From Stigmatella erecta (GTDB taxonomy: Bacteria; Myxococcota; Myxococcia; Myxococcales; Myxococcaceae): DNA of 64,000 nucleotides. Numbering within the stretch: the stretch's first letter is position 1; each line of letters opens with the position of its first letter. The notes below the pieces were generated by a model, which saw nothing but the letters and a program-made list of their open reading frames with translations, had not been told where the DNA came from and did no database searches. This document shows, in pieces, positions 1 through 64,000 of this stretch. A program made the translations under genes and the position numbers. Where the stretch lies: NCBI RefSeq assembly GCF_900111745.1, contig NZ_FOIJ01000006.1, forward strand, positions 310,001-374,000, in the 5' to 3' direction.

Positions 1-2
1 AG

Positions 3-374
3 GTGACCTATGTCCCCGCGCTCGGCGTGGACCTGGCCGCCATGCAGCGGCTCGACAGCGGGCTCTACCTCCAGGACACGCGGGAGGGCACCGGGGCCGT
101 GGCCGTCTCCGGACGCCCCGTGACGGTGCACTACACGGGCTGGCTGCCCAACGGCACCCAGTTCGACAGCAGCCGCGACCGGGGGACGTTCTCCTTCACC
201 CCGGGCCGGGGGGATGTCATCGACGGGTGGGAGCAGGGCATCCCTGGCATGAAGGTGGGCGGGGTGCGCCGGCTCGTCCTGCCCTCCTCGCTGGGCTACG
301 GCAACCGGGGGGTCGGGGCCATTCCCCCCCAGTCCGTGCTCGTCTTCGAGGTGGAGTTGATGTCCATTCCCTGA
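3..374 (+). CDS. FKBP-type peptidyl-prolyl cis-trans isomerase (5' end outside window)
   Basis: This is the C-terminal catalytic part of an FKBP-fold prolyl isomerase, which interconverts cis and trans X-Pro bonds during protein folding. The visible 123 residues contain the FKBP signatures VHYTGWLPNGTQFDSS, the GDVIDGWEQGIPGMKVGG segment and GYGNRGVGAIPPQS, ending in the hydrophobic last strand VLVFEVELM. The first in-window start-like codon is a GTG at base 3, but the frame is open to the left edge. Related proteins usually have an N-terminal signal or lipoprotein peptide, so the true start is probably upstream of the window. The stop is the TGA at 372-374. Confidence 0.9.
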   Translation: MTYVPALGVDLAAMQRLDSGLYLQDTREGTGAVAVSGRPVTVHYTGWLPNGTQFDSSRDRGTFSFTPGRGDVIDGWEQGIPGMKVGGVRRLVLPSSLGYGNRGVGAIPPQSVLVFEVELMSIP

Positions 375-507
375 GCATCCCTTCGGCCCCGAGCCCCCGC
401 AGGGCCGGCCGCCGCACGTCCAGGCGAGGGGAAACGGCGGTGGGGCCCTTTCGCCAGTTCGAGCCTTCCTGGGATGTTGCTTCCTTCGCCCGCGGATCGC
501 GGCGGGT

Positions 508-2901
508 ATGCTCTCGGTGAGAAGGAAGGAAAGGCCGTCGTTGCTCCAGCCTGGAAAAAAGAACGCCTCTGCCGTGCGTCCCCCGCCGTGGCTGAGCGGC
601 TGGCCCTCGCAGGGTCCGGCCTCCGCGAGGGCTTCGGTCTCGCCGGAGCCGGGGAGCGCGCGCCAGCAGGGCGAGGAGCCAGGCGTGCTGCTGGTCGACG
701 ACCACCCCGCCAACCTGGTGGCCCTGGAGGCCATCCTGGAGCCGCTGGGCGTCCGCCTGACCAAGGCCCCCTCGGGGGAGCAGGCGCTGCGGCTGCTGCT
801 CGCCCAGGAGTTCGCCGTCATCCTGCTGGACGTTCAGATGGCGGGGCTCAACGGGTATGAGACGGCCGCGCTCATCAAGCAGCGCGAGCGCACGCGCAAC
901 ATCCCCATCATCTTCCTGACGGCCCACGGGCAGGACGAGACGGAGGTGCTCGCGGGCTACGCGCAGGGCGCGGTGGACTACCTGCGCAAGCCCCTGTCGC
1001 CCGAGGTGCTGCGCTCCAAGGTCAGCGTCTTCATCGAGCTGTTCCGCGCCCAGAACCAGGTGCGGCGCCAGGCGGAGCTCTTGCGCCACCAGGAGGCCCA
1101 GGCGCGCGAGGCCGCCACGCGCTCGGCGGACTACATCGCCCGGCTGCAGACGCTCACCTCGCTGCTGGCGGAGGCCACCTCCGTCACCCAGGTGGTGCAG
1201 GCGCTCTTCGAGCACGGCCTGGTGACGGTGGAGTCCAACGCCACCTCGCTGTGCCTGCTCGATCCGTCGCGCCGGGAGCTGGAGCGCATCGAGACGGTGG
1301 GCTACGCGCCAGAGGCCCGGACGGCGCTGGAGCGCATCCCCCTGTCCTCCTCCGAGCCCCTCACCGAGGCGGTGCGGGAGGGAAGGGCCCTGTGGCTCTC
1401 CTCGCGCGCGGAGGGCCTCACGCGCTACCCCGCGATGAGCGACTCGCTGCGCTTTCCCTCGATGGCGGCCCTGCCCCTCATCGTCAAGGGCCAGGCCATC
1501 GGCGTGCTCGGGCTGTCGTTTCCCCAGGAGCGCACCTTCAGCGAGGACGACCGGGCCTTCCTCAACGCCGTGGCCCACATCAGCGCCCAGGCCATCGACC
1601 GGGCGCGCCTGTATGACGAGGAGCGGCTCGCGCACGAGCGGGTGCGCAACGCCGCCGCGCGCCTCAAGGTGCTCGCCGAGGCCACCGACGCCTTCAGCGC
1701 CGCCAACCGGGACTTGCCCGCGCTGTTCGAGGCCGTCTCGCACCAGGTGGTGCGGCACATGGGGGACTCCAGCGTCCTGCACCTGCTGTCCGGGGACGGG
1801 CAGCGCATGGAGCTCGTCTCCGTGCGCCACGTGGTGCCCGAGCACCAGGCGTTCCTGCGGCGGCTCCTGGAGGACCACCCGGCGCGGCTGGGCGAGGGGC
1901 TCCTGGGCGAGGTGGCCCAGACGGGCCGCTCCGTGCTCATGCCCACCGTGTCCCCCAGGGAGCTGAGCGCCCGGCTCCAGCCCGAGTACCGCGTCTCGCT
2001 GGAGCGCATCCCCCTGCAGACGTGCCTCGTGGTGCCCCTGTGGGCCCAGGGGCGCATCATCGGCACGCTGGCCACCGCGCGCTCCGCGCCGGGCATCGCC
2101 TTCACCCCGGAGGAACTGCGGCTCATGGAGGAGCTGGCCGGCAAGGCGGCCATGTCCATCGAGAACGCGCGCCTGTTCCAGCAGCAGCTGCACTCCCAGG
2201 AGGAGCTGCGCCGCCGGACCGAGTTCGAGCAGCAGCTCATCGGCATCGTCTCCCATGACTTGCGCAACCCCCTGGGCGCCATCAGCATGGCGGCGGGCAT
2301 GCTCCTGGCGAACCCCAGCCTGGACGAGCGCCAGCGCCGCGCCGCCCAGCGCATCGCCTCCTCGGGCGAGCGCGCCACGCGCCTCATCCGGGATCTGCTG
2401 GACTTCACCCAGGCGCGCCTGGGCACCGGCATCCCTCTGAACCGCCACCCCATGGACCTGCACGAGGTGACGCGCCACGTGGTGGACGAGGTGCTGCTCG
2501 CTCACCCGGGGCGCCACGTCCAGGTGGAATCGAGCGGCGAGGGGGGGGGCGAATGGGACTCGGACCGCATCGCCCAGGTGCTGACCAACCTGCTGGGCAA
2601 CGCGCTGGCCTACAGCCCCGCCCACACCCCCGTGCGGGTGAGCACCTTCGGGGAGGAGGACGGCGCCCGGCTCGAGGTGCACAACCAGGGCTCGCCCATC
2701 CCCGCCGAGCTGCTGCCCCGGCTTTTCGAGCCGCTCACCCGGGGCCTGCCCGGCGAGGCGCACCCCAACCGCAGCATTGGCCTGGGGCTGTACATCGTCC
2801 GCGCCATCCTCGGGGGCCATGGGGGCACCATCGAGGTGGCCTCCAGCGAGCAGGGCGGGACAACCTTCACGGTGCGCCTGCCCCGCCGCGCCAGCACCTG
2901 A
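508..2901 (+). CDS. Hybrid sensor histidine kinase: receiver, two GAF domains, HisKA, HATPase
   Basis: A soluble two-component sensor of 797 residues. Residues about 57-172 form a receiver domain with acidic pair D64/D65, phospho-acceptor D108 in ILLDVQM, T138 and K161. Two GAF-type sensor regions follow (about 205-370 and 395-560), joined by helical linkers. The dimerisation helix carries H583 in the motif IVSHDLRNPLG, and a HATPase_c domain follows with N, G1 (GLGLYIV) and G2-like (GGTTFTV) boxes. There are no transmembrane segments. The receiver at the N terminus means it probably takes phosphate from another kinase or acts in a relay. The first about 55 residues are low in complexity and a later start is possible. 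The DUF2378 gene follows 44 bases downstream and a response regulator soon after, suggesting one signalling unit. The ligand of the GAF domains cannot be read from sequence. Confidence 0.93.
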   Translation: MLSVRRKERPSLLQPGKKNASAVRPPPWLSGWPSQGPASARASVSPEPGSARQQGEEPGVLLVDDHPANLVALEAILEPLGVRLTKAPSGEQALRLLLAQEFAVILLDVQMAGLNGYETAALIKQRERTRNIPIIFLTAHGQDETEVLAGYAQGAVDYLRKPLSPEVLRSKVSVFIELFRAQNQVRRQAELLRHQEAQAREAATRSADYIARLQTLTSLLAEATSVTQVVQALFEHGLVTVESNATSLCLLDPSRRELERIETVGYAPEARTALERIPLSSSEPLTEAVREGRALWLSSRAEGLTRYPAMSDSLRFPSMAALPLIVKGQAIGVLGLSFPQERTFSEDDRAFLNAVAHISAQAIDRARLYDEERLAHERVRNAAARLKVLAEATDAFSAANRDLPALFEAVSHQVVRHMGDSSVLHLLSGDGQRMELVSVRHVVPEHQAFLRRLLEDHPARLGEGLLGEVAQTGRSVLMPTVSPRELSARLQPEYRVSLERIPLQTCLVVPLWAQGRIIGTLATARSAPGIAFTPEELRLMEELAGKAAMSIENARLFQQQLHSQEELRRRTEFEQQLIGIVSHDLRNPLGAISMAAGMLLANPSLDERQRRAAQRIASSGERATRLIRDLLDFTQARLGTGIPLNRHPMDLHEVTRHVVDEVLLAHPGRHVQVESSGEGGGEWDSDRIAQVLTNLLGNALAYSPAHTPVRVSTFGEEDGARLEVHNQGSPIPAELLPRLFEPLTRGLPGEAHPNRSIGLGLYIVRAILGGHGGTIEVASSEQGGTTFTVRLPRRAST

Positions 2902-2945
2902 TAGGCTCCCGGCGCGAAGTGTCCTTGGAGAAACGCGCGCGCGCC

Positions 2946-3590
2946 ATGTCCCCCGAGACCTCGCTCCGCAAGGAGCCCGTCGCCTTTGATCAAATCATGG
3001 AGGGGCTGCTGCTGCATGCCATGAAGGGCCGGCTGGATGGGGAGGCCCGGCGGCGGCTGCTCGGCATCGGCGTGGACGTGGACCAGCCGCTGAGCAGCGC
3101 CTACCCGCTGACGGTGATGGTGGAGGCCATCCGCATCTGCGCGGACGTGCTCTACCCGGACCAGCCCCGGGACGAGGCCTGGTACCTCACGGGGCGCCGG
3201 GCGCTGGAGGGCTTCGGCAGCACCGCCATGGGCAAGGCGCTCTTTGGCATGGCCCGGGTGTGGGGGCCGCGCAAGCTGCTGGGCCACATGACGCGCGCGC
3301 TGCAGACCGCCATCAACTACGCGCGGGCCCACGCGGTGGACCTGCCCAACGGGGACGTGGAGCTGACGGCGGAGATTCTCCCCGACTACCTGGCGCTGCA
3401 CGGCAAGCGGCGCCTGATGGACCCGCACTTCCTCCGGGGCATCATCGCGCAGCTGGTGGAGGTCGGCGGCGCCCGGGCCCCCGTCGTCCTGGTGACCTCC
3501 ACGGCCCCCCAGGAGAGCCGCTACGTCTACCGGGTGAGCCTCTCCCAGGCGCAGCCCCTCCCCCCTCCCCCCGCCCCGCCGCGCGCATGA
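2946..3590 (+). CDS. DUF2378 family protein (myxobacterial TIGR02265 family)
   Basis: The 214-residue product matches the myxobacteria-restricted DUF2378 (TIGR02265) family. Diagnostic stretches are MEGLLLHAMKGRL near residue 18, a LGIGVDVDQPLSSAYPL segment, the motif ICADVLYPDQPRDEAWYLTG, and the RALEGFGSTAMGKAL helix. The family has no known biochemical function; members recur in large numbers in Myxococcales, often beside signalling genes. The start chosen is the ATG at 2946, 44 bases after the upstream kinase stop; the same frame is open further upstream but overlaps the kinase. The C-terminal tail is proline-rich (QPLPPPPAPP). Its position between a hybrid kinase and a response regulator suggests a role in the same pathway, which is inference only. 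Confidence 0.85.
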   Translation: MSPETSLRKEPVAFDQIMEGLLLHAMKGRLDGEARRRLLGIGVDVDQPLSSAYPLTVMVEAIRICADVLYPDQPRDEAWYLTGRRALEGFGSTAMGKALFGMARVWGPRKLLGHMTRALQTAINYARAHAVDLPNGDVELTAEILPDYLALHGKRRLMDPHFLRGIIAQLVEVGGARAPVVLVTSTAPQESRYVYRVSLSQAQPLPPPPAPPRA

Positions 3591-3724
3591 GCCCGGGCCC
3601 GAACGATTGCTTCCGGACACCCCGTGGACAAGCCCCTTCCCTGGGCCAGAACCGGACCTAGCCTGCAGGGCGGAGGCGTGGAGGCGCGTGTGAGTGAAGT
3701 GGACAGCCCCGGCGGACCCATCCG

Positions 3725-4096
3725 ATGGTGAAGCGCCTGCTCCTCGTGGACGACGAGGCCGCCATCGTCGAAGCACTCCAGGACATCCTCTCCGACGAAG
3801 GGTACGCCGTGGAGGCGGCCTTCAACGGCGAGGAGGCCCTCCAGCGGCTGCACGCCGCCCGGCCGGACCTGATGCTCATGGACCTGATGATGCCGGTGAT
3901 GGACGGCCGGGAGCTGCTGCGCCGGGTGCGGCAGGATCCCTCGCTGCACGACTTGCCCGTGGTGGTGATGAGCGCCGGCCGCATCACCGACGAGGAGCGC
4001 CAGGCCGCCTCCGCCACGCTCGCCAAGCCCTTCGAGCTGGAGGTGCTGCTGGAGACCCTCCAGAAGCACCTGCCGGAGCCGGAGTCCGGCACCTGA
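3725..4096 (+). CDS. Single-domain response regulator (CheY-like)
   Basis: A 123-residue stand-alone receiver domain. It shows the acidic pocket D9/D10, phospho-acceptor D53 in LMLMDLMMPVMDG, S83 in place of the usual T/S, and K101 in AKPFE. There is no output domain, so it would act by protein contact or as a phosphate shuttle. It lies downstream of the hybrid kinase and the DUF2378 gene on the same strand, separated from the latter by about 134 bases, and may serve that kinase. Its stop codon lies within a perfect inverted repeat shared with the convergent oligoribonuclease gene. Confidence 0.9.
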   Translation: MVKRLLLVDDEAAIVEALQDILSDEGYAVEAAFNGEEALQRLHAARPDLMLMDLMMPVMDGRELLRRVRQDPSLHDLPVVVMSAGRITDEERQAASATLAKPFELEVLLETLQKHLPEPESGT

Positions 4097-4115
4097 GCGG
4101 GGGGGGCCCGCTCAG
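4093..4115. terminator. Bidirectional hairpin containing both convergent stop codons
   Basis: A perfect 9-bp inverted repeat, CTGAGCGGG then a five-G loop then CCCGCTCAG. The left arm contains the TGA of the response regulator and the right arm contains the reverse-strand stop of the oligoribonuclease gene. There is no T tract, so termination would depend on stem strength or Rho. Bidirectional function is inferred from the convergent placement. Confidence 0.6.
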
Positions 4116-4672
4116 CCGACGGCGCCGGGGTTGGGCCGGAAGAAGGTGTCCCGGTAGAACGACAGCTCGGTGAGGCTCGCGCGAATGTCCGCCAGGGCCG
4201 TGTGCCCCGCGGGGGGCTTGCGCGGCTCGAACACCTGCGGGTACCAGGCGCGCGTGAGCACCTTGAGGCTCGTCACATCCACCATGCGGTAGTGCAGGAA
4301 GCGCTCCAGCATGGGCATGTACCGCATGAGGAACCGCCGGTCGGTGTGGATGGAGTTGCCACACAGGATGCCCTCGCTCACCGCGCAGTGGGAGGACACC
4401 AGCTCCATCACATCCCGCTCGGCCACCCGCAGGGACGTGGGGGAGGCGCGCACCTTGGCGAGCAGCCCGTTGCGCGTGTGCATCTCCTTCACCACGGGCT
4501 CCATGCGCGCCAGGACTTCTTCCGGCTGCCAGATGACGCGTTCGAACTCCGCGATCGGGACGAGATCCGCCCCGGTGAGGATGACGCCAATCTCGATGAT
4601 GGCGCAGGTTTCCGGGTCCAGACCCGTCATCTCAAGGTCCAGCCAGACAAAACAGGGGGCAGGCGAAGTCAT
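4112..4672 (-). CDS. orn: Oligoribonuclease
   Basis: A DEDDh-family 3'-5' exoribonuclease of 186 residues that degrades two- to five-nucleotide RNA, including the pGpG produced from cyclic di-GMP. The exonuclease I motif is WLDLEMTGLD (D12, E14), the middle motif is CGNSIHTDRRFLMRYMP, and the C-terminal motif is HTALADIRASL with the catalytic His and Asp. The length is normal for Orn. It ends inside a hairpin shared with the convergent response regulator. The next gene upstream on the same strand stops 30 bases before this start, so the two may be co-transcribed. Confidence 0.97.
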   Translation of the reverse strand: MTSPAPCFVWLDLEMTGLDPETCAIIEIGVILTGADLVPIAEFERVIWQPEEVLARMEPVVKEMHTRNGLLAKVRASPTSLRVAERDVMELVSSHCAVSEGILCGNSIHTDRRFLMRYMPMLERFLHYRMVDVTSLKVLTRAWYPQVFEPRKPPAGHTALADIRASLTELSFYRDTFFRPNPGAVG

Positions 4673-4702
4673 GGGGCGCGGAGCTATACACGGGCTTGTG
4701 CG

Positions 4703-5392
4703 TCACATCCACCTGCCGCCCTCCTCCAGCCCGCCTTCCGGGAGCCGGGGCGCCCACAGCCGCGCCTGGCCAAGCAGCTGCCGCACCTCGAAGGCCAGCA
4801 CCGGGGGGAACGCCTCGTAGGCCTGCGACAGGCAGGAGAGCTCCCAGGTGAACTGCACGCACAGCACCTCGTCGGCCTCCACCCGGAGCCGCTCCAGCTC
4901 GCCCGCCATGCCCGCGGGCGCCGCCAGCAACAGCCGCTGGGGCCGCTGCCGCCGCAGCCCGCGCAGGGCCGCGTGGATGCGCAGGTCTCCCGCCGCGATG
5001 CCCTCGGCCACCAGCACCACCGTGCCGCCGGTGGGCACGCACCGCGCGTGGGGCCCGCGCAGCCGCTGCGCGCACAGGGCCACCTCGCCCGCCTGCGCAT
5101 CCATCCACCGCGTCAGCTCCGCGGCGGGCGCCGAGGCCGCGCGCACCCCGTCCACGTCCAGGAAGAAGCCCTCCCCCTCGGAGACGGCGCCCACCCCCAG
5201 GCCGGGCTGCGCGGGCGCATCCACCTGCCGGGCCACCCAGATGTCCAGCGGCACCCTCAGCGCGCGGGCCACCTCGTAGCCCACGCGGACCCCGCCCCCG
5301 CCCAGGCCGAAGATCTGCATGGATTCATCGCGGTAGGGCCGAAGCAACATCGCCAGCCTCCGCCCCGCCTCCGCCCGGTCTCGAAACCGCAT
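4703..5392 (-). CDS. Phosphoribosyltransferase-like protein
   Basis: A 229-residue protein resembling the type I phosphoribosyltransferase group used as stand-alone domains (ComF/Rv0571c-like). Residues 30-50 (FGLGGGGVRVGYEVARAL) match the opening loop of this fold, and GGTVVLVAEGIAAGDLRIHAAL near residue 120 corresponds to the PRPP-binding segment, but there Asp/Asp-Thr residues are replaced (VAEGIAAG rather than VDDGIATG). Activity is therefore uncertain. The start chosen is the ATG at 5392, preceded by a GGGGGAG ribosome-binding site; the frame is open further upstream without a better start. It precedes oligoribonuclease by 30 bases on the same strand. The substrate is unknown. Confidence 0.75.
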   Translation of the reverse strand: MRFRDRAEAGRRLAMLLRPYRDESMQIFGLGGGGVRVGYEVARALRVPLDIWVARQVDAPAQPGLGVGAVSEGEGFFLDVDGVRAASAPAAELTRWMDAQAGEVALCAQRLRGPHARCVPTGGTVVLVAEGIAAGDLRIHAALRGLRRQRPQRLLLAAPAGMAGELERLRVEADEVLCVQFTWELSCLSQAYEAFPPVLAFEVRQLLGQARLWAPRLPEGGLEEGGRWM

Positions 5393-5633
5393 TCGCACTC
5401 CCCCGTGGCTGCTCCACCTCCAACCTGCACCTTGCCACCGCCCCGCGCAGCGCACCGGCCCCGCGCGGCCCCACAGGGGCAAGCGACGGCTCTCCTGCCA
5501 GGATGCTGTGGCCCCGAGGGCGCGCCGGCCGACAATCCCATACGGCTTCGGGACAAGGCCCACTGGGCTTGCCTGTCCAGCAACCATGCGCAGTATGGAA
5601 CGACTGTAAATCTCCAGCCTCCCGGGTCCCGCC

Positions 5634-6917
5634 ATGAGCCAGCCGTCCGCCGGTCCGGTCCTCTCCCTCACCTCGGTGATGACCCAGCCTGGGGTGCTCG
5701 AGTCCGGGAGCCCGCTGCGCCCCCCGGCCCCGCCCCGCCCCCCCAGCCTGTCGGCCCTGCCGGCGCTGACGGCCGAGGCCCTGGTGGAGCAGCTGCACGT
5801 GAAGCTCGCCGCGCACCCCTTCTGGGACAGCCCGCTCTTGAAGGCCTGCCGCCGGGGGCACCTGTCGCGCGAGGACTACGCGTTCATCTTCTCCCAGTAC
5901 GCGCTGCTGCTTGGCACCTCCCCGCGCTTTCTCCACGCGCTGATGGCCCAGTGCGAGACGGAGCCGGAGCGCGCGCGGCTCACCCAGACGCTGTGGGAGG
6001 AGATGGGGATGGCGCCGGAGAAGCGGCCCTCGGCCCTGTTCCACCGCTTCCTGCGCGACGGGCTGGGCGTGAACGCGGACACCATCCACTTCCAGGACGC
6101 CACGCGCCACTTCGTCCGCGAGTGCCTGGACACGTGCCTGGACACGCCCCAGGCCTGCGCGAGCGCCTTCGTGGCGCTGGGCCTGGAGGCGCTGGTGCCC
6201 CGGCTCTACAGCATCTTCGTGGATGGGCTCCTGCAGGCCCACGTGTCCGACCGCTACCTGCCCTTCTTCTACTGGCACATGGCGGCGAGCCCCGCGCGCC
6301 TGCGCGGCCTGGAGGCGCTGGTGCTCTCGCACGCACACGAGCCGGGCTGGGCCGACACGTGCCTGGGCGCCATGGAGCGCGCGCTGCAGTTGCACGGCAA
6401 CTTCCTGGAGGGGCTCTTCGAGGCGGTGCAGCACCGCCGGCTCCGGCCGCTGCTGGAGCACATCCAGGACCGGGTGCCGCTCACCCCCGAGCACCCGGAC
6501 CCGCGCACCCTGCACCTGGAGGACTTCTCCCAGGGGCCGTCCTTCTACCAGTACGCGCACGAGGAGGAGGGCATCCGCTTCTCCGTGGACCGGGTGCCGT
6601 TCGCCACGGAGGTGCTGGAGACGCACCTGGTGCGGGTGGCCCCCGGCCACACCACGGAGATGCGCGAGCACGCGCACGAGGCGCTGCTCGTGGTGATGGA
6701 GGGCCAGGGCCGGGTGCACGTGCGCGGCACCGAGGTGGAGGTGAAGCCGGGGGATGCGGTGTTCGTGCCCCGCTGGGCGCCGAACCAGGCGCGCAGCCTG
6801 GGCCCGGAGGCGCTGACGCTGCTGAGGGTGACGGACCACGGCTTCACGCGCCTGGCCCACGACGAGGAGGTGCTCCGGGCGCTGCGGCTCAAGAGGGCCA
6901 CCGGTGTGGACCTCTGA
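5634..6917 (+). CDS. TenA/haem-oxygenase-like domain fused to a cupin domain
   Basis: A 427-residue fusion. Residues about 45-270 form an all-helical domain like TenA/PqqC and haem-oxygenase-like diiron oxidases, with LWEEMG at 121-125, ALGLEALVPRLYSIF at 181-195 and FFYWH at 211-215. Several positions that carry metal-ligand His or Asp in diiron members appear replaced (R131/P132 and P220), so it may be cofactor-free or altered. Residues about 325-405 form a cupin barrel: motif 1 is GHTTEMREHAHE with H346 and H348, and motif 2 is GDAVFVPRWAPN with N384 where the third histidine is usual. The first 40 residues are Pro-rich. The enoyl-CoA hydratase gene begins 18 bases downstream, so the two probably share a transcript. 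The reaction is unknown. Confidence 0.75.
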   Translation: MSQPSAGPVLSLTSVMTQPGVLESGSPLRPPAPPRPPSLSALPALTAEALVEQLHVKLAAHPFWDSPLLKACRRGHLSREDYAFIFSQYALLLGTSPRFLHALMAQCETEPERARLTQTLWEEMGMAPEKRPSALFHRFLRDGLGVNADTIHFQDATRHFVRECLDTCLDTPQACASAFVALGLEALVPRLYSIFVDGLLQAHVSDRYLPFFYWHMAASPARLRGLEALVLSHAHEPGWADTCLGAMERALQLHGNFLEGLFEAVQHRRLRPLLEHIQDRVPLTPEHPDPRTLHLEDFSQGPSFYQYAHEEEGIRFSVDRVPFATEVLETHLVRVAPGHTTEMREHAHEALLVVMEGQGRVHVRGTEVEVKPGDAVFVPRWAPNQARSLGPEALTLLRVTDHGFTRLAHDEEVLRALRLKRATGVDL

Positions 6918-6935
6918 GTGGTAGGGTGCGGGACC

Positions 6936-7685
6936 ATGTCCAACACCCTGCTGACGCAAGACACCGGGAAGGTCCGCACCCTCACCTTCAACCGGCCGGA
7001 GAAGAAGAACGCCTTCACCCACGCCATGTACGAGGCCGCCACGGAGGCGCTGCGCCAGGCCGACGCCGACCCCGCCATTCACGTGGTGGTGCTCACCGGC
7101 GCCGGGGGCGTCTTCACCTCGGGCAACGACATCGGTGACTTCGTCGAGCACCCGGTGACGGGCGAGGACTCGGCGGTGTTCCGCTTCCTGCGCACGCTGG
7201 TGGACCTGGCCAAGCCGCTGGTGGCCGTGGTGGACGGGCCCGCGGTGGGCATCGGCACGACGATGCTGCTGCACTGTGACTACGTGCTCGCCTCGGACCG
7301 GGCGCGCTTCGCCATGCCCTTCATCAACCTGGCCCTGTGCCCGGAGGGCGCCTCCAGCGTGCTCCTGCCGCGCCAGGCGGGCATGGCGCTCGCCTCGGAG
7401 CTGCTGCTGTTCGGCGAGCCCTTCGACGCGGAGACGGCCCTGCGCGCCCGCATCATCAACCGGGTGGTGCCCGCCGCCCAGCTCGCCGAAGTGACCGCCG
7501 AGCGCACCCAGGCCCTCGCCGCCAAGCCCCTGGGCGCGCTCCAGGTGACCAAGAGCCTGCTGCGCGACTCGATGCGCAGCGAGGTGAACGGCACGCTGCG
7601 CCGGGAGGGCGCCGAGTTCGTCAAGCGCCTGCACTCCGACGAGGCGCGCGAGGCCCTCATGGCCTTCATGAACCGCAAGAAGTAG
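6936..7685 (+). CDS. Enoyl-CoA hydratase/isomerase family protein
   Basis: A 249-residue crotonase-fold protein. It contains NRPEKKNAF at the N terminus, the first oxyanion-hole segment FTSGNDIGDF near residue 65, the second at VVDGPAVGIGTTMLL near residue 100, and the active-site helix region LCPEGASSVLLPR with one Glu. This pattern suits a 2-enoyl-CoA hydratase or isomerase acting on acyl-CoA thioesters; the exact substrate cannot be deduced. The start is the ATG at 6936, 18 bases after the upstream fusion gene. A short GC hairpin (7685-7697) sits just after the stop, between this gene and a convergent small gene. Confidence 0.88.
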   Translation: MSNTLLTQDTGKVRTLTFNRPEKKNAFTHAMYEAATEALRQADADPAIHVVVLTGAGGVFTSGNDIGDFVEHPVTGEDSAVFRFLRTLVDLAKPLVAVVDGPAVGIGTTMLLHCDYVLASDRARFAMPFINLALCPEGASSVLLPRQAGMALASELLLFGEPFDAETALRARIINRVVPAAQLAEVTAERTQALAAKPLGALQVTKSLLRDSMRSEVNGTLRREGAEFVKRLHSDEAREALMAFMNRKK

Positions 7686-7703
7686 CCGCCCGGCGGCCCT
7701 CGC

Positions 7704-8051
7704 CTAGAAGTCCCACCGCAGGAAGGTGAGGTGGGGGGCGATGGCGTTGGAGGGCAGGCTCTCCAGCGCCGCGTCCACCCCGTCCGTGGGGGCGGGCTGA
7801 GCCCCCACCGGGAGCACCCCGCCCGGCGGGAAGGCCAGCTGCCAGCCCTCCGGGGTGGCACTCAGGTAGCCCAGGACGGGCTGGCGCTCCTCCACGGGTT
7901 GCCCCTCCGGGGTGAACTGGAGCGACTCCTCCAGCGGGGTGAGGGACGGCGGCCTCACCCCGGGCGCCGCGGCGAGCCCCAGCACCGGCCACCCGAGGGC
8001 CAGCACCGCGCCCAGCCACCTCCCGCCTCTCCTCGTCATCCGCGCGGCCAT
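7704..8051 (-). CDS. Small secreted protein of unknown function
   Basis: A 115-residue protein with a twin-arginine-rich, hydrophobic N terminus (RRGGRWLGAVLALGWPVLGLAAAPG) that looks like a signal peptide with a cleavage site near LAAA. The mature part, about 85 residues, is rich in Pro, Glu and Leu and has no recognised domain or cysteines. An alternative start is the second methionine at residue 5. It lies downstream of the aminopeptidase gene on the same strand, 87 bases away. The function is unknown. Confidence 0.6.
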   Translation of the reverse strand: MAARMTRRGGRWLGAVLALGWPVLGLAAAPGVRPPSLTPLEESLQFTPEGQPVEERQPVLGYLSATPEGWQLAFPPGGVLPVGAQPAPTDGVDAALESLPSNAIAPHLTFLRWDF

Positions 8052-8138
8052 GGGGTGCCTCCTGAAGGAGCAACAGCCGGCAGGGGCCGAAGGGTTCCCC
8101 GGCCGGCGCCTTTTGCCCCGGGCGGCGCGGCAGGGCCC

Positions 8139-10856
8139 TTACCCGCGGGGCGGAGTCCTCGGCGCGGCCCCCTTCGTGAGGTACGCGTCGAGGCTGGCCC
8201 CCTGGGCCTGCTTCAGGGCCATGCACAGGTCGATGCGCTCCAGGGACTGGGCGAGCCGGCGCGCGCCGCTGGCCGTGAGCGCCATGCGGGGGGCGAAGAA
8301 AGCCTCCACATCCTGGCGGTGCGCCGCGTCACAGAAGTTGCTGCCCAGCATGACCATGTGGCTGGCGAACTCCTCGGGCACCCGGGCGGTCAGCGCGTCG
8401 TAGTGCTCCTTCACGAAGGTGTAGACCACCTCGCTCACCCGGGGCTCCTGGCCCGCAGCGTACACCATCCAGACCGTCTCGCGGGCATCCCCGGCCGGGT
8501 CCAGGACGAGCGGCAGCTGCTCGCGCAGCACCTCGGGGTCCCTCAGGCTCCCCAGGGCGCCGATCAGGGCGTTCCGGTGGCGGCGCTCCGGCTCCGTCTT
8601 CAGGGCCTCGCGCAGCCGGGGGGCTAGCGCTCGCCCGTGGTGCGCGGCGGTGATGGCCAGCACGCTGTCCACCAGCTCCGGCGCCACGGCGCTCCGGTCC
8701 TTCAGCCACGCCTCGGTGAGCGTCCGCGCCCCGGCGACGAGCGTGGGGTCTCCCCCCCTGACGCCCGCGAGCCACAGCAGCTTCGGCCGCAGGAGCCGCG
8801 TGTCCTCGCTCTCGTCCGCGCGCGGCACGAGGCCCAGCGCCCGGGCCCGGGGCCCATAGGTCTCCCGCAGGAAGCGGTCGAAGTCCTCCCGGCGGGCCTC
8901 GGAGAGCATGCGCGGCTCCACCAGGCCCAGCACCTCCAGGGAGGCGGTGAACACCTGGCGGTCCGGCTCCCCGGCGAAGCGGGCCGCCAGCGCCATCGCC
9001 TCCGCGGCGGGCAGCGTCCCGGCCCGCGCCAGCGCGCGCGCATCCCCGAGCAGCGTCACCCGCTCGATGCGCGACAGCCGCCGGTCCGCCACCGCCAGCA
9101 GCCGCTGCCAGTCCGCGCCGGACACCTGGGTCCGGAAGTAACCGGCCCCGTCCTCGTTGGGGAAGAACCAGTCCGGGCACGCCTTCGCCCCGGGCAGGGC
9201 CAGCTCCGCGCGCTCCGCCTCCAGCACGCCGCACACCCGCCCCGCCTGCTCCTTCACCCCGTAGCGGACGCACAGCGGCACCCGCCAGGCGCGGGCCTCC
9301 TGCCCCGAGGAGCCCACCGGCAGGTAGCGGCGCTGGGAGAGCGTCACCTTCGGCACAGGGCCCGCGCAGTCCAGCGCGGCGGTGACGAGCGGGGCGCCGC
9401 CCTGGTCCAGGAAGGTGTTCAGCACCCGGGCCACGTCCTGGCCCGCCTCCGCGGAGAGCGCCGCCAGGAAGTCCTCCGCCGTGGCGTTGCCGCCCGCGTG
9501 CGCGCGCAGGTAGCGCTGGATGCCGCGCTGGAACACCTCCCGGCCCAGCCACTCCTCCGTCATGGCCAGCACCGCCGAGCCCTTCCCGTAGGTGATGCCA
9601 TCGAAGGCGGTGCGGATGTCGCCCTCGTTCTCGATGGGCTGGCGGATGCGGCGCGCCGTCACCAGGCTGTCCACCTCCAGCGCCCCGGAGCGGCCGCGCA
9701 CCCGGTCCGCCATCGCATCCCACGTGGGCTGCCACCCCTCCACGATGCGCGGCGTGAGCCACGAGGCGAAGGACTCGTTGAGCCACAGGTCATCCCACCA
9801 GGCCAGGGTGACTAGGTTGCCGAACCACTGGTGCGCCAGCTCGTGCACCTGCACCTCGGCGAAATCGCGCTGGTGCTCCACCGAGTCCTCGGCCGGCTTG
9901 GCCAGGATCAGCTCGGAGTTGAAGGTCACCAGGCCCGGGTGCTCCATGGCGCCGCCCAGCAGGGGCACCGCCAGGGTGTCCAGCTTCTCGAACGGGTAGG
10001 GCATGCCGAAGTACGCCTCCAGCCGGGCGAGGATCTGCGGCGTCACCCGGGCGGCGTAGGCGGCCTCGGCGCCGCGCCCCTTGGGGGTGATGATGCGCGT
10101 GGGCACCCGCTTGCTGCCCGAGGGCTCGGCGGGGACGAACTCGAACGGCCCCACGCCGAAGGCCACCAGGTAGCTGGGCAGCGGCTGCGTGCGGGCGAAG
10201 TGGAAGGTGCGGCCACCGTCCACCCGGGCCTCCTCCCGGAGCAGCGGCGTGTTCGTCACCGCCACGCTGCCCGCGGGCACGTGGAAGGACAGCTGCCAGG
10301 GCACCTTGAAGCCCGGCTCATCGAAGCAGGGAAAGACGCGCCGGGCGCCGAGGGGCTCGAACTGGGTGAACACGTACCAGTCGCCCGCCTCCTGGGTGCG
10401 GAAGGCGCCCTCCACCTCGCGGGTGGAGGCGGCGGCCTCGTAGGTGATGCGCAGGCTCGCGGGCCCGGGGGCCACGGGGCTCGCCAGGGTGATGCCCAGC
10501 AGGCTCCCGGGCGCCACGGCCACCGTGCCCGCGAAGGCCTTCCCCGCCTGCGTCAGGACGGCCTCCTTCACGGCCAGGTCCTTGCCGTGCAGCCAGAGCA
10601 CGGCGGTGGGCGCGGAGAGCTCCAGCGCGATGTCCACCACGCCCTGGAGCGTGGGCTTCGCCGGGTCCACGGTGAGCTGGGCGGTGTAGCCCGTGGGGCG
10701 CACCGTGCGGGGCAGGCGCAAGCCTGGGGGAGCGGCGGCGAGGGCCGCCGGGGCGGCTTCGGCCGCGGCGGCGCTTCCCTGGGCGGCGGGGGGGCGGTGG
10801 GAGCAAGCAACGCACAATCCCAGCAGGAGGACGGCGAGAGGGCGTGAAGGGCTCAT
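8139..10856 (-). CDS. M1 family metallo-aminopeptidase, predicted lipoprotein
   Basis: A 905-residue zinc aminopeptidase of the M1 (aminopeptidase N/ERAP) family. It has an N-terminal export signal ending in a Cys-containing segment (LLLGLCVACSH), consistent with a lipoprotein, although the lipobox is not perfect. The exopeptidase motif is GGAMEHPG (a variant of GAMEN), the zinc site is HELAHQW with H338, E339 and H342, and the third ligand is E361 in LNESFASW. The C-terminal helical repeat region extends to the end, as in ERAP-type enzymes. It probably trims peptides in the periplasm or at the cell surface. It is transcribed divergently from the acyltransferase gene, with only about 85 bases between the starts for both promoters. 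Confidence 0.95.
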   Translation of the reverse strand: MSPSRPLAVLLLGLCVACSHRPPAAQGSAAAAEAAPAALAAAPPGLRLPRTVRPTGYTAQLTVDPAKPTLQGVVDIALELSAPTAVLWLHGKDLAVKEAVLTQAGKAFAGTVAVAPGSLLGITLASPVAPGPASLRITYEAAASTREVEGAFRTQEAGDWYVFTQFEPLGARRVFPCFDEPGFKVPWQLSFHVPAGSVAVTNTPLLREEARVDGGRTFHFARTQPLPSYLVAFGVGPFEFVPAEPSGSKRVPTRIITPKGRGAEAAYAARVTPQILARLEAYFGMPYPFEKLDTLAVPLLGGAMEHPGLVTFNSELILAKPAEDSVEHQRDFAEVQVHELAHQWFGNLVTLAWWDDLWLNESFASWLTPRIVEGWQPTWDAMADRVRGRSGALEVDSLVTARRIRQPIENEGDIRTAFDGITYGKGSAVLAMTEEWLGREVFQRGIQRYLRAHAGGNATAEDFLAALSAEAGQDVARVLNTFLDQGGAPLVTAALDCAGPVPKVTLSQRRYLPVGSSGQEARAWRVPLCVRYGVKEQAGRVCGVLEAERAELALPGAKACPDWFFPNEDGAGYFRTQVSGADWQRLLAVADRRLSRIERVTLLGDARALARAGTLPAAEAMALAARFAGEPDRQVFTASLEVLGLVEPRMLSEARREDFDRFLRETYGPRARALGLVPRADESEDTRLLRPKLLWLAGVRGGDPTLVAGARTLTEAWLKDRSAVAPELVDSVLAITAAHHGRALAPRLREALKTEPERRHRNALIGALGSLRDPEVLREQLPLVLDPAGDARETVWMVYAAGQEPRVSEVVYTFVKEHYDALTARVPEEFASHMVMLGSNFCDAAHRQDVEAFFAPRMALTASGARRLAQSLERIDLCMALKQAQGASLDAYLTKGAAPRTPPRG

Positions 10857-10941
10857 GGGCGCCCGGTCTAGCCCAGCGCAAGGACGACTTCACCTTCGCT
10901 GGCCTTGCCGCGCTGTCCGCTTCGGTGTGGAGTGCGCCGCC

Positions 10942-11916
10942 GTGTCCCGCTCCGCCCCACCGCCCGCCCCGCCCCCTGCCCCGGCCTCCCCGTCCATCCG
11001 GCTGACCTCGCCCCACCTGCGGCGCGTCATCGGCGAGCCCCCGGGGCCGCTCACGGGCTTCCTGGCCAACCTGGTGCTGGGGCTCGTGGCGCGGCTGTCG
11101 CGGGGCACGCGCGAGGCGCTGGCGCGCTTCGTGGGCGGGCTGGCCTACACGCTGGGCATCCGCCGCCGGGTGGCGCTGGAGAACCTGGCGCTCGCGCTGC
11201 CGGAGCGCTCGGAGGCGGAGCGGCACGCCATCGCCCAGGGCGTCTACCGCACCATGGCGAGCACGGCGCTGGAGTCCCTGGCGGACCGGGACCGGCTGCC
11301 CCCGGGCTGGGAGCACGAGGAGACGGTGGGCCAGGCGGCGTGGGAGGCGCTCCAGGCGCACGTGGCCACGGGCAAGGGCGCGCTGCTGGTGACGGCCCAC
11401 TTCGGCAACTGGGAAGTGCTCGGGGAGCTGCTCATCCTGAAGGGCGTGCCGCTCAACGCGCTGGTGCGCCCGCTCAAGGGGGCCCTCAACCTGCGCATCG
11501 CGGAGAACCGGCTGCGCTCGGGCGCGGGGCTCATCTACCCCAAGGGCGCGGTGCAGGAGACGGTGGAGGCCATTCACCGCGGCGAGAGCGTGTTCATGCT
11601 GCTCGACCAGGCCATCCCGAGCAAAGGCGTCTTCGTGCCGTTCTTCGGCCGGCTCGCCTCCACGACGCCCGCCATGGCCATCGCGGCCCAGCGCACCCAG
11701 GTGCCCGCCTGGGTGGTGCTGGGGGTGCGCGACGGGGCCCGCATGCGCCTGCACGTCGAGGGGCCCCTGCCGCCCCCCGTGCCCGCTGAGGGCCGGGACG
11801 TCATCACCGAGCACACCGCCCAGGTCACCGCCGCGCTGGAGCGCATCATCCGCCAGTACCCCGAGCAGTGGATGTGGCTGCACCGCCGCTGGAAGTACCC
11901 GCCGCCGCCCGCGTGA
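10942..11916 (+). CDS. Lysophospholipid/lipid A-type acyltransferase (LpxL/HtrB family)
   Basis: A 324-residue member of the LpxL/LpxM acyltransferase family, inner-membrane enzymes that transfer an acyl chain to lipid A precursors or related lipids. The catalytic H-X4-E motif is HFGNWE (H153, E158), followed by a region rich in Arg/Lys (VRPLKG). The typical end motif QYPEQWMWLHRRWK is present. One hydrophobic stretch (LTGFLANLVLGLVARL) near the N terminus may anchor it. The start chosen is the GTG at 10942; a GTG at 10927 is also possible. It is convergent with alanine racemase. Confidence 0.88.
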   Translation: MSRSAPPPAPPPAPASPSIRLTSPHLRRVIGEPPGPLTGFLANLVLGLVARLSRGTREALARFVGGLAYTLGIRRRVALENLALALPERSEAERHAIAQGVYRTMASTALESLADRDRLPPGWEHEETVGQAAWEALQAHVATGKGALLVTAHFGNWEVLGELLILKGVPLNALVRPLKGALNLRIAENRLRSGAGLIYPKGAVQETVEAIHRGESVFMLLDQAIPSKGVFVPFFGRLASTTPAMAIAAQRTQVPAWVVLGVRDGARMRLHVEGPLPPPVPAEGRDVITEHTAQVTAALERIIRQYPEQWMWLHRRWKYPPPPA

Positions 11917-11936
11917 GCCGCGCGCGGAGGGCCCCT

Positions 11937-13148
11937 TCAGTCCACCACCACGCGCCGCAGGTGCGCGCCCAGGCGCGTCACCACCTCGTAGTGGATGGTC
12001 TGCGCCCAGCCGGCCAGCGTCTCGGCCGGCAGCGTCTCGTCGCCGTCGGCGCCCAGCAGCGTCGCCGTGAGGGGGCGCTCGTCCGCGGTGGCGCGCGTCA
12101 CATCCACGATGAGGTGGTTCATCATCACGCGCCCCAGCACCGCGCAGCGCCGGCCGTTCACCAGCACGTGCGCCTTGCCGGAGGCCAGGCGCGGGTACCC
12201 ATCGAAGTACCCCACGGGCAGCACGGCGATGCGCGTGGGCTCGGGGCAGCGGTACGTGCAGCCGTAGCCCACGTAGCTGCCCGCGGGCAGCCACTTCACC
12301 ACCTGGCTGCGGCACTTCCAGGAGAGCACCGGCCGGAGCGAGGGCACCTCGCCCAGCACCAGCCGGGCCGACAGGCGCGACTCGGGCGAGGGCCAGAACC
12401 CATATAAGGAGATGCCCACCCGGAGCGCGTCGTAGCGCGCGCGGGGCAGGGACAGGCTGGCGGCGCTGGCGGCGATGTGGCGCTGGAGCGGCCCCTTCAG
12501 GCCGAGCCCCTCCCTGAGCCGCGCCGTGCCCACCTCGAAGGCCTCGAGCTGCGCGAGCGCGTACGCCTGCTCCGTCACGTCCTCCGTGTTGGCGAAGTGG
12601 CTGAGCACGCCCGTCACCTCGAACACGTCCCGGTCTTCGGCCAGGAAGCCGGTGTCGCGGGAGAGCTGCTCCAGGGTGAAGCCCTCGCGCCCCAGCCCCG
12701 TGTCGATGTGGACGTGAACCCGCAGGGGGCGTGGCAGCCGCGCCGCGCGCAGCACCGGGCCGGCGCTGGCCCAGGCGCTGTCGGCCACCACCGCGTCCAC
12801 GCCCTCGCGCGCCAGCGCGACGGCCTCCTCCGGGGCGGTGGCGCCCAGCACCAGCACCTGCCGGGGGGCCAGGCCCCGCTCGCGCTCGAAGGCCCGGGCG
12901 GCCAGCGCATCCTGGGGGGTGATGAAGTAGAGGATGTCCACCCGCGGGTGGACCAGGGGCAGCACCTGATCCAGGCCATGCCCGTACGCGTTGCCCTTGA
13001 GCACCGCGCCCAGGGCCCGGGCGGGGCCACCCCGGGCCTCCAGCGCGCGGAACACCTCCACGTTGTGCCGCAGGCTGGCCGCGCTCAGCTCCAACCAGGA
13101 CGACTGCGCCGCGGGCGCCTTGCTCGTACCGCCGTGCTCCAGCTCCAC
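11937..13148 (-). CDS. alr: Alanine racemase
   Basis: A 403-residue fold-type III PLP enzyme that makes D-alanine for peptidoglycan. The PLP lysine is K51 in VLKGNAYGHG (more often VVKANAYGHG), the second catalytic residue is Y295 in VGYGCTYR, and VHIDTGLGREGF and VLPVGYFDGYPR are further family motifs. The start is a GTG at 13148 preceded by AGGAGG at good spacing; an ATG further upstream has no such site. The protein is slightly longer than usual because of a polar N-terminal extension of about 20 residues. It lies alone, convergent with the acyltransferase gene and divergent from the phosphoesterase gene. Confidence 0.95.
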   Translation of the reverse strand: MELEHGGTSKAPAAQSSWLELSAASLRHNVEVFRALEARGGPARALGAVLKGNAYGHGLDQVLPLVHPRVDILYFITPQDALAARAFERERGLAPRQVLVLGATAPEEAVALAREGVDAVVADSAWASAGPVLRAARLPRPLRVHVHIDTGLGREGFTLEQLSRDTGFLAEDRDVFEVTGVLSHFANTEDVTEQAYALAQLEAFEVGTARLREGLGLKGPLQRHIAASAASLSLPRARYDALRVGISLYGFWPSPESRLSARLVLGEVPSLRPVLSWKCRSQVVKWLPAGSYVGYGCTYRCPEPTRIAVLPVGYFDGYPRLASGKAHVLVNGRRCAVLGRVMMNHLIVDVTRATADERPLTATLLGADGDETLPAETLAGWAQTIHYEVVTRLGAHLRRVVVD

Positions 13149-13348
13149 ACTCTGCCTCCTGGGGCCGTTGCGTGGCCCCGCGCCCACACCCCGGGCGCCT
13201 CCCGGCTCCTATCAGCAATGCGGGGGCCAAGCCCCCGGGCCCTGAATTCCGGGACTTGATTGGGTGCGCAGCAGGCAGGCACCTGCCAGGGTGGGTCATG
13301 TCCGCCTGACTGGTGCGCTCGACATTCCATGGTAGGAGCACGGGGAGG

Positions 13349-14011
13349 ATGCGCACGCTGTTCATCGGGGATGTCCACGGCTGTGCCGAGGAGCTCGACG
13401 CGTTGCTGGCCGTGTGTGGCTGGCAGCCGGGGGACCGCGTTGTGCTCATGGGCGACCTGGTGGCCAAGGGCCCGGACTCGGCCGGGGTGCTGGCCCGGGC
13501 GCGGGAGCGGGGCCTGCTGGCGGTGCGCGGCAACCACGACGAGCACGTGCTGCGCTGGCACCAGGGCTACGTGAAGCCCGGCAAGAAGCTCAAGCCCCAG
13601 CACCAGCAGGTGCTGGACACGCTCAAGCCCGAGGACTGGGCCTACCTGGCGTCCCTGCCGCTGTACCTGCGCCTGCCGGACTTCAACGCCATCGTGGTGC
13701 ACGCGGGCATGGTGCCGGGCGTGCCGGTGGAGGAGCAGTCGCGGGAGCACCTGCTCAACCTGCGCAGCATCACCCGGGACGGGACGCCCTCCAAGCGCGT
13801 GGATGGGGGCGAGCCCTGGGCCAGCCACTGGCGGGGGCCGGAGCTCATCCTCTTCGGGCACGACGCCATGCGCGGCATCCAGCGCCACCCGCACGCGCTT
13901 GGGCTGGACTCGGGCTGCGTCTATGGCGGACGGCTCACCGCGTACGCGCTGCCCGAGGGGCGCTTTTACTCGGTGCCCGCCCGGCGCGCGTACATGGACG
14001 CGACCCTCTAA
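13349..14011 (+). CDS. Calcineurin-like metallophosphoesterase (ApaH/PrpE type)
   Basis: A 220-residue phosphoesterase with all core metal motifs: GDVHG at residues 7-11, GDLVAKGPDS, GNHDEH, a VVHAGMV segment and GHDAM near the C terminus. It is shorter than ApaH and resembles the diadenosine tetraphosphatase/serine-threonine phosphatase group. The substrate could be a dinucleoside polyphosphate or a phosphoprotein. The start is the ATG at 13349 with GGGGAGG immediately before it, which is unusually close spacing. The class III aminotransferase gene follows after 29 bases and may share the transcript. Confidence 0.88.
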   Translation: MRTLFIGDVHGCAEELDALLAVCGWQPGDRVVLMGDLVAKGPDSAGVLARARERGLLAVRGNHDEHVLRWHQGYVKPGKKLKPQHQQVLDTLKPEDWAYLASLPLYLRLPDFNAIVVHAGMVPGVPVEEQSREHLLNLRSITRDGTPSKRVDGGEPWASHWRGPELILFGHDAMRGIQRHPHALGLDSGCVYGGRLTAYALPEGRFYSVPARRAYMDATL

Positions 14012-14040
14012 CGGCGATTTCTCGCACAAGGACGCCCACT

Positions 14041-15420
14041 GTGAGCACTCCGAAGGCAGCCCTGGAACGGCTTTCCGACACCGCCCCGAAGTCCGCGGCC
14101 TACCGCAACGACCGCAACCACGTGTTCCACTCCTGGTCGGCCCAGGCCACGTTGGATCCCGTCGTGGTGACGGGCGCGAAGGGGGCCCGGTTCTGGGATG
14201 AGAACGGCAGGACGTGGCTGGACTTCTCCAGCCAGCTCGTCAACGTCAACGTCGGCCACCAGCACCCCAAGCTCGTCGCCGCCATCCAGGCGCAGGCCGC
14301 GAAGCTGTGCACGGTGGCGCCCTACCACGCCAACGAGGCGGCCAGCGAAGCGGCCCGGCTGATCGCCGAGGTGGCGCCGGGAGACCTCAACAAGGTCTTC
14401 TTCACCAACGGGGGCGCCGAGGCCATCGAGAACGCCCTGCGCATGGCGCGCCACCACACGGGGCGCCACAAGGTGATGGCGGCCTACCGCAGCTACCACG
14501 GCGCCACCAGCGGCGCGAACACCCTGACCGGAGACCCCCGCCGCTGGGGCTCCGAGCCCGGCATGCCCGGCGTGGTCCACTTCTGGGGCCCCTACCTGTA
14601 CCGCTCGGCGTTCCATGCCACCACGCCGGCCGAGGAGTGCGAGCGCGCCCTGTCCCACCTCGCCGACGTGCTCATGATGGAGGGCCCGCACACCGTGGCC
14701 GCCATCGTGCTGGAGAGCGTGGTGGGCGGCAACGGCATCCTCGTCCCGCCGGACGGCTACCTCCAGGGGGTGCGCCGGCTGTGCGACCAGCACGGCATCG
14801 TGATGATCGCCGACGAGGTGATGACCGGCTTCGGCCGGTGCGGCGAGTGGTTCGCGGTGAATCACTGGAACGTGACGCCCGACCTCATCACCTTCGCCAA
14901 GGGCGTCAACTGCGGCTACGTCCCGCTGGGCGGCGTCATCCTCAGCGACCGGATCGCCGAGACCTTCGCCCACCGCGCCTATCCTGGAGGCCTGACGTAC
15001 TCGGGCCATCCGCTGGCCTGCGCGGCGGCCGTGGCCTGCCTCCACATCTACAAGGAAGAGCGCATCCTGGAGCACGCCCGCCACCTGGGCGAGGACGTCA
15101 TCGGCCCGGCGCTGAGGGAGATCCAGCAGCGCCACCCGTCGGTGGGCGAGGTGCGCGGCCTCGGGGTGTTCTGGGCCATCGAGCTGGTGCGCAACCGGAA
15201 GACGCGCGAGCCGCTCGTGCCCTACAACGCCTCGGGCCCCGCCAACGCGCCGATGGCGGAGCTCGTCAGCGCGTGCAAGGCGCGGGGGGTGTGGCCGTTC
15301 ACGCACTTCAACCGCATGCATGTCGTGCCCCCGCTGACCCTCACCGACGACGAGGCGCGGGAAGGCCTCGCCCTCATCGACGAGGTGCTGTCGCTCGCCG
15401 ACCGTCACGTCAGCGGCTGA
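14041..15420 (+). CDS. Class III PLP-dependent aminotransferase
   Basis: A 459-residue omega-aminotransferase. It has the substrate-side WLDFSSQLVNVNVGHQHP segment, the FFTNGGAEAIENALR phosphate-binding loop, the IADEVMTGFGRCGEWFA motif with the Asp that pairs with PLP, and K287 in TFAKGVNCGYVPLGG. It is closest in style to taurine or beta-alanine:pyruvate aminotransferases; the amine donor cannot be fixed from sequence. The start is a GTG at 14041 with AAGGACG upstream. Its 3' end faces a VOC/diiron-oxidase operon with 8 bases between the stops; a short inverted repeat (GCTGA/TCAGC) joins both stop codons. Confidence 0.92.
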   Translation: MSTPKAALERLSDTAPKSAAYRNDRNHVFHSWSAQATLDPVVVTGAKGARFWDENGRTWLDFSSQLVNVNVGHQHPKLVAAIQAQAAKLCTVAPYHANEAASEAARLIAEVAPGDLNKVFFTNGGAEAIENALRMARHHTGRHKVMAAYRSYHGATSGANTLTGDPRRWGSEPGMPGVVHFWGPYLYRSAFHATTPAEECERALSHLADVLMMEGPHTVAAIVLESVVGGNGILVPPDGYLQGVRRLCDQHGIVMIADEVMTGFGRCGEWFAVNHWNVTPDLITFAKGVNCGYVPLGGVILSDRIAETFAHRAYPGGLTYSGHPLACAAAVACLHIYKEERILEHARHLGEDVIGPALREIQQRHPSVGEVRGLGVFWAIELVRNRKTREPLVPYNASGPANAPMAELVSACKARGVWPFTHFNRMHVVPPLTLTDDEAREGLALIDEVLSLADRHVSG

Positions 15421-15428
15421 GGCCCGCG

Positions 15429-15878
15429 TCAGCGGCGGGAGGAGGCGGGCGCCTCGCTCAGCTCCATCGAGAAGACCTGGTCCTGGTGGCGGAACGCCTT
15501 GAACTCCAGGGCGTTGCCCGAGAAGTCGTGGACGAACATGGAGATGTGCTCGCCCACCTTCCCCTCGAGCCGGACATGGGGCTCCTTGACGAAGCGCACG
15601 TTGCCGGCCTTCAGCCGCTGGAGCAGCGCATGGAAGGCGTCCCAGTCGAGGTTCAGCCCGAAGTGGGGAATCGTCACATCGCTGCCGTCGAAGTCGGACT
15701 CGCTGGTCTTCGGCCGCTCGGCCAGGTGCGCGACGATCTGGTGCCCGTAGAAGTCGAAGTCCACGTAGTGGTCCGTGCTGCGCCCCTCGGGACAGCCGAT
15801 GACGCCCGTGTAGAAGGCCCGCGCCGAGGCGAGATCCGACACGGGGAAGGCAAGGTGGAAGTTCTGGATGGCCGCCAT
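15429..15878 (-). CDS. VOC (glyoxalase/extradiol dioxygenase) superfamily protein
   Basis: A 149-residue metalloprotein of the vicinal oxygen chelate fold, with two beta-alpha-beta-beta-beta modules. The expected metal ligands are H8 (NFHLAFPV), H72 (TIPHFGLNLD) and E125 (GNALEFKAF), a 2-His-1-Glu set. Family members include glyoxalases, fosfomycin resistance proteins and extradiol dioxygenases, so the reaction is open. The ATG at 15878 lies 14 bases after the diiron-oxidase stop on the same strand, so the two genes are very likely one operon. Confidence 0.88.
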   Translation of the reverse strand: MAAIQNFHLAFPVSDLASARAFYTGVIGCPEGRSTDHYVDFDFYGHQIVAHLAERPKTSESDFDGSDVTIPHFGLNLDWDAFHALLQRLKAGNVRFVKEPHVRLEGKVGEHISMFVHDFSGNALEFKAFRHQDQVFSMELSEAPASSRR

Positions 15879-15892
15879 GGTGAAGTCCCCTC

Positions 15893-16621
15893 TCAGGCCG
15901 CGCGGAGCGCCGCGCCCGCGGTCTCGAAGATGTTGTCCCAGAACTGGTCGAAGACGCCCTTGCTCTTGCGGTAGCCCTCGACCAGCCCCTCCAGCGCCGC
16001 GGGGTCCGCGTCCACCGCCTCCATGAGCGCCGCGCGCAGCAGCTCGCGGTGCGCGATGTCGATCTCCCCGGTGTGGATGTCCCAGAACCGCCAGTCCAGC
16101 CGGTCCTTCATCGCCTGGATGGCCGGGTTCTGGATGAAGTGCGCGTGCATGGACGCCAGGTAGACCTGGCACAGGCACTCGCCCCCCATGCCGCGCAGCC
16201 CGACGGCGTACCAGGGAGACTCCGTCATCACCAGGTCGCGAATCTCCCCCAGCAGTTGGAGGTTGGCCGGGTGCGCGTTCGCCTCCAGTTCCTCCCGGGG
16301 AATGCCGAGGCTCACCAGGAAGTCATCGTAGATCTGCTGGTGCGCCTGCGTGTGCTGGCCGTTGCCCAGCTCATCGTTGAGGAAGTCGGCCAGCAGGCTG
16401 CGCAGCTTCCCGAACGGAAGGCGGTAGACCAGGAGCGCCAGGTCGCTGATGTAGAAGATGGTGAAGTAGCGGTACTGCACGAAGATCTGCTTCAGGACCT
16501 CCAGCGGGGCGTGCTCCAGGGACTGGAGCTTCCGGTCCGCCAGATACTCGGCCTGGGTCCGTGCGTTGTCCGCCATCCGCCAGAACTCTTCCTTCATGGC
16601 TTGGATCGACTGTTGACTCAC
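15893..16621 (-). CDS. Haem-oxygenase-like diiron oxidase (HDO) family protein
   Basis: A 242-residue all-helical protein of the haem-oxygenase-like fold with a full set of candidate diiron ligands: E84 (NDELGNGQ), H94 (TQAHQQ), E148 (GGECL), H183 (WDIHTGE), D188 and H191 (IDIAHREL). These positions match the pattern of HDO enzymes such as UndA, BesC and SznF, which oxidise or fragment small substrates using O2. The start chosen is the GTG at 16621 with GAGG eight bases upstream; the frame also runs to a GTG at 16729, but that extension would cover an AT-rich palindrome that looks like a promoter or operator. It is the first gene of an operon with the VOC gene. The substrate is unknown. Confidence 0.8.
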   Translation of the reverse strand: MSQQSIQAMKEEFWRMADNARTQAEYLADRKLQSLEHAPLEVLKQIFVQYRYFTIFYISDLALLVYRLPFGKLRSLLADFLNDELGNGQHTQAHQQIYDDFLVSLGIPREELEANAHPANLQLLGEIRDLVMTESPWYAVGLRGMGGECLCQVYLASMHAHFIQNPAIQAMKDRLDWRFWDIHTGEIDIAHRELLRAALMEAVDADPAALEGLVEGYRKSKGVFDQFWDNIFETAGAALRAA

Positions 16622-16688
16622 TGATTCCGCCTCTGTCCCAAAGGGTCGAGCCTTGACCTGCGTCACAGGCCGGAATCTATCAGAATCC

Positions 16689-16705
16689 TTCTCAAAACCT
16701 GAGAA
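16689..16705. promoter_or_regulatory. Inverted repeat, candidate operator of the HDO/VOC operon
   Basis: The palindrome TTCTCA-AAACC-TGAGAA lies 68 bases upstream of the chosen HDO start, in the only AT-rich stretch of the neighbourhood. A direct repeat of GATTC on the minus strand lies next to it. A regulator binding here would control the HDO/VOC operon; the regulator is unknown. Confidence 0.4.
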
Positions 16706-16748
16706 ACTCTGTTTCGCTTGCTCCTCCACAGGACGTGGGGCCGAGGGA

Positions 16749-17120
16749 CTAGTGACTGCCCTCCCCGGCCAGCTCCCGCAGCCGGGCGATGAGCTTCCAC
16801 AAGTCGAACGGCTTCTGGAAGAAGTCCGCGCAGGCGACAGGGGCTTCCCGGTTGAGGATGGCCAGGGGCACGGCGCTCATGAGCACCACGGGCACGTGCT
16901 TCCAGCGCTCGTCCGCGGCCATCTCCCGCAGCAGCTCCCGCCCATCCATCACCGGCATCATCACATCGACGAGCGCCACGTCGGGCGTCTCCTCGCGCAG
17001 CCGGTGGACCGCCTCACGGCCGTTGCCCGCCGTGACGACCCGGAACCCCTCGTCCGCGAGGATGCCCGAGAGCGCGTCGAGAATGGCGTGCTCGTCGTCG
17101 ACGAGGAGGACCGTCTTCAC
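16749..17120 (-). CDS. Single-domain response regulator coupled to a KaiC-like ATPase
   Basis: A 123-residue receiver domain with D8/D9, phospho-acceptor D52 (VALVDVMMPVMDG), S83 and the lysine of FQKPFD. It has no output domain. The start is a GTG whose four bases GTGA overlap the stop of the upstream KaiC-like gene, so translation of the two is coupled. It probably acts with that ATPase in one pathway. The sequence is similar in style to the regulator at 3725-4096 but clearly distinct. Confidence 0.9.
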   Translation of the reverse strand: MKTVLLVDDEHAILDALSGILADEGFRVVTAGNGREAVHRLREETPDVALVDVMMPVMDGRELLREMAADERWKHVPVVLMSAVPLAILNREAPVACADFFQKPFDLWKLIARLRELAGEGSH

Positions 17121-18637
17121 TCGGGCCTCCGAGGCTTCTTGCGGGCCCCCTGCGGCTTGGCCACGTCCGTGCTGCGGCGCTTGGGCGGACGGGGCAGCCG
17201 CGAGTCGGTCAGCACCGACTTGCCCTTGAAGCGCGCGCCGATGTGCCAGCCCTGGTCATCGATGATGACCTCGCGCAGGGACGGGTCATGCCCGCTCTCC
17301 CGCGTCTTGAGAATGGCCAGCACCCGCCGCAGCTCGCCCTTCCACTCCACCTGGCGCAGGAACAGGTGGTTCTCCACCAGGGCGGACAGCCCCTTGACCG
17401 GGGTTTCGATCTCCGGCCCGAACAGCACGCGCGTCTCCTCCGTGAAGACCGTCGTCACATCCAGCGCCCGCAGCTCGTTGGTGAAGGCGGCGAAGAAGCG
17501 GTTGATGCGCTCGGGGTGGACGGTGGATTCCTTGAAGCCGATCAGCCCGTCGATGAGCAGCCGCTGCACGCCCCGGCGGCGGATGGCCGAGAGGATTTTC
17601 ACCGCGAGCGCATCCAGCACCAGCTCCACCGGCGGCTGCCAGAGCATCTCCAGCATCCCGCCGCGCATCGCCCCCGCCATGTCGAGCCCGATGGACTCGC
17701 CCTTGCCCACCAGCCGCGGCGGCGACTCGTAGAAGCCGAAGTAGAGGCTGGGCTCGCCCTGGTTCGCGCCGTGGGAGAGGAACTGCAAGCCGAGCAGCGT
17801 CTTGCCGCTGCCCGAGGGGCCCATGATGAGCGTGGCGCTGCCGCGCTGCAGCCCGCCGCGCAGCATCCCATCCAGCTCGGGCAGCCCCACGGGGGCGCGG
17901 GCCTTGTACTCCCCCGGCACGGCGATGGGGTCGGCCAGCATCGCCTCCGAGCGCGGGTAGACGGTGATGCCCTGCGGCGAGATTTGAAACACGTGCCGGC
18001 CGCGCAGGTGCGCGCTGCCCCGGAACTTGCGCACGATGAGCTCGCGCACGGCACGCACGCCGATGAGCTCGTCCGTCAGCTCGATGAGCCCATCCACCAT
18101 GGTGTGCTCGGGGTGCACGTCCTCGGGGCTGTGGCCGTTGGTGAGCAGGAACGTGGTACAGCCGATGACGCTCACCAGCGTGTTGAGCTCGTGGACGAAC
18201 TCCTTGAAGGCCAGCTCGTTGGGCGCCGAGGCGCTGGCGCTCACCAGCCCATCGAGCACCAGCATGGAGGCGCGGTGCTCGCGGATGAGCTTGCGCAACA
18301 GCTCCAGCAGCCCCGAGAGCCCCTCGCTGGTGAGCACCCGGTAGGCGCTCACGTAGTGGAGCGCGGAGGCCAGTGGCTCCTCGGAGAAGAAGGCCATGCC
18401 GCGCAGGTGCGCGAGCAGGCGCCCGTGCGTCTCGGCCAGCAGGGTGACGTAGACGACCCGGCCGCCGTGGGCCACGTGGTGGAAGCAGACCTGGTTGCCG
18501 AGAATGGTCTTCCCGGTGCCCGGCATGCCCGCGATGATGTACGTCCCGCCCTGCAAGAACCCGCCATCGAGGATCGCATCCAGGCCGAGCACGCCGCTGG
18601 GGATGCGCTGGAGGGAAGGGGCAACCACGGCCGTCAT
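17117..18637 (-). CDS. KaiC-like RecA-superfamily double ATPase
   Basis: A 506-residue protein with two tandem KaiC (RecA/RadA-like) domains. Domain 1 has Walker A GMPGTGKT at 37-44 and Walker B in SMLVLDGL; domain 2 has Walker A GPSGSGKT at 273-280 and Walker B in QRLLIDGL. Each domain begins with the typical G-LD-(M/I)L-GG motif. The C-terminal tail is basic and low in complexity (KPQGARKKPRR). No kaiA or kaiB is nearby, so a clock role is unlikely; such proteins in non-cyanobacteria usually work with two-component partners. It overlaps the downstream response regulator gene by four bases. Confidence 0.92.
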   Translation of the reverse strand: MTAVVAPSLQRIPSGVLGLDAILDGGFLQGGTYIIAGMPGTGKTILGNQVCFHHVAHGGRVVYVTLLAETHGRLLAHLRGMAFFSEEPLASALHYVSAYRVLTSEGLSGLLELLRKLIREHRASMLVLDGLVSASASAPNELAFKEFVHELNTLVSVIGCTTFLLTNGHSPEDVHPEHTMVDGLIELTDELIGVRAVRELIVRKFRGSAHLRGRHVFQISPQGITVYPRSEAMLADPIAVPGEYKARAPVGLPELDGMLRGGLQRGSATLIMGPSGSGKTLLGLQFLSHGANQGEPSLYFGFYESPPRLVGKGESIGLDMAGAMRGGMLEMLWQPPVELVLDALAVKILSAIRRRGVQRLLIDGLIGFKESTVHPERINRFFAAFTNELRALDVTTVFTEETRVLFGPEIETPVKGLSALVENHLFLRQVEWKGELRRVLAILKTRESGHDPSLREVIIDDQGWHIGARFKGKSVLTDSRLPRPPKRRSTDVAKPQGARKKPRRPE

Positions 18638-18941
18638 CGCGAAAAGCCTCGATACCCCAAAGAAATGAGGAACGAACTCGCCGGGGGGGCCGCCGGGGGC
18701 GAGGCGGGGCGGGTCGCCCCAACCAAACCAGGACAGGGCCGGGCCACCCTAGCATTCAGGACGCGGAAGGCGAGCACCAGGACACCAGGAAGGGCCGTAC
18801 GCGAGGAGAGGGATCGAAGCAGCATCGCGGGTGGGCGAGGCCCATAGAATGAGCCCGCCTCCCGTGCACCTGTTTCCGTACGGCCGGTGCCGAAAACCCG
18901 GACCGGAGGGCGGGGGCGTCCGCCACCGAACAGCCCATCTG
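18638..18941. other. Intergenic stretch with no gene
   Basis: About 300 bases between the KaiC-like gene start and the stop of the class V aminotransferase gene. It must hold the promoter of the KaiC/response-regulator operon. Frames open here are shadows with no ribosome-binding site or family signature. A T-rich patch close to the KaiC start (18650-18670) is the likeliest promoter area; no clear terminator or RNA was seen. Confidence 0.5.
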
Positions 18942-20123
18942 TCAATCGGGCGCCGGGGCGGAGTCCACCAGGGCGGCCTGGGCGGCGGAGACGGCCGCGC
19001 CGGGCGGCACCCGGTGGCCCGCGGCGATCAGCGCCCGCTCCACGGCGCCCACCGTGGCGAGCACCTCCCCGGGCCCCACGAGGTTCATGTGGCCCACCCG
19101 GAAGTAGCGCGTCTTGAGCTCCGGGTGCAGCCCCCCGGCCAGCACCACGCCCTGGCCGCGCACGCGCCCCACCAGCGAGGCGTCGACGCCGTCCGGGTAG
19201 TACAGGGCGCTCAGGGTGTGGGCGGTGGCGGCCTCGGAGGTGGGCAGGGACTTCAGCCCCAGGGCGCGCCAGGCGGCGCGGAAGGCGCGGGCCATGTGCC
19301 GGTGCCGGGCGAAGCGGGCCTCCATGCCCTCGCGCAGGATTTGCCCCAGGCTCACCTCCAGCGCGGTGATGAGGTTGACGGCGGGGGTGGCGAAGTAGGC
19401 GGGCTTGGCGGCCTCGTAGGCCTCCATGATGGGCAGCCACTCGGCCCAGTCGGCATAGAAGGAGCGCACCGGGTGCTTCCGGGCGCGCCAGGCCGCCAGC
19501 GCGCGGGGGCTCACGGTGAGCAGCGCCAGCCCCGGCGGCACGCCCAGGGCCTTCTGGCTGCCGGTGAGGTACACGTCCGCGCCCCACGCGTCCTGGTGGA
19601 ACGTCTCCCCGGCGGTGGCGCACACCCCGTCCACCACGGACAGGACGCCCTGGCGGTGGGCGGCGCGGACGAGCGCCTCGGCGGGGGCGCGCACGCCGGT
19701 GGAGGTGTCCACGTGGGTGACGGTCATCACCTGGTAAGGACCCTGGGCCAGGGCCTGCGCCACCGCCTCCGGGCTGGGCGTCTCGCCCACGGGGGCCCGC
19801 ACCTGAGTCACCTCGGCGCCGTGCCGGGACAGGATGAGCGCCATCCGGTCGCTGAAGTAGCCGGTGTTGACGACGAGCGCCCGGTCCCCGGGCTCCACCA
19901 GGTTGGCCACCGCCAGCTCCATGGCGAGGGTGCCCGTGCCCGCGACGATGAAGGGCTGCGCGGAGGGCGCCAGGCACACCTCGCGCAGCCGCTGGAGGGC
20001 CCGGCCAAAGGTGGCGATGAAGACGGGGTCCAGGTGGCTGAGCGTCCGGGCCCCCAGGGCGCGCATCACCTCCGGGTCGAACTCCACCGGACCGGGAATC
20101 ATCAACAGGTCACGCTCACTCAC
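18942..20123 (-). CDS. Class V PLP-dependent aminotransferase (alanine-glyoxylate/serine-pyruvate type)
   Basis: A 393-residue fold-type I enzyme of the alanine:glyoxylate or serine:pyruvate aminotransferase group. It opens with the family motif LLMIPGPVEF, has VAGTGTLAMELAVANL for PLP phosphate binding, VVDGVCATAGE with the PLP-pyridine Asp, and K191 in YLTGSQKALGVPPGLALL. The GHMNL segment near the C terminus is typical. The start is a GTG at 20123 with GGAGG eight bases upstream; an upstream open frame of about 150 codons has no family similarity. Likely roles are glyoxylate detoxification or purine/serine metabolism. It stands alone. Confidence 0.9.
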   Translation of the reverse strand: MSERDLLMIPGPVEFDPEVMRALGARTLSHLDPVFIATFGRALQRLREVCLAPSAQPFIVAGTGTLAMELAVANLVEPGDRALVVNTGYFSDRMALILSRHGAEVTQVRAPVGETPSPEAVAQALAQGPYQVMTVTHVDTSTGVRAPAEALVRAAHRQGVLSVVDGVCATAGETFHQDAWGADVYLTGSQKALGVPPGLALLTVSPRALAAWRARKHPVRSFYADWAEWLPIMEAYEAAKPAYFATPAVNLITALEVSLGQILREGMEARFARHRHMARAFRAAWRALGLKSLPTSEAATAHTLSALYYPDGVDASLVGRVRGQGVVLAGGLHPELKTRYFRVGHMNLVGPGEVLATVGAVERALIAAGHRVPPGAAVSAAQAALVDSAPAPD

Positions 20124-20336
20124 GCAGGGGCCTCCAGGTGGGACAGGGGCGGAAAGGCCCCCGGGGCGGGGACTGTACCGAAGCCGGGCACCCGCGGAGG
20201 CCCTCGAAAATCCACCGGGGTGTGAATAGGGCGGGCGGCCTCGCGTATAAGCGCACGGCTCGCGAGGGCGCCCCGTGCGGCTGGGCATCCGGCCGCCGGT
20301 CCTCGCACCGCAGGGTTTCACCACCGGGGAATCACC

Positions 20337-21131
20337 ATGAGAACGCAGTGGAGTGTGGCGGCAGCAGCCCTCGTGCTGGGGCTGCTGGGAAGCGGCTGTG
20401 CATCCATCGGCCATGTGCAGACGGCGGACACGCTGGGCGAGGGCAAGTTCCAGTTCGCCTTCGAGCCCGGCATCCAGGGCACGGGCCTCGTGTCCGAGAG
20501 CAGCTCCGAGGTCTCCGCCAGCGACATCGACTTCGATGACGACGACGACGATGACAGCGAGTTCGCCGGCATCGCCTACCCGCACATCGACTTCGCGCTG
20601 CGCTACGGCGTCTCCGAGCGCGTGGACCTGGGGGTGCGGTTCGGCTCCTCCCTGGCGGAGCTGCAGGCCAAGATTCTGCTGACGCAGCCTGGAGACCCAG
20701 ACCTGGCCATCTCCCTGGCGCCGGCGCTGTCCGGGGTGTACTTCGGCACGGGCGACGAGGACGTGGGCTACACGAACCTGGCCCTGCCGCTGCTCATCGG
20801 CTTCAAGACGGACGGAGGCTCCGAGTTCGTGCTGGGGCCCCGCGTGAGCGGCGCGCGGGTGTCGGGCGGCATTGGCAACAGCAGCGGCAGCGTCAACGTC
20901 CTGAGCGTGGGCGCCTCGGTGGGCTTCGCGCTGCGCGTCGCCAATGGCTTCCGGCTGATGCCCGAGGTGGCCTTCTCCGTGCCCGTCGTGGGCTCGGTGA
21001 ACTCCAGCGACTCGGACTCGGAGATCATCTCCGGCTTCGACACGGGCTTCCTCCAGGTCAAGCTGGGCTTCCTGTTCGGCGCGGGCCGGCCCGCGCGCCC
21101 CACCCCGCCCCCGGAAGCCGTGTTCGAGTAG
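20337..21131 (+). CDS. Outer-membrane-type lipoprotein of unknown function
   Basis: A 264-residue protein with a clear lipoprotein signal peptide ending in LLGSGC. After it come an acidic low-complexity stretch (about residues 62-74, DIDFDDDDDDDSEF) and then alternating hydrophobic and polar strands with aromatic girdles (for example FALRYGVSERVDLGVRFG and VGASVGFALRVANG), which suggests a beta-barrel or beta-sandwich. The Asp run could bind calcium. No known family was recognised. The start ATG at 20337 follows CCGGGGAATCACC. It is convergent with the glycosyltransferase gene. Confidence 0.7.
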   Translation: MRTQWSVAAAALVLGLLGSGCASIGHVQTADTLGEGKFQFAFEPGIQGTGLVSESSSEVSASDIDFDDDDDDDSEFAGIAYPHIDFALRYGVSERVDLGVRFGSSLAELQAKILLTQPGDPDLAISLAPALSGVYFGTGDEDVGYTNLALPLLIGFKTDGGSEFVLGPRVSGARVSGGIGNSSGSVNVLSVGASVGFALRVANGFRLMPEVAFSVPVVGSVNSSDSDSEIISGFDTGFLQVKLGFLFGAGRPARPTPPPEAVFE

Positions 21132-21157
21132 AAGCCCCCGGCCTCAGGCCTGCTTCT
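21130..21157. terminator. Interrupted hairpin between convergent genes
   Basis: Outer arms AGAAGC/GCTTCT enclose inner arms GGCCT/AGGCC around a single C. The stop codon of the lipoprotein gene begins just before it and the stop of the glycosyltransferase gene lies in its centre. It is a plausible bidirectional terminator; no T tract follows. Confidence 0.45.
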
Positions 21158-22484
21158 CGGGCCTGGGGCGCGGCTTCGCCCGGCGGGAGGCCCGCGTGTG
21201 ACGGACCTTGGGCTTCTCGGCGGTCTCCAGGGGCTGGGCGGAAGCCGGAGGCAGCGCGGCGAGGCTCTCGGCCAGCCGGACGACGTTGCCGCGCAGGTTG
21301 AAGTGCTGCAGCACCCAGCGGCGGCCGTTGCGGCCCAGCCGCTGGGCCAGGTTCCGGTCGCTGAGCACGCGCAGCAGGGCGACGCACAGCGCGCGCGGAT
21401 CCTTCTCGGGCACCAGCAGCCCCGTCTCCTCATCGAGGATGAGCTCCGGAATGGCCGAGATGCGGGTGGCCACCACGGGCGCCTCGCTCGCCAGCGCCTC
21501 CATGAGCGACACGGGAATGCCCTCCATCTGCCCGGAGGAGGCCACCACGCTGGGCTGGACGACCACGTCCGCCCGGGCCATCAGCGCGGCCACCTCGTTG
21601 CGGCGGCGGCTGCCCAGGAACTCGACCTCGGCCTGAACGCCCGCGGCCGCGGCCTCCGCCTCGAGCTGCCGCCGCAGGGGGCCATCGCCCACCAGCAAGC
21701 ACCGGAAGCGCGTGCCCGCCTCCTTGAGCTGGCGGCACGCCTCGATGAGGTGGGAGTGGCCCTTGTAGTCCCGGAGGCTCGCCACGCACAGGATGACGGG
21801 CACCTGCGAGGTCCGGGCCCGCGGACGGGGACGGAAGATCTCCTGGTCCACCCCGCAGCGCACCACGATGATCTTCCGGGCGGCCTCCTCGCCATAGAGG
21901 TCGCTCAGCATCTTCCGGTTGAACTCGGAGATGGTCACCGCGAAGGAAGCCGCCGCCAGCTTCTGGTCGAGCATCGTCCGGTCGATGAACAGGTCATGCG
22001 CGTGGCAGGTGAAGCTGAAGTTCAGCCCCGTCATGCGCTGGATGACGAGCGCCGCGAGCGTCGGATGGGTGGCCCAGTGCGCGTGGATGTGTTCGATCTG
22101 GAGCCGCTGCATCTCGCGCGCGAAGAGCATGGCCTTGGGAATCACCACGAGCGCGCGCACCAGGAAGCCCCACGAGCGCCAGTTGCCCACGAGCGCCATC
22201 CACCACGCGCCCAGGTAGCGCAGGGGGCTGCGCCACAGCCAGTAGAGCTGGGCGGACAGCAGGGCCCAGGAGAACATCCGCCGGTAATGCGCCCGGGCGA
22301 TCAGCTTGTTGGCGCCCGGGTGCTTCACCGTGCCGTGGCGGCCGAACAGCGGAAACACCTCCACGTGAACCCCCAGCCGCTCCAGCTCGAGGATCTCATA
22401 GAGAATGAACGTCTCGGTGACCGCCGGAAACCACGACATCATGTAGGCCACGCGGCGAGAACGTCCAGACGCGGATCGGCTCAT
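21144..22484 (-). CDS. Glycosyltransferase family 4 (colanic-acid WcaL-like)
   Basis: A 446-residue GT-B fold glycosyltransferase. The N-terminal motif SWFPAVTETFILYEILELERLG is typical of WcaL/AmsK-type exopolysaccharide enzymes; residues about 95-130 are hydrophobic and may contact the membrane. The C-terminal GT4 half has ILCVASLRDYKGHSHLIEA, the EFLGSRRRNEVAALMARADVVVQPS segment and the E-X7-E-like EGIPVSLMEALASEAPVVAT. The C-terminal 35 residues are basic and low in complexity. The start ATG at 22484 has GAGGAG upstream and lies 10 bases after the next gene, so the two glycosyltransferases form an operon for a surface polysaccharide. Confidence 0.9.
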   Translation of the reverse strand: MSRSASGRSRRVAYMMSWFPAVTETFILYEILELERLGVHVEVFPLFGRHGTVKHPGANKLIARAHYRRMFSWALLSAQLYWLWRSPLRYLGAWWMALVGNWRSWGFLVRALVVIPKAMLFAREMQRLQIEHIHAHWATHPTLAALVIQRMTGLNFSFTCHAHDLFIDRTMLDQKLAAASFAVTISEFNRKMLSDLYGEEAARKIIVVRCGVDQEIFRPRPRARTSQVPVILCVASLRDYKGHSHLIEACRQLKEAGTRFRCLLVGDGPLRRQLEAEAAAAGVQAEVEFLGSRRRNEVAALMARADVVVQPSVVASSGQMEGIPVSLMEALASEAPVVATRISAIPELILDEETGLLVPEKDPRALCVALLRVLSDRNLAQRLGRNGRRWVLQHFNLRGNVVRLAESLAALPPASAQPLETAEKPKVRHTRASRRAKPRPRPEKQA

Positions 22485-22494
22485 TCGAAACTCC

Positions 22495-23682
22495 TCAAAC
22501 AGTTCCCGCACTGGAACGAGCGAAGGTGCGTTCTTGGACCAAACCGCCGTAAAGCTGCAGGAGGCGGTGGGCGATGGCCTCCAGCGAGAACCGCGCCGCC
22601 ACCCGCTCCCGCGCGGTGGCCCCCCACGCGGCGCCCGGACCCGGCTCCAGCGCGTCGAGCAGCCCCTGGGCCAGGGCCGGGGGCGCCTCGGACGGCACGA
22701 GCCGCCCATGCACCCCATCCTCCAGCACCTCCGGGGTGCCGCCCACCCGCGTGGCCACGGAGGGCAGGCCACACGCCATGCCCTCCAGGAGCGCCACCGG
22801 CAAGCCCTCCGTCCGGGAGGCCAGGGCAAAGACATCGCTGGCGCGCAGCCAGGCAGGCACATCGGCGACCGCGCCCATCAGGCGCACGGACGTTCCCAGT
22901 CCCCGCTCCGCCACGCGCCGCCGGAGCGCCGCCTCCTCGGGCCCATTGCCCAGGAGCACCAGCGTGGCCTTGGGGCGCGAGCGCACGAGCAGCGCCCACG
23001 CCTCCAGCAGCACGTCCACCCCCTTCTCGGGGGCGAGGCGTCCGGAGTAGGTGACAATGGGCCCCGGCGGCAGCCCCAGCCGGGCGCGCAGCGCGTGGCG
23101 CTCCCCGGGGCTCGCGGGACGGAAGGCCTCCAGGTCCACCCCATTGGCGATGCGCCAGATGCGGTCCTCCTCGATGCCCGAGTCCCTCAGCTCCTGGCGG
23201 ATGGGCTCGCTGATGCTGACGAAGGCATCCGCCCACCGGCGCGCCGCCTCCAGGCGCCAGCCTCCGGCCAGCCAGGGCGCGCGCCTCAGGTATTGAACGT
23301 CCCCCTCGGGGCCGCAGGCATGCGGGTTGATGACCAGGGGGATTCCAAGCGCCTTGCGCGCCAGCAGCCCGGTGGTGGTGGGCGAGAGCATCTGGTGGGC
23401 GTGCATCACATCCAGCGCGTGGCGCCGGGCCACCAGCTCCTTCAGGCTCTCGGCCAGGTAGGTCGCGGTGGCCACCTCGCGGCGGGCATCGCCCTGCCCC
23501 AGGCGCAGCACCTCGACGCCCTCCACGAACTCCCGCCGGGGCAGCCCCCGATGATGACGGGTGAGCACCACCACCTGCGCGCCCTGGGCCACCAGCCGCT
23601 GGGACAACCTCAAGGTGTGTGTCTGGATTCCTCCCACGGAAGGAGGAAACACAGCGGTCAACATCGCGATTCGTAGCCCCAT
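22495..23682 (-). CDS. Glycosyltransferase family 4
   Basis: A 395-residue retaining GT-B glycosyltransferase. It shows the N-terminal glycine-rich loop FPPSVGGIQTHTLRLSQRL, the mid-domain INPHACGPEGD segment, and the C-terminal donor-binding signature TYSGRLAPEKGVDVLLEAW with ASRTEGLPVALLEGMACGLP. The sugar donor and acceptor are not evident. The start is the ATG at 23682 with GGGGAGGG upstream; the open frame continues upstream but lacks family similarity. It is the first gene of an operon with the glycosyltransferase at 21144-22484 and is divergent from a third glycosyltransferase. Confidence 0.9.
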   Translation of the reverse strand: MGLRIAMLTAVFPPSVGGIQTHTLRLSQRLVAQGAQVVVLTRHHRGLPRREFVEGVEVLRLGQGDARREVATATYLAESLKELVARRHALDVMHAHQMLSPTTTGLLARKALGIPLVINPHACGPEGDVQYLRRAPWLAGGWRLEAARRWADAFVSISEPIRQELRDSGIEEDRIWRIANGVDLEAFRPASPGERHALRARLGLPPGPIVTYSGRLAPEKGVDVLLEAWALLVRSRPKATLVLLGNGPEEAALRRRVAERGLGTSVRLMGAVADVPAWLRASDVFALASRTEGLPVALLEGMACGLPSVATRVGGTPEVLEDGVHGRLVPSEAPPALAQGLLDALEPGPGAAWGATARERVAARFSLEAIAHRLLQLYGGLVQERTFARSSAGTV

Positions 23683-23866
23683 CCATCCCTCCCCGGGCAG
23701 CGCAAGCTGGTCACGCCGTCCAGGATCGGCAACAGCCTTCCGCCGGGGCTGCAATCCCTTCAGGAGGGATGGGGGCCACCCACAATCCAACACTCCAACG
23801 TGGCGCAAAGACAGCCCTCGCTGCAGCCCCATGCTGGCGCCCGAAGTGCATGCCACCCTGGTCTGT

Positions 23867-25036
23867 ATGGACAAGCGGATCCGGCTGGTCGAATTCACCA
23901 ATACCTTTCACCTGGGCGGCGGCGAGGTGCAGTTCCTGGAGCTGCTCCGGGGCCTTCCCCGTTCACACTATGACATCCAGGTGCTCGCGCTCGAGGCCAC
24001 GGGCCCGCTGCTGCCCGAGGTGCGCAAGCTGGGGCTGGAGCCCGAGGTGTTCCCGCTCGGGCCCTCGCTCATCCACCGGCAGACGCTTCAGCAGATCATC
24101 CGGCTCGCCCGGTGGCTGAAGGCCCAGCGCGTGGACCTGCTCCACGTCCACGACTTCTACACGACGCTGCTGGCGGTGCCCGCGTGCCGGATGGCCGGGG
24201 TGCCCGTCGTCGTGGGCCGGTTGGACCTCGTGCACTGGCATGGCAAGGCCCGCCACGCGCTGCTGGCCGCCGCCACGCACGCGGCCACCCACGCCATCGC
24301 CAACGCCGATGCCGTGCGGCGCTTCCTGCGCGAGCGCGAGTGGTTCCCCGAGGAGCGCATCACCGTCATCCTCAACGGCCTGCGCCTGGATCAATTCGAT
24401 GCCCGCGCCGCGGCGGGGCTGGAGCGCCCCCTGCCGGAGGTGCCCGAGGGCGCCCCCATCATCACCCACGTGGCCAACATGACCCACGAGGTCAAACGCC
24501 AGGAGGACCTCTTCGAGGCGCTGGCCCTCGTGCGCCAGCGGCACCCCAAGGCCACGGCGTTCCTCGTGGGCGACGGGATGCGGCGGCCCGAGCTGGAGGC
24601 CCGTGCCCGGGCGCTGGGGCTGGGCGAGGCGGTCCACTTCCTGGGGCACCGCACGGATGTGCCGGCCGTGCTGCGCCGGGCCACGCTGGGCGTCCTCTGC
24701 TCCCGCCACGAGGGGCTGTCGAACGCCGTCATGGAGGGCATGGCTGCGGGCCTGCCCATGGTCGTCACCGACGCGGGCGGCAATGGGGAGCTCGTCGCGG
24801 AGGGGCAGCGGGGCTTCGTGGTGCCGCCGCTGTCCCCCCCGGCGCTCGCCGCCGCCATCACCCGGCTGCTGGATGACCCGGCGATGGCCCAGCGCATGGG
24901 GGCCGCGGGCCGTGCCTATGTCGAAGCCGAGCTGACACTGGAGCGGATGGTCTCGGCCCACGACGCGCTGTTCCGCCGGATGCTGGGCCTCCCCTCCCAG
25001 GACGGAGACGGGACGGCCTCCTCCCGGGCCGCATAG
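23867..25036 (+). CDS. Glycosyltransferase family 4
   Basis: A 389-residue GT4 enzyme. The N-terminal motif FTNTFHLGGGEVQFLELLRGL is the glycine-rich loop; HVHDFYTTLLAVPACR and ITHVANMTHEVKRQEDLFEALAL follow, then FLVGDGMRRPELEARAR and SRHEGLSNAVMEGMAAGLPMVVT as the donor site. The start is uncertain: ATG at 23867 is chosen because the family similarity begins at once; ATG at 23831 would add 12 residues. Neither has a strong ribosome-binding site. It is divergent from the two-gene glycosyltransferase operon, and together the three probably build or modify an exopolysaccharide or O-antigen. Confidence 0.88.
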   Translation: MDKRIRLVEFTNTFHLGGGEVQFLELLRGLPRSHYDIQVLALEATGPLLPEVRKLGLEPEVFPLGPSLIHRQTLQQIIRLARWLKAQRVDLLHVHDFYTTLLAVPACRMAGVPVVVGRLDLVHWHGKARHALLAAATHAATHAIANADAVRRFLREREWFPEERITVILNGLRLDQFDARAAAGLERPLPEVPEGAPIITHVANMTHEVKRQEDLFEALALVRQRHPKATAFLVGDGMRRPELEARARALGLGEAVHFLGHRTDVPAVLRRATLGVLCSRHEGLSNAVMEGMAAGLPMVVTDAGGNGELVAEGQRGFVVPPLSPPALAAAITRLLDDPAMAQRMGAAGRAYVEAELTLERMVSAHDALFRRMLGLPSQDGDGTASSRAA

Positions 25037-25116
25037 CCGCGCTCGCTTCGCCTGCCGGGCCCCCTGAACCCATGGCACCATGGCCTGGGACCGCTGCACC
25101 CAGGAGAGGCCAGACA

Positions 25117-25941
25117 ATGAAGACATGGATGATGGGCAGTCTGCTCGTGCTTTCCACCGCAGGCTGCATGGGGAGGGCCACCCACCCCGCGGCGGACGCC
25201 TCGGAGACGGGGCTCGTCCTGAAGCCGGGCGCGCGCTGGGTGGACCTGACCCATGCGTTCGATGAGAAGACGCTGTACTGGCCCGCCTCGCCCTCGGGCT
25301 TCGTGCTGAAGACCGAGCTGCACCAGGAGGAGGACGCGGGCTTCTTCTTCCACACCAATGCCTTCCAGATGCCCGAGCACACGGGCACCCACCTGGATGC
25401 GCCCCTGCACTTCGCGAAGGGCCATGCCACCACGGCGCAAGTGCCGCTCGAGCGGCTCCTCGCCCCGGCGGTGGTGGTCGACCTGCCGGTGGACGCGGAG
25501 AAGGACCGGGACGCCACGCTCCAGCCCCACCACCTGGACGCCTTCGAGGCGGCGCACGGCCGCATCGCCCCGGGCACCATCGTCCTCGTGCGCACCGGCT
25601 GGTCCCGGCGCTGGCCGGACCGCAAGCAGTACTTCGGGGACGACACGCCCGGCGATGCCTCGCGCCTGCACTTCCCGGGCATCTCGCCGGAGGCGGCCCA
25701 GCGCCTCGTGGAGCGCCAGGTGGCCGCGGTGGGCATCGACACGGCGAGCCTCGACGCGGGCCCCTCCCAGGACTTCCGCGCCCACCAGGTGCTCCTGAAG
25801 GCGGACATCCCGGGCTTCGAGAACGTGACGGGCCTGGAGCAGCTCCCGCCCCGGGGAGCGTTCGTCGTGGCGCTGCCCATGAAGATTGGCGGGGGCTCGG
25901 GGGGCCCCCTGCGCATCATCGCGCTGCTGCCGCCCACCTGA
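25117..25941 (+). CDS. Cyclase family protein (kynurenine formamidase-like), lipoprotein
   Basis: A 274-residue protein of the cyclase/arylformamidase superfamily, metal-dependent hydrolases. The metal motif HTGTHLDAPLHF (H88 to F99) is intact, and the later segment LVRTGWSRRWPD and AVGIDTASLDAG also fit the family. Unlike cytosolic kynurenine formamidases it has a lipoprotein signal peptide ending in LSTAGC, so it would act in the periplasm or outer membrane. The true substrate is unknown; an amide or lactone is likely. It follows a glycosyltransferase gene on the same strand after 80 bases. Confidence 0.88.
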   Translation: MKTWMMGSLLVLSTAGCMGRATHPAADASETGLVLKPGARWVDLTHAFDEKTLYWPASPSGFVLKTELHQEEDAGFFFHTNAFQMPEHTGTHLDAPLHFAKGHATTAQVPLERLLAPAVVVDLPVDAEKDRDATLQPHHLDAFEAAHGRIAPGTIVLVRTGWSRRWPDRKQYFGDDTPGDASRLHFPGISPEAAQRLVERQVAAVGIDTASLDAGPSQDFRAHQVLLKADIPGFENVTGLEQLPPRGAFVVALPMKIGGGSGGPLRIIALLPPT

Positions 25942-25948
25942 GCCGGGG

Positions 25949-26239
25949 CTAGCGCGACACGCTGAAGCGCGCGGGGCCCAGCGCCTGGACCACCACCAGC
26001 CCGGGGCCCTCCAGGCACAGGGCCTCACCGGCCCGGAGCACGTGGTCGCACCCATCGCCCTCGCGGGTGAGCCACACGCAGCCCTCGTGGCAGCGCAGCG
26101 ACGCACCCGGTCTCCGCAGGCGGTGGCTCCACAGCTCGCCCAGGGGCAGCGTCACCGTGGCGAGCGAATCGAGGCACCGCTGGGACATCCGCTTCGTCAG
26201 CGCCGCGAGCAGCTTCGAGAATCCAGGGAGCACATCCAT
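25949..26239 (-). CDS. DUF2917 family small protein
   Basis: A 96-residue protein matching DUF2917: an N-terminal helix, then LGELWSHRLRRPGASLRCHEGCVWLTREGDGCDHVLRAGEALCLEGPG in a small beta-barrel, cupin-like arrangement. No function is known for the family. The start ATG at 26239 has AGGAGGT eight bases upstream. It is divergent from a MocR-type regulator with a shared operator between them, which suggests that regulator controls it. DUF2917 genes are, to my recollection, often found next to such regulators; this should be verified. Confidence 0.75.
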   Translation of the reverse strand: MDVLPGFSKLLAALTKRMSQRCLDSLATVTLPLGELWSHRLRRPGASLRCHEGCVWLTREGDGCDHVLRAGEALCLEGPGLVVVQALGPARFSVSR

Positions 26240-26318
26240 CACCGTTGACCTCCTGTCACGGTCATCAAGATGCGCGCCTGGGCTTGAGAATAACAGATTC
26301 AGCTGGCAATGATTGTGA

Positions 26319-26376
26319 CCAGTACAGTTGGGACGGCTCGAACTGTACTGGACACCCAGCGGCCCCACTGTACGGG
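26319..26376. promoter_or_regulatory. MocR operator: 11-bp inverted repeat plus third half-site
   Basis: A perfect inverted repeat CCAGTACAGTT (26319-26329) and AACTGTACTGG (26341-26351) has an 11-base spacer. A third, near-identical half-site ACTGTACGGG (26367-26376) follows 25 bases downstream in direct orientation to the second. It lies between divergent DUF2917 and MocR genes. Mixed direct and inverted half-sites are typical of MocR-family operators. Confidence 0.75.
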
Positions 26377-26396
26377 TTCCCAGGAGAGGTGACGCG

Positions 26397-27833
26397 ATGA
26401 AGGCAGCCACAGCCAAGGCGAAGCTGTACGAACAGGTGGCCGAGCGGCTCACCGGCGCCATCGCCGCGGGGACGCTGCGCCCCGGGGAGCGCCTGCCCTC
26501 CGTGCGGGAGCTCAGCACCCGGGAGCGGGTGAGCGTCTCCACCGTGCTCCAGGCCTACCTCCAGCTGGAGTCCCTGGGCATCATCGAGACGCGGCCCCAG
26601 TCGGGCCACTACGTGCGGCGCCGCGAGCGCCTGCTGCCCGCCGAGCCCCAGGTGTCCCGCCCCGCCAGCACCGCGTCCACGGTGAGCGTGAGCGCGCTGG
26701 TGGCCCGCCTGTACCGGGCCGTGAATGACACCCGCGTGGTGCCCCTGGGGGCCGCCTCCCTGGCGCCCGAGCTGCTGCCCGTGCAGCGCCTGAACCGGGA
26801 GCTGGCCCTGCTGTCGCGCGAGGAGGGCGAGGCCGCGATCAACTACGACATGCCCCCGGGCTGCCCGGACCTGCGCCGGCAGATCGCCCGCCGCGCCCTG
26901 GATTGGGGCGGGGCGCTGGGGCCCGATGCCTTCATCACCACCTGCGGGGCCTCCGAGGCCATTCACCTGAGCCTGATGGCCGTGGCGAAGACCGGGGACA
27001 CCATCGCCATCGAGTCGCCGGCCTACTACGGCGCCCTCCAGTCCATCGAGTCGCTGGGGCTCCGGGCGCTGGAGATTCCCAGCCACCCCCGCTACGGGCT
27101 GGAGCTGGAGGCGCTGCAGGCCGCGCTCGACAAGCGCCGGGTGGCCGCGGTGCTGCTGGTGCCCACCTTCAGCAACCCGCTGGGCAGCTGCATGCCCGAG
27201 GAGCACCGCCAGCGGCTCGTCGCGATGCTCGCCGAGAGGGACGTGCCGCTCATCGAGGATGACCTCTACGGGGACCTCTTCTTCGGCCCGGACCGTCCCC
27301 GCCCCTGCAAGGCCTTCGACACGGAGGGGCGCGTGCTGATGTGCGGCTCCTTCTCGAAGACGCTGGCGCCGGGCTACCGCGTGGGCTGGGTGGCGCCGGG
27401 CCGGTACCACGAGCGCGTGGAGCTGCTCAAGTTCGCCCAGACGGTGGCCACGCCCTCGCTGCCCCAGCTCGCCATCGCGCGCTTTCTCCAGAACGACGGC
27501 TATGACCGGCACCTGCGCGGGCTGCGGCGGCGGCTCGCCGCGCAGATGGATCAGATGCGCGAGGCCATCGCCGAGCACTTCCCCGAGGGCACCTGCGTCA
27601 CCCGGCCCACGGGCGGCTCGCTGCTCTGGGTGGAGATGCCGCGCACGGTGGACGCGCTCGCCCTGCACGCCCGGGCCCTGGAGGCGGGCATCAGCATCGC
27701 CCCCGGCCCCATCTTCTCCGCCCAGCCCCAGCGCTACTCCCACTTCATCCGCTTGAACTGCGGCAACCCCTGGTCCCCGCGCATCGAGGCCGCGGTGGCC
27801 ACGCTGGGATGCCTCGCGCGCAACCTCGCGTGA
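26397..27833 (+). CDS. MocR-type (GntR/aminotransferase) transcriptional regulator
   Basis: A 478-residue regulator with an N-terminal GntR winged helix-turn-helix (about residues 8-75, PGERLPSVRELSTRERVSVSTVLQAYLQLESLG) joined to a fold-type I aminotransferase-like domain. The PLP lysine K321 lies in GSFSKTLAPGYRVGW, and the PLP-binding NPLGSCMPEEHR and IEDDLYGDLFF segments are present. Members bind an amino acid or amine as external aldimine to change DNA binding. The start ATG at 26397 follows AGGAGAGG. The adjacent inverted repeat is the likely autoregulatory operator; the effector is unknown. Confidence 0.93.
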   Translation: MKAATAKAKLYEQVAERLTGAIAAGTLRPGERLPSVRELSTRERVSVSTVLQAYLQLESLGIIETRPQSGHYVRRRERLLPAEPQVSRPASTASTVSVSALVARLYRAVNDTRVVPLGAASLAPELLPVQRLNRELALLSREEGEAAINYDMPPGCPDLRRQIARRALDWGGALGPDAFITTCGASEAIHLSLMAVAKTGDTIAIESPAYYGALQSIESLGLRALEIPSHPRYGLELEALQAALDKRRVAAVLLVPTFSNPLGSCMPEEHRQRLVAMLAERDVPLIEDDLYGDLFFGPDRPRPCKAFDTEGRVLMCGSFSKTLAPGYRVGWVAPGRYHERVELLKFAQTVATPSLPQLAIARFLQNDGYDRHLRGLRRRLAAQMDQMREAIAEHFPEGTCVTRPTGGSLLWVEMPRTVDALALHARALEAGISIAPGPIFSAQPQRYSHFIRLNCGNPWSPRIEAAVATLGCLARNLA

Positions 27834-27853
27834 GCCCTCCCAGCGCCCAGCAC

Positions 27854-27875
27854 GGCCCCGTTACTTCGCGGGGCC
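27854..27875. terminator. Hairpin between convergent MocR and MCE genes
   Basis: The 7-bp arms GGCCCCG and CGGGGCC flank an eight-base loop that carries the reverse-strand TAA stop of the MCE gene. It is a plausible bidirectional terminator without a T tract. Confidence 0.45.
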
Positions 27876-29045
27876 CGAGCCGCCGATGCCCGTCTGGGGC
27901 GGCTCCTGGGAGACCTTCTTCACCTGGCCCACCTGGTCCAGCTCCTCGCGGTTGTTCACCGTGAAGCGCACCAGCGCGCGCAGCACCCGGTTGCGCTTCA
28001 CGTTGCCCAGCACCGTGCGCAGGTCCTCGTAGATGGTGGGGTCGGCGATGAGCCCGCCCACCGTGCCCTCGCCGCTGGCCACCGTGGAGGTGATCTTCTT
28101 CAGGTCCGCCGCGGCGCTGCCCAGGTCGGCGAACATGCCCCGCGCATCGCCGTACACCAGCTGGTGCACCGCGCCGTTCGGGCTGTTCTTCGCATCCTCG
28201 ATGAGGCCCGCGAGCTGGCCCGCCGCGGCGCCCAGCTCGTTGAGCGCCTGCGCGCCCTGCTTGTCGTAGATGAGCGCGTGCGCCATGCCCTCGCCGTGGC
28301 GGACCTCGCCCAGCAGGGCCTCCACGTGGCTCACGGCCTTGTCCACCCGCTGCGCCGTCTGCGAGGCGTTGGCCACCATGGCGCGCACCTGCTTGCCCGC
28401 CTCCTTGTCGTAGATGAGCGCGTGGAGCACGCCGTCGCCCTGCTCCACCTCCTGCAGCAGGTTGCGGAGGCTGTGCACCGTGCCGGCCACGTCCTTGGCG
28501 AGCTGCGGGTCGGAGTACGCCTCCACCGCCACGCGCAGCGAGCGGCTGATGGCCATGGAGTCATCCATGATCTGCCCCGCGGCGCGCATCAGCGTGTTCA
28601 GGTCCCCGCTGGGCACCGTGGGCAGCTCGCTGTTGGCGGCCATGACGGGCTGCTCGGGGTTGCCCAGGGTGATGTCCACCGCCTTCTCGCCGAGCACGCC
28701 CAGGCTCGACAGCCGGACCACGGAGTCCGCGCGCACGCGGTCCGCGAACTTCTTGGCGACCTGGAGGCTCACCTGGATGCGGTGGTTCTTCGCGTTCGCG
28801 CCCGGCGCGAAGGCGATGCCCGTCACGCGGCCCACCTCGAGCCCGCCGAGCCACACCGGAGACTCCTCACTCAACCCTTCCACGTTCGAGAAGTATGAGT
28901 GGAACTGCACCTGATCTTCGAAGAGCCGCGTTTCCTTGCCGATGAAGAGGACCACCACCCCGGCCAGCACCAGCCCCACGGTGACAAAGATGCCCGCCCG
29001 CCAGGCAAACCGCCGCTCCCGATCCGTCGATGTAAACAGACTCAT
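27861..29045 (-). CDS. MlaD/MCE-family lipid transport substrate-binding protein
   Basis: A 394-residue MCE-domain protein, the periplasmic part of an Mla-type ABC lipid transporter. Residues about 11-33 form one membrane anchor (AGIFVTVGLVLAGVVVLFIG), and the MCE domain follows at about 40-120 with SYFSNVEGLSEESPVWLGGLEVGRV. The rest is a long helical region with two near-repeats containing HALIYDK, which probably forms a coiled-coil or needle extension. Its ATG overlaps the stop of the ATPase gene by four bases (ATGA), indicating translational coupling. The likely role is phospholipid traffic between inner and outer membranes. Confidence 0.92.
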   Translation of the reverse strand: MSLFTSTDRERRFAWRAGIFVTVGLVLAGVVVLFIGKETRLFEDQVQFHSYFSNVEGLSEESPVWLGGLEVGRVTGIAFAPGANAKNHRIQVSLQVAKKFADRVRADSVVRLSSLGVLGEKAVDITLGNPEQPVMAANSELPTVPSGDLNTLMRAAGQIMDDSMAISRSLRVAVEAYSDPQLAKDVAGTVHSLRNLLQEVEQGDGVLHALIYDKEAGKQVRAMVANASQTAQRVDKAVSHVEALLGEVRHGEGMAHALIYDKQGAQALNELGAAAGQLAGLIEDAKNSPNGAVHQLVYGDARGMFADLGSAAADLKKITSTVASGEGTVGGLIADPTIYEDLRTVLGNVKRNRVLRALVRFTVNNREELDQVGQVKKVSQEPPQTGIGGSGPAK

Positions 29046-29860
29046 GACGCCACCTTCCCTATCCCCAACTCCGTCCGCCGCGCTTCCATGAACGCCCGCA
29101 CCTGAGGCACCGTCGAGTGACGGATCTCCTCGGGCGAGCCCACCTGCACGATGCGCCGGTCCGCCAGCATGGCCAGGCGGTCCGCCACCTCGAAGGCACT
29201 CAACATGTCGTGCGTGACGACAATGGAGGTGCACCCCAGGCGCTGCTTCATCGAGTTAATCATCGTGTTGATGTTCTGCGTGGTCACCGGATCCAAACCC
29301 GTGGTGGGCTCGTCCCACAGGATGACCTCCGGGTCCGTGGCGATGGCGCGCGCCAGCCCCACGCGCTTGCGCATGCCACCGGACATGTCCGAGGGCATCA
29401 TCGCTTCGGTCCCCGGCAGATCCACCCACGACAGCTTCTCCGCCACGCGGCGGGCAATCTCCTCCTGCGGCATCTCCGGGAAGTGCTCGCGCAGGGGGTA
29501 GGCCACGTTCTCGCCCACCGTGAGCGAGTCGAACAGCGCCGCGCCCTGGAACACCATGGCCACGTGCTTGCGCACGGCCCGGAAGTCCTCCTCGTCGAAG
29601 TCCGTCAGGTCCTGGCCCTGGAAGTGGATGCGCCCCGCGTCCGGGTACAAGAGGCCAATGAGGCACTTGAGCAGCACGCTCTTGCCCGTGCCCGAGCCAC
29701 CCATCACCACCAACGTCTCCCCGGCGTACACCGACAGGTCCAGGTCGTCGTACACGCGCTTCGGGCCGAAGGTCTTCTTCAGGTGCTCGAACCGGATGAG
29801 CTCTTCCCCCGGGGTGGGCTGGCGGAAGTTCAGACGCGAGGAGTCGTTGGGCGAGGACAT
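29042..29860 (-). CDS. MlaF-like ABC transporter ATPase
   Basis: A 272-residue ATPase of the Mla/MCE lipid transporter group. The Walker A motif GGSGTGKS is at 54-61, the Q-loop lies in VAMVFQGAALFDSLTV, the signature is MSGGMRKRVGLARA, and Walker B with D-loop is VILWDEPTTGLDP. The ATG at 29860 lies 4 bases after the permease stop, and the stop overlaps the MCE gene start. It would energise the MlaE permease encoded just upstream. Confidence 0.95.
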   Translation of the reverse strand: MSSPNDSSRLNFRQPTPGEELIRFEHLKKTFGPKRVYDDLDLSVYAGETLVVMGGSGTGKSVLLKCLIGLLYPDAGRIHFQGQDLTDFDEEDFRAVRKHVAMVFQGAALFDSLTVGENVAYPLREHFPEMPQEEIARRVAEKLSWVDLPGTEAMMPSDMSGGMRKRVGLARAIATDPEVILWDEPTTGLDPVTTQNINTMINSMKQRLGCTSIVVTHDMLSAFEVADRLAMLADRRIVQVGSPEEIRHSTVPQVRAFMEARRTELGIGKVAS

Positions 29861-29864
29861 GACG

Positions 29865-30692
29865 CTAGAAGTAGAGGGTAATCTTGGTGATGAAGAAGTC
29901 CGCCAGACACACGGACACGGAGGTGATGGCCACCGTCTGCGTGGTGGCGCGGCCCACGCCCTCGGTGCCACCCTCGACGGTGAGCCCCTTGAAGCAGCCC
30001 ACCAGGCCGATGATGACCCCGAAGATGGCGCCCTTGATGACGCCGGACACGAAGTCCGTCATCAGCACCGCGTCCAGCGCGCCCTGGAAGAACAGCTCGA
30101 AGGAGATGCCGTACTGCATGTTGACCACGAGCGCCCCGGCCCCCAGGCCGATGACGTCCGCCAGCACCGTGAGCGTAGGCATCACCAGCAGGCACGCAAG
30201 CACCCGGGGCACCACCAGCTTGCGCAAGGGGTCCGCGCCCAGCGCGCGGATGGCATCCACCTGCTCGGTCACCGTCATGGCGCCCAGCTCCGCGGCCATG
30301 CCTGAGCCGATGCGCGCGCCCACCGTGAGCGCGGTGAGCACCGGGGCCAGCTCCCGGAACAGCGTGAGGACGACGACGCGCCCCACGGTGTACTGCACGC
30401 CGAAGCGCGACAGGAAGAAGCCGAACTGGAGCGAGATGACCAGGCCCGCGAACGTGGAGGTCAGCAGGGCGATGGGCATGGAGCGCACGCCCAGGAACTC
30501 GGTGTGGTAGACGAGCGCGCCCCAGTCATACGGAGGGCGCACCGCGCGCGAGAAGACGCGGCCGGTCATCACCGCCATGGCCCCGAGCACCTCCAGCCGC
30601 TGGCGCACCACCGCCATCACGGAGGCGAAGATCGAGACCGGGGCGGCGGCCTGAGGCTCAGCAACGGCGGGGGCCTGCACCGAGGGGTTCAT
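29865..30692 (-). CDS. MlaE-like ABC transporter permease
   Basis: A 275-residue permease of the MlaE/YrbE family with about five to six membrane segments. The family motifs FRELAPVLTALTVGARIGSGMAAELGAM and EQVDAIRALGADPLRKLVVPR are present. It is the first recognisable transporter gene, followed by the MlaF-like and MlaD-like genes with short or overlapping junctions. In the restored frame of the upstream lipoprotein gene, its stop would overlap this ATG by four bases, so all four genes appear to be one operon. Confidence 0.95.
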   Translation of the reverse strand: MNPSVQAPAVAEPQAAAPVSIFASVMAVVRQRLEVLGAMAVMTGRVFSRAVRPPYDWGALVYHTEFLGVRSMPIALLTSTFAGLVISLQFGFFLSRFGVQYTVGRVVVLTLFRELAPVLTALTVGARIGSGMAAELGAMTVTEQVDAIRALGADPLRKLVVPRVLACLLVMPTLTVLADVIGLGAGALVVNMQYGISFELFFQGALDAVLMTDFVSGVIKGAIFGVIIGLVGCFKGLTVEGGTEGVGRATTQTVAITSVSVCLADFFITKITLYF

Positions 30693-31194
30693 CCGTTGCG
30701 CTCCGAGTGGAAGCCCGCGAGCAGGCCGTCAAAGTCCGCCATCCGTTCCTCGGCCTGGCCGGGGGGGGGATGTAGGTGAAGTCGAAGACGCAGCCATCCT
30801 TCTTGAGCACCACCATCTCCAGTTCCACGGGGACGCCGTCGAGCCGGGCCAGGTAGCGCGAGCGCAGTGCCTCGCGGCCATCCAGGTTGATGAGCTTCTG
30901 GGACTGCTCCTCGCGGTCCGTGAAGCCCATCACCAGGTGCCGGGTGAGCACGGGAAGGGGCGGGTCATCGTGGCCTTCGCAGGTGGAGTTGATGGACAGG
31001 GCGCGCCCTGTTCCCGACTCCGAGAAGGCCAGGTCATTGTCCTTGACGTAGACGCGGCGCCAGTGCTCCGGCAGCTCGCCAATGCGGTAGTCCACGTCCC
31101 GCTTGGACAGCATCGAATCTTCGAAGCTCACGCGGCGGCAGCCCGTCGAAAAGGGCAGGGCCAGCAGGGCAAGCGTTAGCAGGGTACTCTTCAT
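30658..31194 (-). CDS. Lipoprotein of the Mla operon with an apparent homopolymer frameshift
   Basis: A secreted lipoprotein with signal peptide ending in FSTGC and a start ATG at 31194 next to GGAGGA. As read it encodes 178 residues, but after FDFTYIPPP the reading switches to an unrelated Arg/Thr-rich tail that overlaps the permease gene. Just there is a run of nine G (30761-30769 on the plus strand). With one more base the frame would continue as GQAEERMADFDGLLAGFHSE and stop at 30689-30691 in a TGA overlapping the permease ATG. This suggests a one-base deletion or a sequencing slip. No domain family was recognised. Its place at the head of an Mla operon suggests an envelope role. Confidence 0.7.
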   Translation of the reverse strand: MKSTLLTLALLALPFSTGCRRVSFEDSMLSKRDVDYRIGELPEHWRRVYVKDNDLAFSESGTGRALSINSTCEGHDDPPLPVLTRHLVMGFTDREEQSQKLINLDGREALRSRYLARLDGVPVELEMVVLKKDGCVFDFTYIPPPARPRNGWRTLTACSRASTRSATDEPLGAGPRRC

Positions 31195-31428
31195 TCCTCC
31201 GTCTCCGAGGAAACGGAAGCTAGGCACGGATGGGCAAACGCCTAGTGGGTCAGGGAAGTAAAGGTGGATTGGGTTCCAGACAATTCCCCAGGAACGCCCC
31301 TGCCGCACCGCATCCAAGGGCGTCTCCTGCCCACCAGGCGAGAAGGGGCTGCCCAAGGTGGGGCACCGTGCTGCCCCGGCCCGCCATGGAGATGTTGTCC
31401 CGAGGACACCTTTGGAAGGAGATACCCC

Positions 31429-31812
31429 ATGGATGGCGGACTGGCGCTCTTGGGCCTCGGCCTGTTCCTGTTGTCGATCGCCAACCTGTATGCCCGTTCA
31501 GCGCTCGGGCTGGCCGGACTCCTCTTCGCCGTCTCCCTCGTCTCCATGGGACTGGCCTTCAGCGAGTCCCGGCGCCGGCGCGAAGCCTCCCTGGGCATGG
31601 GGGTGGTGCTGCTCGTGGGCTCCGCCGGTGCCCTCTTCCTCGGGGCCCCGGTGTGGGCGGTGATCGGCACGTTCCTCTTCGCCGTGGCCTACGGGATTCT
31701 CTGGGCGGAGTTCCGCTTCCCCGTCTTCGGCAACATCCCCCCCCAGCAGGTGCCCCACGCCCACCGGCGCTGGCGGCTGCTGCCCCGGGAGCGGCGCCTG
31801 CCCCCCCGCTGA
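31429..31812 (+). CDS. Small integral membrane protein of unknown function
   Basis: A 127-residue protein with four hydrophobic segments (about residues 2-18, 26-45, 54-72, 74-92) and a basic, Pro-rich cytoplasmic tail (HAHRRWRLLPRERRLPPR). The ribosome-binding site AAGGAG seven bases before the ATG at 31429 is excellent, which supports it as a real gene. Its last 315 bases are overlapped by the antisense 3' part of the recF frame. No function can be proposed. Confidence 0.75.
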   Translation: MDGGLALLGLGLFLLSIANLYARSALGLAGLLFAVSLVSMGLAFSESRRRREASLGMGVVLLVGSAGALFLGAPVWAVIGTFLFAVAYGILWAEFRFPVFGNIPPQQVPHAHRRWRLLPRERRLPPR

Positions 31813-32937
31813 GGGCTCGGGCGGCCGGGGGGCCACCTGCCCCCCGTGGACGTCCATCCACAGGGTGTCGGCCGCCGCGGCGGCCCGCACCAGGGAGGCA
31901 TCCGTGGTGGTGAGGAACACCTGGGCCCCGCTGGCGGCCAGGTAGCCCATGAGGTACGCGTTGCGCTCCGGGTCGAGCTCGCTCGACACATCGTCGAGCA
32001 GCAGCAGCGGCAGGAAGCCCAGCGAGGCGTGCAGGTTTTCGATCTCGGCGATCTTCCAGCCGAGCACCAGCGCGCGCTGCTGGCCCTGACTGGCGTAGGC
32101 GCGCGCGCTGCGGCCGCCCAGCGTCAGCGCCACATCGTCCACGTGCGGCCCCACCGAGGTGAAGCCCCGCTCCAGGTCCCGCCGCCTGCGCCCCGCGAGC
32201 TCTTCCAGCAGGGCCTCGGCCAGGCGGGCCTCGTCCACGTCGGCGAACTCCTGGGCCAGGTGCGCGGGGTGGTAGCCGTAGACGGCCGGGTCCACCGTGC
32301 GGCCAATGGCGGCGAAGGTGGCCTGGGCGCGGGGGGCCAGCTCGGCCATCAGCGCCCGGCGCCGCACGTAGACGCGGGCCCCGCTGCGCGCGAGCGTCGC
32401 ATCGTAGGCATCCAGGTACGCGGGGTCGGCGGCGGGCCCATCGCGCAGCAGGCGGTTGCGGTTCTTCAGCGCCCGGGCGTAGTCGCGGCTCTCCTTGAGA
32501 AAAGCGGGGAAGCGGTTGAACACCGCCCGGTCCAGGAAGGTGCGCCGCGCGTCCGGCCCGCCCTTCACCACCTCCAGGTCATCCGGGGTGAAGGCCACCA
32601 CAGCCACGCCGCCGAAGTACTCCTCCAGGCTGGAGGCCTTCTTGCCGTCCACGAAGGCCTGGCGCACGCCGCCGCCCACCTCCACGGAGATCTCCCGCTC
32701 GGCGCCCTTGAGGAGAAAGCGGCCGGAGACGCGGGCGGCCTTGGTGCCCCAGCGCACCAGTTCCGCGAGCCGGCCGGCGCGCAGCGGCTTGAGCGTGGCC
32801 AGGAAGTAGAGGGCCTCGAGCAGGTTCGTCTTGCCCTGGCCGTTCTGCCCCACGGCGATGGTGGCGTGAGGGCTGGGGGCCAGGGACACCTGGTGCAGGT
32901 TGCGGAAGTTCTGGGCTTGGAGCGCGAGCAGGCGCAC
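31498..32937 (-). CDS. recF: DNA replication and repair protein RecF, with long C-terminal extension
   Basis: RecF is an SMC-like ATPase that binds gapped DNA and helps load RecA with RecO and RecR. Walker A GQNGQGKT is at residues 30-37, the signature region is ARAYASQGQQRALVLGWKIAE, and Walker B/D-loop is LLLLDDVSSELDPERN. Normal RecF homology ends near residue 375 (about base 31810). The frame then stays open for about 100 more residues that are Gly/Glu/His-rich and antisense to a membrane-protein gene. This extension may be translated but is probably not functional. The start ATG at 32937 begins at once with the family motif ALQAQNFRNL. Confidence 0.93.
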   Translation of the reverse strand: MRLLALQAQNFRNLHQVSLAPSPHATIAVGQNGQGKTNLLEALYFLATLKPLRAGRLAELVRWGTKAARVSGRFLLKGAEREISVEVGGGVRQAFVDGKKASSLEEYFGGVAVVAFTPDDLEVVKGGPDARRTFLDRAVFNRFPAFLKESRDYARALKNRNRLLRDGPAADPAYLDAYDATLARSGARVYVRRRALMAELAPRAQATFAAIGRTVDPAVYGYHPAHLAQEFADVDEARLAEALLEELAGRRRRDLERGFTSVGPHVDDVALTLGGRSARAYASQGQQRALVLGWKIAEIENLHASLGFLPLLLLDDVSSELDPERNAYLMGYLAASGAQVFLTTTDASLVRAAAAADTLWMDVHGGQVAPRPPEPSAGGQAPLPGQQPPAPVGVGHLLGGDVAEDGEAELRPENPVGHGEEERADHRPHRGPEEEGTGGAHEQHHPHAQGGFAPAPGLAEGQSHGDEGDGEEESGQPER

Positions 32938-33027
32938 GGTGGCCGTTACCCTACCCGTCTCCCAGCGCCATGGAAGGGATATCTCCAGTAATTTCGAGAT
33001 GTTGGCTGGAGGGCAAGCGAGGAGGGC

Positions 33028-33519
33028 TCACCGGAAGGCGTCCACGATGAAAGCGGCCGCGATGGAACCCTCAAGGATGGCCATCCCCGGCTTGGACTCG
33101 GGAGACTTCCGCATCTGGTCATTGCCAAGCCGGGCCACCGCGCAGAGGGGGACCTGGTCTCCATCCACTGGGTGGGCGGCATAGTACCGGATGACCACCT
33201 GCGGGCCCGCCGTCCAAACCCGCCCATATAAGCGGGCAGGCTCTTCCAGCGTGCCAAAGCCCTCCCGCAGGACGCTCTCGATGGGTCCATCGTAGAGCGT
33301 GACCCGCCTGCTCCCGATCTGATTCGCATCGAGATCCACCAACGCACTGTCCCCGACGCGCAGCCTCAGATACCGCATGACCTCGACGGCCTTCGCGGAG
33401 CATTCCTCTGGGCCTGGAGTGCCATCCGGACGCAGCGAGACACCGCCAGCCGTGGTGCACCCTGGAGACGCGGCGAGCAGCACGGCAGAGCCAATCAGGA
33501 AGGCCTTGGGGGTGGACAT
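33028..33519 (-). CDS. Predicted lipoprotein of unknown function
   Basis: A 163-residue protein with a signal peptide ending in AASPGC and then a segment CSAKAVEVMRYLRLRVGDSALVDLDANQIG. There are no recognised domains. It lies 11 bases after the DUF2381 gene on the same strand, so the two form an operon. A hydrophobic stretch near the C terminus (AILEGSIAAAFIVDAF) is notable. GC content is lower than in the neighbouring core genes. The start is the ATG at 33519; a GTG nine bases upstream is possible. Confidence 0.65.
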   Translation of the reverse strand: MSTPKAFLIGSAVLLAASPGCTTAGGVSLRPDGTPGPEECSAKAVEVMRYLRLRVGDSALVDLDANQIGSRRVTLYDGPIESVLREGFGTLEEPARLYGRVWTAGPQVVIRYYAAHPVDGDQVPLCAVARLGNDQMRKSPESKPGMAILEGSIAAAFIVDAFR

Positions 33520-33530
33520 GAGCGGCACTT

Positions 33531-34478
33531 CTACTCGCGAATCAGGGTGTGATCGAGCGTCACCACCACCTGGAGAAGCCCATCCCCACGGAAGATCTGG
33601 AGGGCCAGATCCGCAAGCTCTCCATCCTTCGCCGCGAAGGCCTCCCTGTCCACCACGACCGCGATGGTTCCGGTCTGCCCAGGAACGATGGCGGCTCGGG
33701 TCATGCGAAGCGCGAAGGGCCGGGCCGTGACGCTGGTGAAGTCCCGCGTCAGGTAAGCACCATCGAACTTCCAGGTGTCCCCGTAATAGGTGTTCGTCAA
33801 CGTGACGACGGCCGCCGCTTTGCCCTGCCCGGAGAAGACTTCGACAACCATGTCCATGTCCTCGTTCTTCGGACGGTAGACCACCTTGCGGCGAAACGGC
33901 GTCTTCTTCACCTCGCCATTCGCGAGCAGTGTCGCGTAGGCATGATCCACTGAGTTCTCCTCCTTCTTGAACCGCTCGTTCTCCTCGCTGAGTTCACGCT
34001 CTTTCTTCAGGGAGTCGTAGAGGGACGAGAGGACCGCGTTGTAGCTGTCGTGGTTCTTGAACACGTTGACCTGATGATCGGTCCACCCCTCCCACCCTCC
34101 ATCATCCCGGGTGAAGGGGGGCTTCACGATGAACGGAATCTCCGTCCCGTCCACGAGCGTGACGAGCAGAGGAACCCACTCATCGCGGCCGAGATCCCGG
34201 AGCGGCTCGATGACCACTTTCTTGCTCCCCACGAGGAGCGGCTCGAAGCGGCCCTCCCACGCCAGCAGCTTCGTCTTCGCCGGATCGACGTCCTTCTCGA
34301 AGCGGAGGACCGTCGCCACCTGCCCGGAGACATGAACGCTGCTCGTGGGTGTGCCCGGATGATCCGAGATCTTCTCGGTCCGGATGACGGTCTTGCCGTA
34401 GGGCCCTCCAGCCAGGGCCACCGCGGAAGAGAAGAGCACGGCAAGCAGGCCAGACCGGCAGGGCAGGAAGTCACGCAT
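33531..34478 (-). CDS. DUF2381 family protein (myxobacterial TIGR02268 family)
   Basis: A 315-residue exported protein with a signal peptide (RSGLLAVLFSSAVALA). The sequence fits the DUF2381/TIGR02268 paralogous family of myxobacteria: the HVSGQVATVLRFEKDVD segment, the EPLRDLGRDEWVPLLVTLVDG core, a Lys/Glu-rich helical linker (LKKERELSEENERFKKEE) and the final FALRMTRAAIVPGQTGTIAVVVDREAF barrel region. The family's role is unknown, though members are often near serine/threonine kinases, which is not the case here. It heads an operon with the small lipoprotein at 33028-33519. Confidence 0.8.
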   Translation of the reverse strand: MRDFLPCRSGLLAVLFSSAVALAGGPYGKTVIRTEKISDHPGTPTSSVHVSGQVATVLRFEKDVDPAKTKLLAWEGRFEPLLVGSKKVVIEPLRDLGRDEWVPLLVTLVDGTEIPFIVKPPFTRDDGGWEGWTDHQVNVFKNHDSYNAVLSSLYDSLKKERELSEENERFKKEENSVDHAYATLLANGEVKKTPFRRKVVYRPKNEDMDMVVEVFSGQGKAAAVVTLTNTYYGDTWKFDGAYLTRDFTSVTARPFALRMTRAAIVPGQTGTIAVVVDREAFAAKDGELADLALQIFRGDGLLQVVVTLDHTLIRE

Positions 34479-34564
34479 GGCCACCCGACCTATCAGGATG
34501 GGGAATAGGCGCACAACCCCGGAAGCCATCGCTGTCCAGGAAACGTCTCTCCATCATTTCATTC

Positions 34565-35074
34565 ATGAACTTACAGCTCCGCGTCTTGGCTCAAGGGTTG
34601 GCGGCTGTCCTCATCGGGCTGATCGGGGGCTGTTCTTCCAGTGCTCACTCCACCGCGAGCCGTCCGCCCGAGCCGGTTTCGAAACCGCCGGCGTACCTTG
34701 CGCCACTCACCTGCTGGGACACCGTGAGTTGCTGCGTCGAGAGAAACCCCTTCACGGCAGTGGAGAGCTGCGGCGTTGACCTCACGCGGGTGGCCAGCAT
34801 TCTCAAGACGCTGGCCGAAGCCTACGCAACCTTGGAAACCTCCACGGGAACCGAGGCTGGCCCAGCCGCGGAAGACACTGCGCCCACGCAGACCGGAACG
34901 CAGGCCGAAGCAGCGGGGAAGCGCACGCCGAAGTGGAAGAAGAACTGCATCCAAAAGTACGTTGATTGCCAGGAAAAACGATTGCTCGGCCCCTGTTACG
35001 ACTGCCTCCGGCGCTGCGAGGGGCAACGCGAGTGGCCAAAACAAATGTGCCCCGAGCCACGGAAACAGAACTAA
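34565..35074 (+). CDS. SitA-like polymorphic toxin lipoprotein (candidate)
   Basis: A 169-residue lipoprotein with signal peptide ending in LIGGC. A Pro/Thr/Ala-rich linker is followed by a Cys-rich C-terminal domain (about 120-165) with CIQKYVDCQEK, GPCYDCLRRC and EGQREWPKQMC, i.e. spaced cysteines and a WP motif. This pattern resembles the C-terminal domain of myxobacterial SitA-type toxins (SitA5-like, from memory), which are delivered between kin by TraA/B outer-membrane exchange. The next gene begins 12 bases after its stop and would be the cognate immunity or accessory gene. GC is lower than in flanking core genes. Toxin function is inference. Confidence 0.55.
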   Translation: MNLQLRVLAQGLAAVLIGLIGGCSSSAHSTASRPPEPVSKPPAYLAPLTCWDTVSCCVERNPFTAVESCGVDLTRVASILKTLAEAYATLETSTGTEAGPAAEDTAPTQTGTQAEAAGKRTPKWKKNCIQKYVDCQEKRLLGPCYDCLRRCEGQREWPKQMCPEPRKQN

Positions 35075-35085
35075 AGAGCAGCCTC

Positions 35086-35871
35086 ATGAGCGGCAAGATC
35101 GACTGGGAGCCAATCCGGGCCCTGGTTCAGCGCGTGCTAGAGCAGGGCGCCCCCTTGGAACTCACAGACGATGTGCGAGCCCTGCTGCGGCGCTCCGCAC
35201 GCGAAGTGGCGCTCCCTGCCAAGGATACAGAGAAGGCCCTTCGCAGCATTCGCTCGGCCATGCCCCTCCTTCGGAAAATCAAAAGACGCATCTGGGGTGG
35301 CTCGTGGCGGCTGATGGAGGCCGAGAACCGCGCCAGCCGCCTGCAAGATGCCGGGGACTTGAAAGGAGCACGCGCGCAAATCGAGAAGGTGCTCGCGGTC
35401 GAGACAGTGCCACTCTACCGCAAGCACGCAACAAACGCGCTTGCCAGAATAGACAGGCTCGACAAGGTTGCAGCGAGTGGGCAGGTGGATCCGAAACTCC
35501 CGGAGCACTCTCAGCTCTTCGTCCTTCTGCACCGCGTGCATCAGGGCAAGCCCCTGAAACTCACCAGGAGGATGCGCGCTTTCTTGCGTCATGCCGCCGC
35601 GGAAGTGGCGATCAGCGAGGACGAGACGAAAGAAGCCCTCAAGAATCCCAAGAGTGCAGAAGCCTTGCTCCAGAAGATCGCGGAGCGCAGGCGAAAGGGA
35701 AGGAGGCGGCTGGAACGCGCCCTCTGGCAAATGATGAACCTTCGGGATGCAGGCGACCTTGAAGGAGCACGTCAGCAGCTGCGCGACTTGCTGGCTGTGG
35801 AAGTCGTTCCGGTCTACCGACAAGCCGCCGAGGAGAACCTGGCGGGCCTGGATGAACCGCCTCCGGCTTAA
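35086..35871 (+). CDS. Tandem DUSAM-domain protein, candidate immunity partner
   Basis: A 261-residue protein made of two copies of the DUSAM domain (found in Stigmatella and Myxococcus, TIGR02267-like). Copy 1 (about 1-125) has IDWEPIRALVQRVLEQG, LRRSAREVALPA and LQDAGDLKGARAQIEKVLAVE; copy 2 (about 135-255) has LRHAAAEVAISEDE and LRDAGDLEGARQQLRDLLAVE. Both end in a tetratricopeptide-like helical hairpin. It has no signal peptide, so it is cytoplasmic. It follows the SitA-like gene by 12 bases on the same strand, suggesting a toxin-immunity pair. Its last four bases overlap the end of the convergent gene. The immunity role is inference. Confidence 0.75.
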   Translation: MSGKIDWEPIRALVQRVLEQGAPLELTDDVRALLRRSAREVALPAKDTEKALRSIRSAMPLLRKIKRRIWGGSWRLMEAENRASRLQDAGDLKGARAQIEKVLAVETVPLYRKHATNALARIDRLDKVAASGQVDPKLPEHSQLFVLLHRVHQGKPLKLTRRMRAFLRHAAAEVAISEDETKEALKNPKSAEALLQKIAERRRKGRRRLERALWQMMNLRDAGDLEGARQQLRDLLAVEVVPVYRQAAEENLAGLDEPPPA

Positions 35872-37046
35872 CGGGCGGCGGCCCGGGCGGCCTGCACGAG
35901 CCCTGGCAAGTCCTTCGTGTCCGGCGCGACATCCTGCACCGGCGTCGCCAGGTCCGGAGAGAACAGCCGGGCCGGGACATTCGTCCGGCCGCGCAGGCGG
36001 ATGAACAGGTGCAGCACCTCGCGCACCCGCTCCACGTCCTCCCCCGTCTCGCCCCGGGCCCGGTGGGCCGCCGTCCACAGCCGCACCCAGGCGGCCTCCT
36101 CGTTCCAGGGCCCCTCGGGCCGGGCGCGGGACAGCAGGGCCAGCTCACTCGCCAGCTCGAACAGCCCCGCACGCCCCTCGGAGAGCACCTCGCCCGCCTC
36201 CAGCCGGGCCTCCGGAGACTCCTCCCGGGCCACCAGCCAGGCCAGCAGCACGGGCACCTCGTCCTCCCGGGCCACGACGGGCTCCAGCCGGGCCTTCAGC
36301 AACTCGCTCACCCGGACCCGGGCCACGTCGTACCAGAAGGCCGCGTGCAGCAGCAGCTCGGGCCCGCTGCGGGGCGCGGGGCCTGGCACCCGGCGCACCT
36401 GGCGCTCCAGGAAGGGCCGCACCCGGCCCGTCTCATCGAACCGGTCCAGCCGCTCCCACAACGAGCGCAGCGCCACCTCGCCCAGGGTGAGCGCGCGGCA
36501 CAGCTCGTGCGCCTCGGCGCCGTTGAAGGGCAACGCGCCCTTGGCCACGGGCCGCTTGAAGATGCCCTCGAACACCTCGGCCGCGGCACACGCGGCGCGC
36601 AGCTCCGGCAGGTTGCGCGGGAGCACCTCCACGGCCCGCGCCCAGCTCCGGCCGCCCAGGAGGGGGCCCGTGGCGAGCACCTCTTCCTCCAGCGCCAGCA
36701 TCGCCTCGCCCAGCAAGGCGGGGGGCTCCCGTGTGGCCAGGCGCCGCTTCACCGCCTGTGAGACACCCTCGCGCAGCTGGCGAACCTCGTTGAGCAGGCG
36801 CACGGGGGCCGAGTCCTGGGGCCAGCGCTCGGCGGCGGCGCGGCGGCCCGTGGCGGCCAGCGTGGCGTCCACCTCGGGCTGCGCCAGGGCTACCTCGCGC
36901 AGCAGCTCCAGGTTGCCCCGGAGGCGCTCTCTCCAGAAAAAGCCGCTGAGAATTCCCCGGAGGGCGCGGTAGCGCAGCCGTGAGGCCTCCAGGAGGTCCG
37001 CACGGTCCTCCAGCCGTTCCCGCAGAATGTCAGGATGGGAGGCCAC
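35868..37046 (-). CDS. Hypothetical protein, mostly helical
   Basis: A 392-residue protein rich in Ala, Arg, Leu and Glu with predicted long helices and no signal peptide or membrane segment. I do not recognise a family. The N terminus (HPDILRERLEDRADLLEASRLRYRALRGIL) looks coiled. The start is a GTG at 37046 with GGAGAG upstream; no nearer ATG has comparable support. GC and codon use are those of core genes, unlike the DUSAM gene that meets it tail to tail with a 4-base overlap. It is divergent from a secreted MORN-like protein gene. Confidence 0.7.
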   Translation of the reverse strand: MASHPDILRERLEDRADLLEASRLRYRALRGILSGFFWRERLRGNLELLREVALAQPEVDATLAATGRRAAAERWPQDSAPVRLLNEVRQLREGVSQAVKRRLATREPPALLGEAMLALEEEVLATGPLLGGRSWARAVEVLPRNLPELRAACAAAEVFEGIFKRPVAKGALPFNGAEAHELCRALTLGEVALRSLWERLDRFDETGRVRPFLERQVRRVPGPAPRSGPELLLHAAFWYDVARVRVSELLKARLEPVVAREDEVPVLLAWLVAREESPEARLEAGEVLSEGRAGLFELASELALLSRARPEGPWNEEAAWVRLWTAAHRARGETGEDVERVREVLHLFIRLRGRTNVPARLFSPDLATPVQDVAPDTKDLPGLVQAARAAAR

Positions 37047-37183
37047 GGTCTCTCCACTATAAGGATAGGCGGAGCCGGTCGCAGGCCCTTTGCCCCCAAA
37101 GGACAGGAGGGATGACCGGAAGAAGTCCCCTTGGCACGGGCCCCCGGGTCCGGCGCTGTTGCCCGTCCGCACGCGAGGCCCCC

Positions 37184-37705
37184 ATGAAGTTGTACCCGCG
37201 CACCTTGACCACACTGGCCGTCACCTGGCTGACGGCCTCGCCCGCGCTGGCCATGGACAAGCGTCAAGCGGATGCCATCTGCACCTCCTGGAAGCTGGAG
37301 TGCCCTCCGGGCGCCACCGCCTCGGGCGACGCGAAGGACCCGGCGGGCACGCTGGAGTGCCGCGCGGTGAAGAAGGGCCGGCCCGTGCGGCACGGCCCCT
37401 CGGTGACGTGCGCGGACGGCGAGGGCCAGAGCTGGGGGGACTACCAGGACGGCAAGAAGCAGGGCCGCCACGTCACCCTGAACTCGGATGGCTCCTGGTC
37501 GGAAGAGGACTTCGCGGGGGGCAAGCTGGAGGGCCGCTCGGTGGAGTACGACGCCCGGGGCCAGCTCCTCTCCGAGGCCTTCTTCCAGGCCGGCAAGCGG
37601 CACGGCCCCTCCCGCACCTACTCCCGGGGCGTGCTGGCCTCGGAGGAAACCTGGGAGAAGGGCCGGAAGAAGCCCGCGGCGAGGACGAAGCCCCGGGCTC
37701 CCTGA
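37184..37705 (+). CDS. Secreted MORN/YwqK-like repeat protein
   Basis: A 173-residue exported protein with signal peptide MKLYPRTLTTLAVTWLTASPALA. The mature part has four short beta repeats of the MORN or YwqK type: CRAVKKGRPVRHGPSVT, GDYQDGKKQGRHVTL, EEDFAGGKLEGRSVEYD and SEAFFQAGKRHGPSRTYS. Two cysteine pairs may form disulfides. Such proteins are often bound to membranes or to partner proteins; the function is unknown. Its stop codon is the start of a perfect 16-bp palindrome that also holds the dnaN stop. Confidence 0.75.
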   Translation: MKLYPRTLTTLAVTWLTASPALAMDKRQADAICTSWKLECPPGATASGDAKDPAGTLECRAVKKGRPVRHGPSVTCADGEGQSWGDYQDGKKQGRHVTLNSDGSWSEEDFAGGKLEGRSVEYDARGQLLSEAFFQAGKRHGPSRTYSRGVLASEETWEKGRKKPAARTKPRAP

Positions 37706-37718
37706 GGCGGCCGCCTCA
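37703..37718. terminator. 16-bp perfect palindrome joining two stop codons
   Basis: TGAGGCGGCCGCCTCA is a perfect palindrome. Its first three bases are the TGA of the MORN-like gene and its last three are the reverse-strand TGA of dnaN. With no loop it would form a short stem at most, so a terminator role is tentative. Confidence 0.4.
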
Positions 37719-38822
37719 CACGCGCATGGGCATGACGACGGCGGTGAAGCTGCGGTCGCCCGGCGCGTGGAGCACGCCCGGGCTGTGCTCGTCACCCAGC
37801 TCGAAGGACACCTCGTCCGTCTCGGTCACGGTGAGCACGTCGATGAGGTAGCGCGCGTTGAAGCCGATGGTGATGTCCCCGCCCTTGTAGGCAATGTCCA
37901 GCGCGTCGCGCGCCTCGCCCAGGTCCGGGTTGTTGGAGGTGATGAGCAGCTTGTTGGGCTCCAGCCCGATGCGCACCGCGTAGCTCTTGTCGGCCGACAG
38001 CAGGGCGATGCGCTTGAGCCCCTCCAGGAAGCGCACCTTGGAGACCAGCACCACCTTCTCGCCTTCCTTGGGGATGACGCGCTGGTACTCGGGGAACTGG
38101 CCGTCGATGAGCCGCATCACCATGGTGAGGCCCGGCTTCTTGAACAGCGCCGAGTTCTCCGCGAAGCCCAGGTGGCACTCGGCATCCGGCGCCTCGTCCA
38201 GCAGGCGCTTGAGCTCCATCAGGCCCTTGCGGGGGATGATGACGCCGCCCTTGAGCTTGAAGTCCCCGGCGAGCTCGCGCTCGATGAGCGCCAGCCGGTG
38301 CCCATCGGTGGCCACCATGCGCACCTTGCCGCTCGCCTGGGGCTCGAAATAGACGCCGTTGAGGATGTAGCGCGTCTCGTCCGAGGAGATGGCGAACTGG
38401 GTCTTCTTGATCATCTCCAGCAGCGTGTTGCCGGAGACCTGCACCAGGGGGGCGTTCTCCTCCTTGGGCAGCTTGGGGTACTCCTCGGCGGCCATGCCGA
38501 CGATCTTGAAGTGTGCCGAGCCGCTGGAGATGTCCACGTAGTTGTTGGCCAGCTTCTTGAGCGTCACCTGCGCGTCCGGAAGGTTCTGGACGATGTCGAA
38601 GATGTACTTCGCGTTCAGGGTGACGGCGCCCGGCTTGGCGACCTCGGCGGGGTGCTCGGAGACGACGCCGATGTCCAGGTCGAACGCGGTGACGGTGATG
38701 CCATTCTTGGTGGCATTGACGAGCACGTTGGCGAGGATGGGCATCGTCGTCTTGCGCTCCACGATGCCCTGGGCACGGTAGAGGGCCTTCTTCAGCTCAT
38801 CGGCGGCGATGCGGAATTCCAT
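37716..38822 (-). CDS. dnaN: DNA polymerase III beta subunit (sliding clamp)
   Basis: The 368-residue sliding clamp that keeps DNA polymerase III on its template. It has the three-domain clamp sequence throughout: MEFRIAADELKKALYRAQGIVERKTTMPILANVLV at the N terminus, VATDGHRLALIERE at the end of domain 2, and DGQFPEYQRVIPKE plus LLITSNNPDLGEARD in domain 3; it ends in VVMPMRV. The length is normal. The start is the ATG at 38822. recF is 4.8 kb away on the same strand, so the common dnaN-recF arrangement appears broken by accessory genes. Confidence 0.97.
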   Translation of the reverse strand: MEFRIAADELKKALYRAQGIVERKTTMPILANVLVNATKNGITVTAFDLDIGVVSEHPAEVAKPGAVTLNAKYIFDIVQNLPDAQVTLKKLANNYVDISSGSAHFKIVGMAAEEYPKLPKEENAPLVQVSGNTLLEMIKKTQFAISSDETRYILNGVYFEPQASGKVRMVATDGHRLALIERELAGDFKLKGGVIIPRKGLMELKRLLDEAPDAECHLGFAENSALFKKPGLTMVMRLIDGQFPEYQRVIPKEGEKVVLVSKVRFLEGLKRIALLSADKSYAVRIGLEPNKLLITSNNPDLGEARDALDIAYKGGDITIGFNARYLIDVLTVTETDEVSFELGDEHSPGVLHAPGDRSFTAVVMPMRV

Positions 38823-39154
38823 CGGGGTGCGTCCTCGTCCTCTTTCAAGCGGCTGATCCCGGCCGGGTGTAGCCCGGCCCAGGGGGAGCGTCAACGAACC
38901 GAAACACTCCCGGACGCGCCCTCTTCCCGCCCGGCACGGTTCCCAACAGCTCCCCCTCGGGAAGCATGTGGGACACGCGCCCCCTCCTCCGCCGCCTGTC
39001 CGCCCAGGCTGGAATTCCAACCCCACGGGTGACGCCTCGGGCGCCCCTCCCAGCAGGTGGACCGCCATGTGCAGAGGCCTGGGCACCTCCCCCCTGGCCT
39101 CGGAAGGCCAGAGGACCGACACTGGGGGCTCCCGCCTTTGCGAGGGACCCACCC
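38823..39154. other. Intergenic stretch upstream of dnaN with no gene
   Basis: About 330 bases between divergent dnaN and a lipoprotein gene. It is very GC-rich with a short inverted repeat (CCGGGTGTAGCCCGG at about 38863-38877) close to dnaN. No RNA gene, DnaA-box cluster or AT-rich unwinding region was seen, so I see no sign that it is a replication origin. It must carry the promoters of both genes. Confidence 0.5.
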
Positions 39155-39595
39155 TTGAATCCCCGTTCCCTGCGGCTGTCCGCGCTGTGCCTTGGCCTGA
39201 TGGCCGGGTGCGCGCGCTCCGCCGCCCCCGAGTCCGCCCCCATGACCCAGCCCCCGAAGTCCTCCGCCCCGTCCTCGGACATCCCCGGCAAGCCCGCGGA
39301 GGCGGATCAGACGAAGCCCACCGCCTACCTCGTGCGGGACAGCGGCATCCGCTGCTTCGCGCCCCCCTGCCCGTCCTTCCTGGCGGTGCCCTCGGGCAAG
39401 TCCGACGCGGACGGGATTCAAATTCACGAGGTGGACTTCGCGGAGGTGAACGCCACGCAGGACCAGAAGGACAGCTACATGGCCGAGGCGGGCAGCCCGG
39501 GCGGCCTGAAGGTGGAGGCCACCATCACCGTGCGCCAGAAGGCGGGCCCTGCGGGCGATGCCTCGGTGCTGCGCGTGCGGCGGGTGTTCGAGTAG
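39155..39595 (+). CDS. Small lipoprotein of unknown function
   Basis: A 146-residue lipoprotein. The chosen start is a TTG at 39155, nine bases after GAGGG, because it gives a compact signal peptide NPRSLRLSALCLGLMAGC with a good lipobox. The mature protein has a Pro/Ser-rich linker (about 25-50) and then a domain with RDSGIRCFAPPCPSFLAVPSG, whose cysteine pair and YLVRDSG start recall DUF6748-like proteins. The rest is beta-rich. It is convergent with the caspase gene; a CGCCTC/GAGGCG hairpin lies between. Confidence 0.65.
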   Translation: MNPRSLRLSALCLGLMAGCARSAAPESAPMTQPPKSSAPSSDIPGKPAEADQTKPTAYLVRDSGIRCFAPPCPSFLAVPSGKSDADGIQIHEVDFAEVNATQDQKDSYMAEAGSPGGLKVEATITVRQKAGPAGDASVLRVRRVFE

Positions 39596-39601
39596 CCCGC
39601 C

Positions 39602-41917
39602 TCAGAGGCGCAGGCCGGCCTGAAACCCCGGCCAGCGCTGCCATGTGCCGTCCGAGCCCAGCGGGCGCTCGGACACCTTCATCGTGGTGACCTTGCGCCG
39701 CTCCTCGGGCGAGAACGCGAAGTAGGTGTTGTAGGTGGGCCCGGCGAAGACGGCCAGGCGCGAGAAGATCTGGAAGCCCACCATCACCCGCGCCTGCGCC
39801 AGCAGGTTCTCGCTGTCGAAGGGCTCGTCGCGGTCGTGAAGGGTGCTGGCCACCGCATCCACATCCACCCAGAAGCGCCGCGCCAGGGGGATGTGCCCGC
39901 CGAAGCCCAGGCCCAGGCTGAAGCGCTGCAGCCGGTCATCCGGCCCGATGCCCGCCACCAGCGTGGAGTAGAAGTGCTTGCCGCCGAGCTTCAGCCCCAC
40001 GTTGGCGAGCTGGATGTCGCTCGACCAGAACTCCAGGTGGTGCTGCCCCTCCTTCACGAAGGACACCATCCCCACCGGCACCCCGTGCACCTCCTTCGCC
40101 AGGTTGACCAACCCCACCTGGGTGCCCTTCACCACCCCGCCGATGTTGAGCAGGCCGATCTGCGCGCCCGTCACGTCTCCGCCCACGTTGAGCAACCCCA
40201 GCTGCAGGCCCTCGACGTTCTGCGCGCGGTTGAACCCTGAGCTCAGCTGCACCCCGGACAGGGCGCCGCCCGCCCAGTTCACGCCCGAGGCCAGCTGAAC
40301 GCCCTGGAAGTCCCTGCGCGTCACGTTGATGCCCGAGGACAGCTGGGCCCCCTCGAAGGACTCCTTCGCCACGTTCACCCCGGAGGTGATCTGCGCGCCG
40401 TGGACGCTCCCGCCCGCCAGGTTCATGCCCGCGGACAGCTGCGCACCGGAGACGCTCGCGGTGGCCACGTTCAGCCCCACGCCGAGCTGCGCCACCCTCA
40501 CGCTCCCGCCCGCCCAGTTGCCGCCCACCGAGGCCTGCACCCCGTCCACCGCCCCACCCGCGTAATTGAAGCCCACGGACAGCTGCGTCCCATCCACCCG
40601 GCGGCCCGCCAGGTTCAGCGCCACTGCGGCCGCCAGGCCCCGCGTCTCCTCGGCGTACACGTTGGCCCCCAGCGCCAGGCCCGCGCCCCGCAGGGCGGTG
40701 CCATCGTTGACCACGCCGATGGCCACGGTGTTCTCCACCGGCGCATCCCCCGCCACCAGCGCGTTGAGGCTCAGCCCGGGCACGAAGCTCGCGTTGAAGG
40801 GCACGTGCACACGGCCCTGTGCTCCCGCGGGCGCCTCGGCCTCCACCTGGGACGGGCCGCCCCGGCCCCGGGACACCGTGGCCTCGCTCAGCACGGGGCG
40901 GAAGACGGAGGCCGCCAGTGGCGTGCCCTTGCCCTCGGTGAGCACCAGGTCCGCCTCGGAGACCGCCCCGCCCAGCTCCCGGCGCACCCGGTACCGCCCG
41001 GGGGCAAGCCCCAGCTCCGCGGGCCGGCCCGCCGTCTTCAGCAGCTCCACCACCAGCGCCCCCGCCTCGTCGCGCACGTAGAGGCGGCCCTCCAGCGCCT
41101 CCGTCAGGATCAGCCCCGCGGAGGTGGCGCGCAGGTCGGTCATCACCAGGTCCCCCGTGCCCGCCATCTCGATGTCGTAGGCCGGGTGCTGGGCGCCGCG
41201 CTGCGTCCGCTCGGTGCGCGCCAGCGTCTCGTGGAAGGCGAACTGGTAGGCCTCGTTGAGCGTCACCCGGCCATCGCGCGTCACGTCCGCCGCGCCGCGC
41301 AGGCCGGAGATGAGGTGGTGGGTGAAGAAGGAGCCGCCCAGCCGGTCCGACTCCTGGGAGGCCTCGTCCTCGCTGGACGAGGTGAGGATGGCCTGGCCCT
41401 TCACCTGGACGCCCGTGTCCACCAGGAAGGCGGGCCGGGGGGAGCCGCCCTTGCGGCGCGCGAAGGCGCCCGAGGCGCACGAGTCCAGCACCGCGATGCG
41501 CACGTCCGCGGGCAGGCCGCCCAGCGCGCGGCGCAGCTCGCCATAGTCCATGCGCTCGCCCTGGAGCAGCAGCCCCTCCTCATCCGAGTGCCCCGAGTAA
41601 TAGAGGAGCACCTCCACCCGGTTCGCGCCCGACACCCGGGCGGACTCGGCCAGGGTCCTCATGCGCGAGAGCCCCTCCAACAGCCCGGCGCGCCCGGTCT
41701 CCAGGAGCATCACCCGGTCGGCGGGGGCCACCCCGCCCAGCTCTCCCAGCACCCGGGCGAAGGCCTGGGCATCCGAGGCGGCATAGCGCAGGCGCTCGCG
41801 CCCGGGCCCCCCGTCGTTGACGCCTACCAGCAGCGCCAGCCGGCGCACCTGAACGGGCGGCTGCGCGTGGGCCACGGCCGCGGTCAGCGCCGCCACCAGC
41901 AAGAGGACACGGCTCAT
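39602..41917 (-). CDS. Caspase-family (C14) peptidase fused to a surface-repeat domain
   Basis: A 771-residue exported protein. After a signal peptide (LLLVAALTAAVAHA) comes a caspase-like p20 domain (about 24-270) with the catalytic dyad H110 in YYSGHSDEEGLLL and C147 in VLDSCASGAF. A beta-rich linker follows, then about eleven short repeats (residues about 443-620) of the form G-x-Q-L-S-x-G-x-N-x-A-G-G, about 16 residues each and later about 14, like Leptospira LA_2272 surface repeats. The end (about 640-771) looks like a beta-barrel. The ATG overlaps the stop of the upstream regulator by four bases, so expression is coupled to an ECF sigma factor operon. Confidence 0.88.
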   Translation of the reverse strand: MSRVLLLVAALTAAVAHAQPPVQVRRLALLVGVNDGGPGRERLRYAASDAQAFARVLGELGGVAPADRVMLLETGRAGLLEGLSRMRTLAESARVSGANRVEVLLYYSGHSDEEGLLLQGERMDYGELRRALGGLPADVRIAVLDSCASGAFARRKGGSPRPAFLVDTGVQVKGQAILTSSSEDEASQESDRLGGSFFTHHLISGLRGAADVTRDGRVTLNEAYQFAFHETLARTERTQRGAQHPAYDIEMAGTGDLVMTDLRATSAGLILTEALEGRLYVRDEAGALVVELLKTAGRPAELGLAPGRYRVRRELGGAVSEADLVLTEGKGTPLAASVFRPVLSEATVSRGRGGPSQVEAEAPAGAQGRVHVPFNASFVPGLSLNALVAGDAPVENTVAIGVVNDGTALRGAGLALGANVYAEETRGLAAAVALNLAGRRVDGTQLSVGFNYAGGAVDGVQASVGGNWAGGSVRVAQLGVGLNVATASVSGAQLSAGMNLAGGSVHGAQITSGVNVAKESFEGAQLSSGINVTRRDFQGVQLASGVNWAGGALSGVQLSSGFNRAQNVEGLQLGLLNVGGDVTGAQIGLLNIGGVVKGTQVGLVNLAKEVHGVPVGMVSFVKEGQHHLEFWSSDIQLANVGLKLGGKHFYSTLVAGIGPDDRLQRFSLGLGFGGHIPLARRFWVDVDAVASTLHDRDEPFDSENLLAQARVMVGFQIFSRLAVFAGPTYNTYFAFSPEERRKVTTMKVSERPLGSDGTWQRWPGFQAGLRL

Positions 41918-42720
41918 GGGGCACTCTTTTTGAGAAGGAAGGACACCTGCTGAAAGCCTACGGGAAGCGGCAGCGGCGCGGTGCGGGCCCCCTCCGACGC
42001 GGCGAGCGCCCGGGCGCTGGCGGCAATCCCCTCCAGGGAGAAGGGGCTGTCCGAGACGACGAAGAGGAACCGCTCGAAGGCCGGCGCATCATCGAGCTCA
42101 TAGGCATGGGGCAGCACGTGGGTGCCGGAAGGCGCGAGCGGTACGGACTCCAGTCCGTGCTCGGGCGCATGGAGGGTGACGGCGCCCCGCCCATCCAGGG
42201 AGAGGATGGCGCCGAAGCGGTGGCCCGCCGCCACATAGGAGACCTGCACCACGTCACGGGCGGCGGCGCGGGCGCCCTCGGCGAGCGGCTCCGGGCCGGC
42301 CGCGCCCAGGCGGTGAAGGCCGAGCTGGGGCTTCATCCCCTTGACGCGGGTCACCTCGGCCAGGGGTTCCCCGGGACCGGTGACGGGCTGCGCCGGGCCG
42401 GGACGCACCATCAGGAAGACCGCGGCCAGCACCGGCACGAGCGCCAGGGCCGGCATCCAAGGGCGCCACCGGGGCGCCTGCTCCGGAAGGGGCCGCGGGC
42501 GCGAGGCCCGGGCCGCGCGCGCCTCCACCTCGCGCGCCACGCGCCCGGGCGGGTGCTGCGCCAGGGTGCGCTGGGTGTCCTCCTCGAGCGCGGCGAGCCG
42601 GGCCGCCCCATCGGGCTCCTCGGCCAGCCGGGCGCGCGCGGCGGCCAGCTCCTCCGGGGGCAATTCGCCCAGGGCGATGCGCTCCAGCAACCAGTCTGGG
42701 GTGCGGTGGGGGGACTTCAT
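41914..42720 (-). CDS. Membrane regulator, probable anti-sigma factor
   Basis: A 268-residue protein with a cytosolic N-terminal segment (LLERIALGELPPEELAAARARLAEE) like anti-sigma zinc-finger or helical domains but without the HXXXCXXC motif. One membrane segment follows (about residues 92-110, WMPALALVPVLAAVFLMV), then a periplasmic beta-rich domain. It overlaps the ECF sigma gene upstream and the caspase gene downstream by four bases each. The position and topology suggest it holds the sigma factor at the membrane, which is inference. Confidence 0.7.
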   Translation of the reverse strand: MKSPHRTPDWLLERIALGELPPEELAAARARLAEEPDGAARLAALEEDTQRTLAQHPPGRVAREVEARAARASRPRPLPEQAPRWRPWMPALALVPVLAAVFLMVRPGPAQPVTGPGEPLAEVTRVKGMKPQLGLHRLGAAGPEPLAEGARAAARDVVQVSYVAAGHRFGAILSLDGRGAVTLHAPEHGLESVPLAPSGTHVLPHAYELDDAPAFERFLFVVSDSPFSLEGIAASARALAASEGARTAPLPLPVGFQQVSFLLKKSAP

Positions 42721-43205
42721 GCGGCCTCCAGTTCCTGCAACACGGACGACAGGGCCCGGAGGCGCTTGCGCACTCCGGAGACGGACATCCCCACCTCGCG
42801 GGCGGTCTCTTCCAGCGTCATGCCATCCACCAGGTGCAGCACGGCGATGTCCCGGCTGGAGGCGGGCACCTGCCCGAACAGCCGGTCCAGCAGCCCCCGC
42901 GCCACCGTGCGCGCCTCGGTGTCCTCCGCGGAGGCGATGCGCAGCATCAGCTCGTCCTCGCGGTCCTCGGGGCGGCGGCGCGTCCCGCGCAGCCGGTTGA
43001 GGCACTCCCGCGTGGCGATCTGGTGCAGCAGGCTCGACGGGGCGGTGTGCCGCAAGCGGTCCTGATGGCGCAGCAACTGAACGAACACATCGTGCATGGC
43101 ATCCACGGCCTTCTCTTCATCTCGCAGGAGAAAGCGGCAGCGCCGAAGCACCTGAGGCCCGTAACGCCGGTAGTAGGCCTCCACGTCGATTGGCACCAGA
43201 CTCAC
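42717..43205 (-). CDS. ECF-type RNA polymerase sigma factor
   Basis: A 162-residue group IV sigma factor. Region 2 is YYRRYGPQVLRRCRFLLRDEEKAVDAMHDVFVQLL; region 4 is VLHLVDGMTLEETAREVGMSVSGVRKRLRAL with a clear helix-turn-helix. Region 1 and 3 are absent, as usual. The start is a GTG at 43205 with GAGGGAGG immediately before it. It heads an operon of three genes joined by 4-base overlaps: sigma factor, membrane regulator, caspase-repeat protein. Confidence 0.88.
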   Translation of the reverse strand: MSLVPIDVEAYYRRYGPQVLRRCRFLLRDEEKAVDAMHDVFVQLLRHQDRLRHTAPSSLLHQIATRECLNRLRGTRRRPEDREDELMLRIASAEDTEARTVARGLLDRLFGQVPASSRDIAVLHLVDGMTLEETAREVGMSVSGVRKRLRALSSVLQELEAA

Positions 43206-43301
43206 GCCTCCCTCTCTCGGAGCATGGAAACACCGCCCCCCGGAGGAACTGTCACCGGCAATCGCCGGCCCGCGAATTTTCCTTGCTCCCCCCGCCGGAA
43301 T

Positions 43302-43316
43302 TGATAATGATTCTCA
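43302..43316. promoter_or_regulatory. Fur-family box upstream of the S4 paralogue
   Basis: TGATAATGATTCTCA fits the 7-1-7 Fur-family consensus TGATAAT-N-ATTATCA with one mismatch. It lies 30 bases before the rpsD-like ATG and overlaps the region where a -10 element or transcript start would be. The nearby ECF operon starts 97 bases away on the other strand and could also be affected. Fur, Zur or PerR binding cannot be told apart by eye. Confidence 0.65.
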
Positions 43317-43346
43317 CATTCACAATCACTCAAGGAGCATCAGGGG

Positions 43347-43970
43347 ATGGCTCGCTACACAGGCCCTCGTGGCCGCCGCGCCCGCCGGTTGTTCGTGGCC
43401 CTCACGCATCTGTCCACGAAGGACCCGGACAAGGACCCGTCGTTGCGGCGTCCGTACCCGCCGGGCCAGCATGGGCCCACCCAGAAGACGAAGATGACGG
43501 ACTACGGGCTTCGGCTGATGGAGAAGCAGAAGCTCAAGCTGTCCTACGAGCTGCTGGAGAAGCAGTGCCGCCGGTACGTGGACCGGGCCAAGCGCAGCGG
43601 CTCGAACGCCACCCGGGTGCTCATCCGCCTCATCGAGTCGCGCTTCGATGCCATGGTGCTGCGCGCCGGCTACGCCACCAGCATCCGCCAGGCGCGGCAG
43701 TTCGTGCGCCACGGCTACTTCACGGTGGATGGCAAGAAGGCGAACCTGCCCGGCATGGAGTTCAAACCCGGCACGGTGGTGGAGCTCCGGGAGCGGTTCC
43801 TCCAGCACCCGCTCTTCGTCGAGATTCGCCAGAAGACGGCGCACCGGGGCCTGCCCCCGCACGTGGCACACCTCGAGGGCGGCAAGGGGTTCCGCGTGCT
43901 CTCCCGCCCCGAGGACGTGGACCCGCCGGTGGCACTGGACCTGGTGAAAATCATCGAGTTCTACGCGTAA
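43347..43970 (+). CDS. rpsD: 30S ribosomal protein S4, cysteine-free paralogue
   Basis: A 207-residue S4 protein, the 16S rRNA-binding assembly initiator. The N terminus MARYTGPRGRRARRLF, YPPGQHGPTQKTKMTDYGLRL, and the S4 RNA-binding domain (about 95-155, SRFDAMVLRAGYATSIRQARQFVRHGYFTVDG) are clear. The zinc-type cysteines (MARYTGPxCRLCRR and a second pair) are absent; there the sequence reads PRGRRARR and DPDKDPSLRR. It stands alone rather than in the alpha operon with S13, S11 and rpoA, so it is probably a paralogue. AAGGAG precedes the ATG. A Fur-family box upstream suggests metal-responsive expression, as known for zinc-free ribosomal proteins. Confidence 0.9.
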   Translation: MARYTGPRGRRARRLFVALTHLSTKDPDKDPSLRRPYPPGQHGPTQKTKMTDYGLRLMEKQKLKLSYELLEKQCRRYVDRAKRSGSNATRVLIRLIESRFDAMVLRAGYATSIRQARQFVRHGYFTVDGKKANLPGMEFKPGTVVELRERFLQHPLFVEIRQKTAHRGLPPHVAHLEGGKGFRVLSRPEDVDPPVALDLVKIIEFYA

Positions 43971-44094
43971 CGCGCTGGGACGCCCGCTTCCTGGGCGCCC
44001 GGCGGAGCAGGCACCTCCCCGCCCGGCCGGCGAGGAATGGCCGCGTCCTTATCTTGTCCTTCGTAGAAACCGTGCGAAGCGAGGAGGTGCCTGC

Positions 44095-44541
44095 ATGTTC
44101 CGATGTTCAGCCTGTGGCGCGTTGAACCGCGTCTCCCAGCCCGCGCCGGTGGGCACGCCCTCGTGTGGGCGGTGCCATGGCGCGCTCGACCTCTCGGGAA
44201 AGCCCCAGCCGGTGGATGGCGAGGGGCTGTCGCGTGTGGTGGTCTCCTCTCCCATTCCGGTGCTGCTGGACCTGTGGGCCCCCTGGTGCGCGCCTTGCCG
44301 CGCGGCGGCCCCCGTGCTGGAGGCGCTGGGCCAGGCCTCCGCAGGCCGGCTCCTCGTGCTCAAGCTGAACACGGAAGAGCACCCGGAGGTGGCCTCGTCC
44401 CTGGGCGTGCGCGGCATCCCCTGCTTCGTGCTCTACGCGAATGGACGCGAGGTGGCGCGCCGCAGCGGGCTCATGCCCGGCGCGGAGATGAGCCGCTGGG
44501 TGTCGGAATCCCTCGGAGGCGGCGTGGGGATGCGGCTGTAG
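44095..44541 (+). CDS. trxC: Thioredoxin 2 (TrxC type)
   Basis: A 148-residue thioredoxin with an N-terminal zinc finger, C4/C7 and C24/C27, followed by a thioredoxin fold with the active site WCAPC (C65, C68) in DLWAPWCAPCRAAAP and the cis-proline segment RGIPCFVLY. TrxC reduces disulfides under oxidative stress and the zinc finger responds to redox state. The ribosome-binding site GAGGAGG is strong. The nicotinate phosphoribosyltransferase gene follows after 19 bases, so the two share a transcript. Confidence 0.93.
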   Translation: MFRCSACGALNRVSQPAPVGTPSCGRCHGALDLSGKPQPVDGEGLSRVVVSSPIPVLLDLWAPWCAPCRAAAPVLEALGQASAGRLLVLKLNTEEHPEVASSLGVRGIPCFVLYANGREVARRSGLMPGAEMSRWVSESLGGGVGMRL

Positions 44542-44560
44542 CCCCGCCGGAGAGACGGCC

Positions 44561-45901
44561 ATGGAGGAGTGCGCCGCGCTGTACACGGACCTGCAGGCCT
44601 TCGCGATGGTGGATGCCTACCTCGACGGGGGCATGCTCGACGAGGCGGTGTTCAGCCTCTTCGTCCACCAGCTTCCGCCGGGCCTCCACTTCCTGGCCGC
44701 CTGTGGGTTGGAGGACGCCCTGCGCTCGCTGGAGACGCTCTGCTTCCCGCGCGAGGCGCTCGACTACCTGGCCTCGCTCCGGTGCTTCTCGGACCGGCTG
44801 CTCAGCTACCTGGAGCGCTTCCGCTTCAGCGGCGAGGTGTCCGCGGTGCCCGAGGGCACGCCGGTGTTCCCGCAGGAGCCCCTGGTGGAGGTGGTGGCCC
44901 CGCTGCCCGAGGCGCAGCTCGTGGAGACGCTGCTGCTCAACCAGCTTCACCTCCCGACGCTGACAGCCTCCAAGGCCGCGCGGGTGGTGATGGCGGCGGG
45001 AGGCCGGCCGGTGATGGACACCGGGCTGCGGCGCATGTACGGCCTGGAGTTGGGCACGAAGATGGCGCGCGCGGCCTTCATCGCCGGCGTGCAGGGCACC
45101 TCCAACGTGCTGGCGGGGCACCGCTACGGGTTGCCACTGGTGGGGGTGCTGGAACACAGCTTCGTCCAGGCCCACGAGGACGAGCTGGAGTCTTTCCGCG
45201 CCTTCGCCAGTGGCTTTCCCGAGATGGCGCTCCAGGTGGACACCTACGACACGCTGCGGGGCGTGCAGTACGTCATCCGCCTGGCCCGGGAGCTGGGAGA
45301 GGGCTTCCGGGTGCGCGCGCTGCAATTGAGTTCCGGAGACCTGCTGGCCCTGTCCCGCGCGGCGCGGTCCCTGCTGGACGAGGCAGGGCTCCAGCGGATG
45401 AAGCTCTTCGCCAACGGCCACCTGGACGAGGCGCGCATCACGTGGCTGCTCGAACAGGGCGCCCCCCTGGATGGCTTCTGCTTGGGCCCGGTCCTGAGCG
45501 TCTCTCCGGACGTCTCCGCGTTGGAGATCGCCTACAAGCTCGTGTCGTACGCGGGCAAGGACCGCATCAAGCTCTCGTCCCAGCAGGCGCTCTACCCGGG
45601 GCGCAAGCAGGTGTTCCGGGTGGAGGAGGGCGGCACGGCGCGGCGGGACGTGCTGGCACGCCATGGCGAGGCCCTGCCAGGCCGGCCCCTGCTGCGGCCG
45701 GTGATGCGGGGCGGCCTCCGGCTGGAAGGCGCCTGCCCGCCCCTGCGGGAGGTCCGCGAATACGCCCAGCGGGCGCTGGAGCAGCTGCCCCCGGAGCTGA
45801 GGGACCTGAAGCACTCCCAGCCCGCGTACCGGGTGGAGGTCAGCCCGGTGCTGGCCTGGACGCGCGAGCAGCTCATCGACGCCTGGGCCGCGAGCCCATG
45901 A
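44561..45901 (+). CDS. pncB: Nicotinate phosphoribosyltransferase
   Basis: A 446-residue NAPRTase, which converts nicotinate and PRPP to nicotinate mononucleotide in NAD salvage. It begins with ALYTDLQAFAMVDAYL, close to the family's LYTDLYQLTMA. The phosphate/PRPP motif GLELGTKMARAAFIAGVQGTSNVLAG is conserved, H199 in LEHSFVQAH is at the position of the phosphorylated histidine, and VDTYDTLRG and LSSGDL follow. It is translationally close to trxC. Nicotinamidase, which would supply nicotinate, is encoded at 48348-49412 on the other strand. Confidence 0.94.
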   Translation: MEECAALYTDLQAFAMVDAYLDGGMLDEAVFSLFVHQLPPGLHFLAACGLEDALRSLETLCFPREALDYLASLRCFSDRLLSYLERFRFSGEVSAVPEGTPVFPQEPLVEVVAPLPEAQLVETLLLNQLHLPTLTASKAARVVMAAGGRPVMDTGLRRMYGLELGTKMARAAFIAGVQGTSNVLAGHRYGLPLVGVLEHSFVQAHEDELESFRAFASGFPEMALQVDTYDTLRGVQYVIRLARELGEGFRVRALQLSSGDLLALSRAARSLLDEAGLQRMKLFANGHLDEARITWLLEQGAPLDGFCLGPVLSVSPDVSALEIAYKLVSYAGKDRIKLSSQQALYPGRKQVFRVEEGGTARRDVLARHGEALPGRPLLRPVMRGGLRLEGACPPLREVREYAQRALEQLPPELRDLKHSQPAYRVEVSPVLAWTREQLIDAWAASP

Positions 45902-45907
45902 CGGCGC

Positions 45908-47365
45908 TCAGTGCACCACGCTCCCGGACGGCCAGGACACCTCGGGCGCCCCCGGGCGGCTGAGCGGGAGCCGGACCCGGAAGGTGGCGCCCTGCCCGGG
46001 CTGGCTCTCCACCTCGATGCGGCCCCCATGGGCCTCCACGATGCGCCGGGCCACGGACAGGCCCAGCCCCGCGCCGGGGGCACAATCCCGGGCATTGGTG
46101 GCCCGCATGAAGGGCGAGAAGAGCAGGCGCTGCACATCGGCGGACAGGCCAATGCCCCGGTCCGTCACGGTCAGCAGCGCCTCGCCCTGCTGGCATGACA
46201 CCGTCACGTCCACGCACGTCCCCGTGGGCGAGTACTTGAGGGCATTGCTGACCAGGTTGTTGAGCACCTGCTCCAGCCGGGTCCCATCACAGCGCAGGTT
46301 CACGGCGGTGTCGGGCAGGGTCAGGCGCAGCTCGTGGCCCTGGAGGCTCGCCTCGAACAGCTCCACCACCGAGCGGGCCAGCTCCCGGGCATCGAACTCC
46401 TCGAGGTGCAGCTCCAACCGGCCCGCCTCGATGCGGGTGGCATCGAGCAGGTCTCCCACCATCCGGTCCAGGGCCGCCACCTGCCGCCGCACCAGGGTGA
46501 GCGTCCGCTGGAGGCGCTCGGGGGACACCTCGCCGCGGCCCGGGCTGGCGCAGGCGGTGGACATCCTCAAGGCGGACAGGGGGTTGCGGAGATCATGCGC
46601 CACGCCCGCCAGGAACGTGAGCTGCTCCTCCTGGCGCTGGACCAGGGTGGAGGCCATCTCATTGAAGGTGCGGGCCATCTCGCGCAGCTCGGCGGGCCCC
46701 TGCTCCGGGGCCCGCGTCCCCTTGTTGCCCGTCCCGAAGCTGCGCATGGCCTGGCTGACCCCGATGAGGGGGCGCAGCACCGCCCGCCGCATCCACAGCA
46801 GCATGCCCACCAACCCCAGCAGGAGCAGGCTGCTCAGGGTGATGCACCCCACGATGGCCGAATGGCTCCAGCGGATGGCCTGGGCCTCGGTGTCCCGCGC
46901 CTCCTTCACGTTGAAGTAGGTGAGAAACGAGATGCTGGACTGCGCCACATCCAGCGCCTGCCGGGCCCGCGTGAGCGCCTCCCAGGACGGCGCACCGCGG
47001 GCGTCCCGCTGCGCGACGAGGTAGGCGTACACCTGCCGGCGCACCTCGTTGATGAGATCCCGCTCTTCCATGGAGAGGGAGGTGTGGTTGATGGCGTCCA
47101 GCAAGGCCATGAGCCGGTCCTCGCTGGCGGCGATCAGGGCGGCCTGGGCCGCCGGGGACTCAGCGGGGGGCTCGACGCTCCGCCTGTGGTGGATGAGCAG
47201 CGCCATCCCCAGCTGGCCCGGGAGGCGGATCCCTTCGGTGGCCAGCCCCACACCGTCCCGCGTGGAGTGGAAGTACTGAGTGGACAGGGCAAGCGAGCCA
47301 ACAGACGCCAGGACGAGCAAGCCCAACGCCATCATGATGGATGTCAGCACACGACCAAGGCTCAA
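45908..47365 (-). CDS. Membrane sensor histidine kinase with HAMP domain
   Basis: A 485-residue sensor kinase. Two membrane segments (about 8-28 and 158-178) flank a helical extracytoplasmic sensor of about 125 residues. HAMP (about 178-232, ending in REMARTFNEMASTLV) leads to HisKA with H257 in FLAGVAHDLRNPLSAL and a HATPase domain with NNLVSNALKYSP, DRGIGLS and GAGLGLSVARRIVEAHGG. The start is uncertain: TTG at 47365, with GGAG upstream, is chosen; a GTG at 47350 is also possible. The open frame upstream has no family similarity. No response regulator is adjacent. It is convergent with pncB with 6 bases between the stops. Confidence 0.88.
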   Translation of the reverse strand: MSLGRVLTSIMMALGLLVLASVGSLALSTQYFHSTRDGVGLATEGIRLPGQLGMALLIHHRRSVEPPAESPAAQAALIAASEDRLMALLDAINHTSLSMEERDLINEVRRQVYAYLVAQRDARGAPSWEALTRARQALDVAQSSISFLTYFNVKEARDTEAQAIRWSHSAIVGCITLSSLLLLGLVGMLLWMRRAVLRPLIGVSQAMRSFGTGNKGTRAPEQGPAELREMARTFNEMASTLVQRQEEQLTFLAGVAHDLRNPLSALRMSTACASPGRGEVSPERLQRTLTLVRRQVAALDRMVGDLLDATRIEAGRLELHLEEFDARELARSVVELFEASLQGHELRLTLPDTAVNLRCDGTRLEQVLNNLVSNALKYSPTGTCVDVTVSCQQGEALLTVTDRGIGLSADVQRLLFSPFMRATNARDCAPGAGLGLSVARRIVEAHGGRIEVESQPGQGATFRVRLPLSRPGAPEVSWPSGSVVH

Positions 47366-47505
47366 GGGGTCTCCATGGAAAGCCTTGTCTGGGCAAATAC
47401 AGACACAGGCGTCCCATGAAACACAGGCCTGGGGCGGTGATGTCCCGCGCAGGGCGGCCAGGCGCACGGAGGGCTCCGCACAGCGCCTGAAGGACAACCG
47501 AGGGA

Positions 47506-48303
47506 TCAGCGCCCGAAGCCCCCCAGGGCGGTGCGGCTGAAGCTGGCGGCCCCCTGGCTCACCCGGACCGCGGACTGGCTGAACACCTGGAAAGCCTGGC
47601 GGATCTCCTGGGCGCTCTGGCCGGGGGTGAGGATCCACTTGTCCTCGATGCCCATCTCCCGGAACACCTTGTAGAAGTCCGTGGTGCCATCCTGGATTCC
47701 CATGGCGGCGACGATGTGATTCTCGGCGCGCCTCAGGTCCTTCACCAGCGTGGCCACCTCCCGGGCGCGGGCCCGCTGCGAGTGGCAATCCCCACCATCG
47801 GTGATGAGCAGGGTAACGGTGCGTGCGGCCACGCCGTTGCGCGTGAACTCCTGGGCCTTGGCCAGCACGGTGCCCAGCAGCACCACGGTCTGGTCATACA
47901 GGGGCGTGCCTTGATCCGGGGAGTAGTTCTTCCCGTGCATGCGCACCACGTCCTCCAGGGGGCGGTAAGGATTGAGGACGAAGCCGTTGAGGTAGCGGGT
48001 GTGGAACAGGACGGTGTCGCGCTGCTTGCTGGCCAGCAGCGAGTCGAGCACGAGGTTGTGGCCATCGCACACGAGCTGGGCGTTGTTCGCGTGCTGGATG
48101 CTGCCGGAGTCATCCGGCATCACCGTCACGAGGACCACTTCGCTGGCCTGCACATCGTCCACGCTGACGCCGAGGCCGGCTTGAATCTGGGCGCCCAGGT
48201 CCATGACGGTGAGGGCCTGAAGCCCCGCGGGGCTGAGGACGCCCTCGGCGTGGGCGGCCTCGAAGAGCTGGGAAACCTGGGGAGTGGCTTGAGGGGGACT
48301 CAT
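47506..48303 (-). CDS. vWA-domain protein (TerY/YegL-like)
   Basis: A 265-residue cytosolic von Willebrand factor A-domain protein. The MIDAS motif DxSxS is present as D64, S66, S68 in TVMPDDSGSIQ; TRYLNGFVLNP, YSPDQGTPLYDQTVVLLGTVL with the MIDAS Thr, and LLITDGGDCHSQ follow. It resembles TerY/YegL proteins, which form the TerY-P triad with a protein kinase and a PP2C phosphatase. Both partners are encoded at 49509-52187 on the same strand. It lies 44 bases after the nicotinamidase gene and so would be expressed from the same NrtR-type promoter. It is likely the metal-binding protein-interaction member of the module. Confidence 0.85.
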   Translation of the reverse strand: MSPPQATPQVSQLFEAAHAEGVLSPAGLQALTVMDLGAQIQAGLGVSVDDVQASEVVLVTVMPDDSGSIQHANNAQLVCDGHNLVLDSLLASKQRDTVLFHTRYLNGFVLNPYRPLEDVVRMHGKNYSPDQGTPLYDQTVVLLGTVLAKAQEFTRNGVAARTVTLLITDGGDCHSQRARAREVATLVKDLRRAENHIVAAMGIQDGTTDFYKVFREMGIEDKWILTPGQSAQEIRQAFQVFSQSAVRVSQGAASFSRTALGGFGR

Positions 48304-48347
48304 GGCACGTGTCTCCAATCCATCGTCGGGGTGTGGGAAAGCGGGGC

Positions 48348-49412
48348 TCAGCCGATGCGCAGGTCCGTCCAGTTTGCGAGCGGGTCGGTGGACTTCACCA
48401 GGTGCATGCCGGCATCGGCGAAGCGCTGGAGGGCCGCCTCGGCCTGGGGCGTGAAGTCGGCGGCGAAGCCCCCCTTGCCATCCGGCACGGTGACCGAGGA
48501 CATGCAGTCGGTGAGCAGGTAGACCTTGCGCGCGAGCGCGGCATCCTGGGCGACGATTTCGCTCAGCAGATCATCGATGGAGCTCTTCACGCAGTGGCTG
48601 GCGGCCTGGCCGGCGATGACGACGGCGTCCGCGGTGAGCAGCGTCTTGAGGAACTGGGTGTTGCGCTGGGCGAGCGGCTGGCCATCGTGGCGGCTGAGCA
48701 CCTCGGGACGCAGCACGGAGTAGTTCTCCGTGAGCGGATTGCCCCCCTTCACCTCGCACCAGGACTGGGCGCCCCGGGCGAACGCGTGGAAGAGGCGGGC
48801 CTCTTGCACCACGCCGGCCAGCGCGTGGCCATCGCTGCCCAGCAGGCAGTGGGGAGGCCACAGGTAGAGCGTGTACTTGCCGGCCCGCTCCAGCTCGTCG
48901 CAGTAGTACTTCACCTGCTTGAGCAGCCAGGGGTAGTTGCCGCCGCACAGCCACTTGGCCACCGCGGGGTTCGGGCGGGCCTGGCCGCGTTCAATCTGCT
49001 CGCGCGTCACCTCCCGGTAGGGAGTGAGCATCTGGCCGTTCTCGTCCACCCAGAACGAGGGGAAGAAGATCTGGTAGGCGAAGTGCGTGTCGAGCGTGGT
49101 GGTGACGTTCGAGAGGACGCCGAGGTTGCGGTAGACGAACTCGGCGATGCGGCGGCTGTCGTCGATGGCGCCCTGGCCGCTGCGGCCCGCGACGTAGAGC
49201 GAGCCCTCGGGGAAGCAGAAGTCCTTCTGCACGTCGATGAGCAACAGGTGCAGGTTGAACCGGTCCGTGGCGGCCGGCGAGAGGCCGTTCGCGGCGCTCC
49301 ACGTCATCGCCTCCGTCTGAAGCACGCCCGCGTTCGGGCTGTAGCCGTAAGCGCCCGCGTGGCTCGCACGGTAGAACGCCGGCAGCGGAAGCTCCTTCAC
49401 CTGGCTCTTCAT
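48348..49412 (-). CDS. Nicotinamidase-like amidohydrolase (isochorismatase fold), enlarged
   Basis: A 354-residue isochorismatase-superfamily enzyme. The catalytic D60 is in HLLLIDVQKDF, the metal site residues D108 and H110 are in TLDTHFAYQIFFP, the PncA-like WPPHCLLGSDG follows, and the nucleophile C274 is in IAGQAASHCVKSSIDDLL. This is the nicotinamidase triad rather than a plain isochorismatase. It is much longer than PncA (about 200 residues) because of about 50 extra N-terminal residues and an insert between residues 120 and 180. The start ATG at 49412 has AGGAGGAG. It would release nicotinate for pncB. Its promoter has the NrtR-type operator. Confidence 0.85.
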   Translation of the reverse strand: MKSQVKELPLPAFYRASHAGAYGYSPNAGVLQTEAMTWSAANGLSPAATDRFNLHLLLIDVQKDFCFPEGSLYVAGRSGQGAIDDSRRIAEFVYRNLGVLSNVTTTLDTHFAYQIFFPSFWVDENGQMLTPYREVTREQIERGQARPNPAVAKWLCGGNYPWLLKQVKYYCDELERAGKYTLYLWPPHCLLGSDGHALAGVVQEARLFHAFARGAQSWCEVKGGNPLTENYSVLRPEVLSRHDGQPLAQRNTQFLKTLLTADAVVIAGQAASHCVKSSIDDLLSEIVAQDAALARKVYLLTDCMSSVTVPDGKGGFAADFTPQAEAALQRFADAGMHLVKSTDPLANWTDLRIG

Positions 49413-49459
49413 GGCTCTCCTCCTGGAGGTGCCCTTCGCGAACACTCTTCGTGTCTCAA

Positions 49460-49495
49460 CAACACCAACATAGTGTCCTATCGACACCATGTCAA
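49460..49495 (-). promoter_or_regulatory. Promoter with embedded NrtR-type operator (nicotinamidase/vWA unit)
   Basis: On the minus strand: -35 TTGACA (49495-49490), 17 bases, -10 TATGTT (49472-49467). The palindrome GTGTCGATAGGACAC (49487-49473) fills the spacer, so a bound repressor would block RNA polymerase. The 36-base block is 31/36 identical to the block at 52973-53008 before the Nudix regulator gene. Transcription would start near 49460, about 48 bases before the nicotinamidase start codon. Confidence 0.8.
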
Positions 49496-49508
49496 GCCAG
49501 GGGGCTTT

Positions 49509-51380
49509 TCAGGTCATTCGCAGGCCGGTGATGTGCTGACGGCCCACGACGGTGAGCCCATGGCGGGTCATGAAGAGGCGGCACCCGGCATCGGCGAAGG
49601 GCTCGGCGTCGGGAAACTCCCTCACGGCCTCGAGCCGGCCCTGGCGCGGCTCCACGCGGACGAGGCCCGTGTCGGTGGCGGCGAAGAGCACGTCTCCCAG
49701 GACGCACGGGCCGCGCAAGGCGCCCAGCCACGAGCCATCGCCCGCGACGCCCTGGGCCTGGAACCGGAGGGTGCCGCCGGAGCTCACGACGGCACAATGG
49801 TGCAGGGTGCGCCCCCCACTCTCCTCGGCCAGGAACAGCCAGGCGTTGGCCCCCTCGAAGAGGCACTCCACATCCACGAGCCTGCCCGCGGGCCACGGGA
49901 GCGCCAGCCCATCCCGGAGCCCCGGGTGCTCCGCGTCGAACACGAAGGCGCCCCGCAGGTTGCCGGCGCGGTGGAAACCCAGGCCGAAGCGAGGCCCCAC
50001 GAAGAGCCGTGTCTGCCCTTGCAGCACGTCCCCGATGCGCTCGGCCCCCAGGCTCCCATCCCGCCACAGCCCCCCGGCATGGGCCCAGTACCGGTGACGC
50101 AGGTTCGCGGCGAACGCGGGGCGGCCCTCGGGCGCGTCCACCCCGAGCCGCTCGGGGGACTGGCCCGGCGTGAGGACCACCAGTTCCCCGCCCCGGCCCA
50201 CCAGGGTCCGCTCGCCCTGGAGGGCCCAATGCAGGGACGGATCCAGCGGCGCCTGAAGCACGGGCCGGCCATCCTCCCGCCGGTACACCCCGTCCTCATG
50301 CGAGAGCCAGCGGAGCACGCCGTCCTCCACGCACGCATGCACGAGCACGCCCCGGGTGGAGAAGAGACGGCTGGCGGTCACCTGGCCGCGGGAGGCGGTG
50401 AGGGGCGTCACGGGGGCCGAGGCATTCGGCCGGCACGTGGCACACGCGGCGCGGGCATGCTCCAGGCCACACGAGGCGCACGCCGTGAACCGGAGCCCTT
50501 CGAGCAGCGGAAGCGGAAAGGGCCCCCGCGCGTCCTCGACGAAGACCCGGTGGAGCTGGTGCAGCAGCTCATCCGGCAGGGTGCTCAGGGGAAGCGCGGG
50601 CTTGGGGTACTGAATCTCGGGGTGGAAGACGGTGAGGCGCTGGTGGAGGCGGGCCGCGGCGGTGGCTCTCGGCGCCGGGGCCTTGGGGCGGTGGATGCCC
50701 CCGTAGGGCCCCACACACAGCAGGCTCTGCATCAAGGCCACGGCGAAGGCATACCAATCGCTGTCCGGAGACGCCGCGCGTCCCGGGCTCAGGGAGGAGG
50801 CCGAGGCCCCCGGAAGGCGGAGCGGGTCCAGGAAGCGCTCGGTGAAGACGGATGAGAGGAACCCCTGGAACTGGAAGCTGTCCGCATCGATGAGAAACGC
50901 GTCCGCGCCCACCGTCAGCACGTTGAGATCATTGAAGTCCCCCACCACCACCCCGGCACCGTGGACGGCATTCAAGGTGCGGTGCAGGCCACACAGCACC
51001 TCGGCCACCTGCTGGGCGAGGGCACCCGTGCGGCGGAAGGCCGGATCGCTGAAACGGCGCAGCGGCTCGGCGCCCTCCAGCTTGCGCATGGCATAGCCCA
51101 GCACCCGGCGGCCTTTGCGGTCCGTGGCCAGCGTCTGGGGCACCACCACCCGTGGGGGCAACAGCCTTGGAAAGGCGGGCAGCTTGCGCTGGTGTTCGTC
51201 CAGGCGGATCCGGGCGGCGGCCTGCTCCTCGGGGAGCCCCTGATAGTCCGGGTGCTCGGGGGGCTTGAAGAGCTTGAGGGCCCGGCCATCGCCCAGGTCG
51301 AACACGTCGGCCTCGCCGCCCTTGCCGAGCGAACGGGAAGGATCCACGCGGACCCGCTTTCCCTCCAGATAGATGTCCAT
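49509..51380 (-). CDS. YegI-like protein kinase with zinc ribbon and beta-repeat tail
   Basis: A 623-residue protein. Residues about 1-290 form an atypical protein-kinase domain of the TerY-P/YegI type: glycine loop LGKGGEADVFDL, K36 in ALKLFKP, catalytic loop VVVGDFNDLNVL (D148, N153) in place of HRD, and a DFG-equivalent LIDADSF (D165). A zinc ribbon follows, C301/C304 and C313/C316 (CASCGLEHARAACATC). Residues about 325-623 are repeated beta strands resembling a beta-propeller. The PP2C gene ends 3 bases before its start. The kinase target is unknown; the neighbouring vWA protein or a cellular partner is likely. Confidence 0.88.
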   Translation of the reverse strand: MDIYLEGKRVRVDPSRSLGKGGEADVFDLGDGRALKLFKPPEHPDYQGLPEEQAAARIRLDEHQRKLPAFPRLLPPRVVVPQTLATDRKGRRVLGYAMRKLEGAEPLRRFSDPAFRRTGALAQQVAEVLCGLHRTLNAVHGAGVVVGDFNDLNVLTVGADAFLIDADSFQFQGFLSSVFTERFLDPLRLPGASASSLSPGRAASPDSDWYAFAVALMQSLLCVGPYGGIHRPKAPAPRATAAARLHQRLTVFHPEIQYPKPALPLSTLPDELLHQLHRVFVEDARGPFPLPLLEGLRFTACASCGLEHARAACATCRPNASAPVTPLTASRGQVTASRLFSTRGVLVHACVEDGVLRWLSHEDGVYRREDGRPVLQAPLDPSLHWALQGERTLVGRGGELVVLTPGQSPERLGVDAPEGRPAFAANLRHRYWAHAGGLWRDGSLGAERIGDVLQGQTRLFVGPRFGLGFHRAGNLRGAFVFDAEHPGLRDGLALPWPAGRLVDVECLFEGANAWLFLAEESGGRTLHHCAVVSSGGTLRFQAQGVAGDGSWLGALRGPCVLGDVLFAATDTGLVRVEPRQGRLEAVREFPDAEPFADAGCRLFMTRHGLTVVGRQHITGLRMT

Positions 51381-51383
51381 GGC

Positions 51384-52187
51384 TCAGGCCCTCCCCAGGC
51401 GGCGGCGCAGGACGACGAGCGTGGTGTCATCCGAGAGCAACCCCGGGGTCCGCACCAGCCGCCGGGCGGTGAAGTCCGCCCGGATGGACTCGCGGCCCAG
51501 CAAGGCCAACCGGCGCCGCAGCGCATCCGGGTTCTGGAAGTACCGGTCCTCCGTCCAGTACTGCGAGAACGGCCCCACGGCCTCCTCCCGCTCCGGCACC
51601 CGCGCCTCGCAGAGCCCTCGAAGGTCCGCCGCGCCATCCGTGCCGATGAGCAGGCTCGACACGTCCTCGGTGGGAACGAGCGCCTGCCGCTCCAGGGGCA
51701 CCGCCTCCGGCGACAGCAGCCCATAGGCCAGGTAGGGCGGAGCATTGTTGGGAAAGGGGCCCAGCGCATGCACCTCGCCATTGAGGGCCCACACCCCATC
51801 CCCCGCGGCGAAGACGAGCGTCTGGGCCGGAGTCACCACCACGCCCACCACGGTGAAGAGCAGGTGCTCGCCCAGGAGCGCATCGCCCAGTTGTCCCGTG
51901 AGCGAGGCGAGAAAGCCCAGGACCTCGGTCCTCACGGTGGGGAGAAACTCCGGAGCCTCCAGGGGAAGCCCGCGGCCGAGCACCGCGAGCACGGACTGGG
52001 CCACACAGCGTGCGCCGAGCTGCGCCCCCACCTCGCTGTGCGCGCCGCTGCCACAGCCATCGGCCACCACGGCGGCCAGCGCCTCGCCGGACGTTTGGAG
52101 ACACAGGGCATCCTGATTGTTGCGGCCGGAGCGCACATGCTCGCGGCCCACGACGGAGGCGGAGACCACCTCGAAGGGGGAAACCAT
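51384..52187 (-). CDS. PP2C-family protein phosphatase (YegK/PphC-like)
   Basis: A 267-residue metal-dependent phosphatase. D26 (RNNQDALCL), D43-G44 (AVVADGCGSGAHSEVGA), the LIGTDGAADL segment and the C-terminal LLSDDTTLVVLRR are the metal-binding motifs. The GRxxNQD start marks the YegK/PphC group, known to pair with YegI kinase. The start ATG at 52187 has GGGAGAG six bases upstream. It lies 72 bases after the Nudix regulator gene and 3 bases before the kinase, so the three form one operon. Confidence 0.9.
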   Translation of the reverse strand: MVSPFEVVSASVVGREHVRSGRNNQDALCLQTSGEALAAVVADGCGSGAHSEVGAQLGARCVAQSVLAVLGRGLPLEAPEFLPTVRTEVLGFLASLTGQLGDALLGEHLLFTVVGVVVTPAQTLVFAAGDGVWALNGEVHALGPFPNNAPPYLAYGLLSPEAVPLERQALVPTEDVSSLLIGTDGAADLRGLCEARVPEREEAVGPFSQYWTEDRYFQNPDALRRRLALLGRESIRADFTARRLVRTPGLLSDDTTLVVLRRRLGRA

Positions 52188-52259
52188 GGACACACCTCTC
52201 CCGTGCCCGGCGAAGGGCCACGGTGAACGGGTTGGGAGGACGGAAGGAGGGGCTTCGGG

Positions 52260-52949
52260 CTACAGCTCGAAGTTGAAGCCCGCCTTCTCCAGTTGCTTGT
52301 ACTTGCGGTGGTCGAACCGGTAGAGGCGCGCGGCGCGGTGGGAGACGTCCTGCTCCACCTCGTCCAGCTCCTCCAGGAGGTCCATCGCGAGGATCTTCTT
52401 GCGGAAGTTGCGCTTGTCGAGCTGCCGCTCCAGGACGGTCTCGTACAGGCGCTGGAGCTGGGTGAGGGTGAACTTGGGCGGCAGCAGCTCGAAGCCGATG
52501 GGCTGGTAGCGGACCTTGCCCTTGAGCCGTTGCAGCGCGGTGGTGAGAACGTCGGCGTGATCAAACGCCAGCTTGGGAGTGTCCCAGACCGAGAACCAGG
52601 CGGCCTCGCGCGCATCCGAGGAGGCCCGGGGGCGGTAATCGCTCAGCTTCACCAGGACGAAATAGGCCACGGTGATGACCCGGCCCCGGGGATCCCGGCC
52701 CGGCGCGCCAAAGGTGTAGAGCTGCTCCAGGTGGCTGGGCCGGATACCCGCCTCCTCTTCCAGCTCCCGGCGAGCGGCCTCCTCCAGCGACTCCTCCATC
52801 TGCACGAACCCTCCCGGCAGCGCCCACTTACCGGCAAACGGCTCCGCGCCTCGCTGAATGAGGAGCACCTTCAGATCCCCCTCGTCCAGGCCGAACACCA
52901 CGCAGTCCACCGTCACGGCGGGCCGGGGGTACTCGTAGGTGTAGCTCAC
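52260..52949 (-). CDS. nrtR: NrtR-type Nudix transcriptional regulator of NAD metabolism
   Basis: A 229-residue protein with an N-terminal Nudix domain and a C-terminal winged helix. The Nudix box is complete (G47-I69: [10 protein letters not shown] followed by [12 protein letters not shown]). The linker and wHTH region [21 protein letters not shown] and [16 protein letters not shown] is the signature of NrtR, a repressor of NAD genes that senses ADP-ribose. The intact box means it may also hydrolyse its effector. The start chosen is a GTG at 52949, seven bases after AAGGAG. A palindrome that fits an NrtR operator lies just upstream and again before the nicotinamidase gene, so autoregulation is likely. 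Confidence 0.88.
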
Positions 52950-52972
52950 GTCCACGCTCCTTCGTATCGATT

Positions 52973-53008
52973 CAACACCAAGATAGTGTCCAATCAACAC
53001 GAAGTCAA
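52973..53008 (-). promoter_or_regulatory. Promoter with embedded NrtR-type operator (nrtR/PP2C/kinase unit)
   Basis: On the minus strand: -35 TTGACT (53008-53003), 17 bases, -10 TATCTT (52985-52980). The spacer holds GTGTTGATTGGACAC (53000-52986), the same palindrome as at 49473-49487 with one mismatch between the arms. Transcription would start near 52973, about 24 bases before the nrtR start. The near-identity to the second site in an otherwise unrelated context argues for a shared repressor. Confidence 0.8.
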
Positions 53009-53020
53009 CGCATCAGGCCC

Positions 53021-54025
53021 TCACCGGCGCATGAGGCTCGAAAGCTGGTGCCAGTCGATGAGCTGAACGCTCTCCCCGGACAGCTCGAACTCGACCGAGC
53101 GGCGAAGGCCAATGACATCCCCGGCGATCTGAAAGGGGACGTCGCGGTCGAACTCCATGCGCACCCGCTGAACGAAGAAGTCATGCATGCGGGGCATGGG
53201 GTGAGCCCCGCGCCACAGCTTGAACATGTTGCGCGTGGCCTCGAGGACGGTGCCCGAATAGACGCGGACGGAGAGGCGGTGTGGCACGGCCTGGGCAAAG
53301 GGGAAGGCCTTGAAGCCGAAGCCCCACTCGGGGGTGGTGGCCGCGCCCGCCACCCCGGCGGGCCCCCGGTACAGCAGGGCCCCCGTCTCGCCGCCGGGAA
53401 GCGGCCGGATGGCGCCCTGCGCGTCCACGGTGAGCGCGGGCTCTCCGAGGTTGTAGAGGGAGACCTGGGGATTGCCGTCCCCGAAGACGTGACGGGGAAT
53501 GGTGCGGGAGAACAGGGCGCCCAGGTAGCCCCTCAAGCCGGCCTGGGTGCCGCGCAGGGGCCCCGAGGAGGCCAGCTGGCTCTTGAAGTCCTGAACCAGC
53601 TCGGCATCCCACCCGGTCCCAGCGAAGGGGGCCAGGAGGCCTTCCACGCGCACGAGGGCGAAGGGCCGCAAGGGCGGCAGACGCTCGCCGTAGGCCGCGA
53701 GCTGCCGGAGGGCCTTGGCGGGGCGGGGGGCCCCGGTGACATGGGCCCAGGCATTGCCGGTGCCCAGGGGGAGCACGCCCAGGGCGGGCAGCGCCAGCCC
53801 CTGCGCACGGAACTCGTTGACGAGGCCGGTGATGGTGCCGTCGCCGCCGCCTGCGAGCAGGAGGGAGGGGGGATTGGGCCGCAGCTGCTGATCAATCCAG
53901 GCGCGAGCCTCTTCGACCGAGTGGGTGAGGGCCACGCGAGCCCGGGGAAGAAATCGCCGGACGAGGCCTCCGACGACTTCGGAGCCCCGGCGGGAGCGCA
54001 GGTTGACGAGAACGGCGACATTCAT
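53021..54025 (-). CDS. Diacylglycerol/lipid kinase family protein
   Basis: A 334-residue member of the DAGK/YegS/sphingosine kinase family. The nucleotide-binding motif LLAGGGDGTITGLVNEF is at about residues 56-72, followed by LGVLPLGTGNAWAH and the second-domain segment ALVRVEGLLAPFAGTGWDAELVQDF. It phosphorylates a lipid headgroup hydroxyl; the exact lipid is unknown. It lies directly upstream of the nrtR operon on the same strand, but the NrtR-type promoter sits between, so it is probably a separate unit. Confidence 0.88.
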   Translation of the reverse strand: MNVAVLVNLRSRRGSEVVGGLVRRFLPRARVALTHSVEEARAWIDQQLRPNPPSLLLAGGGDGTITGLVNEFRAQGLALPALGVLPLGTGNAWAHVTGAPRPAKALRQLAAYGERLPPLRPFALVRVEGLLAPFAGTGWDAELVQDFKSQLASSGPLRGTQAGLRGYLGALFSRTIPRHVFGDGNPQVSLYNLGEPALTVDAQGAIRPLPGGETGALLYRGPAGVAGAATTPEWGFGFKAFPFAQAVPHRLSVRVYSGTVLEATRNMFKLWRGAHPMPRMHDFFVQRVRMEFDRDVPFQIAGDVIGLRRSVEFELSGESVQLIDWHQLSSLMRR

Positions 54026-54275
54026 GTGGGGGCGGAGTCTCCACCTGCCGTGTCATGGCTCTGTCAGCGAGCGGAGTCCACATTCGAGACGGTGCCGTCC
54101 AAGATTTGGACCCCTCGCCAAAAGAACCATTCAAGGCGATAAGCCCCCATCCCTGGGAAGGAAGGGGGGGTTCTCGGCCCAGGAAGTATCCTGAGAGAGA
54201 ACCCAAGGAACGATGGGGCTTTCCGGGGGACCGGCCGAGACCGGCGGAACGTTCCATGCACTGCAGAGAGTCTCG

Positions 54276-56090
54276 ATGAATTCTACGAAGCGCCTGTTCT
54301 TCCTGTCCGCGGTCTTCCTTGCCTCTTGCATCCAGCTCCCAGGGATCGAGCGCCCACCGGGCCTGACGTTAACCCTGACGGAACCAGCGGACACCACATA
54401 CACCAACGGGGCGGTCCGCATTCAGCTTCACGTTCAAGGGGCGATCCCCGAGCACGTGGAGTTGCTGCTGGATGACCAGCCACTCACCAAGCTCGAAGCC
54501 CCCTACCAGTTTGAATGGGATACGCGGAGTACCCCCGAGGGCTCGCACCAGCTCCGCGCACGTGCGCATCTAGACGGCCAAGAACTCCGCAGTGAAGCCC
54601 GTGAAGTCGTCGTGGACCGCACACCGCCCCGGATCGCCGAGCAAAAACCCACTCCGGGTGCTCAGGACGTATGGGTTCGAGACCCGATTGAAGCCATTTT
54701 CTCCGAGCCCGTGAAAGCCAACACCCTGACGCAGGACTCCGTGAAGTTGGAAGTGGGCGCAGCAGAAGTAGCCACGACGCTCTCCTTGTCCTCGGATGGC
54801 AAAAGACTGACCCTCACGCCGGTCACGCGCCCGACGGTACCCAACAGCCTTCAACTGCTTCTCTCAGGAGCAATCACTGACTTGGCGGGCAACCCGCTGG
54901 CTTCGCCCATGGGAGCTTGGACCTGGAATTTGCCGCTCTCGTTTTCGGCCGGAACGCTCAGCATCCCGGGAGAGACCTTCCCCTATGCTCCTCACCTGCT
55001 AATTGACAACGAGAACAATCCATTTGTGTCATGGGTCGAAAGAACCCAGGCCCCACGCGACCCATTCACCATCCACACCTACCACTTAGCAGCCAGTGAA
55101 TGGACTTCCACAGGCCACACTCTGACAGCACACATCACCTTCGAAAACCTTACTTGGCATCCGCACACCGCTCACCTTGACTCCTCAAACAATCCGCTTA
55201 TCGTCTGGCCTCAAATAGACGAATCTTCATCAATCGGCGCCCACCACCTAACCATCAAACACTGGAACAATCCCAACTGGAAGGAGCTTGCCAACACCTC
55301 ACCCACCAATCCAACTATTTTTGACATTGAAGACAACTCAGGCTTCGCCATCCGCCTTGACGACAAGGACGTCCCGACTCTCGTCTGGACCTCCGCAAAC
55401 TCTAACCTCCGCGTCTGGCGAAGAACCAACAACACATGGCTCGAACTCGCCGCCGCACTCAACACAAAACCAATCATCCGGCCTGACCACATCCAACTTC
55501 ATCTGGACAGCACAGGCAAACCCTACGTCGCATGGACAGAGGGAGACATCCTCGTGCGCCGCTGGAACGGCAGCGCCTGGGAGGAACAAGGAAATCCCAT
55601 AGGTAATTTTCCCGGGGATACGACCGCTCAGCCCGAAAGCATGCTTCTGGATGAAGTAAACAGACCCATCCTCGCATGGACGGAGACAGACATTGCCGTC
55701 CCATCAACTCAACTCATGGTCTCACGCCTCGAAGGCTCAGCATGGCAAGCCCTTGGAACTCCACTCGACATAAGCACCGGCTACGATGCATTCATCTCCT
55801 CTGTCAGCCTGCAGAAGGACAACGCAGGCAATCTCTTAATTGCCTGGATGAGTGCAAGCCCTCCTCCACACCAATTCGTCTATCAAATCAATCTCCGGCG
55901 CTGGAACGGAAACGATTGGGTTGAACTTGGAGCATCCATTCCTGTCGCAGCCTATCGGTACAATCCCTATGAGCCGCGAACGATGTCCTTCGCCATTGAT
56001 CGCGCGGGGAGACCCTATTTGGCCTGGCCGGGAATGCTTCTTGGCGCACCTGGAGAACCCGGTGTCCAAATCCACCGGTACAATTACTAA
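54276..56090 (+). CDS. Lipoprotein with Ig-like domains and beta-repeat region
   Basis: A 604-residue lipoprotein (signal ending in FLASC). Residues about 30-110 form a Big/Ig-like domain; about 115-220 are an SbsA-type Ig domain (TPPRIAEQKPTPGAQDVWVRD, then EPVKANTLTQDSV, ending in TDLAGNPLA). The rest is a string of beta repeats of the type NNPFVSWVERT, KDVPTLVWTSAN, GKPYVAWTEGD, NRPILAWTETD and GRPYLAWPGM, likely a beta-propeller. From about 55000 to 56090 the DNA is distinctly AT-rich compared with the surroundings and codon use is relaxed, which suggests recent acquisition. The start is ATG at 54276. Role unknown, probably surface exposed. Confidence 0.75.
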   Translation: MNSTKRLFFLSAVFLASCIQLPGIERPPGLTLTLTEPADTTYTNGAVRIQLHVQGAIPEHVELLLDDQPLTKLEAPYQFEWDTRSTPEGSHQLRARAHLDGQELRSEAREVVVDRTPPRIAEQKPTPGAQDVWVRDPIEAIFSEPVKANTLTQDSVKLEVGAAEVATTLSLSSDGKRLTLTPVTRPTVPNSLQLLLSGAITDLAGNPLASPMGAWTWNLPLSFSAGTLSIPGETFPYAPHLLIDNENNPFVSWVERTQAPRDPFTIHTYHLAASEWTSTGHTLTAHITFENLTWHPHTAHLDSSNNPLIVWPQIDESSSIGAHHLTIKHWNNPNWKELANTSPTNPTIFDIEDNSGFAIRLDDKDVPTLVWTSANSNLRVWRRTNNTWLELAAALNTKPIIRPDHIQLHLDSTGKPYVAWTEGDILVRRWNGSAWEEQGNPIGNFPGDTTAQPESMLLDEVNRPILAWTETDIAVPSTQLMVSRLEGSAWQALGTPLDISTGYDAFISSVSLQKDNAGNLLIAWMSASPPPHQFVYQINLRRWNGNDWVELGASIPVAAYRYNPYEPRTMSFAIDRAGRPYLAWPGMLLGAPGEPGVQIHRYNY

Positions 56091-56147
56091 CCGCCCCCCA
56101 TCTCACCCAAGCTCGGATGACATGAACCTGCCGGCCAGTGGCTTGAC

Positions 56148-57692
56148 ATGAAGACTCGACAGTTCCTATTCATTTTCGCATGTATTTTCTCCTACGCTGC
56201 GCAAGCAGCCTCCCACCGGATGGTGGTGGCAGCAGGAGAATGTCAGGATGCTGAGTTGAGCAACCAGGCCAAAGCGGTTCATGGGGCCCTGTTCAACCGG
56301 CAAGGCCAAGAAGTCCTCAGCCTTGCCGAGTTCAGTGAACGCCTCTTTCCGCCTCCCACCCAGAACGCCGAGGACATCCAGCGCCAGCTCGATGCCGCGC
56401 AGAATCAGTTCTACGAGGCACGCCACTCCCGGGCAGAACAGCTCCTCGACAGCGCGCTCCAGGAGATTTCCCGCCTCCCCGTGGGGGCCTCTCGCTGGCA
56501 GATCTATACCCAGGCCCAGTTCCTCCATGCCCTCAACTACCGGGCCGCAGGCAAGCTCCGGGAGAGCGATGCCGCCTTTCGGAGCGTCCTGCGTCTGGAG
56601 CCTCAGCACACGCTCGATGCGAGCCTCTACGCCCCCTCCATCCGGCAGGCCTTCGAGAAAGTGAAGGGAGAACTCGCTCGCACCAAGAAGATGAAGCTGG
56701 CCGTGAAATCCACCCTGCCCGCCTCCGATGTGTACCTCGATGGACTCAAGGCTGGACAGACGCCACTCACCCTGGAGCTCCTGCCCGGCGTCTATGAACT
56801 CACCATCGTGAAGGATTCCGCCGTGAGCTTCCCCCGCCGGCTCCACATCCAGTCTCCAGAGACACCCATTTTCGTGGACCTCGCCTATGAGGGCTCTGTC
56901 TCCGACAGACCCTTCCCCTGCCTTGCCTCCACCGGCCAGTCCGATGAACACACGCTCAGTCACGCGGTCCGGCTCGGCGGCACGCTCGGCGTGGAAGAGG
57001 TCATCGTCGTGCGGCTGGAGCGCTCCAGCAACCGGGGGCCCAAGTGGCTGGCGGCCACCGTGCTCCATGTCGAAGGGGGTCAAAAGCTCCGGGAGGGCGG
57101 TCTCAAGGTCCAGGGACTGGAAGCCTCTCCCGAGTCGCTCTCCGCCCTCGTCGACTTCGTGACCACGGGCAAGGCGCCCCCACCGCTGGTCGTGCCGAGC
57201 CCTCAAGGCACGGCTCCCTGGACCCGCCTGCCCGCCACGGATGCGCCGCTCTCGAACGCGTCCCGGGGGGACTTCGATGTCTCGGCCCCCAACCGGTTCT
57301 CGGAGGACGGCCTCCTCTCGGAGTCCGCGCAGCGGTCCCGCCCGCCTGCCCTGCGCAAGGCGTCCTATGCAGTGCTCGGTGGGGGCGCGGCCGCCCTCGC
57401 GGCCGCAGGCATCCTCCGGCTCATGGCCCAGAAGGATCTCGACACCCTTCAGAAGCGCCTCAATGCCCGGGGCCGGATCGACGCCAGCGACACCGAGTCC
57501 CTGGCACTGCGGAACTCGCTCTCCTCCAAGAACACCCTTCTCACAGGACTTCTCATCGGCTCGGGGGCTGCCCTCACCACGGGCGCCGTCCTCTTTCTCG
57601 TCTCCCCCCCACGCCCCGCTCCCCCTCCGGTTAGCCTGGACGTCTCGGTAGCTCCGGAGGGAGCCTCGGCGAACCTTCTGGGCAGGTTCTGA
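56148..57692 (+). CDS. PEGA-domain protein with TPR-like helices
   Basis: A 514-residue exported protein with a signal peptide (FLFIFACIFSYAAQA). Residues about 70-180 are helical and TPR-like (AQFLHALNYRAAGKLRESDAAFRSVL). A PEGA domain follows at about 185-245 (STLPASDVYLDGLKAGQTPLTLELLPGVYELTIV), a motif common in surface proteins of deltaproteobacteria. Near the end two hydrophobic helices (about 408-425 and 462-484) look like membrane anchors. It lies 57 bases downstream of the Ig lipoprotein on the same strand and probably works with it. The function is unknown. Confidence 0.75.
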   Translation: MKTRQFLFIFACIFSYAAQAASHRMVVAAGECQDAELSNQAKAVHGALFNRQGQEVLSLAEFSERLFPPPTQNAEDIQRQLDAAQNQFYEARHSRAEQLLDSALQEISRLPVGASRWQIYTQAQFLHALNYRAAGKLRESDAAFRSVLRLEPQHTLDASLYAPSIRQAFEKVKGELARTKKMKLAVKSTLPASDVYLDGLKAGQTPLTLELLPGVYELTIVKDSAVSFPRRLHIQSPETPIFVDLAYEGSVSDRPFPCLASTGQSDEHTLSHAVRLGGTLGVEEVIVVRLERSSNRGPKWLAATVLHVEGGQKLREGGLKVQGLEASPESLSALVDFVTTGKAPPPLVVPSPQGTAPWTRLPATDAPLSNASRGDFDVSAPNRFSEDGLLSESAQRSRPPALRKASYAVLGGGAAALAAAGILRLMAQKDLDTLQKRLNARGRIDASDTESLALRNSLSSKNTLLTGLLIGSGAALTTGAVLFLVSPPRPAPPPVSLDVSVAPEGASANLLGRF

Positions 57693-57758
57693 GCGCGAAA
57701 TGCCCAGGGCACGCCGGTTCATCGCGCACCGGCGCCTCCACGCATAGAGTGCGCCCCC

Positions 57759-59171
57759 ATGCGCGTCCTGCTTGCCCTGCTGCTGGCCACCAGTGCTTCC
57801 GCGGCCCCCCGCACCTTCCGTGTCGATTACTTCCACACCGGCAACGCGTCCGAGGAGCGCTTCAGCCTCGACCGGCTCGTCGTCGAGCCACTGGCCTGGC
57901 CCGGCAACCCCGCCCGCCCCGTCGATGAGACGAACCTCGGCAAGTACCTCTTCGAGGTGAGGGATTCAGCCACCAACCGGGTCCTCTACTCGCGCGGCTT
58001 CGCTTCCATCTATGGCGAATGGGAGACGACCGCCGAGGCCAAGGACGTCCACCGCACCTTTCACGAGTCCCTCCGCTTCCCCGCCCCCAGCCAGCCCGCC
58101 CAGGTGCTCCTGAAGAAGCGCGATGCCCGCAATGCCTTCCGGGAGGTCTGGTCGCTCCCCGTCGACCCGCAGGACATGTTCGTCGACCCGTCTTCCCCTG
58201 CCTCCCCTGGCGCCCTTCTGCCGCTGCTCGAGAACGGCCCTCCTTCGGAGAAGGTGGACCTGCTCATCCTCGGCGATGGGTACACCGCGCAGGAGCGCGC
58301 CAAGTTCGAGAAGGACGCGCGGCGCATGGTGGACATCCTCTTCACCTTCTCGCCCTTCAAGGAGCGCAAGGCCGGCTTCAACGTCTGGGGGCTCGTGCCC
58401 CCCGCCGCCCAGTCCGGCATCTCCCGCCCCTCCACTGGCCTCCACCGCCGCTCCCCCGTGGGCGCCACCTATGACGCCTTTGGCAGCGAGCGCTACATCC
58501 TCACCTTCGACAACAAGGCCTTCCGCGAGGCCGCGGCCTTCGCGCCCTATGACTTCGTGGAGATCCTCACCAACAGCAATACCTACGGTGGCGGTGGCAT
58601 CTTCGGGCTCTACGGCACCGTGTCCGCCGACAGCCTCTGGTCCCCCTACATCTTCGTGCACGAGTTCGGCCACCACTTCGCGGGGCTCGCCGACGAGTAC
58701 TACACCTCCGACTCCGCCTACTTGCCCGCAGAGGACCGCCCCGAGCCCTGGGAGAAGAACGTCACCGCGCTCAAGGATCCCGCGCAGCTCAAGTGGAAGG
58801 CGCTCCTGTCCCCCAGCACGCCCGTGCCCACGCCCTGGGACAAGCCCGCGTACGAGGCCCACGCCCAGCAGGTTCAGCAGCGCCGCAAGAAGATCCGCTC
58901 CGACAAGCGCCCCGAGTCCGAGATGGATGCGCTCTTCACCGCCCAGCGGGACTGGGAGGAGAAGTTCCTCGGCGCCCAGAAGCAGGCACGCAAGGTGGGC
59001 GCCTTCGAGGGCGCCATGTATGAGGCGCGCGGTTATTACCGGCCTCAGGTGGACTGCGTCATGTTCACCCGGGACCGCGTTCCCTTCTGCGCCGTGTGTC
59101 AGCACGCCCTCACCGAAGTCATCGGCTTGTATTCAGAAAAACCTGCCAAGTCCGAAGTCCCAGCTCAATGA
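57759..59171 (+). CDS. M64-family (IgA-peptidase type) metallopeptidase
   Basis: A 470-residue exported zinc peptidase with signal peptide MRVLLALLLATSASA. The M64 motif is FVHEFGHHFAGLADEYY with H301, E302, H305 and the conserved ADEY. The N-terminal region (FHTGNASEERFSLDRLVVEPL) is the M64 N-terminal domain, and LLILGDGYTAQERAKFEKDARRMVD precedes the catalytic core. It is the third of three secreted-protein genes on this strand. It may digest host, prey or surface proteins. The stop at 59171 lies in an inverted repeat. Confidence 0.93.
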   Translation: MRVLLALLLATSASAAPRTFRVDYFHTGNASEERFSLDRLVVEPLAWPGNPARPVDETNLGKYLFEVRDSATNRVLYSRGFASIYGEWETTAEAKDVHRTFHESLRFPAPSQPAQVLLKKRDARNAFREVWSLPVDPQDMFVDPSSPASPGALLPLLENGPPSEKVDLLILGDGYTAQERAKFEKDARRMVDILFTFSPFKERKAGFNVWGLVPPAAQSGISRPSTGLHRRSPVGATYDAFGSERYILTFDNKAFREAAAFAPYDFVEILTNSNTYGGGGIFGLYGTVSADSLWSPYIFVHEFGHHFAGLADEYYTSDSAYLPAEDRPEPWEKNVTALKDPAQLKWKALLSPSTPVPTPWDKPAYEAHAQQVQQRRKKIRSDKRPESEMDALFTAQRDWEEKFLGAQKQARKVGAFEGAMYEARGYYRPQVDCVMFTRDRVPFCAVCQHALTEVIGLYSEKPAKSEVPAQ

Positions 59172-59190
59172 AAACAGACCTGGCAGGTTT
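59139..59190. repeat. 10-bp inverted repeat spanning the M64 stop
   Basis: AAACCTGCCA (59139-59148) and TGGCAGGTTT (59181-59190) form perfect arms around a 32-base loop that contains the M64 gene stop codon. It may be a transcript 3'-end structure; no T tract follows. Confidence 0.5.
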
Positions 59191-59289
59191 CACCGTGTGA
59201 CAATCCAGTGATCCACTGTCCGCGATTGGACGGCCCTTCCAGAGACGGTGTAAGGGTGCAGGGACCCGCAACCTCCTGGAGGGAAGTTC

Positions 59290-62025
59290 ATGTTGATGCG
59301 CGTTTGGACCCAAGCGCTCTGCGCCGCCGTGTGTGTTCTGGTGTTCGTTGGATGTGGCGGCGACGAATGTGTCGATCAGTACGACTGTCGCAACGACAAA
59401 GGTGAGCCCCCGGCAGGCCAATTTTATGTGTGTGTCGCGAACAAGTGTGAGCTTCGCGATGTGAACTCCCCGGGAGACGGGGGCACGCCCGATGGGGGCG
59501 GCCCCGGCCCCGTCGATGCCGGCCCCACCACCGTGTGCCGGGACACGGCCCTCGTGGGCGTTGACCAGGGCTGCACCGCCGAGGCGCCCTCCTGTGACGC
59601 GGCCGCGAACGGTGGCCTGGGCCAGTGCAAGACCTGCGGCGACTCCGACAAGGGCGACGGCCGCGACCAGGGCTGCTCCACGGATGCCCCCTTCTGTGAT
59701 CCTTCCGCGAACGGTGGCAATGGGGCCTGCCGGGCCTGCCTCAACTCCGGGGCCGGTAGCGCCCAGGATCAGGGCTGCGCGGCCGCCGCGCCCCTCTGCG
59801 ACAGCGCGGCGGGCAATGGCGTGGGCGCCTGCAAGGTCTGTCTGGATACGGCCGCCGCGGGCAGCACCGCGGCCGACGATGGGTGCTCCGCGCCCACCTC
59901 CATCTGCGACACGGCCGCGGCCGACGGCGCCGGCGCGTGCAAGATCTGCGTGACGGGCAGCAACGAGGGTTGCCCGGGCTCGCAGACGTGCAACGCCCAG
60001 GGAACCGCGTGCGAGGGCTGCGAGAACAACGACTCCTGCACCAACCCCTCCACCCCCATCTGCAAGCCGCCGCCTCCCGTGTCGAGCTGCGTGGAGTGCA
60101 TCGACAACTCGAGCTGCTCCGGTGCGCGTCCCGCCTGCAACACGGGCACCAACCTGTGCGGTTGCACGGCGGATGCGCAGTGTGCCGCCGCCACGGGCAC
60201 GGCTGACTACTGCGACACCTCCGCCAGCAATGGCCGGGGCGAGTGCCGGGTCTGCGTGACGAACGCGCACTGTGCCGCGCAGGACCCCTCCAAGCCCCTC
60301 TGTGACAATGCGACCGCCTGCGTCCAGTGCCTGACCAACGCGAGCTGCTCGCTGAACCAGGTGTGCAACGCCAGCAAGGCCTGCGAGGCCGCGCCCGGCG
60401 TCGACCCCGCCGCCACCAGCGCGCAGATCCAGGCGTTCCTGAACGCCCCCAGCGGCGTCCTGACCCCGGTACTGGCCATCAACAACGCGTTCATCACGTA
60501 CATCAAGCCTGCCGTCGGTACGGATGCGACGGGCTTCTTCCTCCAAGCCCAGGCCAATGGTCCCGCGATGTTCGTGTTGTATGATCCGACGGGCCTTCAG
60601 GTGGGCGATCGCGTCTCCCTCACCGTGGCCGAGAAGAGCCTCATCTCGGGCATCGATGCGGCCAAGACCCTCCAGGCGGCCCCCACCATCGAGGCCCGGG
60701 GCTACCCGGTTCAGAACCTGAACACGGCCACCCCCGCGGGGCTCGCCGTGGACGTCTCCTCGAAGTCCGACCTCCAGAGCAGCCTCGACCAGTACGAGAG
60801 CGAGCTCATCGCGCTGACGGGCACCCTCGCCACCGCGCCTGCCTCTTCGGGCTCTGGCCATGTCGCCATGCAGATCACCACCCAGGGCATGCAGACGGCG
60901 GCGTCGACCTTCGTGCTTCGTCTCGCCGCCACGCTGACCAGCGAGCTCGACTTGGCTCCTGGCTGCCAGTTCACGCTCAAGGCGGGACCGATGTGGCGCT
61001 TCACGCCCAACGCCAACAGCAACGCGGCCCAGCCGTCCGCTTACGCCGCTTCGGACATCACCTTCACCTGTCCTGCCCCGAAGCTGGTGAATGCGGTGGC
61101 CGCGTCTCCGACGGAGGTCATCCTGAACTTTGACCGCCTCATCGCCCCGGCGAGCGTGACGAACGCCGCGCAGCAGTTCACCTTCAACAATGGACTGACC
61201 GCCACGGGCGCCGAGGTGGAGGGCAAGCAGATCACCGTGACCACGGGCGCCCAGACGAGTGGGACGGACTACACCGTCACCGTCGCGGCGAGCGTCACCG
61301 ACACTGCGGGCACCCCGGTTCCCTCGCCAGGCAACACGGCCACCTTCAAGGGCTACCGGACCCAGGCCGTGCTCGTGCTCAATGAGGTCAACCCGAACGT
61401 CAGCACCGCCAACGGGAACCGGGACCTCATCGAGCTGAAGGTCCTCTCCGCGGGGAACACGAGTGGAATGACGCTCATTCAGGAGCCGGCCAACAGCTCC
61501 ACCCAGTCGCTCCTGGCCACGCTGCCTGACGTGTCCGTGCAGGCCGGAGACCTCATCGTCATCCACATGAGCCCGGATGCCGCCCGCGGCGATGCCACCA
61601 CCAGCGAGACCACGGCCAAGAACGAGAACACCGCCACGACCAACTATCCAGGGGCGTGGGACTTTGTGGGCAACGCCACCCACATCGTGTTCTCCAATCA
61701 GGTGCTGCGCATCAACTCGGTCGCGGGCGTGACGCAGGATGCCGTGGCCTTCGCGCGCAGCGACCTGACGGGCACCAGCCGCCCCTCGGGCTTCCCGCCC
61801 CGGCTGCAGGCTGCTCAGGCGGAAGGGCTGTGGCTGCCCGCCAACTGCAATGGCGAGCTGTGCGTCTACGACACCACGCCGCAGAACGCGGTCAACGTGT
61901 CGGTGGACTGGAAGAACGCAGGCAGCGCCCAGACGGGGATCAGCATCCGCCGCGTAGGGGCCACGGACACCCATCAGGCCTCGGACTGGGCCAGTGGCGC
62001 GCAGAGCTTCGGCCTGCCGAACTAG
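59290..62025 (+). CDS. Cysteine-rich surface lipoprotein with lamin-tail domain
   Basis: A 911-residue lipoprotein with a signal ending in VFVGC. Residues about 27-365 are cysteine repeats of the myxobacterial type (DQGCSTDAPFCDPSANGG, GACKVCLDT, QDQGCAAAAPLCD), which probably form many disulfides. A beta-rich region (about 375-590) follows, then an SbsA-like Ig domain (about 600-690) and a lamin-tail domain (about 695-830, LVLNEVNPNVS with RDLIELKVLS). GGAGGG lies upstream of the ATG at 59290. It is probably surface exposed and adhesive; function unproven. A strong terminator follows its stop. Confidence 0.85.
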   Translation: MLMRVWTQALCAAVCVLVFVGCGGDECVDQYDCRNDKGEPPAGQFYVCVANKCELRDVNSPGDGGTPDGGGPGPVDAGPTTVCRDTALVGVDQGCTAEAPSCDAAANGGLGQCKTCGDSDKGDGRDQGCSTDAPFCDPSANGGNGACRACLNSGAGSAQDQGCAAAAPLCDSAAGNGVGACKVCLDTAAAGSTAADDGCSAPTSICDTAAADGAGACKICVTGSNEGCPGSQTCNAQGTACEGCENNDSCTNPSTPICKPPPPVSSCVECIDNSSCSGARPACNTGTNLCGCTADAQCAAATGTADYCDTSASNGRGECRVCVTNAHCAAQDPSKPLCDNATACVQCLTNASCSLNQVCNASKACEAAPGVDPAATSAQIQAFLNAPSGVLTPVLAINNAFITYIKPAVGTDATGFFLQAQANGPAMFVLYDPTGLQVGDRVSLTVAEKSLISGIDAAKTLQAAPTIEARGYPVQNLNTATPAGLAVDVSSKSDLQSSLDQYESELIALTGTLATAPASSGSGHVAMQITTQGMQTAASTFVLRLAATLTSELDLAPGCQFTLKAGPMWRFTPNANSNAAQPSAYAASDITFTCPAPKLVNAVAASPTEVILNFDRLIAPASVTNAAQQFTFNNGLTATGAEVEGKQITVTTGAQTSGTDYTVTVAASVTDTAGTPVPSPGNTATFKGYRTQAVLVLNEVNPNVSTANGNRDLIELKVLSAGNTSGMTLIQEPANSSTQSLLATLPDVSVQAGDLIVIHMSPDAARGDATTSETTAKNENTATTNYPGAWDFVGNATHIVFSNQVLRINSVAGVTQDAVAFARSDLTGTSRPSGFPPRLQAAQAEGLWLPANCNGELCVYDTTPQNAVNVSVDWKNAGSAQTGISIRRVGATDTHQASDWASGAQSFGLPN

Positions 62026-62032
62026 TCCTCGC

Positions 62033-62050
62033 GTGAGCCGGAAGGCTCAC
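62033..62050. terminator. Small hairpin between convergent genes
   Basis: GTGAGCC (62033-62039) and GGCTCAC (62044-62050) form a 7-bp stem with a GGAA loop, containing the reverse-strand stop of the convergent gene. It precedes the larger terminator at 62062-62102. Confidence 0.5.
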
Positions 62051-62607
62051 CGTTGAATCCCGAGGGGCCGCGACTCATCTGGGACGCGGCCCCTCTCCTT
62101 TTCCACGGCCTCCTGCGCCTCGGAGGCCCGGCGCAGCAGCTCCACCTCGCGCGCCACCCACTCGCCCTGCGCTTCCTCGTAGCGCACGCGCACCTCGGCC
62201 CCTTGGGCCACCGACCACCGGCTCACCTCCTGGCCCTTCTCCACGTAGAGGGTGTCCTCCTGGGTCCGGACCTCCTGCTCCTGGCCGGCCTCATCCCGGA
62301 AGAGCAGTTCGTCGTCCCCCACCCACTCCACCGTGCCCGAGGTACTCGCCGAGGGCAGCGGATGTCCCGCCGTTTCTTGTTCCGCGGGCTCGCCGCCCTC
62401 CACCTCGACCTTCAGGTTGCGCCGCTGGGCATCCAGCGCCCCTGGCTCGGGCAGCCGCTCCCGGGAGGCCATCAGGTTCTTCAACACGTCGGAGCGGGCC
62501 TCCCGCTCATTCGCGCTCGGGGCCTTGTCCGGGCTGGAGCAGGCAGCCCCCCCGAGGCTCAGGCCCCCCAGCACGGCGAGGACTGCCCACATGTGCAGAC
62601 GGTGCAT
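62047..62607 (-). CDS. Small lipoprotein of unknown function
   Basis: A 186-residue lipoprotein with signal ending in LGGAAC. The mature part has a helical Glu/Arg-rich start (NEREARSDVLKNLMASRERLPEPG) and a beta-rich domain with GTVEWVGDDELLFRDEAGQEQEVRTQ and EVRVRYEEAQGEWVAREVE, like small periplasmic OB or PepSY-type barrels. The start chosen is the ATG at 62607, with AAGG nearby. Its last codons contain the terminator of the convergent gene. No family was recognised. Confidence 0.7.
   Translation of the reverse strand: MHRLHMWAVLAVLGGLSLGGAACSSPDKAPSANEREARSDVLKNLMASRERLPEPGALDAQRRNLKVEVEGGEPAEQETAGHPLPSASTSGTVEWVGDDELLFRDEAGQEQEVRTQEDTLYVEKGQEVSRWSVAQGAEVRVRYEEAQGEWVAREVELLRRASEAQEAVEKERGRVPDESRPLGIQR
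62062..62102 (+). terminator. Intrinsic terminator of the Cys-rich lipoprotein gene
   Basis: A perfect 11-bp stem, GAGGGGCCGCG (62062-62072) and CGCGGCCCCTC (62085-62095), is followed by TCCTTTT. It has the orientation to stop plus-strand transcription. It lies inside the 3' coding end of the convergent lipoprotein gene. Confidence 0.8.
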
Positions 62608-62837
62608 CACCTTGGTCCCCTTTCCGGCCGGTCCGCGCCGTGCGGCCAGCACACTTCCTCACCTCCAAAGATGGGGACTGCTCCGCCAGCGGAAAATCCT
62701 CGTTTTTGTCTGCCTGGCACTTCCTGGGGTATTCATCTACTCAGGGGGTTGTGTGCCTTCCTGCTGAGGTGGCAGGCCCTCTGACGTCGAGTTTTCTGGA
62801 AAAATCCTGATGTCTTGAATATCATTAATTGTTGCTG

Positions 62838-64000
62838 ATGAAGGATCCTTCCCCTCCAGCCTCCCTGCCCATCGGGAACGTGTACTCGGCTTTCCTCTGG
62901 CAGCGCTGGCCCCGTCGGCTCCAGCAGCTGAGCCGGATGGCCGTGGCGGGAAGCGGCCTGCTGCTGCTGCTCGCCGCGCCCTGGGGGCCCGGCGCGTCCG
63001 AGAGCCCTTCGTTCCTCGGCGTGATGGGCCTGCGGCTCCTGGGGCTGGGGCTGGCGGTGGCCGCCCTGCTGCTGCGCAACCTCAAGTCCGGTCCCTGGGT
63101 GAGCGTGGGGTGCCTCGCGCTGTGGATCCTCTCCGGCCAGGCCTCGTTCTATGTGGCGGGCGCCCAGCGCAGCATGCCGCACACGGCCCTGCTGCTCTTG
63201 TGCCTGCTGCTCGTGCCGCTGGTGCTCCCCCTGCACACCGCCGGGCGGATCCTCTTCTATAGCGCCGTGAGCGTCAGCCACGGGGTGATGGAGTTCACCC
63301 TGGCCGCGGGGGATGCGCTGGCCCCCCGGTTGATGGGCATCGCCACGCTGAGCGTGAGCACCGTGGCCATCGCCTTGCCCTTGCGCTCCACGCTGCGCGC
63401 CCTGCAGCGGCTGTTCTTCCTCAAGCTGAAGATCGGCTCGACGTCACGGACCCTGAAGACGTCCCGGGCCCAGGTGAACGAGGCCACCGAGACGCTGGCC
63501 CGGCTGGTGGAGACGCTGCAGAACTCCACGCTGGAGCTGTCCAGTGACTCGGCGCGCGCACGCATGGAGACCGAGCGCATCACCCAGGCCAGCGAGGCCG
63601 TGGCGCGCATGGCCCAGGCCGCCTCCGAGCGGGCCTTTGGCGCCAGCAGCATCGTGTCCCAGGCCACCGGGCACACCGAGCGCATCGACGCCCAGATGGA
63701 GCGCGTGAAGAGTGGGATGACCAGCATCGGGCACGCCATCGGGCACACCGAGAGCAGCCTGCGGGAGCTCGTCCACCACGCCCGGCAGATCGTCTCCTTC
63801 ACGAACACGCTGCAGGAGTTCGCCAATCAGACGGACGTGCTCGCGCTCAATGCCTCGCTGGAAGCCGCCCGCGCGGGCGAGGCCGGGCGAAGCTTCGCGG
63901 TCGTCGCCCGCGAGGTCCGCAAGCTGTCCGAGGCGTCCAAGGGCAGCTCGGTGAAGATCAACGAGGTGGTGCGCGGCATCCACGAGCAGCTGGACTCGAC
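62838..64000 (+). CDS. Methyl-accepting chemotaxis protein (3' end outside window)
   Basis: The 387 visible residues start at the ATG at 62838. Six hydrophobic segments (about residues 35-50, 58-78, 85-105, 113-132, 138-155, 162-178) form a membrane sensor without a large periplasmic domain, unlike classical receptors. A cytoplasmic coiled coil follows (about 190-330, [15 protein letters not shown]), then the conserved signalling hairpin [21 protein letters not shown] with [13 protein letters not shown], near the right edge. It would signal through CheA/CheW. An AT-rich stretch (about 62790-62835) before the ATG probably holds the promoter. The gene continues past base 64000. Confidence 0.9.

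Follow-up and report, generated by a model that had tools for sequence, protein, structure and literature searches.

The window analyzed here is a 64-kb stretch of the Stigmatella erecta genome. It carries a gene for a ribosomal protein S4 that lacks the metal-ligand cysteines (C-, below also the spare S4 or spare rpsD), located outside the alpha operon and preceded by a short palindromic sequence of the Fur type. The features of the locus, in window coordinates, are as follows.

42717-43205, minus strand: divergent ECF sigma-factor gene upstream of the spare S4 gene, its start about 97 bases from the box
43283..43288, plus strand: TTGCTC, possible -35 element, picked by eye
43302..43316, plus strand: Fur-type 7-1-7 box TGATAATGATTCTCA, putative operator of the spare S4 gene (pattern match and conservation)
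43320..43322, plus strand: TCA, invariant, 4 to 6 nt past the box (alignment of upstream regions)
43332..43337, plus strand: AAGGAG, likely ribosome-binding site, read in the sequence
43347..43970, plus strand: C- uS4 gene (spare rpsD), 207 amino acids (open reading frame, profile matches, and alignments)
43371..43439, plus strand: codons 9 to 31 of the spare S4, the position of CxxC...CxxxxC in cysteine-type S4, without a cysteine (alignments)

The spare S4 gene is followed directly by a thioredoxin gene (44095-44541) with an N-terminal CxxC pair, for which TrxC is the nearest family, at 109.7 against a cut-off of 125. The window also encodes a caspase-domain (Peptidase_C14) protein of 771 amino acids at 39602-41917.

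By its domain cut-offs, the spare S4 is a bacterial ribosomal protein uS4 (PF00163, 66.4 bits, and PF01479, 45.2 bits, both above cut-off); it also passes NF003717 (179.9 bits; cut-off, 116) and falls below the cut-off of TIGR01017 (166.5 against 177.2 bits). The four N-terminal cysteines of the CxxC/CxxxxC motif are absent, and the single remaining cysteine, C74, is invariant in 12 aligned orthologues, so that the label "cysteine-free" given in a sequence-only reading of this DNA is right for the ligand positions and too broad for the whole protein. Structure prediction returned a mean pLDDT of 63.1, with much of the N-terminal part below 50.

The same reading had placed this gene outside the alpha operon and looked to a second, cysteine-containing rpsD elsewhere, its absence counting against a spare copy. 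Such a gene exists (G000:C1:1238662-1239270): it adjoins S13, S11, and rpoA in the alpha operon, its product is 38% identical to the spare S4, and it carries the motif CRIC...CYTDKC (C+ type). One genome thus holds both a ligand-free and a ligand-bearing copy of S4. The best-matching PDB chains for the alpha-operon S4 are from Thermus, and in the phmmer alignment with the Thermus thermophilus S4 its four cysteines all fall in register, in agreement with the CxxC...CxxxxC pattern of [4Fe-4S] cysteine-type uS4. An Fe4S4-type iron-sulfur cluster in Thermus uS4, bound by the pattern (CXXC)-(CXXXXC), is described in PMC10450194, and such a cluster is also reported in PMC11791143. By analogy with this Thermus literature, cysteine-type S4 may bind an iron-sulfur cluster rather than zinc; an older survey (PMC3087516) has a zinc atom on Thermus S4, so that in other species the metal may be either.

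The Fur-type box and its conservation

The box TGATAATGATTCTCA is separated from the ATG at 43347 by 30 bases, differs from TGATAATNATTATCA at one position, and is the sole site with 3 or fewer mismatches in the window (shuffle mean, 0.06), bearing out the original description of a Fur-family 7-1-7 box, one base off the pattern, ahead of S4. Across the 9.2-Mb genome, TGAKAATNATTMTCA occurs at 6 sites with at most 1 mismatch, compared to 0 for the reversed control pattern, and the S4 box is one of two exact matches. Its placement over the promoter was done by eye: a -10 element matching the TTGCTC would possibly sit within the box, and a strict sigma-70 scan of 43150-44120 yielded no promoter.

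Orthologues of the C- S4, defined by at least 50% identity, were found in 40 of 195 Myxococcota genomes, all belonging to the family of the window's organism (40 of 96 family rows). The box reaches at least 13 of 15 positions in 38 of the 39 orthologues examined (G373 was left out; the exception, G368, has 11 of 15), indicating that a metalloregulator box is conserved in the spare S4 family. It is also present at the loci of Myxococcus xanthus AM003, M. qinghaiensis, Corallococcus terminator, C. carmarthensis, and Archangium lansinium, some of which may duplicate genomes of the 39-orthologue set. Thirteen aligned upstream regions share 14 invariant columns, 11 of them within the box and 3 forming the TCA 4 to 6 nt past it, which may belong to a second, overlapping half-site.

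Such conservation bears on the idea that the box belongs to the divergent ECF sigma-factor gene, or is a chance match to an AT-rich promoter. The box does lie in the intergenic region shared with that gene, about 97 bases from its start, and an AT-rich -10 element would overlap it. However, the box accompanies S4 even in genera that have a different upstream gene, the invariant columns coincide with it, and the reversed control has no match in the own genome; we regard this idea as improbable in the extreme.

The spare gene is missing from three of seven same-genus genomes. Among 12 Myxococcota genomes in which a C- copy is the only S4 found, some of them incomplete, none has a Fur box (best score, 11 of 15). 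In Sorangium cellulosum, a C- S4 coexists with a C+ copy and has no Fur-type box upstream (9 of 15); the Fur box therefore characterizes the window's family but does not extend to all myxobacterial spare S4 genes.

Fur-type and Zur-type sites in related genomes

In 10 genomes, the Fur-type pattern with at most 1 mismatch gave 57 sites, compared to 1 for the reversed control. Nine of these are S4 sites (the S4 site of G007, at 13 of 15, falls outside the 57), and the genes at the other 48 were read, with Pfam assignments for 22 proteins and similar ones assigned by eye. Iron-uptake-type or transport genes follow 36 of the 48 sites: TonB-dependent receptors (10), TonB (6), EntA-like short-chain dehydrogenases (5), MFS transporters (4), HmuY (3), siderophore-interacting proteins (3), PepSY (2), and FTR1, a periplasmic binding protein, and imelysin (1 each). 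The remaining 12 precede genes without assignment or not iron-like, including two with RCC1 repeats. The S4 box thus belongs to the kind of site that stands ahead of iron-uptake genes in these genomes, as expected of a Fur regulon. Lipoprotein-like RCC1-repeat genes with a Fur-type site close before them (L007:1500-3015 and L209:1990-3580) have no plain iron link; in the own genome, some 5.6 kb lie between the site at the RCC1-repeat gene and the divergent Fur-family gene described below.

From gene order, we take MXAN_6908 of M. xanthus to be the C- S4 and MXAN_3325 the alpha-operon S4. No iron gene was seen by eye beside the spare S4 in 34 kb of M. xanthus sequence; PMC9548883 calls MXAN_6911 FepA-like, predicts MXAN_3702 to be Fur, and describes Fur boxes ahead of eighteen predation-upregulated genes.

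Two genes with the Fur-family domain PF01475 are present per genome in the 5 genomes searched. The stronger match (132 to 133 bits) reads as a canonical Fur in the own genome; the divergent one scores 45 to 49 bits, and its nearest solved chains are several Fur proteins and one FurB/Zur. In G011, the divergent gene stands beside paralogues of S14, L28, and S18 and a CobW-type GTPase. A second palindrome, TGCAACNNNGTTGCA, is found with at most 1 mismatch immediately ahead of the divergent Fur-family gene in G000 (the window's genome), G015, and G030, and before an S14-L28 or L28-S14 pair and before S18 in G011 and G030; elsewhere, it neighbors genes for further CobW GTPases and for a TonB-receptor plug protein, as well as some without a plain zinc link. 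The divergent protein is probably Zur, and TGCAACNNNGTTGCA is assigned as its motif on the basis of its position before the divergent gene and of the relatives, since counts in the own genome (2 sites with at most 1 mismatch versus 3 for the reversed control) could not alone settle the matter; over 10 genomes, the numbers are 84 versus 30. Loci of the probable Zur regulon of this family with the box TGCAACNNNGTTGCA are L081:8333-12051, L083:8683-9743, and L080:12059-12544. All 14 genomes searched have ZnuA at a single locus, and no obvious box was seen by eye just upstream of it in 10 genomes, some of the loci being on the other strand. A second L28 gene occurs in 3 of 14 genomes and is absent from the window's genome.

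In all 22 C- S4 upstream regions, the Fur pattern matches at 13 to 15 of 15 positions and the Zur pattern at no more than 11 (no more than 12 in a later set of such regions), whereas in 9 of 10 zinc-type promoters the Zur pattern matches at 14 or more of 15, the exception being L28 of G023 with 10, and in none of the 10 does the Fur pattern exceed 10. The C- S4 genes thus lack the box of the organism's own probable Zur. This result goes against the proposal, made from the sequence, of a zinc-free S4 under Zur comparable to L31, L33, L36, S14, and S18. In its favor, Zur uses 7-1-7 Fur-family boxes in some bacteria. The spare S4 lacks metal ligands, and S4 was treated as zinc-binding in PMC3087516, but the same survey reports no Zur site near S4 paralogues. 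A zinc-sparing S4 is very unlikely, and Zur control of the spare gene is rejected on the basis of the motifs.

Spare S4 genes in Actinobacteria

In a scan of named genomes, Thermoactinospora rubra was found to have a C- S4 gene without alpha-operon neighbors and with GTAGGTTAGGCTTGCCTAA upstream, a sequence that resembles the DtxR/IdeR consensus; the other S4 of this species is of the cysteine type. The divergent neighbor gene, for which no Pfam match was obtained, might be served by the same box.

Among 249 genomes of this order, the matches listed include 99 rows at least 75% identical to the T. rubra C- S4. The DtxR/IdeR-like box scores 15 to 18 of 19 in all 30 of the closest copies, with 0 of 100 shuffles as good in each case, at least 13 of 19 in 19 of 20 copies at the low-identity end of the 99 rows, and at least 16 of 19 in 24 of 25 more diverged copies (50 to 58% identity), and it is found in none of five actinobacterial cysteine-type S4 copies. 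In total, 73 of the 75 C- S4 upstream regions examined carry it (misses, L316 and L384), the 75 comprising 50 of the 99 listed rows and the 25 more diverged copies. The random-piece control was drawn from the loci that hold the sites, and its high tail does not represent background. Fifteen genomes with the spare type as the only S4 found (L367-L381) all keep a weakened DtxR-like palindrome, at 12 to 16 of 19, so the actinobacterial box is not confined to spare copies. A rule that a sole copy has no iron box fits the Myxococcota genomes read (0 of 12) and is blurred in Actinobacteria, where 15 of 15 have the palindrome.

Phylogenetic analysis places the two spare groups in separate clades, each strongly supported: the myxobacterial spares group with other myxobacterial C- S4 proteins (89/91) and the actinobacterial spares with Glycomyces S4 (100/97). 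Since the boxes also differ between the two lineages, iron control of the spare S4 most likely arose twice. The Glycomyces S4 gene (L156) has alpha-operon neighbors, yet its product stands apart from other actinobacterial S4 proteins in the tree and is perhaps a replacement of the housekeeping copy. In PMC524172, rpsD appears among DtxR-linked operons within a secY operon, a different arrangement.

Iron sparing as the favored explanation

We consider it likely that the spare S4 is an iron-sparing protein, derepressed in low iron to replace the cluster-bearing S4. When iron is ample, iron-loaded Fur would occupy the promoter box and repress the spare gene; when iron drops, Fur would leave the box and the cluster-free S4 would be made. 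Incorporated into ribosomes, it would let 30S subunits be assembled at no cost in iron-sulfur clusters, or at times when the housekeeping S4, presumed here to carry a cluster in myxobacteria as well, could not be matured. Iron as the possible signal had been raised in the sequence-only reading as the second option, and it fits the Fur-type box, the iron-uptake genes behind most other sites of this type, and the DtxR/IdeR-like box in Actinobacteria. Weighing against this explanation are the poor box of G368 (11 of 15), the absence of the spare gene from 3 of 7 same-genus genomes, and the 12 of 48 sites that are not iron-like.

Published expression data for M. xanthus agree only loosely with the iron-sparing model. 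According to PMC6791715, RPKM values of the two S4 paralogues are similar in growing cells, meaning that the spare S4 is not silent then, and are tenfold apart at 48 h of development; both paralogues rise in predation, as do iron-uptake genes (PMC9548883). These shifts, together with the altered translational accuracy caused by S4 mutations (review PMC12186496), could also suit a different benefit under Fur control, e.g., a ribosome variant of changed accuracy for stress or predation, with low iron acting only as the trigger. This alternative is unlikely, as it leaves unexplained that in both lineages, despite their different boxes, the iron-controlled copy is the ligand-free one.

Metal economy has well-known examples in the zinc-sparing ribosomal proteins. 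Like the Zur-controlled C- paralogues (S14, L31, L33, L28, S18, and others), the spare S4 is a ligand-free second copy preceded by a metalloregulator box, while the copy with the ligands sits in the main operon; unlike them, its operator is of the Fur type (DtxR/IdeR-like in Actinobacteria), and the metal saved would be the iron of an iron-sulfur cluster. In iron-sparing responses, iron proteins are swapped for iron-free ones under Fur or IdeR. The spare S4 resembles these in that an iron-free substitute is controlled by an iron regulator and differs from them in that a core ribosomal protein would be the one replaced.

The C+/C- S4 pair of M. xanthus was reported by Chen, Roberts, and Luthey-Schulten in 2009 (PMC3087516), and their C-(IV) S4 very probably belongs to the same gene family, with C+ in the alpha operon and C-(IV) outside it. 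Nitrosomonas europaea, Bdellovibrio, Salinispora, and Frankia are likewise recorded there as having both forms. In that survey the metal was taken as zinc, Zur profiles were searched and no site was located near S4 paralogues, and the word "iron" occurs 0 times in the main text; iron control is the addition made here. A literature search covering few subscription papers gave no report of an iron-controlled S4 paralogue, and the available parts of PMC12186496, PMC10931766, and PMC7010606 hold nothing on iron control of S4. This suggests that what is new is iron in place of zinc among metal-sparing ribosomal paralogues, the paralogue pair itself being already known.

On balance, we lean toward an iron-sparing ribosome in which, at low iron, a [4Fe-4S] S4 gives way to an iron-sulfur-free S4 controlled directly by an iron regulator, an arrangement that would have arisen separately in Myxococcota (Fur) and Actinobacteria (DtxR/IdeR). 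If true, it would be a parallel to the Zur-controlled zinc-sparing ribosome, and the S4 cluster would extend to cysteine-type S4 proteins in general instead of being a peculiarity of Thermus. It would also account for the lack of Zur sites at S4 paralogues in the 2009 survey. Two questions can then be put to the test, namely, whether the cysteine-type S4 of mesophiles is an iron-sulfur protein and why the S4 cysteines were lost in large bacterial groups. The iron version would carry metal economy in the ribosome to the metal most limiting for many bacteria and would tie iron-sulfur cluster supply to translation.
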